Shown here piece by piece: positions 1-64,000 of a DNA stretch of 64,000 nucleotides. The DNA comes from Solimicrobium silvestre (GTDB lineage Bacteria; Pseudomonadota; Gammaproteobacteria; Burkholderiales; Burkholderiaceae_D), in the NCBI RefSeq assembly GCF_002976435.1, contig NZ_PUGF01000010.1, forward strand, positions 1-64,000, in the 5' to 3' direction. Numbering within the stretch: position 1 is the stretch's first letter; every line of letters begins with the position of its first letter. The translations under genes were made by a program, and so were the position numbers. Below the pieces are notes generated by a model, which saw only the letters and a list, made by a program, of their open reading frames with translations, did no database searches and was not told the origin of the DNA.

Positions 1-10
1 GTGACTAGTC

Positions 11-115
11 GCCGGTGTAGCAGGGGTTTTGAGTGGCATGCCACTCACCTGCGGAACGGTCTCCGCATGCAGGCGGAGACTCCCTCCCTATAGGGATACA
101 GGGTCTACCACCGGC
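11..115. repeat. Cloverleaf-like nested palindromes
   Basis: The outer arms at 11-20 and 105-115 are complementary apart from one bulged base. Between them lie three hairpins: GCAGG (20-24) with CCTGC (48-52) enclosing a 16-base perfect palindrome at 31-46; GTCTCCGC (59-66) with GCGGAGAC (73-80); and CCCT (82-85) with AGGG (100-103) around the palindrome at 86-95. This would fold into a multi-branched structure in either RNA or single-stranded DNA. It may be a structured RNA, a REP/BIME-like extragenic palindrome or a mobile-element end. I cannot tell which from one copy. Confidence 0.5.
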
Positions 116-239
116 CCCAAGCCTTAAGTTTGTCATTCAGGCTGATTAATATAAATCTTCGCAATATCTTCTTAGAAGTTGAAAATACGTCAAAACCGTC
201 TGATATGCGGCTTGATTTTGAATTGCTTTCGGAGCTAAT

Positions 240-430
240 CCGATGCTTGTAGGTCGGGGGTAGCCCGACAGCTACCTGCCTTTTTTTCGTCGCCAAAAAA
301 GGTAGGCCAAAAAAGGCGACCACGCTATTTCGGAAACCCCGATTTTTCACAGGGAAAATGGGAAAAGTTCGAAACTCGCTGCGCTCAAACAGCGAACCTT
401 TCTTATCCATTTTCCCTGTGAAAAACCGGC
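240..430. repeat. Inverted-repeat-rich intergenic element
   Basis: Two structures are visible. GTCGCC and GGCGAC (about 290-320) enclose two copies of CCAAAAAAGG. A 22-base arm at 340-361 is repeated in inverted orientation at 407-428 with one mismatch, giving a potential 90-base hairpin. The minus strand is open here for about 100 codons, but that reading frame follows the repeat and has no family resemblance, so it is treated as non-coding repeat. Confidence 0.5.
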
Positions 431-458
431 CGAACTAGAAGTGGGGGTAGGGCAAAAG

Positions 459-560
459 CAACTTCAACAGCAACGTCAACGTCAACTTCAACTTCAACTT
501 CAACTTCAACTTCAACTTCAACTTCAACTTCAACAGCAACTTCAACAACAGCAGCAACAA
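459..560 (+). repeat. TTCAAC hexamer microsatellite
   Basis: Eight perfect tandem TTCAAC units run from 487 to 534. They are flanked by variants GTCAAC (475-486), AGCAAC (535-540), a further TTCAAC (541-546), and a CAG/CAA-rich tail. Because the unit is six bases, changes in copy number would not shift a reading frame but could change the spacing of upstream DNA. It lies about 210 bases before the gspG start. No ORF with a plausible start uses the repeat. Confidence 0.85.
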
Positions 561-771
561 ACCTTAACTCGCTTGGTGGGTATCATCAGTTGGTAAGTTA
601 TTGAGTTATAAAAAACACTATAAAACCGTCTTTTGTTCACAATCAATGAGCTTGAACAGTTCAAATAAGCACAATGTAGTTAAATTGTTTCAATTTTCTC
701 CATCAGCAATTCGCAAATATCATTCCACATGCAATACAATTATCGTCCCGACTTTTATTGACATCATTGAC

Positions 772-1230
772 ATGCAAAATTCAGTTTCTCTTCTTAAACG
801 GGTACGAAAACCGTTAGCGCGTGGTTTTACTTTAATTGAAATCATGGTGGTCATTGCAATTTTGGGAATTATGGCGGCCGTCGTTGTTCCTAAATTGGTA
901 GGACATACCGATACGGCAAAAATCGCCGCTGCCAAACAAGATATCGCTAATATTAAGCAAGCGCTGATTTTGTATAAATTAGACAATCAACGTTACCCGA
1001 CGACCGAGCAAGGTTTGCAGGCATTAGTCGCCAAACCAACGACCGGCCCAGCTGCAAATGGCTGGAAGTCCGATGGCTATTTAGAAAAACTCCCAAAAGA
1101 TCCTTGGCAAAACCCATATCAATATCTCAGCCCTGGCATACACGGCGAGTTTGATGTGTTCTCCTATGGCGCAGACGGTCAGCCGGGCGGCGACGGAATT
1201 AATGCTGACATCGGTTCTTGGGATTTATAG
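772..1230 (+). CDS. gspG: Type II secretion major pseudopilin GspG
   Basis: This is the major pseudopilin that polymerises in the inner membrane and periplasm to drive type II secretion. The start at 772 gives 152 residues with a short basic leader and the prepilin peptidase site after Gly18 (RG|FTLIE), followed by the hydrophobic helix. The body has the TTEQGLQAL and YLEKLPKDPWQNPY signatures typical of GspG. The frame is open to a TTG at 601, but the extra 57 residues do not look like a pilin leader. It is the first gene of a twelve-gene gsp operon and abuts gspH. No convincing Shine-Dalgarno sequence is visible at 772. Confidence 0.95.
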   Translation: MQNSVSLLKRVRKPLARGFTLIEIMVVIAILGIMAAVVVPKLVGHTDTAKIAAAKQDIANIKQALILYKLDNQRYPTTEQGLQALVAKPTTGPAANGWKSDGYLEKLPKDPWQNPYQYLSPGIHGEFDVFSYGADGQPGGDGINADIGSWDL

Positions 1231-1751
1231 TGCGCAGCATGCTGACTAGCGCTGCTAAACCTTCCGCTGCTAAAACTTCACCTCAAGCACATCGCAAGGC
1301 CGCTGGATTTACCTTGCTGGAGCTGCTGGTGGTGTTGGTGGTTGTGGGTATTATGCTCGGCATGGTCAGTATGAATGCGTTACCTAATAAGAAGCAGGCT
1401 TTACTCGGTGACGCGAAACGCGTTGCCTTGTTATTGCAACTTGCTCGTGAAGAGGCCATTGTGCGGAATCGCCCAGTGGCTTTTGAGCTTGATAGCGAGC
1501 AGTTTCGGTTTTATGTGCGCGGTGACAGTGGCTGGCAATTATTGAACGATAATGATTTGTTTCGTGAGCGTAGTTTTAAAAATTCCCCGCTAGCTATCAC
1601 GATGCAGCCAAGCCCGAATCAAACAGCGTTACCGCTAAAAATAATCTTTGGACGTGAACCGGTTGATAAGCCGTTCACGCTGACATTCGGCTATGAAGAT
1701 GCCACGGCAACGATTCAAGCTGATGGCATTGGACATTTTTCCGTTGAATAA
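1230..1751 (+). CDS. gspH: Type II secretion minor pseudopilin GspH
   Basis: Minor pseudopilin of the type II secretion pseudopilus. The protein starts with a basic leader, then the prepilin cleavage motif (AG|FTLLELLVVL), and a C-terminal beta-rich domain as in the GspH family. I place the start at the GTG at 1230, which shares one base with the gspG stop codon; an ATG at 1239 is equally possible. Length is about 173 residues, within the family range. Tight packing with gspG and gspI indicates co-transcription. Confidence 0.88.
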   Translation: MRSMLTSAAKPSAAKTSPQAHRKAAGFTLLELLVVLVVVGIMLGMVSMNALPNKKQALLGDAKRVALLLQLAREEAIVRNRPVAFELDSEQFRFYVRGDSGWQLLNDNDLFRERSFKNSPLAITMQPSPNQTALPLKIIFGREPVDKPFTLTFGYEDATATIQADGIGHFSVE

Positions 1752-1763
1752 CCGTTGAGCGAT

Positions 1764-2180
1764 ATGTATTTTAAACCCACTAGCCGAGCAGCCAAGATGC
1801 TAACTATGCCAAGTAAAAAGCAGGCAGGATTTACTTTGTTAGAAGTGCTGGTTGCTTTGGTGATTGTCGGCGTGGCATTAGGTGCCAGCTTGCGAGCAGT
1901 CGGTAGCTTAACGCAAAATAGCAACCATTTACGCGCCTCGATGATGGCCACCTGGTCGGCTGAAAATCGTCTGTCGCAAATCCGTTTATCGACTACCTGG
2001 CCAGATGTAGGGCAAAGTAATTTCCCTTGCCCGCAAGGTGATTTACCGCTGGTTTGCCTTCAGGAAGTGATCGCTACGCCGAATCCTTCGTTTCGCCGGG
2101 TTGAAGTCAGCGTCGTTGATGAGCGTTTTCCAGAGCGCCGTATTATCAAATTGACGCAGGTGGTACCGAATGCGTTGTAA
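1764..2180 (+). CDS. gspI: Type II secretion minor pseudopilin GspI
   Basis: Minor pseudopilin that forms the tip complex with GspJ and GspK. The prepilin motif (AG|FTLLEVLVAL) follows a leader of about 20 residues. The rest fits GspI: about 138 residues, with the WSAENRLSQIRL segment typical of the family. A TTG at 1755 could extend it by three residues. The stop codon lies inside the start of gspJ, a translational-coupling arrangement. Confidence 0.9.
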   Translation: MYFKPTSRAAKMLTMPSKKQAGFTLLEVLVALVIVGVALGASLRAVGSLTQNSNHLRASMMATWSAENRLSQIRLSTTWPDVGQSNFPCPQGDLPLVCLQEVIATPNPSFRRVEVSVVDERFPERRIIKLTQVVPNAL

Positions 2181-2868
2181 GATGAAAAGCCAGGGTTTTA
2201 CCCTCATTGAATTGCTGGTCGCAATTAGTATTTTGGCGATCGTCGCGGTACTGGGCTGGCGCGGCTTGGACAGCATTGTCCGTAGTCGTGAAGTATTAAC
2301 CGCGGAATTGGAACAAACGCGTGGTCTGCAACTGACCTTTGCACAATTGCAAAGCGATTGCGCGCAAAACGTAAATCCATTTAATTACCCCAATTTGCCA
2401 GAAGGGCGCTCAAGCTGGATTGAGCCGCAACGGTTGATATTGATACGTAATGTATTCTCGGACGATCAGGCTCCTGCCATGCAAGTCGTGACCTACCGTT
2501 TGCAAAATTCTACTATCACTCGTTTTGAATCCATCAGCACACGTGATTTGACCGTGTTGACGCAATTGTTGGCGCAGGCGCGAAATCCTCCTGATCAGCA
2601 GGTTGAAATCGTGATGCAGAAAAAAGTACAAAGCGTGGAATTTACCGGCTATCCAGATAGTTCAGTGGCCGCAAATTCGACTACATCTACTGCTGGAAAC
2701 ACAAATTCGACTAATTCCCCTGGTAATCCTGCTCCAGGTAATCAGCCTGTCAATAATGGCGTGCAAAATGTGAACCAGGCTAATGCGACAACGGGTTTGC
2801 AAGTGTCTTTGCAATTGCAAAATAATGACAAAAATATGCTTAAGATATTTATTTTGGGCGGAGCGTAA
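2170..2868 (+). CDS. gspJ: Type II secretion minor pseudopilin GspJ
   Basis: Minor pseudopilin of the tip complex. A very short leader precedes the cleavage site (QG|FTLIELLVAI). The middle contains GWRGLDSI and the long C-terminal beta domain of GspJ. A Ser/Thr/Asn/Gly/Pro-rich insertion at about residues 160-205 is low-complexity and probably a flexible loop. The start at 2170 overlaps the gspI end by 11 bases; ATG 2182 is an alternative. The stop overlaps the gspK start by one base. Confidence 0.9.
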   Translation: MRCKMKSQGFTLIELLVAISILAIVAVLGWRGLDSIVRSREVLTAELEQTRGLQLTFAQLQSDCAQNVNPFNYPNLPEGRSSWIEPQRLILIRNVFSDDQAPAMQVVTYRLQNSTITRFESISTRDLTVLTQLLAQARNPPDQQVEIVMQKKVQSVEFTGYPDSSVAANSTTSTAGNTNSTNSPGNPAPGNQPVNNGVQNVNQANATTGLQVSLQLQNNDKNMLKIFILGGA

Positions 2869-3842
2869 TGCGTCGCAGCCTTGTAACGCTACCCAGCGCG
2901 CAGCGCGGCGTGGCAATTGTAACGGCGCTGCTGCTGGCCGCGTTGGCAATTACCTTGGTAATGAGTTTATTTGGACAGCAAAATGTGCAAGTACGCTCGA
3001 TTGAAAATCAGCGTTTTCAATTGCAAAAACAATGGGTGATGCGCGGCGCTTTAGATTGGGCGCGCCTAATTTTGCGCGAAGATGCCAGGGTAAATCGGGT
3101 AGATTATTTAGGTGAGCCTTGGTCGGTACCGCTGGAAAGTACCCGCCTGGATCAGTACGTTGATAACGGGCGCGGTAGTGAAGATGATACAGATGCCACC
3201 TTGTCTGGTTATGTTATTGACGCAGAATCGCGTTTAAATTTGACCAATCTGGCCGTAGCAGGGGTTGTTGACCCAGCTACTTTGTTAGCGTTTGGGAGTT
3301 TGTTAAGCGGGCAGGGGATGGATCCTGGCTTGGCAACGGCTACCGCCAACATGGTCGCTTCCACCCAAGCAAAAGCCACACAGTTTAATTCAGACGGTAG
3401 CGTGGGCGCGGCTGCGGTATCCGCTAAAATTTTGGCGTTAACGCAAGTTGATGATTTGTTGGCGATTCCGGGATTCACCCCTGCCACTGTCGCAAAATTG
3501 CGCGAGTTGGTGGTATTTTTGCCAGTGGCGACGCCAATCAACATAAATACGGCATCCGCCCAAGTAATTTCGGCTAGAATTGCGGGCATCTCATTGTCGG
3601 ATGCCCAGCAAATAGTCACTGCTCGGAATCAGGCTTACTATAAAGATTTGACTGATTTAGCGGCACGCTGGACCAATAGCAAAGTACCGATCCCAGCTGC
3701 AGGTGTGGTGAATACTCAAACCAACTATTTTATTGTGCATGGTCATGTGCAATTAGATCGCTCTGCATTGGATGTGGATGCCTTAATTGAGCGCACGCCA
3801 ATAAGTGGCGCGACTAGAGTAGTTTGGGTAAGAGAAAATTAA
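2868..3842 (+). CDS. gspK: Type II secretion minor pseudopilin GspK
   Basis: Large minor pseudopilin that caps the pseudopilus. The leader ends at RG|VAIVTALLLAAL. Position 5 after cleavage is Thr rather than Glu, as is usual for GspK, whose family lacks the Glu5 found in the other pseudopilins. The 324-residue length and the helix-hairpin-helix-like PININTASAQVISA segment are family hallmarks. The ATG overlaps the gspJ stop (TAATG). An 84-base AT-rich gap separates it from gspL. Confidence 0.93.
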   Translation: MRRSLVTLPSAQRGVAIVTALLLAALAITLVMSLFGQQNVQVRSIENQRFQLQKQWVMRGALDWARLILREDARVNRVDYLGEPWSVPLESTRLDQYVDNGRGSEDDTDATLSGYVIDAESRLNLTNLAVAGVVDPATLLAFGSLLSGQGMDPGLATATANMVASTQAKATQFNSDGSVGAAAVSAKILALTQVDDLLAIPGFTPATVAKLRELVVFLPVATPININTASAQVISARIAGISLSDAQQIVTARNQAYYKDLTDLAARWTNSKVPIPAAGVVNTQTNYFIVHGHVQLDRSALDVDALIERTPISGATRVVWVREN

Positions 3843-3926
3843 ATGCGGTAAAAATTAACAAATAAGCGAATAAAACAAGCGAATTAAAATACAAACTTTA
3901 AGTAAAATTTACGAAGAATAAACATC

Positions 3927-5162
3927 TTGAATACACTGTATTTACGCATACCAGCAAAACATACCGCGGCATGGCCAAATAGCGCACTTGCTTACGCACT
4001 TTGCTCTCAGGAAGATGCCATTGTGCGCGAAGGTCATAGCACCTTAGCTGAGCTTTCCACGACTATTTCCAAATCAAATGTGGTGTTACTGATCGCGGCG
4101 TCCGATGTGACTTTATTGGAACTCAGTATTCCGCCGATGCCGGAAGCGAAATTAAAATTAGCTTTGCCGAATCTGGTTGAAGACCAATTAATGTGTGACT
4201 CTGCTGAGTGCGTATTATTGTTGGGCGTCAAGCCGCTTAGTTCAACAAAACGCACTATCGCGGTTGCGCAGCGTAGTTGGTTGCAACAACTGTCGGGCAG
4301 TTTGTTTGCCCTTGGCGCAAATCGTATAAAAGCATTACCTGCGCAACTTTGCCTACCCTTTAAAAGCGGTCAGAGTAGTGTGCGTTTGGCAGAACACGCG
4401 CAAGATTTATGCGCCAATCTTTCTATGCGCTTTGATGTCGATAGCGGCGTAGGTATGCTGCTTGAACCTGAGCAAAATGCCCAAGAACGTTTATCGGTCA
4501 TTGCTATGCTGACGCCGCCTGGCGCTATCGCGTTACAGATTTCTGGCGAATTAGTCGGAGAGTATAAAACGGCGATTGACGCTAATCCCGCTTGGGCTGA
4601 GCGCATGACGGTGCAGGGCTTCAATTGGGTCAGCACGATTCAAGCCGCCAAGACAGTCAGTTTCAATTTAATGGCGGGATTAAATACAGCTCAAACTAAT
4701 CGGATTCAATGGAAAATTTGGCGTTGGCCGTTGGTACTCGCGACCTTGGTTTTATTGGTGAATATCATTGGGTTAAATAACGAATATTGGAGCTTGAAGC
4801 GTGAAGCGCAAGCGTTGAAAACGGGAATGACGCAAACCTATAAAGTGAGCTTCCCTACTGAAACCGTCATACCTGCTCCGCTTGATCAAATGAAAAAACA
4901 TTTAGATTTGGCGCAGCGTAATTCCGGGCAGGGCGGATCGGACGATTTTACTTTGTTGCTTAGCCAGTTCGGTGCGGCATGGAGTGCAATGAATGCCGCG
5001 CAATTGCCAAAACTGGTTTCGATTGAATATAAAGATCACGGCTTAGTGTTGCAAATTAAGGGCGAAATGCCACAGCAAGCACTCGCGCAGGAATTGAGCG
5101 CCAAGGGTCTTATTCTTAAGAAAAATAATGAAGAGATATGGCAAGTGAGGAATGCTAAATGA
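3927..5162 (+). CDS. gspL: Type II secretion inner-membrane platform protein GspL
   Basis: GspL recruits the ATPase GspE to the inner-membrane platform and pairs with GspM. The protein has an N-terminal actin-like cytoplasmic domain (about residues 1-250), one transmembrane helix (about 270-288, WPLVLATLVLLVNIIGL) and a periplasmic ferredoxin-like domain. It has 411 residues, normal for the family. The start is a TTG at 3927. Its stop overlaps the gspM start (ATGA). Confidence 0.9.
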   Translation: MNTLYLRIPAKHTAAWPNSALAYALCSQEDAIVREGHSTLAELSTTISKSNVVLLIAASDVTLLELSIPPMPEAKLKLALPNLVEDQLMCDSAECVLLLGVKPLSSTKRTIAVAQRSWLQQLSGSLFALGANRIKALPAQLCLPFKSGQSSVRLAEHAQDLCANLSMRFDVDSGVGMLLEPEQNAQERLSVIAMLTPPGAIALQISGELVGEYKTAIDANPAWAERMTVQGFNWVSTIQAAKTVSFNLMAGLNTAQTNRIQWKIWRWPLVLATLVLLVNIIGLNNEYWSLKREAQALKTGMTQTYKVSFPTETVIPAPLDQMKKHLDLAQRNSGQGGSDDFTLLLSQFGAAWSAMNAAQLPKLVSIEYKDHGLVLQIKGEMPQQALAQELSAKGLILKKNNEEIWQVRNAK

Positions 5163-5665
5163 TGCAATTCAAAGCTATTTTTATAGAAACTTTTACGCAT
5201 TTTTGGGAAGCACGGCAACAACGTGAACGCCAATTTTTAATCACCGCTACCGTTGTTTTTGTCGTCACCCTGGTTTATTTAATTGCAATTGACCCTGCCA
5301 TTACCGGGCGCCAGGAATTAAAAAAATCGCTACCGATATTGCATCAACAGGCAGCGGCAATGCAGCAGATGGTGCAGGAATTGGCCGCTATTCCCAGTGC
5401 GGAAAATCGCCATGAAGTTAGCCGTGAGCTGATTGAAACGGCGTTGTCGCATAACGGTTTGAAAGCACAAACGCTATCCGTCAATGATGGTGTGATTCGC
5501 GCCCAATTTAGTTCAACGTCAATGTCTGCGTTGCAAACCTGGCTGCTTGAAATGCAAAAATCCAGCGGATTATTTGTGGAAGAAATCAAGATAACCGGTT
5601 TAGAGGGCGGATTGGTGAGCGTTAACCTTACGTTGCGTCAATCAGTCACTAATGGGAGTAACTAG
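5159..5665 (+). CDS. gspM: Type II secretion platform protein GspM
   Basis: GspM is the bitopic partner of GspL in the inner-membrane platform. It has a short cytoplasmic N-terminus, one membrane helix (about residues 28-45, FLITATVVFVVTLVYLI) and a periplasmic ferredoxin-like domain. Its 168 residues are typical. Two ATG codons (5159 and 5162) lie at the overlap with gspL; I use the first. It is followed after two bases by gspN. Confidence 0.88.
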   Translation: MMQFKAIFIETFTHFWEARQQRERQFLITATVVFVVTLVYLIAIDPAITGRQELKKSLPILHQQAAAMQQMVQELAAIPSAENRHEVSRELIETALSHNGLKAQTLSVNDGVIRAQFSSTSMSALQTWLLEMQKSSGLFVEEIKITGLEGGLVSVNLTLRQSVTNGSN

Positions 5666-5667
5666 CA

Positions 5668-6495
5668 GTGAGTCGATTTGAGCAGCACGATTTGCCCGGG
5701 AATAAAACTGCAAATAAATTAAGCCTCAAACAAAAAATTGTTTGCATCTGTTTGGGCTTGTTGGGCATGTTGTTGACGGTGATGGCGTTTGCGCCAGCGG
5801 TTTGGCTGAGTACGTTGCTAGAAATGCAGACGGACGGACGATTTGCACTGGGCGATGCACAAGGTAGTTTGTGGAATGGTTCCGCCTTCATTGGCGTTGC
5901 TGCTACTAAAAACGGAGATCTAACGCCTTTATTGCCGGGCAGATTTGCTTGGCATTTATCCCCCATTTTGTTGTTGGGGCAAATTGAATTAGGCTTGGAA
6001 AATTCGGCGGCATTGCAGCAGCCATTGCACATAACCGGCAATTTACGTCATGTTCAAGTAAGTCCTGGCGGTTTGATATTGCCCGCGGAACGGTTGAGTG
6101 GTTTGGGCGCGCCGCTAAATACAGTTAAACCTTCGGGGAAAATGACCTTATCTTGGGATGCCTTGGGGGTGACTTTATCAGAGGGGAAAGTAGACATTAA
6201 CGGCACGATGAAATTGCAGATGCAAGACATTGCTTCTGCTTTGTCGCCGATTAAACCGCTGGGTTCGTATTTGATGAATTTTGTTTGGCATGGGCAGCAA
6301 GCTGATATAGAGTTAAAAACTTTGCAGGGCCCAATGTTATTAAGTGGTAAAGGCGCTTTAGTTCAGGGGCGTTTGCAGTTTAGTGGGTCGGCACAGGCTC
6401 AAGAAGGACAAGAAGATAAGTTGGCAAATTTGTTGAATTTGCTGGGACAGCGCCGCGCCGGTACTGATAAAAATGTGATTGCTTTAGAATTTTAA
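5668..6495 (+). CDS. gspN: Type II secretion protein GspN
   Basis: GspN is an accessory inner-membrane component found in a subset of type II systems, including betaproteobacteria. One N-terminal membrane segment (about residues 25-50) is followed by a periplasmic beta-rich domain with repeated LSWDALGV and GTMKLQMQDI-type strands. The GTG start at 5668 follows the gspM stop by two bases. The TAATG overlap with gspD suggests coupled translation. Its exact role in secretion is not established. Confidence 0.85.
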   Translation: MSRFEQHDLPGNKTANKLSLKQKIVCICLGLLGMLLTVMAFAPAVWLSTLLEMQTDGRFALGDAQGSLWNGSAFIGVAATKNGDLTPLLPGRFAWHLSPILLLGQIELGLENSAALQQPLHITGNLRHVQVSPGGLILPAERLSGLGAPLNTVKPSGKMTLSWDALGVTLSEGKVDINGTMKLQMQDIASALSPIKPLGSYLMNFVWHGQQADIELKTLQGPMLLSGKGALVQGRLQFSGSAQAQEGQEDKLANLLNLLGQRRAGTDKNVIALEF

Positions 6496-8771
6496 TGAAA
6501 AATATGCGAATGACACCTTCTATTTTGACTCCACTCAAACGTAATTTGACTCTGGCTTACACTGGAAATTTCTCATTACGAAAACTACCGGCAAGCCTGG
6601 CTTTTTGCGCTATTACGGGCTTATTTTCCGTTGCCGCTTTTGCTCAGGAACCCAGCTTAAATGAATCCAAGCTCACCTTTGTTGGGGCGGACATTGAGTC
6701 AGTCATTAAAGCGGTCGGCCACTACACGGGGACCACGTTCATTGTTGACCCACGAGTTAAAGGCACCATTAATCTGGTATCGGAACAACCGGTCACTAAA
6801 GAGCAGGCATTTGCACTACTTACGTCAACGTTGCGCTTGCAGGGTTATGCAGTGGTGACAGCCAATGGCTTTACTAAAGTTGTGCCTGAACCGGACGGTA
6901 AATTGCAAGCTGGGCCGACTCAGGTAGTTGGCATCAAAGGCGACCAGATATCTACCCAGATTTATCGCCTGAATTATGAGAATGCAGCGAATCTGGTAAC
7001 GGTGTTACGCCCACTGATTTCACCTAATAATACGATTAATGCCAATCCGGGCAGTAACTCGGTAGTGATTACTGACTATGCCGATAATCTGAAGCGCTTG
7101 GAAAAAATTATCGCTACACTCGATGTACCAGCTACCAGTGATGTCGATGTAATTCCAGTCAAATACGGTATTGCCAGTGATATTGCAACCTTGGTGCTGC
7201 GTTTAACTGAGCAATCTGGAGCGTCTGCTGATAGCGGTAAAGTTAATATTTTGGCTGACAGCCGAACCAATTCTATTCTGTTGCACGCTCCATCGGTAGC
7301 GCGCGCTAACTTGGTGAAAACCCTGATTGAAAAACTCGATCAGCCAACCGCTTTGCCAGGTAATGTTCATGTGGTTTATTTGCGTAATGCGGATGCCTTG
7401 AAACTAGCGCAAACCCTGCGTGCGATTGCAGCTTCCGATAGTTCGTCATCTGGTTCAGGTTCTCTCTCAAACGTAAACTCAGGGAACAACTCAGCGCAAC
7501 AACCATCGCAAAACAAACCAACCACCGGTATCGGCGGAAGTGGTTCGGGTAGCGGCGGAGGCTTAGGGAGTGCGTTGGGAGCCAGCACCAGCAATAATGG
7601 TAATGCACCGACCACTTTATCAACTGGTGGGGCAACTGGTTATATTCAAGCTGATTCGGCAACCAACACCTTGATTATCACGGCAAGTGAAACGGTTTAC
7701 CGTAATTTACGCACAGTGATTGATCAGCTTGATGCGCGACGTTCTCAGGTGTATATAGAAGCGCTAATCATCGAAGTGTCCACTAACAAGGCGGAGCAAT
7801 TCGGTGTTCAGTGGGCCGCACTCACCGGTAACAGCAACAGTAATGTGCGAGTAGGTTCAGCAACCTCATTTAATACTGGTGGAGCAAGTAATAATCTGTT
7901 TAACCTGGCAGCGGCAGGTAAAACGGCAGTTCCCAATGCCGGCTTGAATTTAGGGGTGTTTAGTGCCCAACTTGGTTTGGGTGCGCTTGCCTCTGCGCTG
8001 CAATCGACGGGTAACGCAAATGTGCTGTCCGTGCCGACCCTGACTACTCTGGACAATGAAGAAGCCAAGATGCTGGTAGGGCAAAATGTACCATTCATTA
8101 CCGGACAATATACAAATACGGCAGCGAGTAGTGGTGGTGCGACAGTCAACCCGTTTCAAACGATAGAACGTAAAGATGTGGGTGTGACTTTGCGGGTGAA
8201 GCCACAAATTTCCGAAGGCGGCGCGGTTAAGTTGACGATTTATCAGGAAGTGTCGAATATTGACTCCTCTACCAATCCTGCCGGGATTATTACGAATGTA
8301 CGCGCCATCGAAACGAATGTGATTGTCGACGATGGCCAAGTTCTGGTGCTGGGTGGTTTAATGGCGGAAAGCGGTAATGAAACGAATGATCAAGTGCCAA
8401 TTTTAGGCGATATACCTTATATCGGAAACTTGTTCAAATATAAAAATAAATCACACATTAAGAGCAATTTGCTGATCTTTTTACGTCCGACTGTGATCCG
8501 TAATCCTGATCAAAGCCATTCTGTTTCAGTGGATCGTTACGATTACATGCGTGCTAAGGTGCGTACGGATAAGCCGGATGAGCCGCTCTTGAACGTGCCG
8601 TCATTAACGCCAGAACAAACCGGTATATTAATTCCGCAAAACATACTTAACAGAGAGTCGACGGCGACTAAATTAGATACGCAAGACGGCGCTAAGTCGG
8701 GCACTAAACCAGATACGTCGCCAGTAACCAAGCCGGAAACCACGACCACTCCGACGGAAGCGGCGCACTAG
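6495..8771 (+). CDS. gspD: Type II secretion outer-membrane secretin GspD
   Basis: GspD forms the outer-membrane channel. A long N-terminal segment ends in a Sec signal peptide with the likely cleavage FSVAAFA|QE (about residue 50). The N0 domain (LTFVGADIESVIKAVG) is followed by N1-N3 repeats and the secretin beta-barrel domain (VPTLTTLDNEEAKMLVGQNVPF, shown here in two parts: VPTLTTLDNEE, AKMLVGQNVPF). A Gly/Ser/Asn-rich insertion of about 60 residues in N3 (about 315-375) is low-complexity. The C-terminal tail is Thr/Pro-rich. Length is 758 residues. No GspS pilotin gene is visible nearby. Confidence 0.96.
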   Translation: MKNMRMTPSILTPLKRNLTLAYTGNFSLRKLPASLAFCAITGLFSVAAFAQEPSLNESKLTFVGADIESVIKAVGHYTGTTFIVDPRVKGTINLVSEQPVTKEQAFALLTSTLRLQGYAVVTANGFTKVVPEPDGKLQAGPTQVVGIKGDQISTQIYRLNYENAANLVTVLRPLISPNNTINANPGSNSVVITDYADNLKRLEKIIATLDVPATSDVDVIPVKYGIASDIATLVLRLTEQSGASADSGKVNILADSRTNSILLHAPSVARANLVKTLIEKLDQPTALPGNVHVVYLRNADALKLAQTLRAIAASDSSSSGSGSLSNVNSGNNSAQQPSQNKPTTGIGGSGSGSGGGLGSALGASTSNNGNAPTTLSTGGATGYIQADSATNTLIITASETVYRNLRTVIDQLDARRSQVYIEALIIEVSTNKAEQFGVQWAALTGNSNSNVRVGSATSFNTGGASNNLFNLAAAGKTAVPNAGLNLGVFSAQLGLGALASALQSTGNANVLSVPTLTTLDNEEAKMLVGQNVPFITGQYTNTAASSGGATVNPFQTIERKDVGVTLRVKPQISEGGAVKLTIYQEVSNIDSSTNPAGIITNVRAIETNVIVDDGQVLVLGGLMAESGNETNDQVPILGDIPYIGNLFKYKNKSHIKSNLLIFLRPTVIRNPDQSHSVSVDRYDYMRAKVRTDKPDEPLLNVPSLTPEQTGILIPQNILNRESTATKLDTQDGAKSGTKPDTSPVTKPETTTTPTEAAH

Positions 8772-8772
8772 C

Positions 8773-10209
8773 ATGGCACCTATTACCATCGCGCAAGCGA
8801 ATTTGCTGCCCTATGTTTTTGCACGGGAATGCGCCATTCTGGCAGCTTGGGGAGAACCTGAGTTGCTGTATGTTTGGGCTTCAGAGCGAACAGCACCAAC
8901 AGCGATAGCCGAAGTAGGGCGGCGTTATGGTCGCATTAAGCTGGTGCAGATTAGTCATATTGATCTTGAGCAAGCCATTGATCGCGCTTATGCCGGTTCC
9001 GGTGGCGATGCCGCGCAGGTGGTGGATGAGGTCGAGTCTGATTTAGATCTAGCCAAATTAATGTCCGATTTGCCGGCGATTGAAGATTTACTTGAATCAG
9101 CTGACGATGCACCTGTGATTCGCATGATCAACGCCTTGTTGACACAAGCCTTGCGCGAGACCGCGTCGGATATTCATATTGAACCGTTTGAGCAAATTTC
9201 GGTAGTACGGTTTCGCATCGACGGTACATTGCGCGATGTAGTGCGTCCTAAAAAAGCGATTCATGCGGCCTTGATCTCGCGGATTAAGATCATGGCGCAA
9301 TTAGACATTGCCGAAAAACGTTTGCCGCAAGATGGGCGTATTGCATTACGTATCGGTGGCCGCTCCGTAGATGTGCGGGTGTCGACTTTACCTACCGGAC
9401 ACGGCGAGCGTGCCGTGTTACGTTTGCTGGATAAAGAAGCCGGTAAGTTGGATTTGATTAATCTGGGCATGAGCGATGCGATGTCGCCCAAGTTTAATAA
9501 GTTAATTAACCAGCCGCACGGTATTGTGTTGGTAACCGGGCCAACTGGTTCAGGTAAAACCACCACCTTATATGCCGCTTTGTCGCGCTTAAATGCCAGC
9601 ACCACTAATATTTTAACGGTTGAAGACCCGATTGAATATGAATTGCCCGGCATAGGTCAAACGCAAGTAAATGCGCGTATTGAAATGACATTTGCCAAGG
9701 CCTTGCGCGCTATTTTGCGGCAAGATCCTGATGTCATCATGATCGGTGAAATCCGGGATTTGGAAACCGCGCAAATTGCCGTGCAAGCCTCACTTACCGG
9801 CCATTTGGTATTGGCTACCTTGCATACTAATGATTCCGCTGCCGCGGTGACCCGTTTGCTGGATATGGGTATTGAACCGTTCTTGTTATCTTCCTCGTTA
9901 TTAGGCGTGGTGGCACAACGACTGGTTCGTAAATTGTGTACGCATTGTAAGCGTCAAGAAGCTACAGATTGGCATCCGGTGGGTTGCGATAAGTGTGCTC
10001 ACACCGGTTATCAGGGGCGGGTTGGTGTTTATGAATTACTCACGACCACCGAGCAGATACGCGCTCAAATTCATCAAAAAGCATCTGAAGCAGAAATTCG
10101 TACTGTGGCAAAAAGCGACGGTATGTTGAGCATGCGTGAAGATGGTGAACGTTGGATCAACGAAGGCGTTACTTCGCGTGAAGAGTTGTTGCGAGTAACT
10201 AAAGAATAG
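8773..10209 (+). CDS. gspE: Type II secretion ATPase GspE
   Basis: Cytoplasmic hexameric ATPase that powers pseudopilus assembly. It has an N1E/N2E region, then the PilB/GspE ATPase core with Walker A GPTGSGKTT (about residue 256), the Asp box, Walker B with IMIGEIRDLETA, and the His box (LATLHTNDS). The C-terminal zinc motif CTHC...CDKC is present, but its two CxxC pairs are only 12 residues apart, shorter than the about 30 usual for GspE. The gene follows gspD after one base and precedes gspF by 12 bases. Confidence 0.96.
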   Translation: MAPITIAQANLLPYVFARECAILAAWGEPELLYVWASERTAPTAIAEVGRRYGRIKLVQISHIDLEQAIDRAYAGSGGDAAQVVDEVESDLDLAKLMSDLPAIEDLLESADDAPVIRMINALLTQALRETASDIHIEPFEQISVVRFRIDGTLRDVVRPKKAIHAALISRIKIMAQLDIAEKRLPQDGRIALRIGGRSVDVRVSTLPTGHGERAVLRLLDKEAGKLDLINLGMSDAMSPKFNKLINQPHGIVLVTGPTGSGKTTTLYAALSRLNASTTNILTVEDPIEYELPGIGQTQVNARIEMTFAKALRAILRQDPDVIMIGEIRDLETAQIAVQASLTGHLVLATLHTNDSAAAVTRLLDMGIEPFLLSSSLLGVVAQRLVRKLCTHCKRQEATDWHPVGCDKCAHTGYQGRVGVYELLTTTEQIRAQIHQKASEAEIRTVAKSDGMLSMREDGERWINEGVTSREELLRVTKE

Positions 10210-10221
10210 ATTGGGAATATT

Positions 10222-11436
10222 GTGCCCGCATTCAGATACGAAGCCCTTCTAGCCGACGGGCAGAATAAAACCGGCGTAATTAATGCTGATAGTGCTCGCG
10301 CTGCGCGTGCTGAATTGCGTGGGCAGGGATTAACGCCGATTCAGCTTGAGCAGATTGCTAATGAACAGCAAAATAAAAGCCAGCGCGCCTTATTTGCTGA
10401 CAAGCTTTCCACGACCGAGCTGTCTTTATTCACGCGTCAATTAGCCAGTTTGCTAGAAGCTGGTCTGCCGCTTGAACAATCGTTTTCCGCTTTACTTGAG
10501 CAAGCCGAGCGCGTTTATGTGCGCGATTTAATCGCCGCAATTCGCTCTGAAGTCATGGCCGGGCATTCCCTGTCTGATGTGCTAAAACAGCACCCGCGTG
10601 ATTTCGCCGATATTTATACGGCGCTGGTTGCCTCCGGTGAGCAAATCGGTCAGTTGTCACGCGTGTTATCGCGCCTGGCTGATTTTATTGAGCGGCGTAA
10701 TGCATTAGTTCAAAAGGTTAAGCTGGCTTTTACTTATCCTGCGATTGTTACAGTAGTGGCGTTTGCGATTGTGATTTTCCTGTTGGCGTATGTGGTACCG
10801 CAAATTGTTTCGGTGTTTGCCAATACCAAGCAAAAATTGCCGATTTTGACGGTGATTATGTTAGCTATTTCTGATTTTGTTCGTGCCTACGGCATTATCG
10901 TGGCAGTGGTTTTTTCATTCGGATTGTGGGCTTGGTTGCAAGTGTTGAAAAATCCTGAGGTAAAAATGCGCTGGCATAGCTGGTTACTCACTGCACCGTT
11001 GTATGGCAAGTTTGAGCGCAGTGTAAACACCTCGCGGTTTGCTAGCACCTTAGCTATTACTATCGGTTCGGGTGTGCCGATCTTGCAGGCACTTCAAACA
11101 AGTCGCGACACCTTATCTAACGTCGCCATGCGAGAACAAGTTGAAAGTGCCACGGCCGCTGTGCGCGAAGGGGTTAGTCTGGCGCGCGCGTTGTCTAGCC
11201 ACCAATATTTTCCACCGATGTTAATTCACATGATCCGTGCTGGCGAAGTAACCGGTAATTTACCCGCGATGCTTGAGCGCGCCTCAGATTCACAACAACA
11301 GGATTTAGAGCGTCGTGCATTAACGATGGCTGGGCTGCTTGAGCCAGTGTTGATTTTAGCGATGGGTGTTGTGGTGTTATTGATTGTGTTGGCTGTGCTC
11401 ATGCCTATCATCGAAATTAATCAATTGGTAAGATAA
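10222..11436 (+). CDS. gspF: Type II secretion inner-membrane protein GspF
   Basis: Polytopic platform protein that couples GspE ATPase activity to pseudopilin extraction. Two T2SSF domains (about residues 70-190 and 270-390) flank three membrane helices (about 170-195, 220-240 and 372-395). LSLFTRQLASLLEAGLPLEQ matches the family signature. The GTG start at 10222 gives 404 residues, the standard length. Transcription probably continues through the hairpin at 11440 into gspC. Confidence 0.95.
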   Translation: MPAFRYEALLADGQNKTGVINADSARAARAELRGQGLTPIQLEQIANEQQNKSQRALFADKLSTTELSLFTRQLASLLEAGLPLEQSFSALLEQAERVYVRDLIAAIRSEVMAGHSLSDVLKQHPRDFADIYTALVASGEQIGQLSRVLSRLADFIERRNALVQKVKLAFTYPAIVTVVAFAIVIFLLAYVVPQIVSVFANTKQKLPILTVIMLAISDFVRAYGIIVAVVFSFGLWAWLQVLKNPEVKMRWHSWLLTAPLYGKFERSVNTSRFASTLAITIGSGVPILQALQTSRDTLSNVAMREQVESATAAVREGVSLARALSSHQYFPPMLIHMIRAGEVTGNLPAMLERASDSQQQDLERRALTMAGLLEPVLILAMGVVVLLIVLAVLMPIIEINQLVR

Positions 11437-11439
11437 TCG

Positions 11440-11505
11440 GACTTACGCAAAACCGCTCCAGGGGCGTTGCACCTCCTTGCTGGAACAATTTTGCGTAATT
11501 CTTAA
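11440..11505. repeat. Intergenic hairpin repeat, family A (copy 1)
   Basis: The ends ACTTACGCAAAA and TTTTGCGTAA form a perfect 10-base inverted repeat, and CTCCAG pairs inside with CTGGA. The right arm GCTGGAACAATTTTGCGTAA closely resembles the hairpin ends at 52151-52166 and 20417-20432, so this is one copy of a dispersed intergenic palindrome. It lies between gspF and gspC and could act in mRNA stability or be a decayed miniature element. Confidence 0.6.
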
Positions 11506-11521
11506 AAGAAGAAAGATTGGC

Positions 11522-12142
11522 ATGAAACGAATACCTTTAATTAGTAGTTTTATCTTGTTTATTTTGTTGTGCGCAACCAGCAGTTATTGGGTTCTGCAAC
11601 TGATTAAACCGGAGACTAGAAAAATTTCAGCACCTCAAATCACCAAGCCAACTGCTGATGTAGAGAGTGTGGCTGGTTTGTTTGGTGGTGCGATGGCAGT
11701 GGATACGAATTATCAGCTTAAGGGTGTGGTGCTAGCTAATCCTATGGGACAAAGTGTGGCGATTATTGCGGTGGATGGCAAGCCTACTCAGGCTTATCCA
11801 ATGAACACAGAATTAAGCCCGGGCGTCACTTTAAATGAAGTTCATTCCGGCTATATTTTGTTGCTGGATAATGGTATTAGCAAACGGGTCGATTTACCGC
11901 AGGACTCGAAAGCTTCCATGCAGACGATGAATACCGTGCCAGATCGCTACCCTAATCCGGTAGCAAATCCAGTGATGAATGATCAACGATCGAATGTTGA
12001 AAATACGGGCGGTAATCGCGGTAATAAATCGCGGCTGTCACAGCTCCAAACGCTTAATTTACCACCGCCGAATGCGGTAGCTCCAGTCCCAACGCCAACG
12101 CCAACGCCAATTGATGCTGATAACAAACCAGCAGATCATTAA
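11522..12142 (+). CDS. gspC: Type II secretion protein GspC
   Basis: GspC links the inner-membrane platform to the secretin. The start at 11522 has a good Shine-Dalgarno region (AAAGAAGAAAG) upstream. One membrane helix (about residues 8-28) precedes the periplasmic homology region (YQLKGVVLANPMGQSVAIIA) that binds the secretin N0 domain. The C-terminus is Asn/Pro-rich with a PTPTPTP run and has no PDZ domain, so it is a short 206-residue GspC. Placement after gspF rather than at the operon head is unusual compared with enteric bacteria. The stop overlaps the next ATG (TAATG). Confidence 0.82.
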   Translation: MKRIPLISSFILFILLCATSSYWVLQLIKPETRKISAPQITKPTADVESVAGLFGGAMAVDTNYQLKGVVLANPMGQSVAIIAVDGKPTQAYPMNTELSPGVTLNEVHSGYILLLDNGISKRVDLPQDSKASMQTMNTVPDRYPNPVANPVMNDQRSNVENTGGNRGNKSRLSQLQTLNLPPPNAVAPVPTPTPTPIDADNKPADH

Positions 12143-12933
12143 TGACAGCAGCAAAGAAAGTTGCACTGCCAGAATTCATTGAGACTGCGTTAGCTGCAGC
12201 GCATCCTTCGTGGCACGCCCATTTACGCTCTGGTTTAAACGCCATGTCAGCAGAGCAGCCGAATTATTTTTCCACGTTAGCTCAGCACGATTTTTTTCCA
12301 ACTGAAAACCGGTTGTTTGCTGCGTTTACACAGCCAATTACTTCAGTACGCTTTGTGTTGCTGGGCGAAGGGCCTTATCCGCGCGCCGCAAGTGCTACTG
12401 GTGTTTGTTTTATGGATGGTGCCGTTCAATCGTTATGGCAACCCGGTGCCGGACTATCGAAGCCGGTTAATCGGGCCACTTCTTTACGCAATTTCATCAA
12501 AATGGTATTGGTTGCAGAAGGCGTATTGAATATTCAAAATACCACGGCCAGCGCGCTTACATCCGTTGCCGAACTAGCTTGCGCACCTAATTCTGGCTGG
12601 ATACAAACTGGCGCAGAGTTGCAGGCCAATTTAATGCAGCAAGGTTTTTTATTGTTGAATGCTAGCCTGGTTTTTAGAACCGAGGTCGCCCCAGTTCAGG
12701 ATGCCAAAGCATGGCTGCCCTTTTTGCGCACGATATTGCAGGCGTTGTCGATGCAAAATGAACTAGAAATTAAATTGATCTTATGGGGCAAGATCGCAGA
12801 GAAAATAAGAGAATTACCCGAAGCAGACAAATTTTTAGCGTTGGCTTCAGAGCACCCCTACAATCTTTCCTTCATCGCTAATCCGGTTATGCAAAATTTA
12901 TTTAAGTCATTACACTTATTTAAAGCGCATTAA
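12142..12933 (+). CDS. Uracil-DNA glycosylase-like protein with altered active site
   Basis: The fold signature of family 1 uracil-DNA glycosylase is recognisable: LLGEGPYP...ATGVCF corresponds to the canonical LGQDPYH...GLCFS, LLLNASLVFR to LLLNTVLTVR, and ASEHPYNLSF to the HPSPLS loop. The catalytic Asp of motif A (D in GQDPY) is Gly here, Gln is Glu, and the His after PY is Pro. The Asn in LLLN and the His in HPY are kept. It may therefore be an inactive or repurposed glycosylase. It overlaps the gspC stop by one base, so it is probably in the gsp transcript, which does not suggest a secretion role by itself. A 299-base AT-rich gap follows. Confidence 0.7.
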   Translation: MTAAKKVALPEFIETALAAAHPSWHAHLRSGLNAMSAEQPNYFSTLAQHDFFPTENRLFAAFTQPITSVRFVLLGEGPYPRAASATGVCFMDGAVQSLWQPGAGLSKPVNRATSLRNFIKMVLVAEGVLNIQNTTASALTSVAELACAPNSGWIQTGAELQANLMQQGFLLLNASLVFRTEVAPVQDAKAWLPFLRTILQALSMQNELEIKLILWGKIAEKIRELPEADKFLALASEHPYNLSFIANPVMQNLFKSLHLFKAH

Positions 12934-13232
12934 AACTAGATATCATCTTTTAATGTACTGAGGTACTTTTAAAATTACCATATTGATTACGTTTTACACT
13001 GAGCTTAATTTTGATGATTTCATCGTCAGAAAAGTCATTGGAATGGTAGATACTTCCGCGTAAGGTATGGGATTATAGTAAAAACTGCTATTTACACATG
13101 TAACTAGCATTAGTTCCTCCTTTCTTCCCCTCAGAACATATAATACTTTTCAAGTAGATTAAATTACTTAAGCGCCGTGGGCGCAATTTTTATACTTTGT
13201 TGCTGACTTGAAACGCGAAAATCAAATTTTCC

Positions 13233-14468
13233 ATGCTAAAGAAAATTACCATTCAGCAATTACGTCAAGGAATGTATATCCAAGAATTTTGCATTTCATG
13301 GATAGCCCACCCGTTTTGGAAGCAATCTTTTTTGGTGGACACCGAAGCCAGATATCACAGCGTTAAGTCGAGCAATGTCACCGAATTGATTATTAACACT
13401 GATAAAGGTGTAGATGTGCTGGCTGAGCGTGAGCCAAAATTAGCACCAGTCAAACACTCTTTAGAGATAGCGAAGCCAACCCCGGAGTTAATTCACAAGC
13501 AAGCTGTTTCCATGGACATGGAACTAGAGCACGCGAGTCGAGTGGTTGCCAGATCCAAACAGGCGGTGATGTCGATGTTCCATGAGGTGCGCATGGGCAA
13601 CGCGGCGAATATGGAGAGTATGCAACCGCTAGTGGAAGAAATTACCGATTCAATTAATCGGAATGCTGGAGCTCTAATTGGGTTGGCTCGCCTTAAAAAT
13701 AAAGATGAATACACCTATATGCATTCCATCGCGGTTTGCGCCTTGATGATTGCCCTGGCAAAACAATTGAACCTAAGCAGTGATGAAATTAAAGAGGCGG
13801 GTATGGCCGGGTTATTGCATGACATCGGGAAAATGACGGTGCCGACCAAGATCTTAAATAAGCCAGGCAAATTAACAGAGTCTGAATTTGAAATGGTTAA
13901 GCAGCACCCACTAGCAGGTTATCAATTGTTATTGCGCGCCAAAGCGATCAGCCCAGTTGCGCTAGATGTCTGCCTGCATCATCACGAACGATTCGACGGG
14001 ACAGGTTATCCCTACCGCTACGCGGGCGATAAAATTAGTTTAATGGCAAGAATGAGTGCCGTATGCGATGTCTATGATGCCGTGACCTCGAACCGCCCCT
14101 ATAAAAAAGGCTGGTGCCCGTCAGAATCGATTCATAAAATGGCCGAGTGGAGCGGCAAACATTTTGATGATCAGATTTTTCAGGCTTTTGTGCGCAGCAT
14201 CGGTATTTATCCGGCCGGCACATTGGTGATGCTGGAAACAGGGCGGATGGGCGTCGTGGTTGAGCAAAACGATGTGTCTTTACTGCTGCCCATGGTCCGA
14301 GTATTTTTTTCCAGTAAATCGATGACCTATATAGTACCGGTGCTGCTGGACTTATCGCAGCCCGGCAAGCAGGACAAAATTGTATCTCGGGAATTAGTCA
14401 GTAAATGGGGCTTTAAAAATATTGATGCCTATTGGCTTGGTGAGGCCGGGATTAAGCAGGAAGAATAG
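13233..14468 (+). CDS. HD-GYP domain c-di-GMP phosphodiesterase
   Basis: Likely degrades cyclic di-GMP. The N-terminal about 130 residues match the DUF3391 region that often precedes HD-GYP domains (ITIQQLRQGMYIQEF). The catalytic HD-GYP domain (about residues 150-330) contains HSIAVCALM, the GLLHDIGK motif, KQHPLAGYQLL, HHHERFDGTGYP and CDVYDAVTSNRPYKKGW, so all metal and GYP residues are present. A C-terminal PilZ-like or accessory segment follows. It has 411 residues and no membrane helix or signal peptide. The 299-base region upstream (12934-13232) is AT-rich; I see no confident promoter there. It converges on the Nudix gene 10 bases away. Confidence 0.92.
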   Translation: MLKKITIQQLRQGMYIQEFCISWIAHPFWKQSFLVDTEARYHSVKSSNVTELIINTDKGVDVLAEREPKLAPVKHSLEIAKPTPELIHKQAVSMDMELEHASRVVARSKQAVMSMFHEVRMGNAANMESMQPLVEEITDSINRNAGALIGLARLKNKDEYTYMHSIAVCALMIALAKQLNLSSDEIKEAGMAGLLHDIGKMTVPTKILNKPGKLTESEFEMVKQHPLAGYQLLLRAKAISPVALDVCLHHHERFDGTGYPYRYAGDKISLMARMSAVCDVYDAVTSNRPYKKGWCPSESIHKMAEWSGKHFDDQIFQAFVRSIGIYPAGTLVMLETGRMGVVVEQNDVSLLLPMVRVFFSSKSMTYIVPVLLDLSQPGKQDKIVSRELVSKWGFKNIDAYWLGEAGIKQEE

Positions 14469-14477
14469 TAGGCGCGC

Positions 14478-15038
14478 TTATAAAAAGGTGCGTGGTTTTA
14501 AAATGTCATGGCAATGCAGGCTGAGTGGCGTGTTTGCATGGGGGGCTGAAAAGAAAAATTTCAATGTGTGGAAAATTGTAGGGAAGGCAATTTCATCCCA
14601 GGGAACTTCAGATTCGGAAAATAAGGCCACTTCCAGGCTTTCAGTACCCGCAGAATAATTTAAATCAAGCAAGGTGGCGCGATAGAACAAATGTACCTGA
14701 TCCACATGCGGCACATTTAATAGCGAGAATAATTCGTGGAGTTCAATGTTAGCGCCAGATTCTTCCAGGGTTTCGCGCATCGCAGCCTGGCTGGTGGTTT
14801 CCCCATTCTCCATAAATCCGGCAGGTAAAGTCCAGTAACCGTAACGCGGTTCAATCGCGCGGCGACACAGCAAAACTTTCGTTTCTCCAGATTGCTCCCA
14901 TACAGGAATCGACCCAACCACCATTTTAGGGTTTTGGTAATGGATGGTATTGCAGTGATCGCACACAAAACGTAAGCGATTATCTTCTGGCGGGATTTTG
15001 AGGGAAACAGGATGGGCACATTCAGAGCAGAATTTCAT
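14478..15038 (-). CDS. Nudix hydrolase with N-terminal zinc ribbon
   Basis: Hydrolyses a nucleoside-diphosphate-linked substrate; the substrate is unknown. Two CxxC pairs near the N-terminus (CSEC and CDHC) form a zinc ribbon of the type seen in NudC-like and related Nudix proteins. The Nudix box is complete: GFMENGETTSQAAMRETLEE then SGANI, with the REUxEExGU pattern. I use the ATG at 15038; a TTG three codons upstream is possible. Length is 186 residues. The gene faces the HD-GYP gene. Confidence 0.9.
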   Translation of the reverse strand: MKFCSECAHPVSLKIPPEDNRLRFVCDHCNTIHYQNPKMVVGSIPVWEQSGETKVLLCRRAIEPRYGYWTLPAGFMENGETTSQAAMRETLEESGANIELHELFSLLNVPHVDQVHLFYRATLLDLNYSAGTESLEVALFSESEVPWDEIAFPTIFHTLKFFFSAPHANTPLSLHCHDILKPRTFL

Positions 15039-15170
15039 AGCAACCAATACGTGATCGTGAGAAAAAAACCTATTTTAGGACTGTTTTGAATTTATTTGGT
15101 TAAATTAGTGGCGATCAGGCATGATTTTTGCATTTTTCTTCCTTTAATACGCGAATAAGCAATATAAGCC

Positions 15171-15199
15171 TTGTGATTATTGCGGCACTGCAGTATAGT
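15171..15199 (+). promoter_or_regulatory. Promoter of the initiator tRNA genes
   Basis: TTGTGA (15171-15176) and TATAGT (15194-15199) are separated by 17 bases, close to the sigma-70 consensus, and lie 12 bases before the first tRNA. Confidence 0.75.
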
Positions 15200-15211
15200 A
15201 TGCATCTCAGA

Positions 15212-15288
15212 CGCGGGGTGGAGCAGTCTGGCAGCTCGTCGGGCTCATAACCCGAAGGTCATAGGTTCAAATCCTGTCCCCGCAACCA
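15212..15288 (+). tRNA. tRNA-fMet (CAT), copy 1
   Basis: The 77-base cloverleaf has acceptor stem CGCGGGG/CCCCGCA with the unpaired C1-A72 that marks initiator tRNA. The anticodon loop is CTCATAA within the GGG/CCC stem, the hallmark of initiator tRNA. GGTTCAAATCC forms the T arm and CCA is encoded. It is identical to the second copy. Confidence 0.97.
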
Positions 15289-15341
15289 GTTTTAGTATCG
15301 CAGAATTAAGAATTGCGCCTTAGCGTGGTTTTATTTTCAGA

Positions 15342-15418
15342 CGCGGGGTGGAGCAGTCTGGCAGCTCGTCGGGCTCATAACCCGAAGGTCATAGGTTCAA
15401 ATCCTGTCCCCGCAACCA
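15342..15418 (+). tRNA. tRNA-fMet (CAT), copy 2
   Basis: Identical in sequence to the copy at 15212, 130 bases downstream, with the same C1-A72 mismatch, CAT anticodon and encoded CCA. The four bases before each copy (TCAG plus A) are also the same. Both copies are probably transcribed from the promoter at 15171 and end at the terminator that follows. Confidence 0.97.
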
Positions 15419-15421
15419 ATT

Positions 15422-15449
15422 AAAAGGCCACGAATTTCGTGGCCTTTTT
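15422..15449 (+). terminator. Intrinsic terminator of the tRNA-fMet pair
   Basis: A 13-base stem AAAAGGCCACGAA with TTCGTGGCCTTTTT gives a strong hairpin followed by a T run, starting four bases after the second CCA. The rest of the gap to scpB (15450-15731) shows nothing I can assign. Confidence 0.92.
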
Positions 15450-15731
15450 GGTAGTGATTGCTACTGATTAATTTTTTTCATGCATTTCGCTTGTGATCCA
15501 AGAATAATCGTTTACAATTCCTCGTTGAATGTACCCGATAATTCGACGAATTTCTTGCTGCGAATTTATTGTTAAGTAAGTACATTTTCTGTTAACTATC
15601 CAGCCATTTCAGTTTTTATTGGTTTCGGATGAAATTTGGCAAAGCCGAATTTAGGATGCGCATTGAAATGATGCCCTCCGCTAAACATACAATAGTTCAT
15701 ATCCCATTATTTAGTTGCTAAAGAGTTGCAC

Positions 15732-16571
15732 ATGAATACTGCTGAGGCGAAAGTAGTCCTCGAAACTGCTCTGCTATGCGCGCATGAGCCGCTAACCTTA
15801 CATTCCATGAAAAAACTTTTTGTGGATGAGTCATCAATCGATGATGTAATAGGTAACGATGCCCTGAAGTTGATGTTGGGAATGCTGCGCAATGAGTGGC
15901 AAGAGCGCGGTATTGAATTGGTTAGCCTTGCAACTGGCTGGCGTTTTCAGAGTCGACCGGTAATGCGCAAATATCTGGATCGAATGAATCCGGAAAAGCC
16001 GCCTAAGTATTCGCGTGCCGCATTGGAAACTTTAGCAATTATTATTTATAAGCAACCAGTTACCCGTGGTGATATTGAGGAAATTCGCGGTGTTACCGTG
16101 AATGCGCAAACAATCCGCATGTTGGAAGATCGTGGTTGGATTGAAACTATCGGTCATCGTGACGTTCCCGGTCGCCCGGCTTTATTTGCGTCCACCAAGC
16201 AATTTTTAGATGATCTTGGTTTGGCGTCACTAGAGCAGTTGCCGCCATTGCAAGCTGTTTCGCAAGAAATGATGAAAGTGACCGATTTAGAGCAAATGGA
16301 AGTGATAGAAACGCATTTGCAAGCTAATTTACCCGAATCTTTACTTCAATCGAATATGGATTTTTCCGCAGCAGATGAGGTTGGCAATGATAATCAAGCG
16401 GCAGTGGCGCTTGTGGAGCAAGCTCCTGACGTGAAAGATGTAATGAGTATTGAGACTGAAGCTAATTCAGCTGAAACATCAGAGAGCTCCTCTGAAATTA
16501 CCCTAATATTAAATGACCCAGTGCCTGAATTAATGGTTGAGGATGCGCCTGGTCTACCCAACCAAGAATGA
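15732..16571 (+). CDS. scpB: Segregation and condensation protein ScpB
   Basis: Kleisin-interacting subunit of the SMC-ScpA-ScpB condensin. It has two winged-helix domains: the N-terminal one about residues 1-90 and the second containing [23 protein letters not shown], shown in part as the family signature [26 protein letters not shown] is also typical. An acidic low-complexity tail (about 190-279) extends past the usual 180-200 residues, as in many betaproteobacterial ScpB proteins. The start at ATG 15732 is preferred over a TTG two codons earlier. scpA and smc are not in the window. It overlaps rluB by four bases. Confidence 0.93.
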
Positions 16572-18097
16572 TAATGATGTCTACTAAAAATCCAGATGAT
16601 GCTATGCCGGCTGAAAACAATACAGAAAATACTGCGCCGACCGCGTCAGATAAGCCGAGAGAGAAAAAACACGGTGTGCGCGGCCCGCGCATGATGCGAC
16701 GCGCTCGTAATGAGCGAGCAGAAACTGCGGTTGAGTCCGCGGCTGGTGCGGCGACTGACGCAATGCCATCCACGGAAGGTGCTGAAAAATCGGATGCTGG
16801 TGCAAGAGTGGAGCGCGCTCCTCGGCAGCACGCAAAGCCTGCTGGCAGGAGTGATGCTAGACCTGCAAAATTTGATAGTGCCAATAAGTCCCGGGCTGGG
16901 CAAAGGTCGCATTCGCGCCCTACGCCATCGCAAGGTGCTCAGGCGCCGGATGATGTTTTCTCTTTCGTAACCTCGGAAGCATTTGATCAGGCGCATGCTG
17001 ATGTCAAGCCAGTTGGTCGAGGAGCTGCGAAGCCGGTTCGGCGTGATTTAACTTCGGACGATGACGCACCAAAGCTGCATAAGGTGTTGGCTGAGGCGGG
17101 TCTGGGTTCGCGTCGCGACATGGAAGAGTTAATTGTAGCTGGTCGGGTTTCTGTTAATGGTGAGCCAGCGCATATAGGTCAGCGTATTTTGCCGACCGAT
17201 TTCGTGCGTCTGAATGGCAAAATTATCCAGCGTAAAATCAGCACCAAGCCACCAAGAATTTTGGTATATCACAAGCCTGCCGGGCAAATTGTTAGTACTA
17301 ATGATCCTGAAGGTCGTGAATCCGTATTCTCTAGTTTGCCTACGATGAAAACCGGCAAGTGGTTAGCAGTTGGGCGACTGGATTTTAATACTGAAGGTTT
17401 GTTGCTGTTTACAACTTCGGGTGATTTAGCTAATCGCTTAATGCATCCGCGTTACGGTATCGAGCGTGAATACGCTGTGCGTACTTTGGGTACACTCGAA
17501 GAAGGCATGCGTCAGAAATTATTAAGTGGTGTTGAGCTGGAAGATGGCTTGGCACAATTTTCTAAAATTAGTGATGGCGGCGGTGACGGTGTTAATAAAT
17601 GGTATCGGGTAGTGATTGGCGAGGGTCGTAACCGTGAAGTGCGTCGTATGTTTGAGGCGATCGGGTTGACTGTTTCACGCTTGATTCGTACTCGTTACGG
17701 CGTGATGACTTTGCCATCTAATTTGAAGCGCGGTCGTTGGGAAGAGTTGGAAGAAAATGCTGCGCGTGAATTATTGAAATTATGCGGCATGGAAAAAGAA
17801 GCGAAAATAGGTCGGGATGATCGAGGTGGTTCTTCCAAGCCAGCTAAATCTGGCCCGAACGGGCGATTTGCTGGTAATAGTGGCAATGTTGCCAATACAG
17901 ATAGGGCCCCTCGTTTTGCTAAGCCGCAAGATAAATTTAGTGCAGCTCCGGGCAAGCCACAGCGTAGTCGCCAGCCGGATCCTATGCAAACAGCATTAGG
18001 ATTTCCTGCTGCAGCACCTCGCAAGCCTCGGGCTGGTGTTGCTGGCGCTACGCCGCATACTTACCAGGGTATTCCTCGCAAGCGCGCACGCGGTTAA
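16568..18097 (+). CDS. rluB: 23S rRNA pseudouridine(2605) synthase RluB
   Basis: Converts U2605 (E. coli numbering) of 23S rRNA to pseudouridine. An S4 RNA-binding domain ([19 protein letters not shown], about 172-230) precedes the RsuA/RluB catalytic domain with the active-site Asp in GRLDFNTEG (about residue 273). Long flanks are disordered: about 165 residues N-terminal rich in Ala, Arg and Glu, and about 95 C-terminal rich in Lys, Gly and Pro. Such tails are common in betaproteobacterial RluB. The ATG at 16568 overlaps the scpB stop (ATGATAATG), so the two genes are coupled. Confidence 0.92.
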
Positions 18098-18137
18098 TTT
18101 GTATGTTGTATCCTAGTGAGTTGATCAAATTTTTGCA

Positions 18138-18166
18138 TTGTCAGTGAATAAGTTTTCGTTTATAAT
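18138..18166 (+). promoter_or_regulatory. Promoter of the rimP-nusA-infB operon
   Basis: TTGTCA (18138-18143) and TATAAT (18161-18166) are separated by exactly 17 bases, almost a perfect sigma-70 promoter. Transcription should begin near 18173, leaving a leader of about 145 bases before rimP. Confidence 0.85.
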
Positions 18167-18172
18167 CTGATA

Positions 18173-18258
18173 GTTAGTAAGCTTTCCGGTTTGATGCAGT
18201 TTAATGCTCATCGGAAAGTTGCAAAAAAAGAAGATGGGCTCATGCCCATTTTTTTTTT
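18173..18258 (+). ncRNA. Structured rimP leader, possible attenuator or small RNA
   Basis: The expected transcript first folds CTTTCCG (18182-18188) with CGGAAAG (18212-18218), with inner GATGCA and TGCTCATC-type pairing. It then reaches a complete intrinsic terminator at 18234-18258, all before the rimP start at 18319. A terminator inside the leader implies either conditional readthrough (attenuation) or release of an about 85-base RNA. NusA is known in other bacteria to autoregulate this operon; a link here is inference. No leader peptide ORF is evident. Confidence 0.55.
18234..18258 (+). terminator. Intrinsic terminator within the rimP leader
   Basis: ATGGGC (18234-18239) and GCCCAT (18244-18249) form a hairpin with a TCAT loop, followed by ten T residues. 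An A7 run upstream (18223-18229) can extend the stem with the T tract, so it may also work on the opposite strand. Confidence 0.88.
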
Positions 18259-18318
18259 GCAGAACCAATTGGTTCACTAGTATGTTTGACTATGTAATGT
18301 TGTTTTCGGAGAATTTCT

Positions 18319-18804
18319 TTGTATTTGCACACGCTAATTGAAAAAACTGTTACTGGCCTTGGCTATGAGCTTGTTGAATATGAGCTTGCTGCGCGGGGTT
18401 TGTTGCGTGTTTATATTGATTTTACGTTTGAGCAAGCAGATCGCGGGCAAATTACGGTTGAAGATTGCGCCACTGTAAGCCATCAATTGAGTCATGTTTT
18501 GACGGTAGAGAATGCCAACTATGAGCGGCTGGAAGTGTCGTCGCCAGGTTTGGATAGAGCATTAACTAAGCTTTCTGATTATGTTCGTTTTGTTGATCGG
18601 GAAGCGATTATAAAATTACGTTTGCCAATGGCGGGTACGCCGAATCGTAAGACGTATCAAGGCATTATTCATGCGCCAGTTGGAGAAGCATTGATGTTGG
18701 AATTTGAAAATAAAGATGGGGTGGCTATGCTGGAGTTTACGCTTGCCGATGTTGAAAAGGCCCGTTTGGTGCCACAAGTCGATTTTAGGAGTCGCAAAGC
18801 ATGA
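18319..18804 (+). CDS. rimP: Ribosome maturation factor RimP
   Basis: Cytoplasmic factor for 30S subunit maturation. The protein has the [17 protein letters not shown]-terminus and the [16 protein letters not shown] motif of the RimP family, then the C-terminal Sm-like domain. Translation begins at a TTG (18319) preceded by CGGAG at good spacing. The residues match the conserved N-terminus of RimP from the second position on, so the TTG is favoured. Length is 161 residues. It overlaps nusA by four bases, the usual operon arrangement. Confidence 0.93.
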
Positions 18805-20360
18805 GTCGCGAAGTTTTATTGTTGGTTGATGCCTTAGCGCGTGAAAAAAACGTCGATAAGGAAATTGTTTATGGCGCGCTTGAGCATGCCTTAGCACAGG
18901 CGACTAAAAAACGTTACGAGGGTGATGTAGATATCCGCGTAACGATCGACCGCGAGGGCGGTCAATTTGAGTCCTTCCGTCGTTGGCACGTGGTACCAGA
19001 TGATGCAGGTTTGCAATTGCCTGATCAAGAAATTCTGCATTTCGAAGCGATGGAGCAATATCCGGATATCGAAGTTGATGAATATATTGAAGAAGCGATC
19101 GAATCAGTCGATTTCGGTCGTCGCTTTGCGCAAGATGCTAAGCAAGTTATGTTGCAACGTGTGCGTGATGCTGAGCGTGAGCAAATTCTCGCTGACTTTT
19201 TGGAGCGCGGTGACTCTTTAGTTACCGGTACCATCAAGCGCATGGAGCGTGGCGAAGCTGTTGTTGAGTCAGGCAAAATCGAAGCTCGCTTGCCGCGTGA
19301 TCAAATGATTCCTAAGGAAAACTTACGAATTGGTGATCGGGTACGTGCTTATATTTTGCGTATTGACCGCAATGCCCGTGGTCCGCAAGTTATCTTGTCG
19401 CGTACTGCGCCAGAATTTATTATGAAATTGTTTGAGCTGGAAGTTCCAGAAATCGAACAAGGTTCATTAGAAGTTAAGTCGGCAGCGCGTGATCCTGGTG
19501 TTCGCGCCAAAATCGCTGTGCACACGAATGATCCTCGTATTGACCCGATCGGCACTTGTGTCGGTATGCGTGGTTCACGAGTTCAGGCTGTGACTGGTGA
19601 GTTGGGCGGCGAGCGCGTTGATATTGTGTTGTGGTCAGAAGATCCAGCGCAATTCGTTATTGGCGCATTGGCTCCAGCTAACGTTTCGTCGATTGTGGTC
19701 GATGAAGAAAAACACGCCATGGATGTGGTCGTTGATGATGAAAACTTAGCGATTGCGATTGGTCGCAGTGGTCAAAACGTGCGTTTGGCAGCGGAATTAA
19801 CCGGCTGGCAAATTAATATTATGACTGCTGAGCAATCGGCTGATAAATCTGAGCTGGAAACTTCGGCAATTCGTGCGTTGTTTATGCAAAAGCTCGATGT
19901 TGATCAAGAAGTCGCTGATATTCTGGTTGATGAAGGCTTCGCTAGTTTAGAAGAAATCGCGTATGTACCAATTAGTGAAATGTTGGAAATTGAAGCGCTG
20001 GATGAAGATACTGTTAACGAGCTGCGTAATCGTGCTCGTGATGCAATAGTTTCAGAAGCCATTGCTTCAGAAGAAGGTGTGGATGGCGTTGAAGATGCGT
20101 TGATTAATTTGCCGGGCATGGATCGTGTGACTGCTGGTAAATTGGGTTTAGCTGAAGTTAAAACGCTGAGCGCATTTGCTGGTTTGGCATATGACGAGTT
20201 TGGAGCGATTTTAGCTCTGTCAGCCGAACGTGCACGCCAATTGATTAAAAATGAGTTTGACGACGTAACCGATGATGAAATGAAACTCATCGACGCTAAG
20301 TATGATGATCGTGCTAAAGCCATATTGGCCAAAGCATGGAGTATCACGGAAACTAAATAA
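18801..20360 (+). CDS. nusA: Transcription termination/antitermination factor NusA
   Basis: RNA polymerase-binding factor controlling pausing, termination and antitermination. The domains run: N-terminal RNAP-binding domain (1-125), S1 domain (about 135-200), KH1/KH2 (about 230-345, with [18 protein letters not shown] and [18 protein letters not shown]), and two C-terminal acidic AR2 repeats (about 365-515). It has 519 residues, the full gammaproteobacterial/betaproteobacterial length. The ATG overlaps the rimP stop. A hairpin lies between nusA and infB. Confidence 0.96.
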
Positions 20361-20366
20361 GGATGT

Positions 20367-20432
20367 ACGTAAAATCATCCAGCGGATCAGAATTTAATGC
20401 TGATGCAGGTAACACCGCTGGAATGATTTACG
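20367..20432. repeat. Hairpin between nusA and infB (family A-like)
   Basis: ACGTAAAATCATCCAGCGG (20367-20385) pairs with CCGCTGGAATGATTTACG (20415-20432), with a short internal mismatch. There is no T run, so it is not a typical terminator. Its right arm resembles the arms of the hairpins at 11440 and 52074. It could slow RNA decay or be a target for processing between the two coding regions. Confidence 0.55.
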
Positions 20433-20508
20433 ACACTCCGATGAGTATTGGTTGACTACCGTGAACTGCATGAGTCATCCACCGCGCCACATAGAAAAAG
20501 AGGACTGA

Positions 20509-23500
20509 ATGGCGAGTAATAATGTATCCCAATTTGCCACCGAGCTAAAGATGTCAGCCGATGTGCTGTTAACCCAATTGCGTTCGGCAGGTGTAGTCAA
20601 GGGTTCGACCTCTGATGATTTGTCTAAAGAAGACAAAGAACGTCTGCTTGAGCATTTGCGTCGCACCCACGGTGTAGAGGCGGATGGCGATACCAAAAAA
20701 ATTACCTTGACTCGTAAAGAGACAACGGAAATTAAACAGGCAGATGCAACAGGTAAATCACGCACTATTCAAGTGGAAGTACGCAAAAAACGTACCTTCG
20801 TGAAGCGTGATGAAACGCTCCCGGAATCGGATAAGCCAGTAGTTTCCCCAACAGCAGAAGAACTTGCCAAACAAGCGGAAGAAGATCGCTTGGCCGATGA
20901 ATTGCGCGCTAAACAAGAAGCCGAATTAATTGAAAAGCAAAATCACTTAGCCCGTTTGGAAGCTGAAAAAGAAGCGCAAAACAAAGCATTGCAAGAAGCT
21001 GAGTTAGCTGCGGCAAAAGAAGCTGAATTAGTAGCGATATCTGCTGCCAAGCGCGCTGCAGCGCAAGAAGATGCGGCAAAATTACAAGCATCGCAAACTA
21101 AGCGTAAAGCTCCTCCGGCGAAAGTCGCTGAAGTGGCTGCTGAAACTACAGCTGCTGCTGATCCAGTCGTGCCTGTAGAAGCTGCTGTCGTAGACAAGGT
21201 CGATGATAAGAATGATGCTAAAAACGATGCTAAAAAAATCGTCGCCGCTGAAGTAGCAAAACGCCTGGCTGACGAAGTTGAAGCAACCGAACAAAAGAAA
21301 GCCGCTGATAGCGTAATTGCAGCGCAAGCAGCGACAAAAGTTGCTACTGAACGTGCTGCTGCGACAGAAAATGCTCGCAAAGCAGTTGCTGACGAAGTTG
21401 CTCAAATCAAAGCGATGATGAGCACGCAGCGTAAGCCAGTTAAAGCGCCAGTTCCTGTGGTTGCAGAAGTGCCAAAAGTAGCCACAAAAGCTCCTGAAGG
21501 CACGTTGCATAAGCCAGCAGACAAAAAGCCTACTGAGAAAAAAGACGAGAAAAAAGTTGTTGTAGTCGATAAGAAATCGATTAAATCAGCGAATGTTTCT
21601 TCGACTTGGCAAGATGATGCAGCGAAAAAGAAAGGCCTCAAAACTCGCGGCAATACTGCTCCCGGCCCTGGTGGTCGTGACGGATGGCGAGCTGGCGGTA
21701 AAAATTCACGCCGTGGTTCTCATTCTGATGATCGTGAAACTAACTTCCAAGCTCCGGTTGAAGCCGTAGTTAAAGATGTTTATGTACCAGAAACTATTAC
21801 AGTTGCTGAATTAGCACACAAAATGTCGGTTAAGGCATCTGAAGTCATTAAGCAATTAATGAAATTAGGCCAAATGGTCACCATTAACCAAGTTTTGGAT
21901 CAGGAAACTGCGCTGATTCTGGTTGAAGAAATGGGCCATAAAGCTTTTGCTGCTAAGTTGGATGATCCTGAAGCGATGTTGGTAGATGGCGGCGTTCAGA
22001 TTGAATATCAATCGTTCCCACGCGCTCCGGTCGTTACAGTCATGGGTCACGTTGATCATGGTAAAACAAGTTTGCTTGATTATATTCGCCGTGCCAAAGT
22101 CGCTTCTGGCGAAGCTGGTGGAATTACTCAGCATATTGGTGCTTACCACGTTGAAACACCGCGTGGCATGATTACATTCCTTGATACTCCGGGTCATGAA
22201 GCCTTTACGGCGATGCGTGCTCGTGGTGCCAAAGCGACTGATATCGTTATTCTGGTGGTGGCTGCTGACGATGGCGTTATGCCGCAAACCAAAGAAGCAA
22301 TTGCACATGCAAAAGCTGCTGGTGTGCCGTTAGTGGTTGCAGTGAATAAAATTGATAAACCGGGTGCTAATTTAGATCGCGTTAAGCAAGAATTAATCGC
22401 TGAAAATGTTTTACCAGAAGAATACGGTGGAGATTCTCCATTCGTATCGGTTTCTGCAAAAACAGGTCAAGGTATTGACGAATTGTTAGAGCAAGTTTTA
22501 TTGCAAGCCGAAGTGTTGGAATTGCGTGCCGCTAAAGATGCACCGGCACGTGGTTTAGTGGTTGAGGCTCGTTTGGATAAAGGTCGCGGCCCAGTTGCAA
22601 CGATTCTGGTTCAATCCGGTACATTAAAACGTGGCGATGTGGTGTTGGCTGGTTCTTCCTACGGTCGGGTACGCGCTATGTTGGATGAAAATGGCGTGTC
22701 GATTACCGAAGCTGGTCCATCGATCCCTGTTGAAATTCAAGGTTTGACTGAAGTGCCGAATGCCGGTGAAGAAGTGATGGTTATGGCCGATGAGCGTAAA
22801 GCGCGTGAAATCGGTCAGTTCCGTCAAGGTAAATACCGTGATGTGAAACTCGCTAAACAGCAAGCCGCAAAACTGGAAAATATGTTTGAAAACATGGGCG
22901 AAGGCGAAGTTAAAACGCTGGCCATGATTATCAAAACAGACGTTCAGGGTTCACAAGAAGCGCTGGTTCATTCCATGCAAAAATTGTCCACCTCAGAAGT
23001 TCGTGTTCAAGTGGTGCATGCGGCAGTCGGTGGTATTTCAGAATCCGACGTCAACTTGGCAGTTGCTTCCAAGGCAGTCTTGATCGGCTTTAATACTCGT
23101 GCTGATGCTTCAGCGCGTAAATTAGCCGAAGCTAATGGTATTGATATTCGTTACTACAATATTATTTACGATGCAGTGGATGATGTTAAAGCCGCTCTGT
23201 CCGGTATGTTGGCACCAGAAAAACGCGAACATGCACTCGGCTTAGTTGAGATTCGCCAGGTTATTACGATTAGTAAAGTCGGCGCGATTGCTGGTTGTTA
23301 CGTATTGGAAGGTTTGGTTAAACGTGGTTCTTCAATCCGTTTGCTGCGTAATAATGTGGTTGTCTGGACTGGTGAGTTGGATTCGTTGAAACGCTTTAAA
23401 GATGACGTTAAAGAAGTTAAGTTTGGCTTTGAATGCGGTTTGTCATTGAAGAATTTCAATGACATCCAGGTAGGTGATCAACTCGAAGTATTTGAAGTTC

Positions 23501-23523
23501 AAGAGGTTGCTCGTACGCTGTAA
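20509..23523 (+). CDS. infB: Translation initiation factor IF-2
   Basis: GTPase that positions initiator tRNA on the 30S subunit and drives subunit joining. An IF2-N domain at residues 1-52 is followed by an about 330-residue Ala/Lys/Glu-rich linker and a second IF2-N domain ([19 protein letters not shown], about 425). The GTPase domain has [12 protein letters not shown] (about 513), DTPGHEAF and NKIDKPGA, then domains II-IV. It has 1004 residues, longer than the 890 of E. coli because of the linker. A Shine-Dalgarno GAGGA precedes the ATG. The minus strand across the linker is also open in several frames because of codon bias, and is not coding. Confidence 0.97.
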
Positions 23524-23529
23524 TAAGTT

Positions 23530-23558
23530 CGGCATTATTCCTACATGGAATAATGCCG
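23530..23558. promoter_or_regulatory. Perfect hairpin between infB and rbfA
   Basis: CGGCATTATTCC (23530-23541) and GGAATAATGCCG (23547-23558) are a perfect 12-base inverted repeat with a TACAT loop. No T run follows. It is probably an RNA processing or stability element, or a weak terminator, within the operon. Confidence 0.6.
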
Positions 23559-23586
23559 TGACTGTTTAGTGTTGTGCATAAATAAA

Positions 23587-24015
23587 ATGGCAAAAAATAG
23601 TAAATCAATACCCGGGCGCGGCTTACGGGTGGCAGATCAAATCCAACGCGATTTATCGGTCATTATTAGCGCCGAGCTGAAAGATCCACGGGTCGGCATG
23701 ATCACTTTGACGGAAGTTCAAGTCACTCCTGATTATGCACATGCAAAAGTGTATTTCACTTCGTTGCGTGATACTCCAGAACAAATTAAAGTAACGCTCA
23801 CTTGCTTAAATAATGCGGCAGGTTTCTTGCGTATGCATTTAGGAAAATGCTTACATATCCATACTTTGCCGCAGCTGCATTTTGTGCATGATACGTCGAC
23901 GATGTACGGTATGGCGATGTCAAAATTAATTGATGAAGCGATGGCGACTAGTGCGCCTTTAGTTGAACCGGAATCAGATCAGGATGAAAATCCAGAATCT
24001 GGCATCAAAGATTAA
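23587..24015 (+). CDS. rbfA: Ribosome-binding factor A
   Basis: Cold-inducible 30S maturation factor with a KH-like fold. The conserved [20 protein letters not shown] segment (shown as [10 protein letters not shown]), the [10 protein letters not shown] strand and the VYFTSL motif identify it. The start at ATG 23587 removes six residues present if the upstream TTG (23569) is used. The C-terminal tail is acidic. The Shine-Dalgarno region is weak. It sits 18 bases upstream of truB, the usual order infB-rbfA-truB. Confidence 0.94.
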
Positions 24016-24033
24016 GCAGTACGCTTAGTTCCC

Positions 24034-24981
24034 ATGGCAGAAACTCAACGAGTTAAGCGCATACGCGATGCGCTAAATGGTGTGTTGTTACTTGATAAGC
24101 CGGTCGGTTTATCCAGTAATGATGCATTAATCCAGACCAAACGTTTGCTCAATGCAAAAAAGGCCGGACATACCGGCACGCTTGATCCGTTTGCGACCGG
24201 TTTGTTGCCGCTCTGTTTCGGTGAAGCGACCAAGTTTTCGCATGACTTATTATTCGCAGATAAAACCTATGAAACCGTAGTGCATTTAGGCATTACGACA
24301 GAAACAGGTGATACCGAAGGTGCCGTGCTGGAGAATCTTTCGGTTGGAGTTACTCTGGAACAGATTGATGCAGTGCTGGCGCAGTTTCGCGGTCCGATTG
24401 AGCAAGTGCCGCCGATGTATTCGGCGCTTAAGCGCGATGGTAAGCCGTTATATGAATATGCCCGCGCTGGAATTACTTTAGAGCGTGAAGCACGTAATGT
24501 CGTGATTCATGAACTGACTTTGTTGAGTTATGAAGCACCATTTTTGCGCTTGCGGGTGGCTTGCTCCAAAGGGACTTATATTCGTGTGTTAGGCGAAGAT
24601 ATTGGCCGCGCTTTAGGTTGCGGGGCACATTTAAACGCTTTGCGTCGCACGCAGGTGGCTAGTTTGAAGTTGGCGGATGCGATTAGCCTGGATGCGATCC
24701 AGCAAATGTCTCCAGAGCAACGAATAAATTTATTAAAGCCGGTTGATGCATTATTGTCTGACTTTGAAGCAATTCAATTAACAGATGAATTAGCCGTGCG
24801 GTTTTTGCATGGGCAACGATTGGCTTTGCAAAAAGAAGGTATAAACTTACCCGAATTAATACCTGCGAACTTAGGCCGAGTGCGGGTTTATCGATTTAGT
24901 GATGGCAAATTACTAGGTTCAGGTCTGCTGCAAGAGTATCAGGTGCTTGCGCCTGAACGATTAATCTCCACTTCTGGCTAA
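24034..24981 (+). CDS. truB: tRNA pseudouridine(55) synthase TruB
   Basis: Makes pseudouridine 55 in the T loop of tRNAs. The catalytic Asp lies in the motif GTLDPFATGLLP (about residue 48). The RNA-binding segments HTGTLDP, YEYARAGI and GTYIRVLGEDIG are all present. A C-terminal PUA-like region follows. It has 315 residues, normal for the family. The Shine-Dalgarno is weak, so translation may be coupled to rbfA, whose stop is 18 bases away. Confidence 0.95.
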   Translation: MAETQRVKRIRDALNGVLLLDKPVGLSSNDALIQTKRLLNAKKAGHTGTLDPFATGLLPLCFGEATKFSHDLLFADKTYETVVHLGITTETGDTEGAVLENLSVGVTLEQIDAVLAQFRGPIEQVPPMYSALKRDGKPLYEYARAGITLEREARNVVIHELTLLSYEAPFLRLRVACSKGTYIRVLGEDIGRALGCGAHLNALRRTQVASLKLADAISLDAIQQMSPEQRINLLKPVDALLSDFEAIQLTDELAVRFLHGQRLALQKEGINLPELIPANLGRVRVYRFSDGKLLGSGLLQEYQVLAPERLISTSG

Positions 24982-25044
24982 TAAAAATCACTCCGAGGCA
25001 AGCTTGCTTGCTGAAAGAAGTTGCAAAGTTTTTGCATCGCAACA

Positions 25045-25053
25045 TGTTATAAT
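25045..25053 (+). promoter_or_regulatory. Extended -10 promoter of typA
   Basis: TGTTATAAT (25045-25053) is a TGN extended -10 with a perfect TATAAT. No clear -35 is present at the usual distance, which fits an extended -10 promoter. It lies 41 bases before the typA ATG. Confidence 0.65.
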
Positions 25054-25093
25054 GCCGAGTTACCAGAAATCACCATTCACATCAATATCTATC

Positions 25094-26929
25094 ATGTCAA
25101 ACATTAAACGCGCAATACGCAACATCGCGATCATCGCCCACGTTGATCACGGTAAAACTACTCTAGTTGATCAGTTATTACGTCAATCAGGTACATTCCG
25201 AGACAACCAACAGGTTGATGCTCGTGTCATGGATTCGAATGATATTGAAAAAGAACGTGGTATCACGATTCTGTCCAAAAACTGCGCAGTTGAATACAAA
25301 GGCACGCACATCAACATCGTTGATACCCCAGGCCATGCGGATTTTGGTGGTGAAGTTGAGCGTGTATTGTCGATGGTTGACAGCGTTTTGTTGCTGGTTG
25401 ATGCACAAGAAGGCCCAATGCCGCAAACTCGCTTTGTGACGCGTAAAGCCTTGGCGCTGGGTTTGAAGCCTATCGTTGTGGTGAATAAAGTTGATCGTGA
25501 AAATGCCGATCCACAAAAAGCGGTGAATGCTACGTTTGAATTGTTCGACAAACTCGGTGCAACCGACGAGCAGTTAGATTTCCCTATTGTTTATGCATCC
25601 GGCTTTAAGGGCTATGCAGGTTTGGAAGATTCTGTACGCGAAGGAAATATGGAGCCGCTGTTCGACGCGATCCTGAAACACGTTCCTGCACGTGAAGATG
25701 ATCCAGATGGTCCTTTGCAATTACAAATTACTTCTCTGGAATACTCTTCCTACGTTGGTAAAATCGGCGTAGGCCGTATCCTGCGCGGTAAAGTTAAAGC
25801 TTTGCAAGACGTGGTTTGGATGAACGGTCCAGATGACAAGCCAACCAAAGCACGTATCAATCAAGTATTGACCTTTAAAGGTCTTGATCGTGTAATCGCT
25901 GATGAAGCGCTTGCTGGCGACATCGTACTGATCAACGGTATTGAAGAAATCAGCATTGGTTCCACGATTTGCGCACCGGATACCCCAGAAGGCTTGCCGA
26001 TGTTGAAGATCGACGAACCGACTCTGACCATGAACTTCATGGTGAACAACTCACCATTGGCTGGTCGCGAAGGTAAATTCGTGACGACACGTCAGATTCG
26101 TGATCGTTTGGATCGTGAATTAAAATCCAACATGGCTTTGCGTGTTGTTCAGGCTGAAAACGATGATTCTACGTATGAAGTATCCGGCCGCGGCGAATTG
26201 CATCTGACTATTTTGATCGAAAACATGCGTCGCGAAGGTTTTGAATTGGCGGTTTCCCGTCCGCGCGTAGTATTCAAAATGGTAGGTGACGTGCGTCATG
26301 AGCCGTATGAAATGCTGACAGTCGACGTTGAAGAAAACAATCAAGGCGGCGTCATGGAAGAACTCGGTCGTCGTCGTGGTGATCTGCAAAACATGGAACC
26401 GGACGGCAAAGGTCGTGTGCGTCTCGAATACCGTATTCCTGCGCGTGGCCTGATCGGCTTCCAAGGTGAATTTATGACTTTGACACGCGGTACTGGTTTG
26501 ATGAGCCACGTGTTTGACGAATATGCACCGGTTGATAATACTAAAGGTGAAATGGCTGGTCGTCGCAATGGCGTACTGGTTTCCCAAGACGATGGCGCAG
26601 CAGTTGCTTACGCAATCTGGAAATTGCAAGACCGCGGTCGTATGTTCGTGGTGCACAATGACCCAGTCTATGAAGGCATGATTATCGGTATTCACTCACG
26701 TGATAACGATCTGGTTGTTAACCCGATTAAGGGTAAGCAATTAACCAACGTGCGTTCTTCCGGTACGGATGAAGCGGTACGTTTGGTACCACCAATTCAG
26801 ATGAGCCTGGAATATGCAGTTGAATTTATCGAGGACGATGAGCTGGTCGAAGTTACACCTAAGAGCATTCGTTTGCGTAAGCGTTACTTGAAAGAACATG
26901 AGCGTAAAAAAGCGTCTCGTGACTCTTAA
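25094..26929 (+). CDS. typA: Translational GTPase TypA/BipA
   Basis: Ribosome-associated GTPase needed for growth at low temperature and stress, involved in 50S assembly. The G domain has AHVDHGKTTL (about residue 18), RGITILSKN, DTPGHADFGGE and NKVDR. EF-Tu-like domain 2, then EF-G-like domains III and V, and the TypA-specific C-terminal domain follow. The ATG at 25094 gives 611 residues, the expected length; the frame is open further upstream but that part overlaps the promoter. A terminator follows at 26974. Confidence 0.96.
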   Translation: MSNIKRAIRNIAIIAHVDHGKTTLVDQLLRQSGTFRDNQQVDARVMDSNDIEKERGITILSKNCAVEYKGTHINIVDTPGHADFGGEVERVLSMVDSVLLLVDAQEGPMPQTRFVTRKALALGLKPIVVVNKVDRENADPQKAVNATFELFDKLGATDEQLDFPIVYASGFKGYAGLEDSVREGNMEPLFDAILKHVPAREDDPDGPLQLQITSLEYSSYVGKIGVGRILRGKVKALQDVVWMNGPDDKPTKARINQVLTFKGLDRVIADEALAGDIVLINGIEEISIGSTICAPDTPEGLPMLKIDEPTLTMNFMVNNSPLAGREGKFVTTRQIRDRLDRELKSNMALRVVQAENDDSTYEVSGRGELHLTILIENMRREGFELAVSRPRVVFKMVGDVRHEPYEMLTVDVEENNQGGVMEELGRRRGDLQNMEPDGKGRVRLEYRIPARGLIGFQGEFMTLTRGTGLMSHVFDEYAPVDNTKGEMAGRRNGVLVSQDDGAAVAYAIWKLQDRGRMFVVHNDPVYEGMIIGIHSRDNDLVVNPIKGKQLTNVRSSGTDEAVRLVPPIQMSLEYAVEFIEDDELVEVTPKSIRLRKRYLKEHERKKASRDS

Positions 26930-26973
26930 TCCTAAGGATTAATTAAGCTGCTTTAAGTTTTTCAGCGCTTTTT

Positions 26974-27009
26974 AAAAACCCGTCAAATTGTATTTGGCGG
27001 GTTTTTTGT
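26974..27009 (+). terminator. Terminator after typA
   Basis: AAAAACCCGTCAAAT pairs with ATTTGGCGGGTTTTT with one G-T pair, followed by TTTTTTG. It ends the typA transcript and leaves the downstream porin with its own promoter. Confidence 0.88.
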
Positions 27010-27131
27010 TATTTGCCTAAAGAATAATGTTGAATATATACTACGTTTGTTAATAAATTTTTAACAAATAATTGATTGGCAGCAAGCAAATTGCGAATCA
27101 GGTTTATTTCTCAACTAAAGGTAAGCCAACG

Positions 27132-28193
27132 ATGAAAAGTTCATTCTATAAACCATCATTAACTGTGTTCACCAGCGTACTAATGGGTTTCAACTACAAC
27201 GCTAGCGCACAATCTAATATCACTGTATTTGGTGCTATCGACACGGCGCTGCGCTACAGCACTAATCAAAATGGTGACGGCGGAAATTTAGCGGAAGTTG
27301 GTAGCGGTGCGGCTAACGTAAATCGTTTTGGCGTGAGTGGAGAAGAAGATCTTGGCGCTGGTCTTAAAGCAAATTTTATGCTGGATGCGGGCTTCAATTC
27401 AGCTACGGGTGAATCCGGCGACGGTGGCAAATTGTTTAGCCGTCAAGCTTGGGTCGGCTTATCAGGCACATATGGAGCGGTGACGGCAGGTCGTCAATTC
27501 TCACCTGTTTATAATGCGCAATGGGCAATTGAGCCGTTTGGTTGGGCGAATTTGACGGAATCTGGCTTTATTTACGATAACTATGCAGGTGATATTCACT
27601 GGGATAATTCCTTGATGTATTCAGGGACTTACGGTGATTTTACCGGTGTGCTCATGGTGGGAATGGGTGAGAAGGCGGGTGATAGTAAGGCTTGGCGCAA
27701 TGTAGGCGGAAGTCTGGCTTATGCTTCTGGCCTATTTACGGCAATTGCGGCGTATCAGGAAGTGCGCAACACGGATGCTGTCATCGCTAATAAGGTATGG
27801 AATGTAGGCGGCAGTTACAACATTAAGCCAGTCCAGTTATTTTTTGGTTATTTGAATTATCGCAGTGATCTGGCGCTTCAAAAGAATCATGTTTTTGATC
27901 TTGGCTTTATTTATTCCATGACGCCGAAGATTGATTTGATCGGTGCTTATTATCATGACAGGCAGCGTGCTGAGGACGGCAGGAAAAACACCGTAGCCGG
28001 AATGCTTAAATACAGTTTTACGCCGCGCACCGCTATTTATATTCAAACTGATTACAGCAAGATTGATGCAGGCTATGTCAATAATATAAGTGATCAATAT
28101 GCGTTTCCATCAACGCGCGATGCAGATAATAATTTAACTTCATTTGTATCCAGCAGAGCTAGCGTATCAATAGGGCTACGCCATATTTTCTAA
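27132..28193 (+). CDS. OmpC-type trimeric porin
   Basis: Outer-membrane beta-barrel for diffusion of small hydrophilic solutes. A signal peptide ends near NASA|QSNITVFG. The mature N-terminus SNITVFGAIDTALRYS and the ending ending in LRHIF (C-terminal Phe) are typical of the betaproteobacterial Porin_4 family. Alternating strands such as NRFGVSGEEDLGAGLKANF fill the length of 353 residues. The ATG at 27132 has GTAAG upstream; the frame opens 20 codons earlier. It is a single-gene unit between the typA terminator and a palindrome at 28207. Confidence 0.92.
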   Translation: MKSSFYKPSLTVFTSVLMGFNYNASAQSNITVFGAIDTALRYSTNQNGDGGNLAEVGSGAANVNRFGVSGEEDLGAGLKANFMLDAGFNSATGESGDGGKLFSRQAWVGLSGTYGAVTAGRQFSPVYNAQWAIEPFGWANLTESGFIYDNYAGDIHWDNSLMYSGTYGDFTGVLMVGMGEKAGDSKAWRNVGGSLAYASGLFTAIAAYQEVRNTDAVIANKVWNVGGSYNIKPVQLFFGYLNYRSDLALQKNHVFDLGFIYSMTPKIDLIGAYYHDRQRAEDGRKNTVAGMLKYSFTPRTAIYIQTDYSKIDAGYVNNISDQYAFPSTRDADNNLTSFVSSRASVSIGLRHIF

Positions 28194-28206
28194 TTGCTAG
28201 TGCGAA

Positions 28207-28256
28207 AAGCACGAAGATGTTGAATGCTGGTTTCAGCTACAACATTCTCCGTGCTT
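28207..28256. terminator. Hairpin between convergent porin and aldehyde dehydrogenase genes
   Basis: AAGCACGAAGATGTTG (28207-28222) pairs with CAACATTCTCCGTGCTT (28240-28256) with one bulge. It lies between the convergent porin and aldehyde dehydrogenase genes. It lacks a T tract, so it may be a weak or bidirectional terminator. Confidence 0.5.
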
Positions 28257-28279
28257 GTCATGGCATAAATTCTTTTTTC

Positions 28280-29761
28280 TTAATTCACTGTCCAAATTGT
28301 TTTGGTTTGTAAATACTGATCAAATGCTTCAAGGCCTTTATCGCGCCCACCAAAGCCAGACTGTTTATAGCCACCAAACGGGGTAGTGATATCGCCTTCT
28401 GAAAAACCATTGATCGATACCGTTCCAGCCCGTATTCCGCGCGCCATGCGAGCTGCGCGTTTGATGTCCATGGTGTACAGGGAAGCAGCTAAACCATACT
28501 GACTGTCGTTGGCTAATTGCAGTGCTTGTTGTTCAGTGTCAAAACTAGTTACTGCTAAAATCGGCCCGAAAATTTCCTCCTGAAACAAGCGCATCGCTGG
28601 CGTGACTTCATCATAAATAGTTGGTTCAATATACCAGCCGCCGCCGATTTTGCTATGGACCCGGCCGCCGTGAACTAACTTGGCACCTTCTGCTTGTGCT
28701 GTATCCAAAAAGTGTTTTACTTTCTCAAAATGGGCTTTTTCTATCATTGGGCCGATCTTGGTGGCTGGATCGGTGGGCAAGCCAACTTGCCAACTTTCCA
28801 ACCCTTGAGTCAGTTTGCTGATGAGTTTTTGTTTGATGCTGGAGTGAACAATTAAACGTGAGCCGCAACTGCAATTTTCACCCATATTCCAGAATGCAGC
28901 CGCTAGCACATCATTCACAATCTCATCTAACGGCGCATCCTCAAACACAATTTGCGGGCTTTTTCCGCCGCATTCCAAAATGATTTCTTTTAGATTGCTG
29001 TCGGCCGAATACTTCAAAAATAAGCGTCCAACTTCGGTGGAGCCAGTAAATGAAACTACATCCACATCGTGATGCAAGCCAAGTGCTGCACCAACAACTT
29101 CACCTAAGCCCGTAACTAGTATCAATGCGCCAGCCGGAATGCCTGCTTCATGCGCCAGTTGCACCATGCGGTAAGCACTGAGCGAAGTCAGTTCTGCCGG
29201 TTTTACAATCACAGAATTACCGGCGGCTAATGCCGGAGCCACTTTCCAGGCAAACATTTGTGCTGGAAAATTCCAGGGTAAAACCGCGCCCACTACGCCT
29301 ATCGCTTCTTTAACAATTAAGCCAGTTGCTTCCGGCCCGGTTGGTGCGATACGCCCGTAGCATTTATCAATCGCTTCGGCATACCATGCGAAGGTAGAAA
29401 TGGTGGCAGGGAGGTCGGCATTCAGGCATTCGGTAATTGGTTTGCCAGCGTCGATGCAATCCAGTGCGGCGAGTTCTTCTGCGTGTTTTTCAAGCAGCGT
29501 AACCCAGTTTTGCATTACTATTTTTCGTTCAGATGGTGGCCGTTGCGACCACTCGCCGGATTCGAAGGCGCTTCGAGCGGCAACAACTGCGGCGTCCATA
29601 TCGGCTTTTGTTCCGGCTTCAATGGTGCCGATGTAGGAATTGTCGATCGGCGTAAAATTTTCTAAACGTGCTGTGGAAGTAAGGTGATTCGGGATGATAT
29701 TCCCGGCCCATAATTGTCCGGTGCGGGCAAGGTCAAAAATGCTTTGTTTGGATAACGGCAT
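28280..29761 (-). CDS. NAD(P)-dependent aldehyde dehydrogenase
   Basis: Oxidises an aldehyde to the acid. The Rossmann and catalytic signatures are complete: PWNFPAQMFAWKVAPALAAG, FTGSTEVGR, LECGGKSPQIVF with the general-base Glu, and GENCSCGSR with the catalytic Cys (about residue 300). It belongs to the ALDH superfamily branch of PuuC-like and betaine-aldehyde dehydrogenase proteins; the exact substrate is uncertain. It is co-directional with the DapA-family gene 9 bases upstream. Such pairs occur in 4-hydroxyproline and sugar-acid routes that end in 2-oxoglutarate semialdehyde. A good Shine-Dalgarno (AGGAG) precedes the ATG. Confidence 0.88.
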   Translation of the reverse strand: MPLSKQSIFDLARTGQLWAGNIIPNHLTSTARLENFTPIDNSYIGTIEAGTKADMDAAVVAARSAFESGEWSQRPPSERKIVMQNWVTLLEKHAEELAALDCIDAGKPITECLNADLPATISTFAWYAEAIDKCYGRIAPTGPEATGLIVKEAIGVVGAVLPWNFPAQMFAWKVAPALAAGNSVIVKPAELTSLSAYRMVQLAHEAGIPAGALILVTGLGEVVGAALGLHHDVDVVSFTGSTEVGRLFLKYSADSNLKEIILECGGKSPQIVFEDAPLDEIVNDVLAAAFWNMGENCSCGSRLIVHSSIKQKLISKLTQGLESWQVGLPTDPATKIGPMIEKAHFEKVKHFLDTAQAEGAKLVHGGRVHSKIGGGWYIEPTIYDEVTPAMRLFQEEIFGPILAVTSFDTEQQALQLANDSQYGLAASLYTMDIKRAARMARGIRAGTVSINGFSEGDITTPFGGYKQSGFGGRDKGLEAFDQYLQTKTIWTVN

Positions 29762-29770
29762 GGCGGTCTC

Positions 29771-30658
29771 CTAGTGAGCCTGAGTAGCAATAAATTGCTG
29801 CATCAGTTGCTGGAAGTGCGTAGCTTCCGTTGCTGAAATCGATTGTAAAGGTTGTCGTACTTCACCTACTTGAATGTCGTGGCGTAGACAGCCCAGTTTG
29901 GCCTTTTGGTTGTAGCCGCCAGATTCCATCGATTGAATCACCGGATACATCGCTGTCATCAATTGTTTTACTTCAGCCCAGTCTTTTCCTTGCGCGGCGC
30001 GCAGCATGGCGACCTGCTCGGCTGGAAACACGTTGGCGGCACCACTGATCCAGCTGGTCACGCCCCAAAATAAAAAATCGGCAGCCTGATCATCGCAACC
30101 GCAAACAACTTCAAAGTTGGGCAGTTTGGCCTGAATGATGGCTAATGCGCGGCTAAAATTACCGCTACTTTCTTTCAGTCCGATAATGTTGGGCAGCTTG
30201 GCTAATTCAAGCACGCTGTCGATGTCAATTTCCACTCCGGCACGCGCTGGGAAGTTGTACATGATGATAGGTAACGGGCTAACTTCTGCTACTGCTTTGT
30301 AATGCGCAATAATTTCTGCCTGATTCGGCAAACTGTAAGCCGGAGGAGCCATCATCAAGGCTTCATAACCGAGCTCTGCCGCTTGTTTTGCGCGGAGAAT
30401 TGCGCCTTGAGTAGAAAGATCATTAGCACCGGCAATCAAGCTGATACGTCCTTTAGCTACGCGGGCGATACAGGCTAATACCTGCTGACGCTCAACGTCA
30501 TTCAACGCGTAATATTCGCCGGTAGTTCCGCAGGCCACCACGCCATGCACGCCTTTTTCAATAAAGTGCTCCAGCAGTTTTTCCAGTGCGGCCAGATCAA
30601 GACGATTTTCTTTGTCAAAAGGGGTAACGATGGGAACAATAACGCCATTTATTTTCAT
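29771..30658 (-). CDS. DapA/N-acetylneuraminate lyase family protein
   Basis: Class I aldolase or dehydratase acting through a Schiff base. The TIM barrel shows the GTTGEYYAL phosphate/pyruvate loop, the Tyr in IIMYNFPARAG and the lysine in IGLKESSGN (about residue 162). It has 295 residues. It is not likely to be the biosynthetic DapA, because it pairs in an operon with an aldehyde dehydrogenase, the arrangement of 1-pyrroline-4-hydroxy-2-carboxylate deaminase or 5-dehydro-4-deoxyglucarate dehydratase pathways. This assignment of substrate is inference. No regulator is adjacent. Confidence 0.85.
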   Translation of the reverse strand: MKINGVIVPIVTPFDKENRLDLAALEKLLEHFIEKGVHGVVACGTTGEYYALNDVERQQVLACIARVAKGRISLIAGANDLSTQGAILRAKQAAELGYEALMMAPPAYSLPNQAEIIAHYKAVAEVSPLPIIMYNFPARAGVEIDIDSVLELAKLPNIIGLKESSGNFSRALAIIQAKLPNFEVVCGCDDQAADFLFWGVTSWISGAANVFPAEQVAMLRAAQGKDWAEVKQLMTAMYPVIQSMESGGYNQKAKLGCLRHDIQVGEVRQPLQSISATEATHFQQLMQQFIATQAH

Positions 30659-30854
30659 GGTAATTTCCTGATTCGGTGGTGGAGTGAGAAATACTTGGAG
30701 AAATCCAATACGGAATAAATGGTAGCTGGGTTGCCAGGATTACTCTAGATGAAAATATGGCTATGCCTGTTTGAAATCGGCACAATTCTTGTCAGTACTG
30801 ACACGGGGAATAAGTGAGGGTAGCAGGCATAGAAGCCTGCTACCGTTGTACAAG

Positions 30855-32093
30855 TTAATTAATCAGTAAATTATCGGCGCGTATCGCCATTTCGTGACGT
30901 ATCCGTGGCTGTGAAATCAGAATGAAAGCGCATGCTGCGACTACCAGCATCGCAGTAAAGCCTGTTATGCCCCAAGCCACATATGCCAGGCGCATCAATT
31001 CAATGCCTATCGCATAACAGCCCATGGTCAGCATGCTTAGCCCGGCGGAAACCGAGCCTTTCGCGATTTCTGACGACATCAGCGTAAAACGGTACAGCAC
31101 CGCAAACGATAAGCCTTCCGCAAAGGCAATCAAACTGATACCGATGACCAGGTAAACAGGGGATGCACTCTTGACCAGCACACCAAATAACGCGATCAAT
31201 ATTCCGAGCAAAATCGGCCAGATGCCGAGCAAGGCAGAGCGGCCCAGCGGCCAGCGATCTGTTAAAAATATCACGCACACATTACCCACCACTAAACTAC
31301 CCAGGATGGGAAGCTGCCAGAAGCCGTATTCCATCAGGCTCATGCCGTAGTCATTAACGAGCAACACGGGCGACAGCGCAATCCAGCCGATTAGTGGCAT
31401 TGAAATCAGGGGAATGGTCAGGGCTGACAAGACAAAGCGCCGTTGACTGAACAGATGTAAATAGTCACGTCCGATGCTGGAAAAGGGTAATTTTTTGCTA
31501 TGCAGATTGACGGTTTCCGGCATTTTTCGCCATAGACCGACCAACGAGATGAACGAAACCGCCGCAATGAATAAAAAGCAGCTGCGCCACGGCGCTAGTT
31601 GAATTAAGGCTGCACCGGCCAGAGGGCCGGCCATGGGGGCAATCAAGGCCACATTGGCCATCATAGCGGTAACTTTAACGGCACTTTTTTCTTCGAATGC
31701 TTCTTGCACTGCGGCATAACCGACCGCATTAATGAAGCACAAACCGATCCCTTGTAAGACCCGTAGTGCCATAAAAGCTTCAATGCTGGATACCAGATAG
31801 GTAGCCAGGCACGCCAAAATAAAATACAGAATGCCACCGAGTAGCACAGGACGGCGGCCTATTCGATCAGACAAGGGCCCGGTCAGCCAGGACAAGGATG
31901 CGCCACCGATTAAAAAAGCGGTCATGGAAAGCGGTACCCAGGAGGCATCTACGCCGAATTCCTGCGTGACCATCAACATGGCCGGTTGTGCCATGTCGTT
32001 AGCGATATACACCGCAAATTCGAATAACACTAAAGCGAAGGGGAAGAGGAGGGTGGCGCGATTTAACTGATTTATTTTTGATGTGGCGTACAT
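30855..32093 (-). CDS. mdfA: MdfA family multidrug efflux transporter
   Basis: Major facilitator drug/proton antiporter with 12 predicted helices and 412 residues, the MdfA size. FEFAVYIAND aligns with the E. coli MdfA segment YEFSTYIGND, keeping the two acidic residues in helix 1 (Glu25 and Asp33). The motif GPLSDRIGRRPV and LRVLQGIGLCFINAVGYAA are also conserved. Expected substrates are cationic and neutral drugs. It has its own transcript, divergent from the DUF1697 gene. The gene is unlinked to any regulator. Confidence 0.9.
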   Translation of the reverse strand: MYATSKINQLNRATLLFPFALVLFEFAVYIANDMAQPAMLMVTQEFGVDASWVPLSMTAFLIGGASLSWLTGPLSDRIGRRPVLLGGILYFILACLATYLVSSIEAFMALRVLQGIGLCFINAVGYAAVQEAFEEKSAVKVTAMMANVALIAPMAGPLAGAALIQLAPWRSCFLFIAAVSFISLVGLWRKMPETVNLHSKKLPFSSIGRDYLHLFSQRRFVLSALTIPLISMPLIGWIALSPVLLVNDYGMSLMEYGFWQLPILGSLVVGNVCVIFLTDRWPLGRSALLGIWPILLGILIALFGVLVKSASPVYLVIGISLIAFAEGLSFAVLYRFTLMSSEIAKGSVSAGLSMLTMGCYAIGIELMRLAYVAWGITGFTAMLVVAACAFILISQPRIRHEMAIRADNLLIN

Positions 32094-32258
32094 AGAATCC
32101 GGACAAACAGAAATGGCTCAGAAGAAGCCTGAGCCAGACGGAATTATACTCGCTGCAGCGGATTGACGTTTTTAGTGTTTTTTAATTACTAGTTAGAAAT
32201 TTTCTTATAGAAATTAAATTTAATTGAATTGCAAAATTTTCTCGTGTAATGTTTCGCT

Positions 32259-32801
32259 ATGAAAACTTGGATTGCATTACTTAGAGGGATAAATGTCGGC
32301 GGGCGCAACAAATTGCCGATGAAGGCACTTGCGGCAGAGCTGGAGTCGCTGGGCTTATCCGACATTAAAACTTACATTCAGAGCGGCAATGTGGTGTTTC
32401 GCGGATCGGATACACGGGCACGCAATATCGCCACGTCGATTGGCGCAGCTATTCACGCGAAATTCGGCTTTGAGCCGCCTGTGATCGTCATCAGCGACAA
32501 GGATTTAGCGGATGCGATAACAGCGAACCCGTTTCCTGAATCAACAACAGAAAAAGAGGGGAGAACACTCCATTTCTTCTTTCTGGATAAGGCACCCTCC
32601 AACATCGATCATGACCGTTTGGAATCTGTGCGCCGACCAAGTGAACGCTGGCAAGTCAAAGGAACTGTTCTCTACCTGCATACCCCGGAAGGTTTCGGCG
32701 ATTCAAAATTAGCCGTCCAGATCGAAAGAATTTTCGGCGTTACGGCTACTGCGCGGAACTGGCGGACGGTCTGCGCACTTCGTGACCTTTCAGTAGAGTA
32801 G
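32259..32801 (+). CDS. DUF1697 family protein
   Basis: The protein begins WIALLRGINVGGRNKLPMKAL and has the YIQSGNVVF and NPFP motifs of DUF1697. The function of the family is unknown. It has 180 residues and no signal peptide. The stop codon lies inside the first bases of the palindromic repeat that starts at 32798, so the element sits at the very end of the reading frame. Confidence 0.88.
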   Translation: MKTWIALLRGINVGGRNKLPMKALAAELESLGLSDIKTYIQSGNVVFRGSDTRARNIATSIGAAIHAKFGFEPPVIVISDKDLADAITANPFPESTTEKEGRTLHFFFLDKAPSNIDHDRLESVRRPSERWQVKGTVLYLHTPEGFGDSKLAVQIERIFGVTATARNWRTVCALRDLSVE

Positions 32802-32909
32802 GGTGGGCAACTTTGCCCACGCGTTACCTTCGATAAATAATACCTCGAATAATTTTCGTTGTTCATCAGCGGTAACGCGTGGGCACGATGAACCCGTGCC
32901 CACCCTACG
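32798..32909. repeat. Palindromic intergenic element, family B (copy 1)
   Basis: Each end is a hairpin: GTAGGGTGGGCA with TGCCCACGCGTTACC on the left, and GGTAACGCGTGGGCAC with GTGCCCACCCTAC on the right. The two ends are also inverted copies of each other around an AT-rich centre of about 40 bases. A second copy lies at 56713-56839. The element separates the convergent DUF1697 and lpd genes and could terminate both. The pattern is that of a miniature inverted-repeat element without a transposase. Confidence 0.75.
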
Positions 32910-32929
32910 CTTTTAATTAAATCCCATGT

Positions 32930-34348
32930 TCAGATATGCAGTGCATGCCCCATTGCCCGTAGCGCTGCCTCTTGAACTGCCTCACCTAATGTCGGATGTG
33001 CGTGAATAGTGCCGGCAATGTCCTCTAGTGCTGCCCCCATTTCAATAGACTGACTGAAAGCCGCACTCAGCTCGGAGACGCCACGCCCCACTGCCTGCCA
33101 GCCGACGATTAAATGATTATCGCGGCGTGCCACCACCCGTACAAAGCCATCGTTCGACTCTATCGTCATGGCGCGGCCATTGGCCGCGAACGGGAATGTG
33201 GCATTGATGCAGTCCAATCCCGCCTGCTGCGCATCGTTTGGTGTTTTACCTACCACCACTACTTCTGGATCGGTGAAGCAAACGGCAGGCATTGCGGCTG
33301 GCTGAAAATGGCGTCGTTTTCCGGCGATGATTTCGGCCACCATTTCGCCTTGCGCCATGGCGCGATGCGCCAGCATCGGCTCACCCGTCAAGTCGCCGAT
33401 TGCCCACACATCAAGCATGGAAGTGCGGCATTGATCGTTGATGCTAACCGAGCGGCCATTCATATCCAGCATTAAGCTTTCCATGTTCCAACCAGCAGTG
33501 TTGGGTCTGCGTCCTACGGCGACTAGTACTTGGTCGGCTGGCAGTTCGCTTTCAATGCCTTCACCGTTGCGGATCCGGACTGCATCTCCAGCAGCGTTCA
33601 AACCTTGCACGGTACAACCGAGATGCAGATTGATGCCAAGCCGTTTTAACGAAGCGCCAACTGGTCTGGTTAGTTCGGTGTCGTAAGCGGGCAGCACACG
33701 GTCGAGTGACTCGACCACGCTGACTTCGACGCCCATTTTGCGATAAGCGGTGCCCAACTCCAGGCCGATATAACCGGCGCCGACCACAACAAGTTTTTTG
33801 GGCAGAGACGTTGGCGACAAGGCCTCGGTTGAACTGATGACGCGCCCGCCAAACGGCATAGTGGGCAACGCGACCGGCAATGATCCAGTAGCGAGCAATA
33901 AATGACGACAGCTGATGCGTAACGTAGTAGTTGCATCGCCCTTTGCGTCGCCTTCTTTCTGCGTAACATCTACGGTCTTACCGTCGACGATTTTGGCCCA
34001 GCCTTTAATCACGGTGACATTATGTTTTTTGAGTAAAGCACCGACGCCGCCCGTTAATTTGCCGACGATGCCATTTTTCCAAAGCACGGTCTGACTGACT
34101 TCGATGCGTGGCGCCTGCACATGAATACCCAACGGCGAAGTACCTGCATACTCACAAGCTTTGGCAAACTCCTCGGCGGCGTGAATCATGGCCTTTGAAG
34201 GAATACAGCCGATATTCAGGCAGGTGCCGCCCAGCTCTGCAGCTTCGACCAAGGTTGTTGCTATGCCCAATTGCGCAGCGCGAATTGCGGCGACATAACC
34301 GCCGGGGCCGCCACCAATAATCAGCAGTGTTGTTGTCTGTGTATGCAT
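32930..34348 (-). CDS. lpdA: Dihydrolipoyl dehydrogenase (E3) of the branched-chain complex
   Basis: FAD flavoprotein that reoxidises the dihydrolipoyl arm using NAD. The FAD motif [17 protein letters not shown], the redox disulfide [13 protein letters not shown] (about residues 41-52), the NAD motif [10 protein letters not shown] and the catalytic HAHPTLGE dyad are all present. Length is 472 residues. It is the last gene of the bkd operon, 3 bases after bkdB. It may also serve other 2-oxoacid dehydrogenases. Confidence 0.95.
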
Positions 34349-34351
34349 GGG

Positions 34352-35653
34352 TTACTCCGTAAACAGCATGGCCGGGCATTCGAGGAAACCGCGTATTGCC
34401 TGAATAAATTCAGCCGCATGCATACCATCGATTACCCGATGATCGAATGACGACGACAAGTTCATCATCTGCCGCGCCACGACCGCACCGCCGCGTATCA
34501 CCGGCCGTAGCACCATACGGTTGACCCCGACGATGGCCACTTCGGGGTGGTTGATTACGGGCGTGGAAACGATACCGCCCAACGTACCCAGACTGGTTAA
34601 CGTAATGGTCGAACCGGACAGGTCTTCACGCGCAGCTTTTCCACTACGAGCCCCTTCAGCCTGACGCGTTACTTCTGCTGCGCTGGCCCAAAAATCCAGT
34701 GACTCCGCATGGCGTACTACCGGGACGATCAGGCCGTTATCGGTTTGCGTGGCAATGCCGATATGCACCGCACCAAAACGTGTGACGATGCCAGCTTCGT
34801 CGTCAAAGCGAGCATTAATTTGAGGGAAGTCGCGCAAGGCCAACACCATCGCACGCATCAGGAAGGGCAGTATGGTCAGGCGACCGCGCTCTTTGCCCCA
34901 TTTATTATTGAGATTGACGCGCAATGCCTCCAGCTCAGTCATGTCGATCTCTTCGACATAAGTGAAATGCGGAATGCGGCGTTTCGCATCCTGCATTTTT
35001 TGCGCAATCTTGCGGCGTAACCCGATGACCGGTACGGCTTCTTCTGTGTGGAGTTGATGGTAACGAGCACCGACACTACCCGCGGCCTGTTGTGGGCCGC
35101 GTGCGACAAAGTCATCAAGGTCTTGTTGCTGGATGCGACCGCCCGCAGCACTGCCATGCACGAATTGTAATTCGACGCCAAGATCCCAAGCACGTCGCCG
35201 CACGGCCGGTGAAGCGATCGGCTTTTCACCAGCAGGACGTGCCACGGAGATTGACTGTACCTTGCCGGGTTTGTTAGCCGGAGCGGGCTGACTTGCTGCC
35301 GCTGCCATCGGCGCAACTGCTGCAAGCGGGGCGGCAGCGGTTTTTTCTACCTTTTCTGCGACCGCTACTGCCGCGGGCAATGCCGGAGCATTCTCACGGA
35401 CATTACCTTTTCCTTCGATCTCTATGCGTATTAACTCGGCGCCGACCGCCATGAATTCTCCGGCTTTGCCGCCCAGAGTCAATACTGTGCCTGCTACCGA
35501 TGATGGAATTTCTATCGTCGCCTTGTCAGTCATTACATCGGCCAGAATTTGGTCTTCAACAACAACGTCGCCCGGCTGCACACGCCAAACCACTACTTCT
35601 ACTTCTGCAATGCCTTCGCCGATATCCGGCATCTTGATGACATGTATGCCCAT
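34352..35653 (-). CDS. bkdB: Branched-chain 2-oxoacid dehydrogenase acyltransferase (E2)
   Basis: Core acyltransferase of the complex that degrades valine, leucine and isoleucine. One lipoyl domain carries Lys44 in DVMTDKATIEIP. A peripheral-subunit binding domain (ASPAVRRRAWDLGV) follows an Ala/Pro linker, and the catalytic domain ends with SFDHRVIDGMHAAEF, containing the HxxxDG motif. The ATG at 35653 has GGAGG nine bases upstream; that sequence lies in the last codons of bkdA2. Length is 433 residues. The upstream in-frame extension to 35731 overlaps bkdA2 and is not used. Confidence 0.94.
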   Translation of the reverse strand: MGIHVIKMPDIGEGIAEVEVVVWRVQPGDVVVEDQILADVMTDKATIEIPSSVAGTVLTLGGKAGEFMAVGAELIRIEIEGKGNVRENAPALPAAVAVAEKVEKTAAAPLAAVAPMAAAASQPAPANKPGKVQSISVARPAGEKPIASPAVRRRAWDLGVELQFVHGSAAGGRIQQQDLDDFVARGPQQAAGSVGARYHQLHTEEAVPVIGLRRKIAQKMQDAKRRIPHFTYVEEIDMTELEALRVNLNNKWGKERGRLTILPFLMRAMVLALRDFPQINARFDDEAGIVTRFGAVHIGIATQTDNGLIVPVVRHAESLDFWASAAEVTRQAEGARSGKAAREDLSGSTITLTSLGTLGGIVSTPVINHPEVAIVGVNRMVLRPVIRGGAVVARQMMNLSSSFDHRVIDGMHAAEFIQAIRGFLECPAMLFTE

Positions 35654-35657
35654 AATT

Positions 35658-36725
35658 TTATGCCTCCATCGTACGTTTGAATGCCGCGGCGATGCGCCCG
35701 GGTCCTGGGAAATAAGCCCATTCCTGCGCATGCGGGTAAGGCGTGTCCCAACCGGTCACGCGTTCTATCGGCGCTTCAAGATGATAGAAGCAATGCTCCT
35801 GCACCAAAGCTGATAATTCCGCGCCAAAGCCGCTGGTATGGGTGGCTTCATGGACAATTACACAGCGTCCGGTTTTTTTGACCGAAGCTACGATGGTGGC
35901 CAAATCGAGTGGCCAAATACTGCGTAAATCAATGATTTCGGCGTCAACGCCACTTTCTTTAGCTGCGGCTTCCGACACAAACACCATGGTTCCATAAGCC
36001 AGCACGGTCAGGTCGGAACCTGCACGAAATATCGACGCGCTGTCCAGCGGCACAGTGTAATAACCTTCCGGAACTTCGCCCAGTGGATGTTTGGACCACG
36101 GCACTACGGGCTTGTCATGATGACCGTCAAAGGGGCCGTTATAGAGACGTTTAGGTTCAAGGAAAATCACCGGGTCATCATTTTCTATGCACGAGATCAG
36201 CAACCCCTTTGCGTCGTACGGGTTGGACGGCATTACAGTGCGTAATCCGCACACGTGGGTAAACATCGCTTCCGGGCTTTGGCTATGAGTCTGGCCACCG
36301 TATATACCGCCGCCGCAAGGCATCCGTATCGTCAACGGTGCAATGAACTGCCCGGCCGAGCGGTACCGCAAACGCGCTGCTTCAGACACGATCTGATCAC
36401 AAGCCGGGTAAAAATAATCGGCAAATTGAATCTCAACCACTGGGCGCAAACCATAGGCGCCCATGCCGATGGCGACCCCGACTATCCCGCCTTCGGAAAT
36501 CGGCGTATCAAATACTCGTGAAGTACCGTATTTCTGTTGCAAGCCCTCGGTGCAGCGAAATACGCCACCGAAATAACCGACATCCTGCCCAAATACCACC
36601 ACATTATTATCACGCTCCAGCATCACATCCATTGCCGAACGCAAGGCCTGGATCATCGTCATCGTCATCGGCTTCGTCTTTTGGCTCGTTTTTTGGTCCA
36701 TCGCTTTGTCCATAACTTCTTCCAT
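35658..36725 (-). CDS. bkdA2: Branched-chain 2-oxoacid dehydrogenase E1 beta subunit
   Basis: Beta subunit of the thiamine diphosphate-dependent E1 decarboxylase. The body has VFGQDVGYFGGVFRCTEGL, FDTPISEGGIVGVAIGMG and VEIQFADYFYPACDQ, all typical of BCKDH E1 beta, and a C-terminal transketolase domain. The ATG at 36725 gives a 20-residue Lys/Gln-rich leader; a later start near MTMIQAL is possible. It follows bkdA1 by two bases, as expected for a single operon. Confidence 0.94.
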   Translation of the reverse strand: MEEVMDKAMDQKTSQKTKPMTMTMIQALRSAMDVMLERDNNVVVFGQDVGYFGGVFRCTEGLQQKYGTSRVFDTPISEGGIVGVAIGMGAYGLRPVVEIQFADYFYPACDQIVSEAARLRYRSAGQFIAPLTIRMPCGGGIYGGQTHSQSPEAMFTHVCGLRTVMPSNPYDAKGLLISCIENDDPVIFLEPKRLYNGPFDGHHDKPVVPWSKHPLGEVPEGYYTVPLDSASIFRAGSDLTVLAYGTMVFVSEAAAKESGVDAEIIDLRSIWPLDLATIVASVKKTGRCVIVHEATHTSGFGAELSALVQEHCFYHLEAPIERVTGWDTPYPHAQEWAYFPGPGRIAAAFKRTMEA

Positions 36726-36727
36726 AA

Positions 36728-37984
<1,257 letters not shown>

Positions 37985-38011
37985 TCATGCGTTTTGTGAG
38001 TACTATGGTGC

Positions 38012-38031
38012 GGCACACAGTAGAGTGTGCC
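38012..38031. promoter_or_regulatory. Inverted repeat upstream of bkdA1
   Basis: GGCACAC (38012-38018) and GTGTGCC (38025-38031) form a perfect 7-base inverted repeat with a 6-base spacer, about 50 bases before the bkdA1 start. It may be a regulator binding site or a leader hairpin. No matching regulator gene is seen here. Confidence 0.4.
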
Positions 38032-38108
38032 ACCTCTTTAAATCAAATTGACGCTTGCGGGATTGCCGCGAGCACCAATTTTTCTAATCCCGAATTAAAC
38101 GAATTCGG

Positions 38109-38272
38109 CAAAAGTATCCTCGCCAAATGAACGGATGTCAAATTCTGTGCGCAGCCTGGGATGGCGTTGGGAAGGTTTTAATAATGGGAGAAGTAATTGG
38201 GCTGACACCCATTCGCTAAAGAAAATTAAATGCGAAGCAGGAGCGCGGTAAGCAGTCTGATATAGGAAGCAT
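38109..38272. repeat. ~300 bp intergenic repeat, copy 1 (left half)
   Basis: This stretch matches the first about 165 bases of the element at 43569, including AAAGTATCCTCG, ACGGATGTCAAAT, GCTGACACCCATTCG and AAATGCGAAGCAGG, with about 80-85 percent identity by eye. The right half of the element is missing here. It lies between the bkd operon and the amidohydrolase gene. No ORF of note is found inside. The remaining 38273-38460 is AT-rich and holds no gene. Confidence 0.75.
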
Positions 38273-38460
38273 TAGGCCAATTCAAGTTCTTGAATTGAGT
38301 TGTGTTTGCTTGTATCCCATCTATTCATAGGTTGATTAAACCAATCGACTGAATTTTGAGACTGGCATACATTTTTATGTGTCGAATCAAAATTATCTTT
38401 TACACTTAAACTAATGATGTTAGATTAAATTCCTCATAACCAACGAATTAGGTGAGCAAC

Positions 38461-39861
38461 ATGGCGTATAAAACAAGAAAATTAGCCGTAATGATTAGTC
38501 TGCTTTGCCTGATTCAAACAACGTATGCCGCAGAAACAACAACATCAGGCTTGAGCAAAGAAGAGCTGGTGACTGCCAAACTCGCCGGAAAAGCAACAGG
38601 CAAAGTAATCTATCTTGGTGCCACTGTCATTACCGGAAACGAATCCAAATCCGACATGGCTATCGTTGTTAATGGTGAACGGATTGAAGCCATTATTCCC
38701 GCAGCCCAGGTTAATTCGGCATCACTGACAGAGACCGAAATTGTCGATGTACATCACTTATTCGTCTTGCCTGGATTAATTGATTCCCACGTCCATTATG
38801 GAACACACCCAAACCTGTCTTTTGCACAGGCACAATTAAAGCGCGATGTCTATGCTGGCATCACCGGTGTACGCGACATGGCGGGCGATGCGCGCTTTTT
38901 GGGTGATATGTCCCGGGCTTCGTTGATTAACGAAATTCCTGCTCCCGATATTTATTATGCATCGCTGGTTGCCGGCCCTAGTTTTTTTAATGACCCGCGT
39001 ACCGTTACTTCCGCATTAGGTATGCCGCCTGGCACGGCGCCCTGGATGTATGCGGTGACTGACAAAACCAATATGGCGATGACCTTGTCGCAGGCGCGCG
39101 GCACCGGTGCCACCGGGTTAAAAATCTATGCCAATCTGCCGGGGCCGCTGGTTCAACGTCTCGTCAAAGAAGCCAATCATCAGCATTTTCCAGTCTGGAC
39201 ACATCTGCAAGTCTACCCTGCCACACCTTATGATTCATTGGGCGCAACCAGCGTTTCGCATGTTTGCATGATTGCCAGATATGCAGCCCAACCGGGTAAA
39301 GCCAAATACGGCCACCAGAATGAACCGTCCTATGACGACATGTCAGCCAACAATGCGGAAATCAAAAAATATATCAGCGCGCTCAAAAAATCAGGAACCA
39401 TCATGGATGCGACGTTGAGCGTTTATGAACTTCCTTCTCAGGCTAAAGTGACAGCGGACGGAAAAACTAAACATCTCCATTGTTCGATTGAACTTGCCGG
39501 TGAAATTACCCATGCTATGTTGGTAGCCGGAATACCGATTGTTGCCGGTACCGATTCGAACGCCTCAGCAGATGACGCATTTCCAGCCCTAAATCGCGAA
39601 TTGGAATATCTGGTGAAATATGCCGGATTATCAGCCCGCGAAGCCATTTTGTCCGCAACTGAAAATGCCGCAAAAGCACTGGGCAAAGAGAAGGAAATCG
39701 GCAGCATTGAAACTGGAAAGTTTGCCAATCTGGTCTTTACCAAAGAAGATCCGACCCAGGATATTGCTCACTTGCGTTCCATAGAATTTACGGTAAAACG
39801 AGGAATTCGCTTTGACAGAAAAGATTATCAGCATCAACCCATTCCAGAACAGGATGATTAA
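38461..39861 (+). CDS. Secreted amidohydrolase family protein
   Basis: Metal-dependent hydrolase of the amidohydrolase superfamily, predicted to be exported. The signal peptide ends at TTYA|AET (about residue 23). Metal-binding motifs are GLIDSHVHYG (HxH), the His in FPVWTHLQVYP, the His in SVSHVCM, and the Asp in VAGTDSNASAD. The C-terminal LSAREAILSATENAAKALG is typical of imidazolonepropionase/prolidase-like members. The substrate is unknown. I prefer ATG 38461 over a GTG three codons upstream because AGGTGAG then acts as the Shine-Dalgarno. It is followed by an M19-like gene and both may act on peptides or N-acyl amino acids. Confidence 0.85.
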   Translation: MAYKTRKLAVMISLLCLIQTTYAAETTTSGLSKEELVTAKLAGKATGKVIYLGATVITGNESKSDMAIVVNGERIEAIIPAAQVNSASLTETEIVDVHHLFVLPGLIDSHVHYGTHPNLSFAQAQLKRDVYAGITGVRDMAGDARFLGDMSRASLINEIPAPDIYYASLVAGPSFFNDPRTVTSALGMPPGTAPWMYAVTDKTNMAMTLSQARGTGATGLKIYANLPGPLVQRLVKEANHQHFPVWTHLQVYPATPYDSLGATSVSHVCMIARYAAQPGKAKYGHQNEPSYDDMSANNAEIKKYISALKKSGTIMDATLSVYELPSQAKVTADGKTKHLHCSIELAGEITHAMLVAGIPIVAGTDSNASADDAFPALNRELEYLVKYAGLSAREAILSATENAAKALGKEKEIGSIETGKFANLVFTKEDPTQDIAHLRSIEFTVKRGIRFDRKDYQHQPIPEQDD

Positions 39862-39973
39862 CGCGAACGACCACCAAACGTCAATTTATGCACACCGCCG
39901 GAGCCTCTTTTACCAAGCACCATTGAGTCTTCCGGCTTCTTCTGAAAATACATTACCACTTGAGACGAATGCA

Positions 39974-41023
39974 ATGAAAGAGCAACCCATCATTATTGAT
40001 ACATCAGGTTCCATTACCAACCTTAATCTGACGCCCGCTCAGCAGAAAGATGAATTTACGATGGGCATAGATCAACGCTCCATCAACGAAGCACTGGCCT
40101 CAGGATTGACGGCTATTAACATGACCATGGGTTATGTTTTCGGGAAGGAAGATCCTTTTGAACAGACTGTACGGCAAATTGCTGCTTGGGATGCCTTAAT
40201 CCGGCGCACGCCAGAATCGCTCAGAAAAGTGTGGACCGTTAAGGACATCCAAGCGGCTCATACCAATAAACAAGTGGGCGTGATTTACGGCTTTCAAAAT
40301 GCCGTCATGATGGGCGATAACGAACACCGTGTTGAAATTTTCGCCAATCTTGGCGTGCGCTTCATTCAACTTACCTACAATACTCGCAACTCACTGGGTG
40401 ATGGCTCGATGATGCCGGAAAACCAGGGTTTAACCGAATTTGGCCGCAAAGTTGTGCATGAATTAAATCGTCATCATGTGTTGGTCGACTTAAGCCATAG
40501 CGGTGAGCAAACCTGTCTGGATGCTATCGCCGCTTCGAGTCAGCCTACCATTATTTCTCATACCGGCTGCCGGGCACTGACCAATTTGCCGCGCAACAAA
40601 ACAGATCGTGAGCTTCGTTTAGTCGCCGAAAGCGGTGGTTTTGTGGGTATTTATTTCATGCCATTCTTAGCCATTGGCCGTCAATTCACATCCGAAGATT
40701 TAATCGCGCATATTGAACATGCCGTCAATGTGTGCGGTGAAGATCATGTAGGTATAGGCACGGATGGCTCAGTGACCAAAATTGACGATATGCAGGGCTA
40801 CATGACTGAATTAAAAAACGAAGTGGATCATCGTCATGCTACCGGCATAGCCGCCACAGGTGAACGCGCCGATATTGTCCCGTTTTTATCTGATCTTTCC
40901 GGTACCAATAAATTCATGGAGCTGGCAGATATGCTGGCAAAACGCGGACATAGCTCAGGCAGAATTGAAAAAATCCTCGGTAGTAATTTTATGAACGCAG
41001 CGGACCGGATCTGGTCCGCTTAA
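39974..41023 (+). CDS. M19 dipeptidase-like protein lacking first metal ligands
   Basis: The fold of membrane dipeptidase (peptidase M19) is visible: GVRFIQLTYNTRNSLGDG, GRKVVHELNRHHVLVDLSHSG, PTIISHTGCRAL, and a final SNFMNAADRIW. In active members the N-terminus carries HxD (DGHND) and a bridging Glu; here these are DTSGS and GFQNA (Gln for Glu), while the later His residues (LSH, ISH) and the Arg remain. It may bind one metal or none. ATG 39974 gives 349 residues, the normal size; an upstream ATG at 39812 would overlap the amidohydrolase by 50 bases. No signal peptide is visible. Confidence 0.8.
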   Translation: MKEQPIIIDTSGSITNLNLTPAQQKDEFTMGIDQRSINEALASGLTAINMTMGYVFGKEDPFEQTVRQIAAWDALIRRTPESLRKVWTVKDIQAAHTNKQVGVIYGFQNAVMMGDNEHRVEIFANLGVRFIQLTYNTRNSLGDGSMMPENQGLTEFGRKVVHELNRHHVLVDLSHSGEQTCLDAIAASSQPTIISHTGCRALTNLPRNKTDRELRLVAESGGFVGIYFMPFLAIGRQFTSEDLIAHIEHAVNVCGEDHVGIGTDGSVTKIDDMQGYMTELKNEVDHRHATGIAATGERADIVPFLSDLSGTNKFMELADMLAKRGHSSGRIEKILGSNFMNAADRIWSA

Positions 41024-41094
41024 ACTAAGCTAAGCTAATCTAATCTGAATTTGGGTGGGCAACTTGAATTTTGACGTGAGCTAATGAAGTAAGG

Positions 41095-41123
41095 CATAAG
41101 GCGCAACAGGATTGCGCCTTATG
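41095..41123. terminator. Hairpin between convergent genes
   Basis: CATAAGGCGCAA (41095-41106) pairs perfectly with TTGCGCCTTATG (41112-41123) around a CAGGA loop. It lies between the convergent M19-like and RidA genes and can serve both. There is no long T tract. Confidence 0.6.
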
Positions 41124-41142
41124 TTAAACAATCAACTTCAAC

Positions 41143-41631
41143 TTAATCCGGGTACAGCAGCACTTCAGCTTCAATTTCAACCGGAATATTAAATGGCAGT
41201 TCAGCCATGCCAACAGCGCTACGACTGTGCGCGCCGATTTCTGAACCAAACAACTCCAGTATCAGATCTGAAAATCCATTTATAACACTAGGTTGCTGGC
41301 AAAATCCAGGAGCGGAATTCACCATACCGAAGACCCGGGTAAACGCCGCAATACGGTCAAGATTGCCTAACTTACGGTGCAGGCTGCCCAGAATCGATAA
41401 TGCCGTGAGCCGTGCAGCCATATACCCTTGTTCTAAAGTCAGTTCACCGCCAACTTTACCCAGCGGTTGGGCAATAGCGCCGTCACTTTGCTGTGGACCA
41501 TGTCCAGAAATGAAAACACGTTGTCCGACAACATGCACAAATTGAAATGGAATGATGACCCCGGCAGGTGCTTGCACAGGCGGAGGCAAAGTCAGTCCCA
41601 TGAAGGTTAAACGGTCAGTTATGATCGACAT
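41143..41631 (-). CDS. RidA (YjgF/YER057c) family protein
   Basis: Members hydrolyse reactive enamine/imine intermediates released by PLP enzymes; the role here is inferred from the family. The protein is 162 residues with the trimeric barrel motifs VVGQRVFISGHGPQQSDG, the GYMAARLTALSILG helix and RSAVGMAELPFNIPVEIEAEV, including the conserved Arg (RSAVG). It belongs to the longer Rid subgroup with an extended N-terminus. It converges on the M19-like gene and may aid in processing its products. A hydrophobic remnant ORF ends seven bases upstream. Confidence 0.88.
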   Translation of the reverse strand: MSIITDRLTFMGLTLPPPVQAPAGVIIPFQFVHVVGQRVFISGHGPQQSDGAIAQPLGKVGGELTLEQGYMAARLTALSILGSLHRKLGNLDRIAAFTRVFGMVNSAPGFCQQPSVINGFSDLILELFGSEIGAHSRSAVGMAELPFNIPVEIEAEVLLYPD

Positions 41632-41637
41632 GATAAA

Positions 41638-41905
41638 TTAAACTCCTAATAAATTAAGCACTCCAGCGGCAACCCTAAAAGAAACGACAACGACCACAAT
41701 CATAAAAAGTAATCTTGGATTAAACGAACGCGCCAGCATGAGCAGCGACGAAGGTTGTCGTAATGATGATTTTTAGAATTCGTATTTTTCCAATCGTCTG
41801 GTTGAGTTCCTTGCCCTTGGCTGGCACACCATATTTATCCAGATGGTCGCACCGTCTTTGTACCGATCCCGATTCTTCACCAAAACACCTTGACCGGTTC
41901 CAAAC
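41638..41905 (-). pseudogene. Decayed gene with a membrane-segment C-terminus
   Basis: Reading the minus strand, three segments in different frames look protein-like. They are MFGTGQGVLVKNRDRYKDGA (from about 41903), then DHLDKYGVPAKGKELNQTIG, then a hydrophobic tail MLARSFNPRLLFMIVVVVVS ending at 41638. Stops and frame changes separate them, so this looks like a broken gene whose product ended in a membrane helix, perhaps a transporter. The identity is unknown. The tail alone could be a 33-residue membrane protein (ATG at 41739). It ends just before the RidA gene. Confidence 0.3.
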
Positions 41906-41922
41906 ATATTTAAAGCAGTCAG

Positions 41923-42609
41923 CTATGGCGCAAATGAAACTTGATGTGCGTAGTAACGCACCTTGTTGTTGATAAACGCACCTGGATGTCCTGCAAATCC
42001 TACTTTAAGGCTGGTACTTTGAAAGTTTTTCAGTCCGGCTTGCGTGATCTGAGGCCCATCTTGCATTATCTCCGCATCACTCTTCGTATCGGGTCTCACG
42101 ATGGCAATATGGCCGGGTTTGTCGTTCTTGCGGTTTTTGTATACCGCAACAACCAAGTTACCTTGATTTGCGAGTGCTTGCGCCTCTATTCCAGATTCTG
42201 CTAAGCGCCAGCCTTGCGTGCTCGTTTCACCCGCTGCCAGCCAATCAAATTGGGCATTGGCTAATAAAATCGGGCTATGTTCTGGCGGGCGCAGAATATA
42301 AATACCTAACGACTTGGCGGCAGAAGCAACAAAGGCGCTGCAATGGGTATGTTTGCCAGATGTACCAACATGACGTCCGTCTGGCTCGCCACTCTCCCAA
42401 TTGACATGCACGCCGGCAGGCCAGTGCTGCTCGACGTGAAGATTATCAATTTGCGTTGCTAGTCGAAGACCATTTTCGGTTACGGGAGTAGCTAAAGCCC
42501 CTGACGACAAGATAAACATAACCAAGGTTAGAAAAAAGCTGCAAAGTTTTATTCGTACCGCTGACATAGTATGGATTTTTCTATTAAGTATTGAAGTTAC
42601 GTTTTTCAT
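41923..42609 (-). CDS. Secreted NlpC/P60- or CHAP-like cysteine peptidase-like protein
   Basis: The protein has a signal peptide (hydrophobic stretch LCSFFLTLVMFILSSGALA, cleavage near ALA|TP). A likely catalytic Cys lies in KHTHCSAFVASAAKSLG and a His in GHIAIVRP, the pattern of NlpC/P60 and CHAP-type amidases and peptidases that act on the cell wall. The role is inferred from this arrangement only. It has 228 residues from ATG 42609; ATG 42567 gives a shorter signal peptide. Its neighbours do not indicate the substrate. Confidence 0.65.
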   Translation of the reverse strand: MKNVTSILNRKIHTMSAVRIKLCSFFLTLVMFILSSGALATPVTENGLRLATQIDNLHVEQHWPAGVHVNWESGEPDGRHVGTSGKHTHCSAFVASAAKSLGIYILRPPEHSPILLANAQFDWLAAGETSTQGWRLAESGIEAQALANQGNLVVAVYKNRKNDKPGHIAIVRPDTKSDAEIMQDGPQITQAGLKNFQSTSLKVGFAGHPGAFINNKVRYYAHQVSFAP

Positions 42610-42624
42610 CGATCAAATTATTAG

Positions 42625-42770
42625 TTTGATATAGGAAGCTTCAATTAATTTCAATGAAAGATATGAGATAGGGGATCAATACGCGCAGCGTATTGCACCG
42701 TTCTATGTCACCTAATATGTGGCGAATAGATGAGTCCCATTGCGTCCAGCCTTGTGCGTCTTATCGCGTT
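42625..42770. repeat. ~300 bp intergenic repeat, copy 2 (right half)
   Basis: Matches the right half of the element at 43569: TGATATAGGAAGCTTCA, AATGAAAGATATG, TATGTCACCTAATATG, and AGATGAGTCCCATTGCG then CTTGTGCGTCTTA. The left half is absent. It lies just downstream of the HepT gene, on the other side of the HepT/MntA pair from copy 3, in the same orientation. Confidence 0.75.
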
Positions 42771-42812
42771 AAATCGGTAAATATTCCTTATTTCTTGCGC
42801 ATCAATTCACGG

Positions 42813-43184
42813 TTAGTGATGAGGGTGATCCAAATTATTCAACAGCGTTACGATTTGTTGATGCAACACGGGAAGGTCGTTTTGAATCATGTTCCAGACA
42901 AGTTCCAAATCCACTTTATGGTAGGCATGTGCCACGCGATTGCGCATTGCATAGATTACTGACCAAGGAATTTCACTATGTAGCGCCGCGAAATCTGGAG
43001 CGAACTTTACGATATTATTTGATGCTTCACCGACTATCTCAATATTGCGTATGACTGCGTCCTGAATCATTTCATTGTTGAGAAACACAACTTCATCCAA
43101 GTCTTCAATGTAACGGTGAATACGTTCGATGGCTTGTTGGATATGCCCAAGGTAATCCGGCACCCGTAGTTCATTTTTGCTCAT
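42813..43184 (-). CDS. hepT: HepT-like HEPN toxin (DUF86)
   Basis: HEPN-domain RNase of the HepT/MntA toxin-antitoxin class. The active-site motif RX4HXY is complete in RNRVAHAY (about residue 82), and the Tyr is the known AMPylation target. The surrounding helices include YLGHIQQAIERIHRYIEDLD and IRNIEIVGEASNNIVK. It has 123 residues, typical. It overlaps its partner by four bases, with the antitoxin first. It is a probable defence or stabilisation module. Confidence 0.9.
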   Translation of the reverse strand: MSKNELRVPDYLGHIQQAIERIHRYIEDLDEVVFLNNEMIQDAVIRNIEIVGEASNNIVKFAPDFAALHSEIPWSVIYAMRNRVAHAYHKVDLELVWNMIQNDLPVLHQQIVTLLNNLDHPHH

Positions 43185-43471
43185 ACTGGCATAGCCTCAA
43201 CAAGAACAGTGGCACGGAATTTGTCAGGCAATGCTCTAGGTGTCAGAACATCCACTGTCACACCTAACAGGAGTTCTAATTCAACCTGAATCGCAGCCAC
43301 ATCCATGAGTGTCGTAGTTGAGGTTGGGTCGATCAAAATATCCAAATCACTGCCATCAGTATCATTACCATGCACAACTGAGCCGAACACCCGTGCATTG
43401 ATGGCACGATGGGACGCGACAATCTTCCGAATGGAGTCCCTATGCATGTTTAGCGCGACTGACGGTTTCAT
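43181..43471 (-). CDS. mntA: MntA-like nucleotidyltransferase antitoxin
   Basis: Minimal nucleotidyltransferase that neutralises HepT by transferring AMP to its Tyr. The catalytic motif GSX10DXD is complete: GSVVHGNDTDGSDLDILID. It has 96 residues. It precedes hepT and overlaps it (ATGA), the usual order of the pair. Copies of the ~300 bp repeat lie on both sides of the module. Confidence 0.9.
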   Translation of the reverse strand: MKPSVALNMHRDSIRKIVASHRAINARVFGSVVHGNDTDGSDLDILIDPTSTTTLMDVAAIQVELELLLGVTVDVLTPRALPDKFRATVLVEAMPV

Positions 43472-43568
43472 ACGATTTCCTTCTTGTGAATCTCTGAATA
43501 GAAACTGTATTCAGAGTGCGATCTGGACGATTTTTTATGGTGTCACAGACATTTTCAATATAATCTCG

Positions 43569-43868
43569 GAAAAAGTATCCTCGTCAAATGAACGGATGTC
43601 AAATCCTGTGCACAGAAGGTGTTGGCGTTGGGCAGATTTTAATACTTGCGAAAGTAATTGAGCTGACACCCATTCGTTAAAGAAAATTAAATGCGAAGCA
43701 GGTGCACAGTAAGTAGCCTGATATAGGGAGCTTCAGTTCACTGCAATGAAAGATATGTGGTTGGGCGTCAATAAACGCAGGGCATTGGGCCGCTCTGTGT
43801 CACCTAACATGCGGCGCAATAGATGAGTCCCATTGCGCCCTACCTTGTACGTCTTACCGCGTTTGGTT
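43569..43868. repeat. ~300 bp intergenic repeat, copy 3 (full length)
   Basis: The full element: the left half is shared with 38109-38272 and the right half with 42625-42770. It contains no long ORF. It lies upstream of the mntA start in the same orientation as copies 1 and 2. I see no transposase or obvious terminal inverted repeat, so its nature is open. Confidence 0.75.
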
Positions 43869-43970
43869 ATTCTACGGACCAAACAGTTTTATTAGACAGT
43901 CCAAAGAAAATTAGATTTTGGATGCTCTATCGTACCTCTGCAAAGTTCCGACAAGCGACCTTCATCCGAC

Positions 43971-44129
43971 TTAATCAGAAGTAGGTAGAACAGGGGCGAC
44001 ACTAACTGTCGGAGGTCGCTTAACAATAATCATATTCGTACTCAACGGCGCTACTCCAGTTTGTTTTACTGCGAGTTCCGGAACTGCTTTGCGTCGGTCT
44101 ATCGGTTGCGGATGGTTAAACCAAAACAT
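43971..44129 (-). CDS. 52-residue small protein, unknown
   Basis: Not in any family I recognise. A strong Shine-Dalgarno (AAGGGGG) lies six bases before the ATG, so translation is likely. The protein begins MFWFNHPQPIDRRKAVPELA, has a Pro/Val-rich C-terminal half (VKRPPTVSVAPVLPTSD) and no Cys. It is about 240 bases downstream of the kinase gene on the same strand, after a 61-base repeat. It may be a substrate, adaptor or effector of the four-gene operon, or an unrelated orphan. Confidence 0.5.
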   Translation of the reverse strand: MFWFNHPQPIDRRKAVPELAVKQTGVAPLSTNMIIVKRPPTVSVAPVLPTSD

Positions 44130-44256
44130 TGTTTTCCCCCTTGTGCAATTATTAAATAGTGACTCTTCAATCGGATACGAGTGGCTATATTGTGCGGTTT
44201 TCGTTATTCACAATTCGTGCGCGGTGATGAATCGTTAGTTCAATCTTACGATTTTT

Positions 44257-44317
44257 AAGTTGCTTAATTAAAACTTTCAGCAAAGATCACAGCAGTATTT
44301 AAATATTGGCTATGCCC
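44257..44317. repeat. 61-base repeat, copy 1
   Basis: Shares 57 of 61 bases with 62121-62181. On the minus strand it lies between the kinase stop (44370) and the 52-residue ORF. The adjacent ATGCCC...GGGCAT (44312-44329) plus TTTTT forms a terminator-like hairpin on the plus strand. The element may be a promoter or regulatory region used by small minus-strand genes at both sites. Confidence 0.75.
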
Positions 44318-44369
44318 TGTGCTGGGCATTTTTACCGAGCGATGAATAAATTTTAATCGCGATCGAATC

Positions 44370-46802
44370 TTAAGTTTTGGCCGGTAGCCGCTGCCCAAGT
44401 TCGCGAATTTGCCGCATCAGTAAATAGTCCGGTAAGAAGCGCCAGATGGCTATGCCGATGGCAGCGGCGATGAACAGGAAACTGACTGATCGGCTAAAAA
44501 ATCGTATAGCGAATAATGCAATTACAGCTAATCCAACACCAAAGCTCAAGGTTGAGCCGTTAACCCAGCCAGCGGTAATGGCGCGATGTTCGCTCAGGCT
44601 ATTCACTTTTTGCATAAGCTGGTGAACGATGTGCTCGCTTCGTAATACCGATTTTTTCATCTCCAGCCAAGTCGAATCAACCCGGCCAGAGGAGCGAATT
44701 TGTGCAATATGCTCGAAGTAGTTGTCGCAGATGCGCTGTAGCTGTTCGCATTCGTCAGTGCTTAGCATGTGGGTGTCGGTGAGCTGACGTAGTTCGGTCA
44801 GAATGTCGCTGACTTCCTGTTTGAGTTCCTGGAAATCGTATTGTTGTTGTTCTTGTTTACGTTGGTTGGTTTTTATTTGGCGCTCGGCAGCGAGTCTGGC
44901 TTCGGGTAACAGGTTTTCTGTGACGAGCAAGTCGGCGCTGCTCATAGTGCGTGGGTCGCCCAGATCGGCTAGCCATGGGCAATTTACAGTTAAATTGCCG
45001 ATTTCGGCAAAAACGCGTTGCCGTAGTCGTTCGGCCCAGTTTTGGTCGTAGCAAAACGCCAGAATGCGGGCGTGCATGGCGGACAGTGGCGGGCGACTTA
45101 ACGCGTCGCTGCCGTACATGAGTTTATCAATGTTAGGAGCTTGAGCCGAGTCATGTGACGCGTTGATGATGGTGCTAACTTTTTGCCAGGCGCTATTGAC
45201 TTGATCAATTGCGGCGGTCCAGCGCTGATTGACTTCACCGGCAGTTTGATTACCCGCCTGAGCGTAAATGTCCAACACGCGATACTGATATAAATCATGC
45301 AGCCAATGCGCGGCTGCGGCGTCCCCTTTTAATGCCAGATTGGCTTGCGACAGAATAACTGGCAAGGCGATGCTTTGCGCGTGCCAGATCGGCGGTATAC
45401 CTGGTGCCAGATGCAGGATCAATTTAAGTAATTGCACATCGACCGATTGTATCGTGTTGCTGCGCATGTCTAGCAATAAGCGCACGGTGTTTTGGTCTTT
45501 TTGTACATCGCGAAACCAGGCCAGTAATTGGCCGTTCGAGATGTCGGCCACACCTTGTTCCCAGTGCTGTGCGAGAGCCACGCCGAGTTGTTCGGGTTGA
45601 TGGCAGCGTTGTTCGCCGATGTGGTAGGGCTGATTGAAGTTGGATCCGAGGCTAGAGCTAGAGCCGAGTTGTTCATTAAGCGGATCTGCCAACGTTGTAT
45701 CACCGGCCAACCAGCGCTGTAATTCGCTTGCGCCCCAGCGCAGTTTTGGGTCACGTTGCAATAGGCCGCGAGCCAGTTTATTTATTTGCTTATCTTGAAT
45801 GCCGGTGGTGGCGATATTGCGGGTGGTTAGGTGATGCAGGATTACGGCGTCCGACAAACCGGCAAACGGATGCACGCCGGTGGCGGCTTCCAGTGTGATG
45901 ATGCCGAGCGCCCAATAATCAGCTTTGGCGTCAATCACGCCCGATAAACTCTCGGGCGCGGCGTAGGGCAGGGTGCGTGCTACGCCGGTAAAACGTTGAG
46001 TGGCATTCAGTACCGAGGCAATGCCGAAATCGGTGAGTACCAGATCAAGCGGTTGTTCGCTGCGGATTAAAATATTTTCCGGTTTTAAATCACGGTGTAC
46101 CAGACCGGTAGCGTGTACCGCAGCCAGTGCAATCGCCAGTTCTTGTACGATGCGACGCACGATGTTTGAAGGTAGCTGGTCTGGATATGTACCGCGATAT
46201 TGCTCAAGTAGGCGGCGCAACGAGCCACCTTCGCAGAGTTCCATTAACTCATACGCATAGCCATCTGAGACGCCAGCTTCCAATACGTCGACCCGATGTT
46301 CACGTGCGATATTGGCAATTCGCTGTTGAATTTCTGGCTTGGGAAGAATGCCGTGCCGGTAAATTTTGGCGACTAAAATTGCGCCACCAGTCAGTGCTTG
46401 TACCAGTAATAATTCGGCTTCGGCGCCACGCGCCGGCATGGTTTCGGTGATGCGGTAACGTTTGCTGAGTTGGCTGGGCAGGTTGATCAGGTTGGTGATC
46501 GTACCGGCCGTAGTAACGGCTTGTACAGATGTTTGTTGAGTAGCGGGTTTAGTGAGTGGTCTATCACAATACAGGCAAACTAAACTGCCCGCAGGATTAG
46601 GTTGGCCGCAATCGGCAAACGGGCAAAGCAGCGTGTCGGCAGCGTTTTTAACCGGTGTCGGGTTGGATTTTACTTCAACGGCTAATGCGGTTTTACGGAT
46701 TAAATCAACGCCCGCCAACGGTGTACCGCATAGGCAGCGCATGATCTCGGGCTGGTGTTCGGTGCCGCAACTTGGGCAGCGGCGCAGGTAAGTGGTTCCC
46801 AT
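44370..46802 (-). CDS. Membrane-anchored Ser/Thr protein kinase with zinc ribbons
   Basis: Eukaryote-like protein kinase. Two zinc ribbons open the protein (CPSCG...CLCG at 9-27 and CPFADCG...CLYCD at about 61-80). The kinase domain follows (about 115-370) with HRDLKPENIL (about 232), DFGIAS and APES; the Gly-rich loop is degenerate. A helical region of about 350 residues links to two membrane helices (about 745-790), leaving a short C-terminal tail. It has 810 residues. It starts immediately after the radical SAM stop (TAGATG) and ends the four-gene operon. Its targets are unknown. Confidence 0.88.
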   Translation of the reverse strand: MGTTYLRRCPSCGTEHQPEIMRCLCGTPLAGVDLIRKTALAVEVKSNPTPVKNAADTLLCPFADCGQPNPAGSLVCLYCDRPLTKPATQQTSVQAVTTAGTITNLINLPSQLSKRYRITETMPARGAEAELLLVQALTGGAILVAKIYRHGILPKPEIQQRIANIAREHRVDVLEAGVSDGYAYELMELCEGGSLRRLLEQYRGTYPDQLPSNIVRRIVQELAIALAAVHATGLVHRDLKPENILIRSEQPLDLVLTDFGIASVLNATQRFTGVARTLPYAAPESLSGVIDAKADYWALGIITLEAATGVHPFAGLSDAVILHHLTTRNIATTGIQDKQINKLARGLLQRDPKLRWGASELQRWLAGDTTLADPLNEQLGSSSSLGSNFNQPYHIGEQRCHQPEQLGVALAQHWEQGVADISNGQLLAWFRDVQKDQNTVRLLLDMRSNTIQSVDVQLLKLILHLAPGIPPIWHAQSIALPVILSQANLALKGDAAAAHWLHDLYQYRVLDIYAQAGNQTAGEVNQRWTAAIDQVNSAWQKVSTIINASHDSAQAPNIDKLMYGSDALSRPPLSAMHARILAFCYDQNWAERLRQRVFAEIGNLTVNCPWLADLGDPRTMSSADLLVTENLLPEARLAAERQIKTNQRKQEQQQYDFQELKQEVSDILTELRQLTDTHMLSTDECEQLQRICDNYFEHIAQIRSSGRVDSTWLEMKKSVLRSEHIVHQLMQKVNSLSEHRAITAGWVNGSTLSFGVGLAVIALFAIRFFSRSVSFLFIAAAIGIAIWRFLPDYLLMRQIRELGQRLPAKT

Positions 46803-47477
46803 CTATGAGCGCCAGGAAGCTGAGTCAAACGTTACGCCGCGTTCCTGGCAAAGTGCTTCCAACGCTGCCATATCACCGCGCGCGGGTATGCCGATGTACC
46901 AGACTTTTTTTCCATCAAGCATGGCTTGAATGTGTTTACCAGATTCAACGACGCTGTTGTTTAAATACGGCGCGTACTTTTGTTCAGCGCGAGCGGAAAG
47001 TAATTGCAATGACTGATTGGAAGAGCCGCGCCATAAGTCGGTGAGCGGTTTGTTATCGATATAGGGTTCCGGAATTAATGCATCCAGTTTGGCTAAAATG
47101 GCCGAATGATTTTTTTGTAGTGTAGTCAAGGGATAACCGCTGTAACAGAGAATATCAAAGCCGTGCTGACTGCTGGTACGCCATTGATGCAGGCCGTCGA
47201 GTAAGGCACTTAATGCGGCAGGCTGGTCAAATGGTTCGCCACCGGAAATGGTGATGCCATCCATTTCTTGAGCGTCGCTGGTTTGTTTGCACCATGTTAG
47301 TAATTGCGCCACCGTCATCAGGCGGCTAGGCGTGGCGTCCCAAGTGTCTTGCGAGACGCAGTTTTTACACCCGATAGAACAGCCTTGCAGCCAGATGCCG
47401 ATGCGTCGACCCGGGCCGAGAACGGTGACTGGGAAGTGCGCTTTGTTAATATTAATTTTGGTTTTTGAATTCTGCAT
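46803..47477 (-). CDS. NrdG-like radical SAM protein
   Basis: Radical SAM activating-enzyme type protein. The [4Fe-4S] motif is CSIGCKNC (Cys33, Cys37, Cys40) in the NrdG-type spacing CxxxCxxC, followed by ISGGEPFDQ. Its 224 residues and layout match the anaerobic ribonucleotide reductase activase fold, but no NrdD-like reductase is nearby, so another partner is likely. It lies 8 bases after the AAA+ gene and abuts the kinase gene. The likely substrate is a protein or peptide in the same operon, but this is inference. Confidence 0.85.
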   Translation of the reverse strand: MQNSKTKININKAHFPVTVLGPGRRIGIWLQGCSIGCKNCVSQDTWDATPSRLMTVAQLLTWCKQTSDAQEMDGITISGGEPFDQPAALSALLDGLHQWRTSSQHGFDILCYSGYPLTTLQKNHSAILAKLDALIPEPYIDNKPLTDLWRGSSNQSLQLLSARAEQKYAPYLNNSVVESGKHIQAMLDGKKVWYIGIPARGDMAALEALCQERGVTFDSASWRS

Positions 47478-47485
47478 ACGCTAGT

Positions 47486-49342
47486 TCACGATATTTCCAG
47501 CGTTAATTCGATTACTTTATCCTGCTCGCTCAACTGGCTTACCACCAGCCGCTGGCGACCATCCAGATCATGTTCAAACAAAGCACGTGAAAGCGGATTG
47601 ATAAACGCCGCTTCCAGTGCATTACCTATGCCGCGTCCGCCATTGGAAAGATCACGCACACAGCGTTCCAGCAAGGCGCTACGTACCGTGGAGGGCATGC
47701 TTAATTGCAGTTTGAATTGCTCATACAAACGCCGTGCGATATTTTTTAACATGCCGTCAAAAATACGTTCCGCGACATCTGGCGTGATGAAGTTGAACAC
47801 CACAATGTTGTCACCTATGCGGTTGAGTAGTTCCGGCCGCGCCAGTTTGAATTTGAAATAATCTTCAATCGAACTGCGGATTTTTGTCTCTACCAGTTCA
47901 TACGGATCGTCGGCTTTTACCTGCTGTTGGCGCACGCCCTGGCGGTCTTCTACAAACACCCCTAAGTTAGACGTGAAGACTAAAATTGTTTCAGAAAAAT
48001 AGGCGGTTTCGCCACGGCCATCGGTAAGGCGGCCGTCTTCCAGAATCTGTAAAAATTTATCCAGAATTTGCGGGTGGGCTTTTTCGATTTCATCAAACAG
48101 CACCACCGAAAATGGTTTTTCTCGTACCGCATTGGTCAACTCACCACCGGCATCAAAACCGACATAACCGGGCGGCGCACCTAGTAAGCGCGCACCGCTG
48201 TGCTGCTCGGCAAATTCGCTCATGTCAAAGCGCAGATAAGCGCGTTCGTCGCCAAACACCAGTTGCGTTAAGGTCTTGGCCAACTCGGTTTTACCGACAC
48301 CGGTAGGTCCTGCAAAAAACAGCACGCCACGTGGACGGCTGCCGCTTGATTTGGCTTGCGCGCCAGTCAAGCCCATCACCGAGCGTTTTAAAATATCCAG
48401 CGTTTTCACCACCGCCGGATGCTGACCTTTAACTCGCTCCTCAATAAAGGGCAGTGCGTCGCGGATTTTTTCGCGTAAATAATCTTTGCGCCACGGGTTG
48501 TCCAGCGCGCCTAACTGATAGCAGCGTACCGCATCATCAATGTCACTGATGCCGAGTAGTTGCCGGTCGGCCAGCTCGGTAATGTCTGACAGCGCCGTTA
48601 AACTCATGCCTTCCGAACCTTCGGCAAAGCGGTTTAAAAACTGCGTTTGCGCTGCGGTACTGGCAACGCTATAACCAGCAAATAAAGGTGCTAATTGCTG
48701 GGCGCTGGCATGGCGGGTTTCGTAATCGGGTTTGCCTATCGCTAAGCTGGCGATGCGTTCGTTGTCCAGCGTGTACCAAGTGGGTAAATCTTGGGCGCGA
48801 TTTACCAGCCACAGCACCGGGTTGTAGAGTGGGCGCTGGTGCTCACCAACGCGGTTGGCGGCATTCAGCGTGACGATAGGGCTGGAGGTCAGCGCCAATT
48901 TTTCTGCCGCGATAAAAAAGCGATATTCGGCTTCACTCAAATGCGCGGCTTCGCGACTCAGGCGCGAGGCAAAATCAATCACCAACGCACAGCGCGCTTC
49001 GCGTTGCGACACCAGGTTTTTCATGATGTTAGTGAGCGTTTCCAAACTTACGATCTGATTGCCGGTTTTGAGTTTTACATCAAATAATTTTTCAGCCGAT
49101 TCACGCGCCGCCAGTTCATCGGGATAAACGCGCACGCCATCGGTCGGGTCGTAGATCAGTAAAAATTGATAGTCACGCGCTTTGAGGGATTCCCATAAGG
49201 CGCGGATGAACGGCACCAATGTAGCTCCGCTATCGGTGGCTGCTAAAAAACTGTCGTGTATGCTGCCGGAAATCACAAATTGTGAACGGATCGGAAGCAG
49301 CCGTTCCAGATCAAGCTGCCAGCGCGGTAAGGGAAGAGTCAT
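47486..49342 (-). CDS. ClpB-like AAA+ ATPase
   Basis: AAA+ unfoldase-like ATPase. The C-terminal half is a ClpA/ClpB D2-type module: Walker A GPTGVGKTELAKTL (about 344), YLRFDMSEFAEQHSGARLLG, Walker B FDEIEKAHPQILDKFLQILE (about 412), sensor 1 LVFTSNLG and the C-terminal small domain. The N-terminal about 290 residues may be a second, degenerate AAA-like fold without a Walker A (VISGSIHDSF, then CALVIDFASRL). It has 618 residues and no Clp N-terminal domain, so it is not ClpB itself. It overlaps the preceding gene by four bases. Confidence 0.88.
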   Translation of the reverse strand: MTLPLPRWQLDLERLLPIRSQFVISGSIHDSFLAATDSGATLVPFIRALWESLKARDYQFLLIYDPTDGVRVYPDELAARESAEKLFDVKLKTGNQIVSLETLTNIMKNLVSQREARCALVIDFASRLSREAAHLSEAEYRFFIAAEKLALTSSPIVTLNAANRVGEHQRPLYNPVLWLVNRAQDLPTWYTLDNERIASLAIGKPDYETRHASAQQLAPLFAGYSVASTAAQTQFLNRFAEGSEGMSLTALSDITELADRQLLGISDIDDAVRCYQLGALDNPWRKDYLREKIRDALPFIEERVKGQHPAVVKTLDILKRSVMGLTGAQAKSSGSRPRGVLFFAGPTGVGKTELAKTLTQLVFGDERAYLRFDMSEFAEQHSGARLLGAPPGYVGFDAGGELTNAVREKPFSVVLFDEIEKAHPQILDKFLQILEDGRLTDGRGETAYFSETILVFTSNLGVFVEDRQGVRQQQVKADDPYELVETKIRSSIEDYFKFKLARPELLNRIGDNIVVFNFITPDVAERIFDGMLKNIARRLYEQFKLQLSMPSTVRSALLERCVRDLSNGGRGIGNALEAAFINPLSRALFEHDLDGRQRLVVSQLSEQDKVIELTLEIS

Positions 49343-50445
49343 AGCGGAATCTCTCGTGATAATAAGGGCGCAGAAGTGCGAGCGTCTTCATGTTCGGCAA
49401 ACTGCGGCAGCAAATCTTTATTCACTAATTGCACCGGCAATTCGCCCGCCTCTAAACGGCGTGTGACATTTAATCCTAAGCCGCATGCTTCCAATGCTTT
49501 TAACAACGCAGGAAATTCGGCGCACCAGCGGTCTTCTGCTAAATGATCGAGCACGCTGCGTTCGTTGCTGGCATTCGTTACCGAGCGAATTACATTGAAA
49601 TTGGCCGTGCCGGTGGCTTCATTAATGCGCATCCGCACCATATAGGCGCCCCAGTCATGCCGCCGGAAATGTACTACGCCGCCTTCTACAAACAAGGTAG
49701 AACTGAATTCTTCCACTTGATACCCCAAATCTTTGAGCGACTGTTGCAGTACCAGAGCAGTCGCCTCCTGCACCTGCTGTTGCTGGGTTTGTTCCAGATG
49801 TAGTTGAATTTGTCGGCGCAATTCGGAAGTGAGTAGCTCTGCGCGCTCGGTTGGCAGATTACGATTCAATTGCTGCGCTAATTGTTGGATTTGCTGCGGT
49901 AATGCGCCCAAGTGAGCGATGCGCGCTAACAGGCGCGCCGCGGTTTGCATTACTGCATCCGATTCTGGCTCTACTTCGCTAGCAGCCAAGTTGGCAAATT
50001 CCTGAAAAGCTGGAGTCTCATCGCTGCCCGTGCTACCCATTAGGCGGGCAGATTCAGTCAGTAAAATCGATTTTAATTCGGCGCTATAACTTTGCAGCGT
50101 GCGCAGATACGAGATCAGTGCCGCGTCATTGTCATTAGTAGTGTCAGGACGAGTCGGGCGGCCCGCCAGTATCCGTTCGGAAGCACCAAGGCTGTCGGCT
50201 AACTGACTAAGCTGCGCAAATTCAGCTTCGCTTTGCGCTAATTGTTGCAACATAGCCTGTTGCCCTTGCAGATTGGCGGCGTGCTGGGTTTGCAGTATCT
50301 GGCCGTGCTGCGCAGCATGTTCAGCTGCTAAGGCGGCGCTATCTTCGTACCCCTGGCGGATAGCCATCGCTGCGCGAATCCCCGCAGCCGAAAGCAGGAG
50401 GGCAACCGGGTCAGCAACAATAATGGCGGTGGTTGGGCCGCTCAT
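49339..50445 (-). CDS. Coiled-coil protein, first gene of kinase/AAA+/radical SAM operon
   Basis: I do not recognise this protein. A hydrophobic N-terminus (about 7-30, IIVADPVALLLSAAGIRAAMA) could insert in the membrane. Long Gln/Ala/Leu-rich coiled-coil segments run over about 40-240. The C-terminal 120 residues look alpha/beta (FSSTLFVEGGVVHFRRHDWG, then NFNVIRSVTNASNERS). It has 368 residues. It overlaps the AAA+ gene by four bases, so it is the leading gene of the operon and probably a structural partner or scaffold. Confidence 0.7.
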   Translation of the reverse strand: MSGPTTAIIVADPVALLLSAAGIRAAMAIRQGYEDSAALAAEHAAQHGQILQTQHAANLQGQQAMLQQLAQSEAEFAQLSQLADSLGASERILAGRPTRPDTTNDNDAALISYLRTLQSYSAELKSILLTESARLMGSTGSDETPAFQEFANLAASEVEPESDAVMQTAARLLARIAHLGALPQQIQQLAQQLNRNLPTERAELLTSELRRQIQLHLEQTQQQQVQEATALVLQQSLKDLGYQVEEFSSTLFVEGGVVHFRRHDWGAYMVRMRINEATGTANFNVIRSVTNASNERSVLDHLAEDRWCAEFPALLKALEACGLGLNVTRRLEAGELPVQLVNKDLLPQFAEHEDARTSAPLLSREIPL

Positions 50446-50575
50446 GAATGATTAACGTAAAAAAGAAGGGATAACATGCGTGATTATTCGCCTATGTCGT
50501 TTTCTGGTAGGGGATATTTAACCATGAAACGCTGCAACATAGAAGTTGGGAATGCTTGAATTGGATTGGAAGTAG

Positions 50576-50800
50576 CTATTCAGTAATTACGTTGTTGAAT
50601 TGCCTCTGCAAGCAACGCTTCTTTTCTTTTGTTAAGCCATGTTTGTAGCTCTGATATTGGAAGTGGACGACTGAAAAATACCCTTGAGCGATATCGCAGC
50701 CATTAATACGTAAGAACTCCAGCTGCTCAGCAGTCTCGACTTCATCAGCAACTACTCTCATGTTGATTTCATGTGCCATTTCAATGGAGGTAGCGGCAAG
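50576..50800 (-). pseudogene. Remnant of an EAL-domain phosphodiesterase
   Basis: The reading frame LAATSIEMAHEINMRVVADE then VETAEQLEFLRINGCDIAQGYF matches the last about 45 residues of an EAL domain (canonical VVAEGVET and GYFFSRP). The C-terminus is altered (YFSVVHFQYQ), the start is lost, and an in-frame stop lies seven residues before the matched region, so the gene is dead. Upstream minus-strand sequence to about 50900 has traces of related coding. The rest to 51208 shows no gene. Confidence 0.75.
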
Positions 50801-51208
50801 CTAAAGGCTGGCATCGCCAGTTTGGGCGACGCAAACGAAAAATCCAGCGCACGTTCTTTTCGCGGCATTGATAACTATGCTAGGCGAGTAACATTGGATG
50901 CATGATCGGCGTAGTTTTCTAAAGTAGATTTGATGCCGTTTATTCAGTCATCTTCCAGCTCTTTAATAGCAGTATTTTTATTCTGCGCATTGTGATTTCT
51001 TTTGCTTGGTATCGAACCATTATTTTCAGAACTATCGAGCTAGCCCCTCCATGCATACAAGGCACGCACGTCCTTACCTTACATGACTGCCTGCTTTCCA
51101 TATGGGTACGGCCCGTCACGCAGAATCTGATATTGCGATTATCAGTACTGGTGCATGATGGTGTGAATCAAATCCAACAAATCATCCGTTAAAGTTTTAT
51201 AAAAATGG

Positions 51209-51257
51209 TTGATATTGTCATTTAATGTGTGCATAATAATTGATATTGTCAATTAAT
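51209..51257 (+). promoter_or_regulatory. Paired direct repeats upstream of the O-methyltransferase
   Basis: TTGATATTGTCATTTAAT (51209-51226) and TTGATATTGTCAATTAAT (51240-51257) differ in one base and are spaced 31 bases apart, about three helical turns, as expected for two operator sites on the same face of the DNA. They lie about 130 bases before the methyltransferase ATG. No regulator is adjacent. Confidence 0.55.
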
Positions 51258-51386
51258 TTTATAGGGTAATCCGTAGATATGGGCCTTGCTTTCAGGCGCT
51301 TACAACGCAAACCAATAAAATTAGGTGATAGGTCTTATATGCCGTGTACGTTGAACTTTCTTACCTATATTTAAAAGGATAAATGT

Positions 51387-52046
51387 ATGTCAAATAAAAC
51401 GCTGAACCTTAATGAAACTCTGTACCAATATATATTGGATCACTCAATTCGTGAACATCCGGCGCAAACGGCATTACGTGCCGCTACGGATACTCATCCG
51501 TATGCGCAGATGCAGATTTCGCCAGAGCAGGGACAGTTCATGGCGATGTTGGTAAAACTATTGGGAGCGCGTCGCACCATAGAAATAGGCGTATTTACTG
51601 GCTATAGTGCGTTATCCGTAGCGTTGGCGCTGCCCGATGACGGTAAGTTACTTGCATGCGACATTAGTGATGAATATACGCGGATCGGAAAACCGTTTTG
51701 GGAGCAGGCCGGAGTGGCCCACAAAATTGATCTTCAATTGGCGCCAGCGCAAAGAACACTTGATGCGCGTATTTCTGCAGGAGAGTCTGGTCAATATGAT
51801 TTCGCATTCATTGACGCGGACAAATGTAGTTACGACGGATATTACGAAAGCTGCCTGCAATTGCTACGCAAGGGCGGACTGATCGCCATCGACAACACAT
51901 TGTGGAGTGGAAAAGTAGCCGCCCCATCAACGAGTGATGACACGACTGCCTTGCAGAAATTTAACATCAAACTGCATCGTGATGAGCGCATCGATTTATC
52001 ACTTCTGCCGATCAGCGATGGATTGACGTTAGCTCTCAAACGCTAG
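51387..52046 (+). CDS. SAM-dependent O-methyltransferase (COMT/CCoAOMT type)
   Basis: Class I methyltransferase of the Methyltransf_3 family, normally acting on catechol-type hydroxyls. The SAM motif begins TIEIGVFTGYSALSVALALP (about residue 62), and the divalent metal site includes FAFIDADKCSYDGYYE (Asp) and AIDNTLWSGKV. It has 219 residues, the expected length. It stands alone between the operator-like repeats and the hairpin at 52074. The substrate is unknown. Confidence 0.9.
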   Translation: MSNKTLNLNETLYQYILDHSIREHPAQTALRAATDTHPYAQMQISPEQGQFMAMLVKLLGARRTIEIGVFTGYSALSVALALPDDGKLLACDISDEYTRIGKPFWEQAGVAHKIDLQLAPAQRTLDARISAGESGQYDFAFIDADKCSYDGYYESCLQLLRKGGLIAIDNTLWSGKVAAPSTSDDTTALQKFNIKLHRDERIDLSLLPISDGLTLALKR

Positions 52047-52073
52047 CAATGCAGACCAATCATCAAACGTTAA

Positions 52074-52170
52074 GACTTCCGCAAATTGACCAAGCTATAT
52101 TACAATTTCCTTGCTGCAATGCGCGCTGTCCGTGTTGGTGTTCATTGCTGGAACAAGTTTACGTAAATCC
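52074..52170. repeat. Intergenic hairpin repeat, family A (copy 3)
   Basis: GACTTCCGCAAATT at the left and GCTGGAACAAGTTTACGTAA at the right correspond to the ends of the element at 11440. The centre is longer and more degraded. It lies between the O-methyltransferase and the CocE-type hydrolase. Confidence 0.5.
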
Positions 52171-52206
52171 AAAATATAACTTAAACGCTCAATAATAAAT
52201 CTAAAA

Positions 52207-54141
52207 ATGAAACAGTCATCCTCCAAATGCAAAGCACAAGTGCTGTTATCTATCGTGTTGGCAGTATCTACCACCTTCACCTATGCGCAATCAAACCAAA
52301 GCAAATTAACCGCAATCTCGCCAGATGACGTAGCGAGCTATGATTTTGTCCGACCAGAAGCGGACTACGTTAAACGTGTTCAGATGATCCCGATGCGGGA
52401 TGGCACCAAACTGTACACCGTTATCGTCATGAAAAAAAATGTCACCAAAGGGCCAATACTGTTGTCGCGCACACCCTATGACGCCAAGTCGTCAACCACG
52501 CGCACCAGAAGTCAATTGATCACTGAAATTCTGCCCGCAATGGACGCTGAATTCGTAGCAGACAACTATATTCGGGTTTATCAGGATATTCGTGGCACGC
52601 ACAATTCTGAAGGTGACTTTGTTATGGCTCGCCCAATTGTCGGGCCACTCAACAATACCGGTGTGGATGAGGCAACAGATGCGTACGACACTATCGATTG
52701 GTTAGTTAAGAATGTCCCGGAAAGCAATGGCAAAGTCGGCACTATTGGCAGTAGCTATCTTGGTTTCACCACGCTGAACTCGTTAATCAATCCGCATCCG
52801 GCACTGAAAGCGGCTGTTCCGCAAAGTCCAATGGTCGATACCTGGATAGGCGATGACGATTTTCATAATGGTGCTTTCCGTGTCCCAACGATGGATTTCA
52901 TCGTTGATCAAAGCACGGACAAAGCAAATGCTGGCGCGCAGGTTGGGTTTGGCGTCGGAGACGATTACACCCGCTATCTTGAAAGCGGATCAGCTGGTGA
53001 CTATGCACGAAAATGGGGAATCGATCTTTTCCCAAACATGCAGAAAATTTTGCAAAACCCGGCTTATACAGAATTCTGGTCATTGCAAGCCGTTGATAAA
53101 TGGCTGGCGGCACGGCCGCTTACTGTGCCAACGATGTTAGTCGTAGGTCAGTGGGATCAGGAAGATTCTTATGGCGCGCCTGCGGTCTACAAAGCGATCA
53201 AACCTAAAGACAAGAACAACGACATGGTGACGCTAGTGATCGGCCCATGGCGACACTCAGGTGCAAATCATTACGGTTATGGTTTAGGAGCTCTAACTTT
53301 CACTGGTGACACAGCCTTGGAATTTAGGGTCAACTACTTGAAGCCGTTTTTGGATCATTACCTGAAAGGCGCGTCCGATCCGCATACGCCTCATGTCCTT
53401 ACGTATGCAACAGGTTTAAATCGTTGGGATATATCGCCTAAATGGCCAATGGGGACAATGACGCCGCTCTATCTTGGTCAACACTTCAGTGCAAGCTTCA
53501 AGGCAGACAATTCGTCGGGTCATAATGATTATGTTTCCGATCCATCCAAACCTGTTCCCTTTTTACCTCGGCCTGTCAATTTGGGTGATGAGACAAGCTG
53601 GAAATCATGGCTGGTGCATGATCAGCGTTTTGTCTCTGATCGTCCGGATGTATTAGTCTACAAAACTCAAGCATTAGACAAACCAATTCATATTATGGGC
53701 GAACCTTTAGTCGATCTATTCGCAGCCACATCTGGCACAGATAGTGATTGGGTAGTCAAACTAATTGATGTCTTTCCAAACGTGTCACCAGAACCGGCAG
53801 AGCAAGGTTCCAAACCAAGCATGGCTGGCTTTGAACTCCCAATTGGCATTGAGATTTTCCGCGGTCGCTATGTTCATGGATTTAACAAACCACAAAGTTT
53901 AACCGCGGGAAAAATCGAGGAGTACAAATTTGGTTTGCCTAATGTTGATCACGTCTTTTTGCCAGGACACAAGATAATGATTCAAGTCCAATCAAGCCTA
54001 TTCCCGCTGTATGATCGCAACCCGCAAACCTATGTTGACAATATTTTCAATGCGAAAGCAGAAGATTATAAGTCAGCAACTGAGAGTGTTTATTATGGCG
54101 GTGAAAATGCGAGTAGCGTTTTGTTACCGCTTGTTCCCTAA
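52207..54141 (+). CDS. Secreted CocE/NonD-type hydrolase
   Basis: Exported serine hydrolase of the S15/X-Pro dipeptidyl peptidase and alpha-amino-acid ester hydrolase superfamily. A signal peptide ends near TFTYA|QSN (about 27). The nucleophile is the Ser of GSSYLG (about 182), in an alpha/beta hydrolase domain with YQDIRGTHNSEGDF. The C-terminal jelly-roll (PepX_C) covers about residues 450-640. Length is 644 residues. Substrates could be peptides, N-acyl esters or beta-lactam side chains; none can be chosen from sequence. It could be exported to the periplasm. Confidence 0.88.
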   Translation: MKQSSSKCKAQVLLSIVLAVSTTFTYAQSNQSKLTAISPDDVASYDFVRPEADYVKRVQMIPMRDGTKLYTVIVMKKNVTKGPILLSRTPYDAKSSTTRTRSQLITEILPAMDAEFVADNYIRVYQDIRGTHNSEGDFVMARPIVGPLNNTGVDEATDAYDTIDWLVKNVPESNGKVGTIGSSYLGFTTLNSLINPHPALKAAVPQSPMVDTWIGDDDFHNGAFRVPTMDFIVDQSTDKANAGAQVGFGVGDDYTRYLESGSAGDYARKWGIDLFPNMQKILQNPAYTEFWSLQAVDKWLAARPLTVPTMLVVGQWDQEDSYGAPAVYKAIKPKDKNNDMVTLVIGPWRHSGANHYGYGLGALTFTGDTALEFRVNYLKPFLDHYLKGASDPHTPHVLTYATGLNRWDISPKWPMGTMTPLYLGQHFSASFKADNSSGHNDYVSDPSKPVPFLPRPVNLGDETSWKSWLVHDQRFVSDRPDVLVYKTQALDKPIHIMGEPLVDLFAATSGTDSDWVVKLIDVFPNVSPEPAEQGSKPSMAGFELPIGIEIFRGRYVHGFNKPQSLTAGKIEEYKFGLPNVDHVFLPGHKIMIQVQSSLFPLYDRNPQTYVDNIFNAKAEDYKSATESVYYGGENASSVLLPLVP

Positions 54142-54173
54142 TTAGTTGATCGCAACAATACGGAGTAATTAGT

Positions 54174-54210
54174 TAGCCAGAAGCTGGGTTGAAAACCCAG
54201 CATCTGGCTA
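54174..54210 (+). terminator. Hairpin downstream of the CocE-type hydrolase
   Basis: TAGCCAG (54174-54180) pairs with CTGGCTA (54204-54210), and GCTGGGTT with AACCCAGC around a short A-rich loop, giving a long stem. No T tract follows, but the location after the stop suggests termination or protection of the 3' end. Confidence 0.55.
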
Positions 54211-54337
54211 TTCGAGCTTTGGAGGAAGTCAGTCGGCGTATTTCAGTAACAGGCCCTTGGCAGCACAATTCCGCCTTACAGCCACAAGCTCACATTGGCC
54301 TAAGGTGTTGTAGCTTGTAGCTGGAATACCCTAAAAC

Positions 54338-56689
54338 CTAATTCGCTTTTAAACTCACCGGTTTCAATTTAGATTCCAATACCCGCCCTTTACGCGCCCG
54401 TTTGTTAATATGCGGTGCTAAATTGGTGGCGGATAAGCTGACTTCTTGTGGCTTGGCAGCGCGTCCGATACCTGACACGGTCACGCCTTTTTGTGAAATG
54501 GTTTGAACAGCCAATAGTTTTTCGCCAGCTTCCAAATCCATCAAAATCACGCCTTTACCGCCGCTGGCCAAGTGCTTACATTCAGTTAAACCAAACACTA
54601 ATAAACGACCTTTTTCAGACAAGCAGGCAATCGCGCTGCTGTCTGGCTTAACTACGCTCGGCGTTAACAATTCATCGCCTGCGTCAAAATTAATAAAGGC
54701 TTTACCTGCCTTCATGCGCCCGGTCATGTCTGCAACGCTGGCAGTAAAGCCCATGCCGCCTGTGCCTGCTAACAATAAAATAGTTGCTGCATCGCCTGCG
54801 AAATAATGCAAAATCCGCGCGCCGCTGGCCAGGTCGATCAAGCTGGTAATTGGCACACCGTCGCCGCGTGCGCCGGGTAGGGCAGATACCGCTACCGAAT
54901 ACACGCGACCATTGGAATCAAACGCCAGCAAGTTTTCCACGCTACGGCATTCGAACGTGCTTTGCAGTGTGTCACCGGCTTTAAAGGTGAATTGTGCTGC
55001 GTCGTGACCGTGTCCGGTACGGGCGCGTAACCAACCTTTTTGTGAAATAACCACCGTCACCGGTTCATCAATTACTTTTTGCTCAATCACGGCTTTTTGT
55101 GCGACTTCAATCAAGGTGCGACGTGCGTCGCCGAATTGTTTTTGATCGACTTCAATTTCTTTGATGATTTTACGTTTCATTGAAGCTGGATTTTCTAATA
55201 AATCCTGCAAGCCAGCTTGCTCGGTACGTAACGCGGCTAATTCCTGTTCAATCTTAATCGCTTCTAAACGCGCTAATTGGCGTAAGCGGATTTCTAAAAT
55301 ATCTTCGGCTTGACGGTCCGATAAATTAAACGCTTCGATTAAGGCTGGTTTAGGTAGATCCGATTCACGAATAATGCGGATTACTGCATCAATGTTTAAT
55401 AAAACCGCAATCCGGCCTTCTAAAATATGAATCCGGTCTTCTACTTTTTTCAGTTTAAATTCGGAGCGACGGGTTACGGTTACAAAGCGGAAGGCCACCC
55501 ATTCGGAAATAATCTCCAGCAAGCCTTTTTGGCGTGGACGACCATCACCACCGATCATCACCAAATTCATGGAAGAATTGGTTTCTAATGAGGTGTGCGC
55601 CAATAAGATTTGCATCAGCTCGGCGCTGCTTTGATTTTTAGATTTTGGCTCAAACACTAAACGCACCGGGGCGTCTCGGCCGGATTCGTCGCGTATTGTA
55701 TCGAGCACACCCAGCATTAATTGCTTGAGATTTTGCTGCTCAGGCGTGAGTGTTTTTTTGCCTAATTTAATTTTAGGGTTGGTGCACTCTTCAATTTCTT
55801 CCAATATTTTTTGGCTGGATGTGCCAGGTGGAAGCTCGTTGATAACTACTTGCCACTGACCACGCGCTAACTCTTCAATTTTCCAGCAGGCGCGTACTTT
55901 CAAGCTGCCGCGACCACCTAGGTAGATGTCGGAAATAGCGGCAGTTGGGCTGATAATTTGTCCGCCGCCAGGAAAATCAGGGCCGGGCACAATTTCCATT
56001 AACTCGCTGTGCGTGAGAGCTGGATTTTTAATTAAGGCAATCGCTGCTTGTGCAATTTCAGTCAAATTATGGGATGGAATTTCAGTCGCCAAACCAACCG
56101 CAATACCCGAAGCGCCATTTAATAGCACCATCGGCAAACGTGCCGGTAGCAATCTTGGTTCGTTGCTGGAGCCATCATAGTTAGGCTGAAAATCGACCGT
56201 ACCGGAATCAATTTCGTCCATCAATAAACCGGCAATCGGAGTTAAGCGTGCTTCGGTGTAGCGCATCGCCGCAGCACCGTCGCCGTCGCGTGAACCGAAG
56301 TTACCCTGGCCGTCGATTAGTGGGTAGCGTAATGAAAAATCCTGCGTCATACGCACTAAAGCGTCGTACACCGACTGGTCACCATGCGGATGCAATTTAC
56401 CGAGCACTTCACCGACCACTAACGCCGATTTGCGCGGCTTGGCCGTGGCAGATAAACCGAGCTCATTCATGGCATATAAAATGCGCCGCTGAACGGGTTT
56501 TTGTCCGTCGCAGACGTCCGGCAAAGCGCGTCCTTTTACTACCGATATGGCGTAATCCAGATAAGCACGCTCGGCAAAATTAGCCAGCGTAATGGATTCG
56601 TCATCGCTAGGAGGGGAGGGTGGAACCGGCGGCGTCGGAGGAACGTTTTTGCTGCTGTCGTCACTAAATAAATCGGTTTGTACTGGCAT
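54338..56689 (-). CDS. parC: DNA topoisomerase IV subunit A
   Basis: Catalytic subunit that decatenates daughter chromosomes. The catalytic Tyr lies in [11 protein letters not shown] (about residue 128). [20 protein letters not shown] and the [11 protein letters not shown] segment mark the winged-helix core; the C-terminal half is a beta-pinwheel that ends Lys-rich. It has 783 residues; the short pinwheel and ParC-type sequence distinguish it from GyrA. The gene is co-directional with parE (about 170 bases apart, with a repeat between). Confidence 0.93.
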
Positions 56690-56712
56690 GGTGTTTTTTA
56701 ACTGTTGGTCTG

Positions 56713-56839
56713 GTAGGGGGGCAGGGGTTTATCGTGCCCACGCGTTACGTTCGATTAAAAATGTTCGCTACTATTTTTTCATTGTTTTTCATTGTTCATT
56801 AACGGTTACGCGTGGGCACAACCCCGTGCCCACCCTACG
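56713..56839. repeat. Palindromic intergenic element, family B (copy 2)
   Basis: GTAGGGGGGCAGG ... GTGCCCACGCGTTACG on the left and GGTTACGCGTGGGCAC ... GTGCCCACCCTACG on the right match the element at 32798, with the same overall inverted layout. It lies between parE and parC on the same strand, so here it is inside or between transcripts rather than between convergent genes. Confidence 0.75.
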
Positions 56840-56858
56840 TGATAATGACGGTACGGCT

Positions 56859-58835
56859 TTAAATATCCGCCTCAACATCATTACCATGCTCTTCAATCCA
56901 GGCGCGCCGTGCTGCAGCTTCGCCTTTACCCATCAGCATCGTAAAGCGCAGTTCGGAATCCAGCTGATCAACTTCGCCGAGTGCTACCGGCAACAAACGG
57001 CGTGTGTCCGGATTCATGGTGGTTTCCCATAATTGTGCTGCATTCATTTCACCCAGACCTTTAAAGCGGGCAATGCTCCAGCTGCCATCTTTGGCGCCTT
57101 CTTTACGCAATTTATCTTCAATTGCCATCAATTCGCCGCTATCTAAAGCGTAAATTTTTTGCGCTAATTTTTTGCCGCGTGGTGGTGCATCAACGCGGAA
57201 CAATGGCGGTCTGGCGATGCAAATGTGGCCAGTTTCGATCAGCTTGGGGAAGTGCTTGAAAAACAAGGTGAGCAGCAGGACTTGTATGTGTGAACCATCG
57301 ACGTCGGCATCCGACAAAATACAGATTTTTCCATAGCGTAAACCGGATAAATCGGGCGTGTCGTTCATGCTGTGCGGATCAACCCCAATCGCTACTGCAA
57401 TGTCGTGAATTTCATTGTTGGCAAACAGCCGGTCACGGTCAGTTTCCCAGGTGTTTAACACTTTGCCGCGTAATGGCAAAATTGCCTGGAATTCTTTGTC
57501 GCGACCCATTTTGGCCGAACCGCCCGCAGAATCGCCTTCGACTAAAAACAGTTCATTACGGCTTAAGTCGGTTGATTCACAATCGGTTAATTTACCGGGC
57601 AATACCGCCACGCCGGAAGATTTTTTCTTTTCCACTTTTTGGGCGGAACGCAAACGCGATTGTGCTTGTTTGATGACCAGTTCAGCGAGTTTTTTACCGT
57701 AATCGACGTGATGATTTAGCCATAATTCCAGCGGAGATTTGCTGAAAGTCGATACTAAACGCACGGCATCGCGGGAATTTAAACGTTCTTTAATCTGGCC
57801 TTGGAATTGCGGATCAAGCACTTTGGCTGACAGTACAAAGGAAGCGCGTGCAAACACATCTTCAGGTAACAACTTGACGCCTTTCGGCAGCAGCGCATGC
57901 AGTTCAACAAAGTTTTTAATCGCACCAAATAAACCGTCGCGCAAACCGGATTCATGGGTTCCGCCTGCTGGAGTTGGGATCAAGTTAACATAAGATTCAC
58001 GTACCACATTGCCTTCTTCACACCAGGCAACGACCCAAGCTGCGCCTTCACCTTCGGCGAATCCGTCAGTGTCAGCAGTAGCGTATTGCGCGCCTTCAAA
58101 CAGCGGAATTAAGGTTTCGCTAGTCAGCGACTCAGTTAAGTAACCGCGCAAGCCTTGTTCGTATTGCCATTCCAAGGTTTCTTTAGGCGCGTGCAAAGTG
58201 ACTTTAACGCCGGGTAGTAACACTGCTTTAGAGCGAAGTAGCCGTTGTAAGTCACTTTGTGAAATATTGGGTGTATCAAAGTATTTAGGATTAGGCCAGA
58301 TGGTGACGCGCGTACCAGCCTTTTTGTCGCCACGGGTTTGCGCTTGCGAAGTGAGCGGTTCGATGACATCGCCATCGGCAAAGGTGAGTTTATGCACGCC
58401 AGCGTCACGCCAAACGGTGATTTCTAATCGGCTGGAAAGTGCATTGGTGACGGATACGCCCACGCCATGCAAACCGCCGGAAAACGAATACGCGCCGCCC
58501 GAGCCTTTATCAAACTTACCGCCCGCATGCAAACGGGTAAATACGATCTCCACCGTAGGCACCTGTTCTTCAGGATGCAAGCCCACCGGAATACCGCGCC
58601 CGTCGTCTTCCACGGTCACGCTGCCGTCCGGGTTTTGTGTTACGACGATATGTTTACAATAACCGCCCAAGGCTTCGTCCGAAGCATTGTCAATCACTTC
58701 TTGAATAATATGCAGTGGGTTTTCAGTCCGGGTGTACATCCCTGGCCGTTGTTTAACGGGTTCTAAGCCTTTCAAAACACGGATAGAGGATTCGCTATAA
58801 GCGGCCGGATTTGCAGCAGGTTTTTTGGTCGACAT
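56859..58835 (-). CDS. parE: DNA topoisomerase IV subunit B
   Basis: ATPase subunit of topoisomerase IV. The GHKL ATPase domain has EVIDNASDEALGG and the loop GLHGVGVSVTNALS; the TOPRIM domain carries EGDSAGGSAKMG and DADVDGSHI. It has 658 residues. The ATG at 58835 is preferred; the preceding 58836-59241 shows no gene on either strand. Confidence 0.94.
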   Translation of the reverse strand: MSTKKPAANPAAYSESSIRVLKGLEPVKQRPGMYTRTENPLHIIQEVIDNASDEALGGYCKHIVVTQNPDGSVTVEDDGRGIPVGLHPEEQVPTVEIVFTRLHAGGKFDKGSGGAYSFSGGLHGVGVSVTNALSSRLEITVWRDAGVHKLTFADGDVIEPLTSQAQTRGDKKAGTRVTIWPNPKYFDTPNISQSDLQRLLRSKAVLLPGVKVTLHAPKETLEWQYEQGLRGYLTESLTSETLIPLFEGAQYATADTDGFAEGEGAAWVVAWCEEGNVVRESYVNLIPTPAGGTHESGLRDGLFGAIKNFVELHALLPKGVKLLPEDVFARASFVLSAKVLDPQFQGQIKERLNSRDAVRLVSTFSKSPLELWLNHHVDYGKKLAELVIKQAQSRLRSAQKVEKKKSSGVAVLPGKLTDCESTDLSRNELFLVEGDSAGGSAKMGRDKEFQAILPLRGKVLNTWETDRDRLFANNEIHDIAVAIGVDPHSMNDTPDLSGLRYGKICILSDADVDGSHIQVLLLTLFFKHFPKLIETGHICIARPPLFRVDAPPRGKKLAQKIYALDSGELMAIEDKLRKEGAKDGSWSIARFKGLGEMNAAQLWETTMNPDTRRLLPVALGEVDQLDSELRFTMLMGKGEAAARRAWIEEHGNDVEADI

Positions 58836-59241
58836 GCAGAGGTGTGATGGTAAAAGCAGGTTAATCGGAGGCGCTAGTATAGCAGGGAGCGCGCAAAATG
58901 CACTGTGTTTTTATACAGCTTGTTGGATTGAAGTGCAATGCTCAGCATAGTTCGTGCGAACATATTCTATTGAATTGTATTTTTGCATTTATAACAATGC
59001 AAGCTGAAGTGTACTCAACCAGCAAGCTCAGCAATGTCAGCACTAGACGGGTAAGCGTCGCCAACAAGTGCCTGAAGGCAGGATCGAATCTGAATTACCT
59101 CGGCACGTTGTTGGGACTGGCAATCTACTACTTCATGCGATTACCTTTAGTGGATGATGTATTCACCCGATCATCCTACTCAGGGTATTTATCATTACCG
59201 CAATCACAAATTTTGTAGGTCGCGTATTGAGCAGAATCGGC

Positions 59242-59697
59242 TTATTGCGCCACAACCGTTTCATCGCCCAATTCATTGAGCATGGAAATAACTCGTTCGC
59301 TACATTTCTGAAACTCAGAATTAAGTAACAATTCCGCTTTTTCCTTTTTGCCTTGCATTTTTAAGCTAACGACATTGGACGCGTGATAATGAAAATTTTT
59401 ATGCTCACCAACTAACGATTGAAATCGGGGGTGATCTCCAAAGCATTGTTTAGCATCACCATGTAACCACTTACCTAAATCACAGCGATCATCAAAGCAA
59501 ATGACTTCAGGGCGCAAATTTTCTGTAGATTGATCTGACAAATAGGCTGTTAGTCTTAACTTCCAATTTTCATGCGCTAACACAGCACTTTTGACGTCCA
59601 AGTCCCGAGCAACTTTTTCCTGAATCTGATTATTGGCTAAATCAGGCACGTTATCGGTGCGACTTCCGCTTTTTAAAAAACTAAAAATTTTAAACAT
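59242..59697 (-). CDS. Stand-alone CZB zinc-binding domain protein
   Basis: Chemoreceptor zinc-binding (CZB) domain: HENWKLRL (first His), CDLGKWLHG (Cys), and EHKNFHYHASNV (last His pair). The domain takes almost all of the 151 residues; there is no receptor or GGDEF partner fused. CZB domains sense zinc or hypochlorite in chemoreceptors and diguanylate cyclases. A stand-alone copy could serve as an adaptor. The start ATG at 59697 is followed by a short basic, hydrophobic N-terminus. Confidence 0.85.
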   Translation of the reverse strand: MFKIFSFLKSGSRTDNVPDLANNQIQEKVARDLDVKSAVLAHENWKLRLTAYLSDQSTENLRPEVICFDDRCDLGKWLHGDAKQCFGDHPRFQSLVGEHKNFHYHASNVVSLKMQGKKEKAELLLNSEFQKCSERVISMLNELGDETVVAQ

Positions 59698-59878
59698 TTG
59701 AATAGAATTTGTATAAGTATAAGGTTAAGGAAATGCTGAACAATTCACGCAAAGCGTGAAGCATTAACAGCGCGGTAGCTTGGATTAAAGTTTCTCCATG
59801 TCAACACTTTGCCTTAAAAAGATATCAGTGTGTTAAAAAATTTGTAAGATTCAGTAATCAAAAATCAATCCAAATTTT

Positions 59879-60991
59879 TTAATTAGACCGCTTCGTGCTG
59901 TCTGCCGCGAGTGGGCGCACGTATTTCAGCAGGCTCACCAGCATTTTGCCGGGTTCTTCCCATGGAATCATGTGAGAAGAACGCTCAAACCAGACACCTT
60001 CCTTGTACGGCGCTTTTACTTTTTTCAGCCAGATGGCGGTAGGCATCGTTGGCGTTGTGTAGTCATGGCGTCCCATGAACATCACAACAGGAATGGGGAA
60101 AGAGTGAATGCCGGTTAAGTCAACATTGAGGAATTCCGGCAGGATTCTACCCAATGTATACATGTTGCCTTTATCTATTGCGCATCTATCGCTGTCGTCG
60201 TAATCGGGAGAGAGTAGCGGGGCTTTGAAATAATAATCAGAATTTTCACGATACGCACTCAACCCGCCGTAAAATTGCGCCCATTTTCTGGCGGTGATGA
60301 TACGGTCGCGCGTGATAGGCTGATCTCCTGGATAGGGCGCAATCGATTCAAGTTCATTGATTGCGACGGTATTTTTATGCGCCTTCGCCTGCTCGAGCGC
60401 GTAGTCAAAACTGATTCGTTCGTTATCTCTTGTGTTGATAACTTGTCCGATTCCTACATAGGAGTAGAACAGGTCTGGGCGCTTCAGTGCGGCGTTCAGG
60501 CCAATAATGGTTCCCCAGCTATGGGCCATCAGAATGATTTTATTTTTGTGATATTTACTTCTGATATGCTCGGCGACCTCTATCGCGTCATCGACATAGT
60601 TAGCGATATGAATGCTGTCACTGATTGAATCCGGATCTACTTCACCGAAAGTTTTTCCGGCACCCCGCTGGTCCCAGTTCACGACAGTAAAATATTCTTC
60701 AATTGGTCGTTGGAACTGCCATATTTCTGGAGTCAGCGGTGCGGCTGGCCCGCCATGAATAAAAAGAATGATGGGGTTCTCTTTGTCCTGACCTCTTACA
60801 TTAAGCCATTGATCAATTCCTCCGATCTTGGTTTTGTAGGCTTCCTGTATTCCGGTTGGCGCGAGGATGCGATCCATATCCTGAATGACTGCTCTTGCCT
60901 GCTTATAAGTAGCTGTGTCCGGACAAACTTGTGCATCCGCATGAGAACACATCAGCACATAAATTAAACAAATAATTAAAATTGATTTCAT
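59879..60991 (-). CDS. Secreted alpha/beta hydrolase, proline iminopeptidase-like
   Basis: Exported hydrolase of the S33 peptidase type. A signal peptide ends near HADA|QVC (about 20). The catalytic triad is Ser in MAHSWGTIIG (about 158), Asp in GRHDYTTP and His in RSSHMIPWEEP; HGGPAAP is the oxyanion loop. WDQRGAGKTFG is typical of the S33 family. It has 370 residues. Its neighbours give no substrate. Confidence 0.85.
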   Translation of the reverse strand: MKSILIICLIYVLMCSHADAQVCPDTATYKQARAVIQDMDRILAPTGIQEAYKTKIGGIDQWLNVRGQDKENPIILFIHGGPAAPLTPEIWQFQRPIEEYFTVVNWDQRGAGKTFGEVDPDSISDSIHIANYVDDAIEVAEHIRSKYHKNKIILMAHSWGTIIGLNAALKRPDLFYSYVGIGQVINTRDNERISFDYALEQAKAHKNTVAINELESIAPYPGDQPITRDRIITARKWAQFYGGLSAYRENSDYYFKAPLLSPDYDDSDRCAIDKGNMYTLGRILPEFLNVDLTGIHSFPIPVVMFMGRHDYTTPTMPTAIWLKKVKAPYKEGVWFERSSHMIPWEEPGKMLVSLLKYVRPLAADSTKRSN

Positions 60992-61138
60992 AAATAGTGG
61001 TCCTGGTATTTTGAACTTTGTTCCCTCTTGAAAACGTCGCCCTGACGAGCCAGAAGGGAGGTTTTTAAATCATGTTCCCTGCAGAGTTGAAGGTAACTTT
61101 GGGTTTTGTTATTCGTTGACGCAATATTAAATTCCCAC

Positions 61139-61555
61139 CTATATCCGTCCCATTAATCCTAAAATTGCACTTGAAGCGGTAGGTGACGAGTACAAAATAA
61201 AACCGAGAATATTTAGGATAACGCTTACGACGAAAATACTCTGAAAAGGTTCTTTAATAGTTTTGTGGCGTGTAATTCTTTGCGCCGCGTACGCACCTGG
61301 CCAACCACCCAAAAGTGCCATCATATGCAAGGTGTTTTCTTGAATGCGCCACGTGCCACGTTCCGCAGCATTTTTATCGGCGTAGTACGCGATGAACGAA
61401 ATAATACTTACTGCGGCGTAAATACAAAGCGCAATTAATTGAACGTGCCCTGTAAAGAATGAGCCTAATAAATAAAAAATGAATATGACTGACACAATTC
61501 CAATGAAAATTCCATTGTTTGCTTTGCGTTGCTTTTTACCTGTATTGAAGTGCAA
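61139..61555 (-). CDS. DUF1294 membrane protein
   Basis: Four predicted membrane helices in 138 residues, with the family signature YYADKNAAERGTWRIQEN and LHMMALLGGWPGAYAAQR. Many homologues carry a cold-shock domain before DUF1294; this one does not, so it is the short form. The start is a TTG at 61555 with GGGGAG five bases upstream, a strong signal. The function is unknown. Confidence 0.85.
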   Translation of the reverse strand: MHFNTGKKQRKANNGIFIGIVSVIFIFYLLGSFFTGHVQLIALCIYAAVSIISFIAYYADKNAAERGTWRIQENTLHMMALLGGWPGAYAAQRITRHKTIKEPFQSIFVVSVILNILGFILYSSPTASSAILGLMGRI

Positions 61556-61661
61556 TTTCGCTCCCCGTGTCTTTATTTATAAAACTAATTGATTCAAGCT
61601 GTGACAGGCTGCTATGTGTTGAATTACGACTATTAAACAATACTCATATCATGAGATTTCA

Positions 61662-61967
61662 TTAATTAGCGCGTAGCCAAAGGTAGTTTTTTCTTAGGAA
61701 AATAATGTAAATTAAAGCGAGCAACGGGGTGCTGTTTGGTCCGCAATCAAGAGTTATGGCCTGTTCCGTTGCAACAGTTATGGTTATCTTTGGAGATCGA
61801 CACCAGTCAATTTTTAATTGAACCGTGTGTGTTCCTGGTTTGATTTGGATTTCTATTTCAGAACCATTTCCAACTCTACCCAATTCCTTCCCGTCAACCA
61901 AAATTACATAATCACGCGCGGCGTCTTGCCATATCGCCTTATGTCTTTGCACAATAAGTTTACTCAT
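61662..61967 (-). CDS. Small PEGA-like protein with C-terminal membrane segment
   Basis: The N-terminal about 70 residues have a beta-rich pattern (DYVILVDGKELGRVGNGS, then EIQIKPGTHTVQLKIDWC) similar to PEGA domains. A hydrophobic stretch (LLALIYIIFL) follows near the C-terminus. It has 101 residues. PEGA proteins often accompany Ser/Thr kinases, but the kinase in this window is 15 kb away. It is preceded on the same strand by a 61-base repeat shared with the kinase locus. The ATG at 61967 is clear. Confidence 0.6.
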   Translation of the reverse strand: MSKLIVQRHKAIWQDAARDYVILVDGKELGRVGNGSEIEIQIKPGTHTVQLKIDWCRSPKITITVATEQAITLDCGPNSTPLLALIYIIFLRKNYLWLRAN

Positions 61968-62013
61968 TGCTTGAATTTCCTATTTATAGTTTTTGAAATT
62001 AATTAATCCAACA

Positions 62014-62076
62014 TCAGGCTGCATCGGATAAGTAATTTTCGTCAAAAGCTGGTTTGTGTCGATTTTCGCCACTCAT
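62014..62076 (-). CDS. Possible 20-residue ORF or remnant
   Basis: The frame MSGENRHKPAFDENYLSDAA stops at 62014. The same frame is open and protein-like for about 35 codons further upstream (ending ...ESFNLATYRSIGSVNDAKA), through the 61-base repeat, but contains no ATG, GTG or TTG before the Met. It may be a genuine small peptide, a remnant of a longer gene, or chance. Confidence 0.25.
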   Translation of the reverse strand: MSGENRHKPAFDENYLSDAA

Positions 62077-62120
62077 AAATTGCTGCGCTTTTGCATCGTT
62101 AACAGAGCCAATCGAGCGGT

Positions 62121-62181
62121 AAGTTGCTAAATTAAAACTTTCTGTAAAGATTACAGCAGTATTTAAATATTGGCTATGCCC
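62121..62181. repeat. 61-base repeat, copy 2
   Basis: Shares 57 of 61 bases with 44257-44317, with the same orientation. It lies about 150 bases upstream (minus strand) of the PEGA-like gene. The rest of the gap to 62597 holds no gene I can support. Confidence 0.75.
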
Positions 62182-62597
62182 ATGTTAGTCAATTCAATAA
62201 TGTTGAGGAGTTCGACGAGCTGCTTTTGTTATCTGGTAGTAGGGTAGTTCTAGACGGCGCAGTATTGATTAATATTCATACTGCCTTCCACGACGTTAAA
62301 AAGTAGTGTTGATGCCTTTAACGACCTGAATAATGTAGGGTTGGGTAAGTGGCTATTGGTATTTTTTGTCAGGATGAGAATCTGGACGGTGTTTACGCAA
62401 AAAACGTTATGGATTTTATGCATTGGCATAAAGAGGAGGGGAGGCAATGTGTCCAGGTAGGACTCCCATATCCGATGTCGCGAATAGTGTGAACAAAATG
62501 AAACATCTTGTTACTTCTTTGGTAAAAGTGACATAGAATGCTTGCTTTGAACCAATATTGACAACCTGATTAACTCAACCTGAGACGCAAGAATATT

Positions 62598-62816
62598 ATG
62601 CCTAAACTGCTAGACTATCTGAATCATCTTGATCAAAACGCGGATGCCCGTACAACGCATGAACAAAATCCTCAACAGGCGATGACTGAGTTTGGTTTGT
62701 CAACTGAAGAGCAACAAGTGGTGCAATCCGGTGATAAAGAACAGGTTGCAAAAGTGCTTGGCATTAGTAGCGCTCAATTACCATCAATAGAAGTATCAAT
62801 GTTTTCCGCCATGTGA
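62598..62816 (+). CDS. 72-residue small protein, LigA-like helical domain
   Basis: Not identified with certainty. The middle segment AMTEFGLSTEEQQVVQSGDK followed by EQVAKVLGI resembles the LigA-like helical motif also seen in Nif11 and NHLP leader peptides of ribosomal peptide precursors. The C-terminus ends SSAQLPSIEVSMFSAM with no glycine motif, Cys, or obvious core. The next gene starts 37 bases later on the same strand, so the two are probably co-transcribed. It might be a peptide signal, a regulator or a partner of that sensor. Confidence 0.6.
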   Translation: MPKLLDYLNHLDQNADARTTHEQNPQQAMTEFGLSTEEQQVVQSGDKEQVAKVLGISSAQLPSIEVSMFSAM

Positions 62817-62853
62817 TTACTGTGGAGAATTGCACGCAGTTAAGTGAGGTGAT

Positions 62854-64000
62854 ATGAGATTCTTGATCGCATTAACGCTGCTGATCAGCTTATTGGGCTG
62901 CCATTTTAGTGCATATGCAACCAGCGATATAGATATTGAACAAGAACTCACGCGAGTCGGAGAATTATTAAAAAGCGACCCTCAACAAGCGCGTGCTGCA
63001 TTGGCGGTGTTGGAATCGGCTCAAGCCCATTTCAGCCCGCCACAAGTAATACATCTTCTAATATTAAAATCCTCGGTGCTAGGTTTTTTTAACCAACATC
63101 ATGAGCGTGTCGCCTACCTCAACGGGTTTATCGATAGGGTGCAAGACCCCAATATTAAATCTAAATTTCTGTATCACTTGTCGACTTCCTACGCAGCCCT
63201 AGGTGAGTATGAGCGGGCATTGGATGCCATGAATACCAGTATTGCCCTACTCCCGCGTGTCACTGATACGATAGCGAAAATAACTTCTTTGCAGGCGGCG
63301 GTCACCCTGCTCAATTCCCTGTATGCATATAGCGAAGCATTAAGTTACGCCAACCGAATGTATGATTTACCGCTGCTAAATCAGGATTTATCGGCGAAAT
63401 GTATTGCCAGCGCTGATCGTGTAGAAATTTATATGATGCTAAAGCAGCGTTCTTTGGCGCGTGAGCAAATGCGGGAAGCCGTAGATTTGTGCGATAAAAA
63501 TGGCCGAACCTATGTTTCTCAGATTGTTCACTCCTTTGCAGCGATAGATTTAATTGACAATCAGGAGTACCAGAGCGGCATTAATGCTGGTCTGACGGCG
63601 TTACGTGCATTTCCTTCATCCATGCACACCGATTATGTTTCTCGTTTAGAAGACGGATTGGCGCGCGCTTATCTGCTTACTGGGCGGCTAGTCGCGGCTG
63701 AACAATATGGGCACTTAGCCTATCAGCACGCCACAGAACAAAAACTGGCTCAGGAGACAGAAAAGTCTTTAGAGACGCTAGCACAGATCAAGCGAGCTCA
63801 AGCCCAGTACTCGGCTGCGCTCGGTTACGCGGAGAAGGCGCTGGCTCAAAAAAATGCTTTGCTGGATGAACAGTTTCAAAAAAATGTCGCCTACCAGCGC
63901 GTTAAATTCAGTATGCAGGATCAGTCGAATCAAGTGGCTTTGCTTGAGAAGCAAAATAAAATTCTGGCGATAGAAAAACAGTTGGAGAAAAAAAATAGTC
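62854..64000 (+). CDS. TPR and coiled-coil sensor protein (3' end cut by window)
   Basis: Exported protein truncated by the window edge after 382 codons. The signal peptide could end at SAYA|TSD, or be a lipoprotein signal at LLGC. The rest is helical repeats of TPR type (for example TSYAALGEYERALDAMNTS, LARAYLLTGRLVAAEQYGH, YSAALGYAEKALAQKNALL) and a coiled coil near the end (about 345-382). This layout is typical of membrane sensors that end in a GGDEF or histidine-kinase domain, but the output domain is not visible. Start ATG 62854 has GTGAGGTG upstream. Confidence 0.75.
   Translation, partial: MRFLIALTLLISLLGCHFSAYATSDIDIEQELTRVGELLKSDPQQARAALAVLESAQAHFSPPQVIHLLILKSSVLGFFNQHHERVAYLNGFIDRVQDPNIKSKFLYHLSTSYAALGEYERALDAMNTSIALLPRVTDTIAKITSLQAAVTLLNSLYAYSEALSYANRMYDLPLLNQDLSAKCIASADRVEIYMMLKQRSLAREQMREAVDLCDKNGRTYVSQIVHSFAAIDLIDNQEYQSGINAGLTALRAFPSSMHTDYVSRLEDGLARAYLLTGRLVAAEQYGHLAYQHATEQKLAQETEKSLETLAQIKRAQAQYSAALGYAEKALAQKNALLDEQFQKNVAYQRVKFSMQDQSNQVALLEKQNKILAIEKQLEKKNS

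Follow-up and report, generated by a model that had tools for sequence, protein, structure and literature searches.

Four adjacent genes of Solimicrobium silvestre almost certainly constitute a single unit, and we regard it as an even call that their products form a membrane-associated signalling complex belonging to a modular family. The genes are minus-strand open reading frames (ORFs), listed as transcribed in the order CC, AAA, rSAM, and KIN, and lie within the window, the whole 64,000-nucleotide stretch that was analysed (contig NZ_PUGF01000010.1 of assembly GCF_002976435.1, forward-strand positions 1 to 64,000; Table 1). If their core serves different effectors as a common control unit, it would represent a novel type of signalling or immune system in bacteria, based on a Clp motor and an activase that lacks its usual target.

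Table 1. Genes and sequence features of the cassette in the window.
Feature	Positions	Strand	Basis
CC, coiled-coil protein, 368 aa	49339..50445	-	ORF call, AlphaFold2, HHalign
Met-Ser-Gly-Pro N-terminus of CC	50434..50445	-	SGP in 69/73; control 0/344
AAA, Clp-type AAA+ protein, 618 aa, degenerate D1 ring and intact D2 ring	47486..49342	-	Pfam, NCBIfam, alignment, model
D2 Walker A of AAA, GPTGVGKT	48287..48310	-	invariant in 62/62 rows except first T (59/62)
rSAM, NrdG-like radical SAM protein, 224 aa	46803..47477	-	Pfam, NCBIfam, alignment, PDB sequence match
CX3CX2C cluster motif of rSAM	47358..47381	-	three Cys invariant in 53/53
GSxNQ motif of rSAM	47013..47027	-	G, S, N, Q invariant in 53/53
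KIN, zinc-ribbon Ser/Thr kinase with C-terminal membrane segment, 810 aa	44370..46802	-	ORF call, Pfam, alignment
Kinase domain with Lys, HRD, DFG-Asp	45717..46460	-	Pfam; residues in 52/52 rows
Two Cys4 zinc ribbons of KIN	46566..46778	-	cysteines in 51/52 rows (one gap)
C-terminal hydrophobic (membrane) segment of KIN	44445..44558	-	read from sequence; 47/50 kinase rows

Conservation and Mobility of the Cassette

CC and AAA overlap by 4 bases, AAA and rSAM are separated by 8 bases, and rSAM and KIN abut without a gap, as a sequence-only reading of this DNA had correctly given together with the coordinates of the four genes. Across loci with the architecture of the window (type 1), the median intergenic gaps are -4, -4, and +3, in keeping with translational coupling, and all four genes occur in the same order in 43 of the 45 loci with enough flank; a second architecture (type 2) has its complete set in 18 of 19 evaluable loci. 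AAA was found in 12 of 399 genomes in a separate draw from the order, and the set was complete in all 10 evaluable ones, the remaining two being cut by contig ends. The divergence of the four proteins is correlated (r 0.84–0.95, 48 loci). Because nearly all evaluable homologous loci keep the four genes in order, the arrangement is not due to chance adjacency, and the earlier proposal of one functional unit is borne out: the genes stay together, whereas their separate occurrence in most genomes had been named as the observation that would speak against it. Fortuitous proximity of genes with unrelated roles, which is contradicted by the order conservation, the correlated divergence, and the complete sets in the separate draw, retains almost no probability.

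In Sapientia, the cassette occupies two unrelated sites, and an empty site is present in a congener. The S. aquatica cassette lies after cphA, whereas at the same site in the congener only 94 bp separate cphA from the next called ORF, and in the genome of the window the cassette is found at another site; the cassette thus moves as a unit. A link to cyanophycin was rejected: two Sapientia genomes have cphA adjoining the cassette, whereas the cphA of the window genome lies on another contig. At least 80% of AAA is covered in 19 of 72,556 plasmid records, while among 149 phage records that gave a match none reaches this coverage, and phage carriage was therefore rejected. Searching class-wide with CC returned 4 of 369, own genome included, a low count that probably reflects the fast divergence of this protein. 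A profile of the N-terminal half of AAA matched in 296 of 398 genomes phylum-wide at a threshold of 0.001; among the matches listed, nearly all were short hits to the end of the model (about 255–332) in ClpB-size proteins, and those taken as real came from seven genomes (E 3e-40 or better).

Around the cassette, no Rfam family RNA was found at positions 42000–52500 at the gathering threshold, and G+C shows no clear break across the four genes. Scans for promoter-like sites (3, fewer than the shuffle mean of 8.9) and terminator-like sites (16, somewhat more than the 9.8 in shuffles) tell little. The earlier description of the surroundings as repeat-rich holds less well: one direct repeat of ~150 bp flanks the nearby HepT/MntA pair, and the other repeat families are short.

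Component Proteins

Both Pfam matches of AAA, AAA_2 (1e-47) and ClpB_D2-small, fall in its C-terminal half, in which the D2 catalytic residues are kept in the alignment rows, whereas the N-terminal half has neither an AAA-domain Pfam match nor a Walker A motif. The whole-protein model (pLDDT 86) aligns with the two-ring proteins ClpC, ClpA, and ClpB over about 650 columns, gaps included, and it is from this whole-protein structural match only that the D1 fold was judged. With its predicted stacked AAA+ domains, intact D2, and aromatic pore loop, the protein belongs to the AAA+ Clp/Hsp100 superfamily in the wider sense, in agreement with its earlier description as a ClpB-like unfoldase with a degenerate N-terminal half.

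The rSAM protein matches Pfam Fer4_12 (4e-25), its best PDB sequence match is a PFL activase, and the CX3CX2C motif common to all aligned rows places it in the radical SAM superfamily. It is termed NrdG-like, and not NrdG, because its score against the NCBIfam NrdG model (87.5 bits) is below the cut-off of 126.1. No glycyl-radical enzyme (NRDD or Gly_radical) was found in 7/7 genomes searched, the NRDD control of the search being positive in 6/14. An NrdG-like activase lacking its reductase, as had been read from the sequence, is thus supported in these genomes, and the canonical NrdG/NrdD pair was rejected.

KIN carries a PF00069 domain (3e-33), and the conserved VAIK Lys, HRD Asp, and DFG Asp predict an active Ser/Thr kinase. 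The zinc ribbons of the window protein match Pfam weakly (E 0.07); the conserved cysteines and the hydrophobic C-terminal stretch (Table 1; five duplicates are included among the alignment rows) uphold the earlier description of a membrane-anchored kinase with two zinc ribbons. Type 1 lacks a nuclease and any other domain of evident toxicity, a point against a defence role.

In its AlphaFold2 model (pLDDT 86), CC is composed of an N-terminal strand, long helices, and a conserved C-terminal alpha/beta domain (residues ~240–347), the last of which is shared with the CC of type 2 (HHalign probability 98). No Pfam family exceeded a cut-off, and a fold search against the PDB gave nothing at E 0.001 (best 0.13), while a profile search against PDB sequences reached E 3e-4, mostly in coiled-coil stretches. 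The sole candidate substrate feature found is the Ser-Gly-Pro (SGP) N-terminus, which is conserved while its codons vary synonymously.

Relatives and the Exchangeable Effector-Like Part

AAA and rSAM are present in all three architectures, and the coiled-coil protein with the Met-Ser-Gly-Pro start is present in types 1 and 2. Type 2 consists of AAA, rSAM, CC, and a protein of ~2,100 aa that combines a zinc ribbon, a pseudokinase, DUF4011, an SF1 helicase, and an REase; the catalytic Lys and the DFG Asp of the pseudokinase are lost in 24/24. In type 3, AAA and rSAM are accompanied by a Mokosh-like (MkoA-like) helicase and a PIN protein (PIN_4), and the coiled-coil protein lacks SGP and has no detectable relation to CC. 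The effector-like part thus differs among relatives, being a kinase, a pseudokinase-helicase-REase, or a helicase with PIN; a kinase-less copy is adjoined by TrkA/RyR and SLATT genes, and other additions occur at single loci. In an Aristaeella relative, a phosphatase and kinases are annotated. The helicase and nuclease types that stand in place of an active kinase suggest a modular sensing or defence system, and it is quite probable that the core controls an exchangeable effector in this modular manner.

Possible Function: Defence or Stress Response

Defence of the cell against phages or other invaders is the likeliest purpose of the cassette, at roughly balanced chances, and the kinship of helicase and nuclease parts in relatives with Hhe, ProA, and Mokosh speaks in its favour. 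Defence systems already known are often grouped in islands, and it counts against a defence role that, among nearest-neighbour proteins (63 of 74 scanned for type 2 and 98 of 192 for type 1), no PADLOC family at 1e-20 was matched in more than one, a result that has no matched control; the single matches include an AbiE pair beside L089. Neighbour genes of at least 100 aa recur in 5 of 80 loci at most, and the neighbour clusters found in three or more loci include none of HepT size. The earlier argument for defence from the adjacent HepT/MntA is therefore weak, and a functional link to this pair is unsupported by neighbour recurrence. The same result counts against an addiction or plasmid-maintenance module in which the kinase would be the toxin and the other proteins its control; plasmid-borne relatives and HepT/MntA next door in the window would suit such a module, but the cassette comprises four large genes and lacks a small antitoxin, and this reading is very unlikely.

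A role in proteostasis or envelope stress, with no phage link, is rather doubtful but carries appreciable weight. The Clp motor would sense damaged or aggregated protein, rSAM would report iron–sulfur or oxygen status, and the signal would be passed on by the kinase at the membrane. The two-ring Clp fold, the active-site residues and membrane tail of KIN, and the lack of recurrent defence neighbours agree with such a role, as does the S. aquatica cassette, which adjoins what looks like an isc iron–sulfur assembly operon. PMC10250203 found a DUF4011 gene in all P. aeruginosa isolates; the gene is probably of type 2, and its universal presence there would fit a housekeeping or stress function. 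On the other hand, the cassette is patchily spread in the order, relatives reside on plasmids, and a stress response offers no obvious place for the nuclease and helicase parts of relatives.

Proposed Mechanism

In the signalling complex that we favour, AAA would be a hexameric threading motor whose D2 ring grips the substrate and whose D1 ring serves as a binding platform. The NrdG-like rSAM, for which these genomes offer no glycyl-radical enzyme to activate, would find its target within the cassette, the simplest candidate being CC, an assignment that is possible though on the doubtful side. The signal, be it oxidation, damage to proteins, or a product of an invader, would change CC, and the motor would bind or remodel the changed protein, thereby switching on the effector; in the window, this would be the tail-anchored Ser/Thr kinase, which may phosphorylate cell proteins to slow or stop the cell.

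A more specific version, a radical-based immune or stress switch, is unlikely as a whole. Here, the Ser-Gly-Pro N-terminus of CC would receive a radical or a covalent mark from rSAM, the mark would be lost on infection or through oxygen or NO, and the Clp-type motor would read the loss and release whichever effector the cassette carries, be it the active kinase, a helicase-nuclease, or a PIN RNase. Equally improbable is peptide or protein modification as the purpose itself: rSAM would modify the MSGP protein, or the radical product of rSAM would itself be active, while AAA would serve as the loader and KIN as the regulator. The orphan NrdG-like enzyme with its invariant cluster motif and the SGP start, conserved despite its synonymous codon changes, point towards this idea, whereas the window rSAM has no Pfam match to a SPASM domain, and SGP cannot be the sole rSAM target because type 3 keeps rSAM without it. 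The Ser-Gly-Pro N-terminus nevertheless provides a concrete candidate substrate. If the core is a common control unit for different effectors, it would supply a role for the orphan NrdG-like proteins that chromosomes and plasmids encode next to AAA ATPases, and might explain genes flanking a P. aeruginosa defence hotspot.

Comparison with Known Systems

The earlier statement that no named system has this composition held in PADLOC-DB, NCBIfam, and the literature searched, which comprised few subscription papers and no bioRxiv. AAA shares the D2 ring, the pore-loop GY, and the two-ring fold with ClpB, ClpC, and ClpA and, unlike these, has no Walker A in D1; identity with the ClpB disaggregase was rejected, as AAA scores 251 of the 1232 bits of the TIGR03346 cut-off, matches over residues 299–603 only, and has a Walker A in D2 only instead of two. 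With the NrdG and PFL activase family, rSAM has CX3CX2C in common, and it differs from NrdG in exceeding the 154-position model in length, in its sub-threshold score, and in a genome in which no glycyl-radical enzyme was found. The kinases of BREX (PglW), MADS (MAD6), and PD-T4-6 were rejected as counterparts of KIN, the NCBIfam MAD6 and PglW scores being below cut-off and its PADLOC matches lying within residues 107–366, inside the kinase domain, among the matches listed (25 of 36).

Kinase/PP2C/vWA triads are TerY-P-like. According to PMC7159879, a zinc-ribbon Ser/Thr kinase, which KIN also is, occurs in these triads, whereas vWA and PP2C have no match in the window cassette; the same paper describes FtsH ternary NTP-dependent conflict systems, in which AAA+ motors are combined with effectors that include a radical SAM domain, and these use FtsH/MoxR and vWA, while the MoxR model matches AAA weakly (15.8 bits, cut-off 27).

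Membership in the Hhe/ProA DUF4011 anti-phage systems was rejected for the window, whose proteins lack the DUF4011-SF1 helicase-REase polypeptide, the helicase part being wholly absent; this polypeptide occurs in type-2 relatives only. The type-2 protein L090 matches Hhe, ProA, and PDC-S37 along its helicase-REase part (464 bits each against PDC-S37 and ProA, 310 against NCBIfam Hhe), far under the cut-offs of 1500 for ProA and 2000 for Hhe, and its architecture adds a zinc ribbon, a pseudokinase, AAA, rSAM, and CC. The window likewise falls outside Mokosh, as it has no helicase and no PLD, and KIN matches PADLOC MkoA over the kinase domain only (78 bits, residues 112–365). PMC10952713 lists a PLD-like domain for Mokosh, whereas in type 3 the helicase L026, which matches MkoA at 340 bits, has a PIN protein beside it, together with AAA and rSAM.

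The Four-Gene Set and Its Distribution

The sequence-only reading had described four tightly packed genes, and this arrangement is reproduced on the minus strand of the window, with its 4-base overlap, 8-base gap, and gapless junction. The coiled-coil protein (CC) matches no family above cut-off, while the Clp-type ATPase (AAA) gives AAA_2 and ClpB D2-small matches, both in its C-terminal half; the radical SAM protein (rSAM) matches Fer4_12 and scores 87.5 bits against the NrdG model (cut-off 126.1), and the zinc-ribbon kinase (KIN) matches Pkinase.

The four-gene set keeps together, yet is present in few genomes, as follows from the completeness of the loci and from a separate draw in which 12 of 399 genomes of the order carry AAA. 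A search of the genome collection with the N-terminal half of AAA (A2) gave 217 relatives, and the best 80 of the 217 were retained. Among these, 57 loci (L032–L088) are type 1, the window's set; their hosts, as labelled, are mostly Betaproteobacteria (Gallionella, Sideroxydans, Undibacterium, Rhodoferax, Azonexus, and others), with a few outside, such as Methylococcaceae, Chromatiaceae, and Desulfuromonadaceae. Loci L060 and L065 are labelled Mycobacteriaceae and Rhodospirillales, at odds with their betaproteobacterial cassettes, and the genome of L060 (G024) is placed in the window's family. Completeness was scored from six-frame ORFs and profiles, and by set thresholds the flank sufficed in 45 of the 57 type 1 loci; 43 of these are complete, all in the order CC-AAA-rSAM-KIN, the exceptions being L072 (CC and KIN not found) and L083 (rSAM and KIN not found). 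Regardless of flank, 48 of 57 are complete, with median gaps of -4, -4, and +3 bases between genes and pairwise protein distances that correlate at r 0.84–0.95, a correlation that shared descent alone also yields.

Type 2, in which KIN is replaced by a large protein of about 2,100 residues, comprises 22 loci (L089–L110), and 18 of the 19 evaluable ones are complete in the order AAA-rSAM-large protein-CC. The exception, L089, holds AAA and part of rSAM, KIN and CC not being found, and an AbiEi/AbiEii pair lies close by. L111 has all four genes in a different order and is counted in neither type. The separate draw yielded complete type 1 sets in seven genomes (the window's, G039, G1114, G1092, G1013, G1032, and G1039), type 2 in two (G723 and G1298), type 3 in one (G1083), and two sets truncated at contig ends (CC and AAA in G1055; CC, AAA, rSAM, and the beginning of KIN in G1060); it overlaps the earlier sample, several of its carriers being genomes already among the 80. 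Among 199 genomes drawn from the genus of G690, 6 carry type 2 AAA; this genus is taken as Pseudomonas, given a 97% match between one member and the P. protegens AAA of L106.

AAA, rSAM, and CC

The second ring (D2) of AAA keeps Walker A, Walker B, sensor 1, the GY pore loop, and the Arg-finger region, and the first (D1) has SGxxxD in place of Walker A (62 rows, duplicates included). Most probably, D1 is an AAA+ ring that has degenerated, because the predicted whole-protein model (pLDDT 86) aligns with ClpC, ClpB, and ClpA over about 630–750 columns, gaps included (E 1e-31 to 8e-27, TM by query length 0.45–0.57, among the 50 matches listed). No ClpP-binding tripeptide was seen in AAA by eye, and for this reason our guess is that the protein may unfold substrates without degradation.

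The CX3CX2C and GSxNQ motifs of rSAM are invariant across all three types (53/53). Model searches found no NRDD or Gly_radical protein in 7/7 genomes, six of them carriers, and thus the usual kind of rSAM partner is absent at the models' sensitivity; among 14 control genomes, the NRDD search was positive in 6 and the Gly_radical search in 3.

CC was detected in 73 of 80 loci, and Ser-Gly-Pro (SGP) directly follows the start in 69 of the 73, the others being two SAP, one SGA, and one fragment. None of 344 non-core control genes has SGP after the start; the choice of start favoured Ser-Gly (15/344 controls), not Pro. The SGP codons vary synonymously, and selection therefore acts on the protein. 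The predicted CC model is confident (pLDDT 86, poor at residues 136–161), with a strand at residues 2–11, long helices, and then an alpha/beta domain, and no fold match was found in the PDB. The C-terminal domain is common to type 1 and type 2 CC (HHalign probability 98); between SGP and this domain, no match was found between the two, and no relation to CC was detectable in the type 3 coiled-coil protein.

Exchanged Parts

The sequences compared show that parts are exchanged around an AAA-rSAM core, and we infer that the exchanged parts act as effectors. The type 2 large protein combines a kinase-like domain, DUF4011, an AAA_11/AAA_12 helicase, and an MTES_1575 REase (two proteins scanned), and its N-terminal zinc-ribbon cysteines are visible in alignment. 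The VAIK lysine and DFG aspartate are lost in 24/24 aligned type 2 proteins, and the resulting pseudokinase sits between the zinc ribbon and the DUF4011 helicase in all 24; the helicase keeps Walker A and DEASQ in 20/20. In the type 1 kinase, both residues are kept in 52/52 rows (46 from loci and 6 from seeds, with five of the latter duplicating loci).

Type 3 was assigned by annotation to the plasmid loci L026, L027, L028, and L031 and by profiles to L197; it contains a helicase, a PIN protein, a different coiled-coil protein, AAA, and rSAM. The Pfam and PADLOC scans of the type 3 helicase and PIN protein covered L026 only, and in L197 the PIN match is weak, being split into two of 85 and 44 bits. 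The eight plasmid records divide into two type 2 loci (L024 and L030), four type 3 loci, a composite from Aristaeella (L025) that includes kinases, a phosphatase, and an FHA protein, and a Geminocystis locus (L029) in which about 9 kb lies between AAA and an rSAM. In a Desulfuromonadaceae MAG (L086), CC-AAA-rSAM adjoins a zinc-ribbon/SH3 protein that lacks a kinase, after which come TrkA/RyR and SLATT genes, and at L165 the cluster order is rearranged.

Coordinates of the cassette, its neighbours, and related features
Feature	Location	Strand
Four-gene cassette, window	44370-50445	minus
Short ORF just upstream of cassette	window 50576-50779	
Direct repeat, first copy	window 42622-42770	
HepT/MntA-like pair	window 42813-43471	
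Direct repeat, second copy	window 43714-43863	
Post-cphA interval in Sapientia, empty	L151:9347-9441	
Post-cphA interval in Sapientia, 207-aa ORF	L150:9957-10580	
Post-cphA interval in Sapientia, four-gene cassette	L010:5301-11441	
Type 2 large protein with pseudokinase	L090:12459-18692	
Zinc-ribbon/SH3, TrkA/RyR, and SLATT genes	L086:12420-17656	
Cassette kinase with C-terminal WD40 repeats	L165:8839-11841	
AbiEi/AbiEii pair	L089:6640-8227	

Genomic Sites

The window genome (G000, 5.24 Mb) belongs to the same genus as Sapientia aquatica. The cassette follows cphA in S. aquatica and G003, and in S. aquatica it occupies an interval of about 6.6 kb between cphA and an apparent isc operon, called from gene sizes and order with a Pfam test on the class-V aminotransferase only. 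In G002, cphA and the next called ORF are 94 bp apart; the window genome has a 207-aa ORF in this interval and carries the cassette on another contig, beside two topoisomerase-like genes, at a site that none of three congeners shares. No recurrent flanking genes were found, the most frequent neighbour cluster occurring in 5/80 loci (genes of at least 100 aa within 6 kb).

The short ORF upstream of the window's cassette looks by eye like an EAL domain protein remnant. A direct repeat of about 150 bp (79–89% identical) brackets the HepT/MntA-like pair, both proteins of which fall under the NCBIfam HepT/MntA cut-offs; the repeat has four matches genome-wide and none in three congeners.

Defence and Comparison with Known Systems

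Whether the cassette serves in defence is evenly balanced. In favour of such a role are the relatives of the exchanged parts, with PDC-S37, ProA, Hhe, and MkoA heading the PADLOC and NCBIfam matches of the L090 large protein, and plasmid carriage. A further point in favour comes from the right flank of the P. aeruginosa defence hotspot cDHS1, where a DUF4011 gene and a radical SAM gene are neighbours, although, according to the available part of the same paper, this DUF4011 gene is in every isolate, which is neutral or counts against defence (PMC10250203). This is taken to be a putative type 2 locus, presumably PA2725-PA2728. PA2727 is described as similar to DNA helicase in the accessible part of one paper and histidine kinase in that of another.

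Also neutral or adverse, at 1e-20 each PADLOC family matched at most one neighbour (63 of 74 type 2 and 98 of 192 type 1 neighbours scanned, without a matched control). Single matches near type 2 were the AbiE pair beside L089 and ZorD-, PDC-S06-, and PDC-S31-like proteins; those near type 1 were methyltransferases, a cysteine desulfurase scoring as DndA/SspA, and DEDDh-, DpdF-, DrmC-, mad2-, PDC-S48-, PsyrT-, and SngC-like proteins.

The earlier view that no named system has this composition holds for PADLOC-DB 2.0.0, NCBIfam 20.0, and the literature searched. The parts are of known kinds, and their combination fits no known system compared; the closest published idea found is that of the FtsH ternary systems, which, in the part of the paper available, include a radical SAM domain (PMC7159879).
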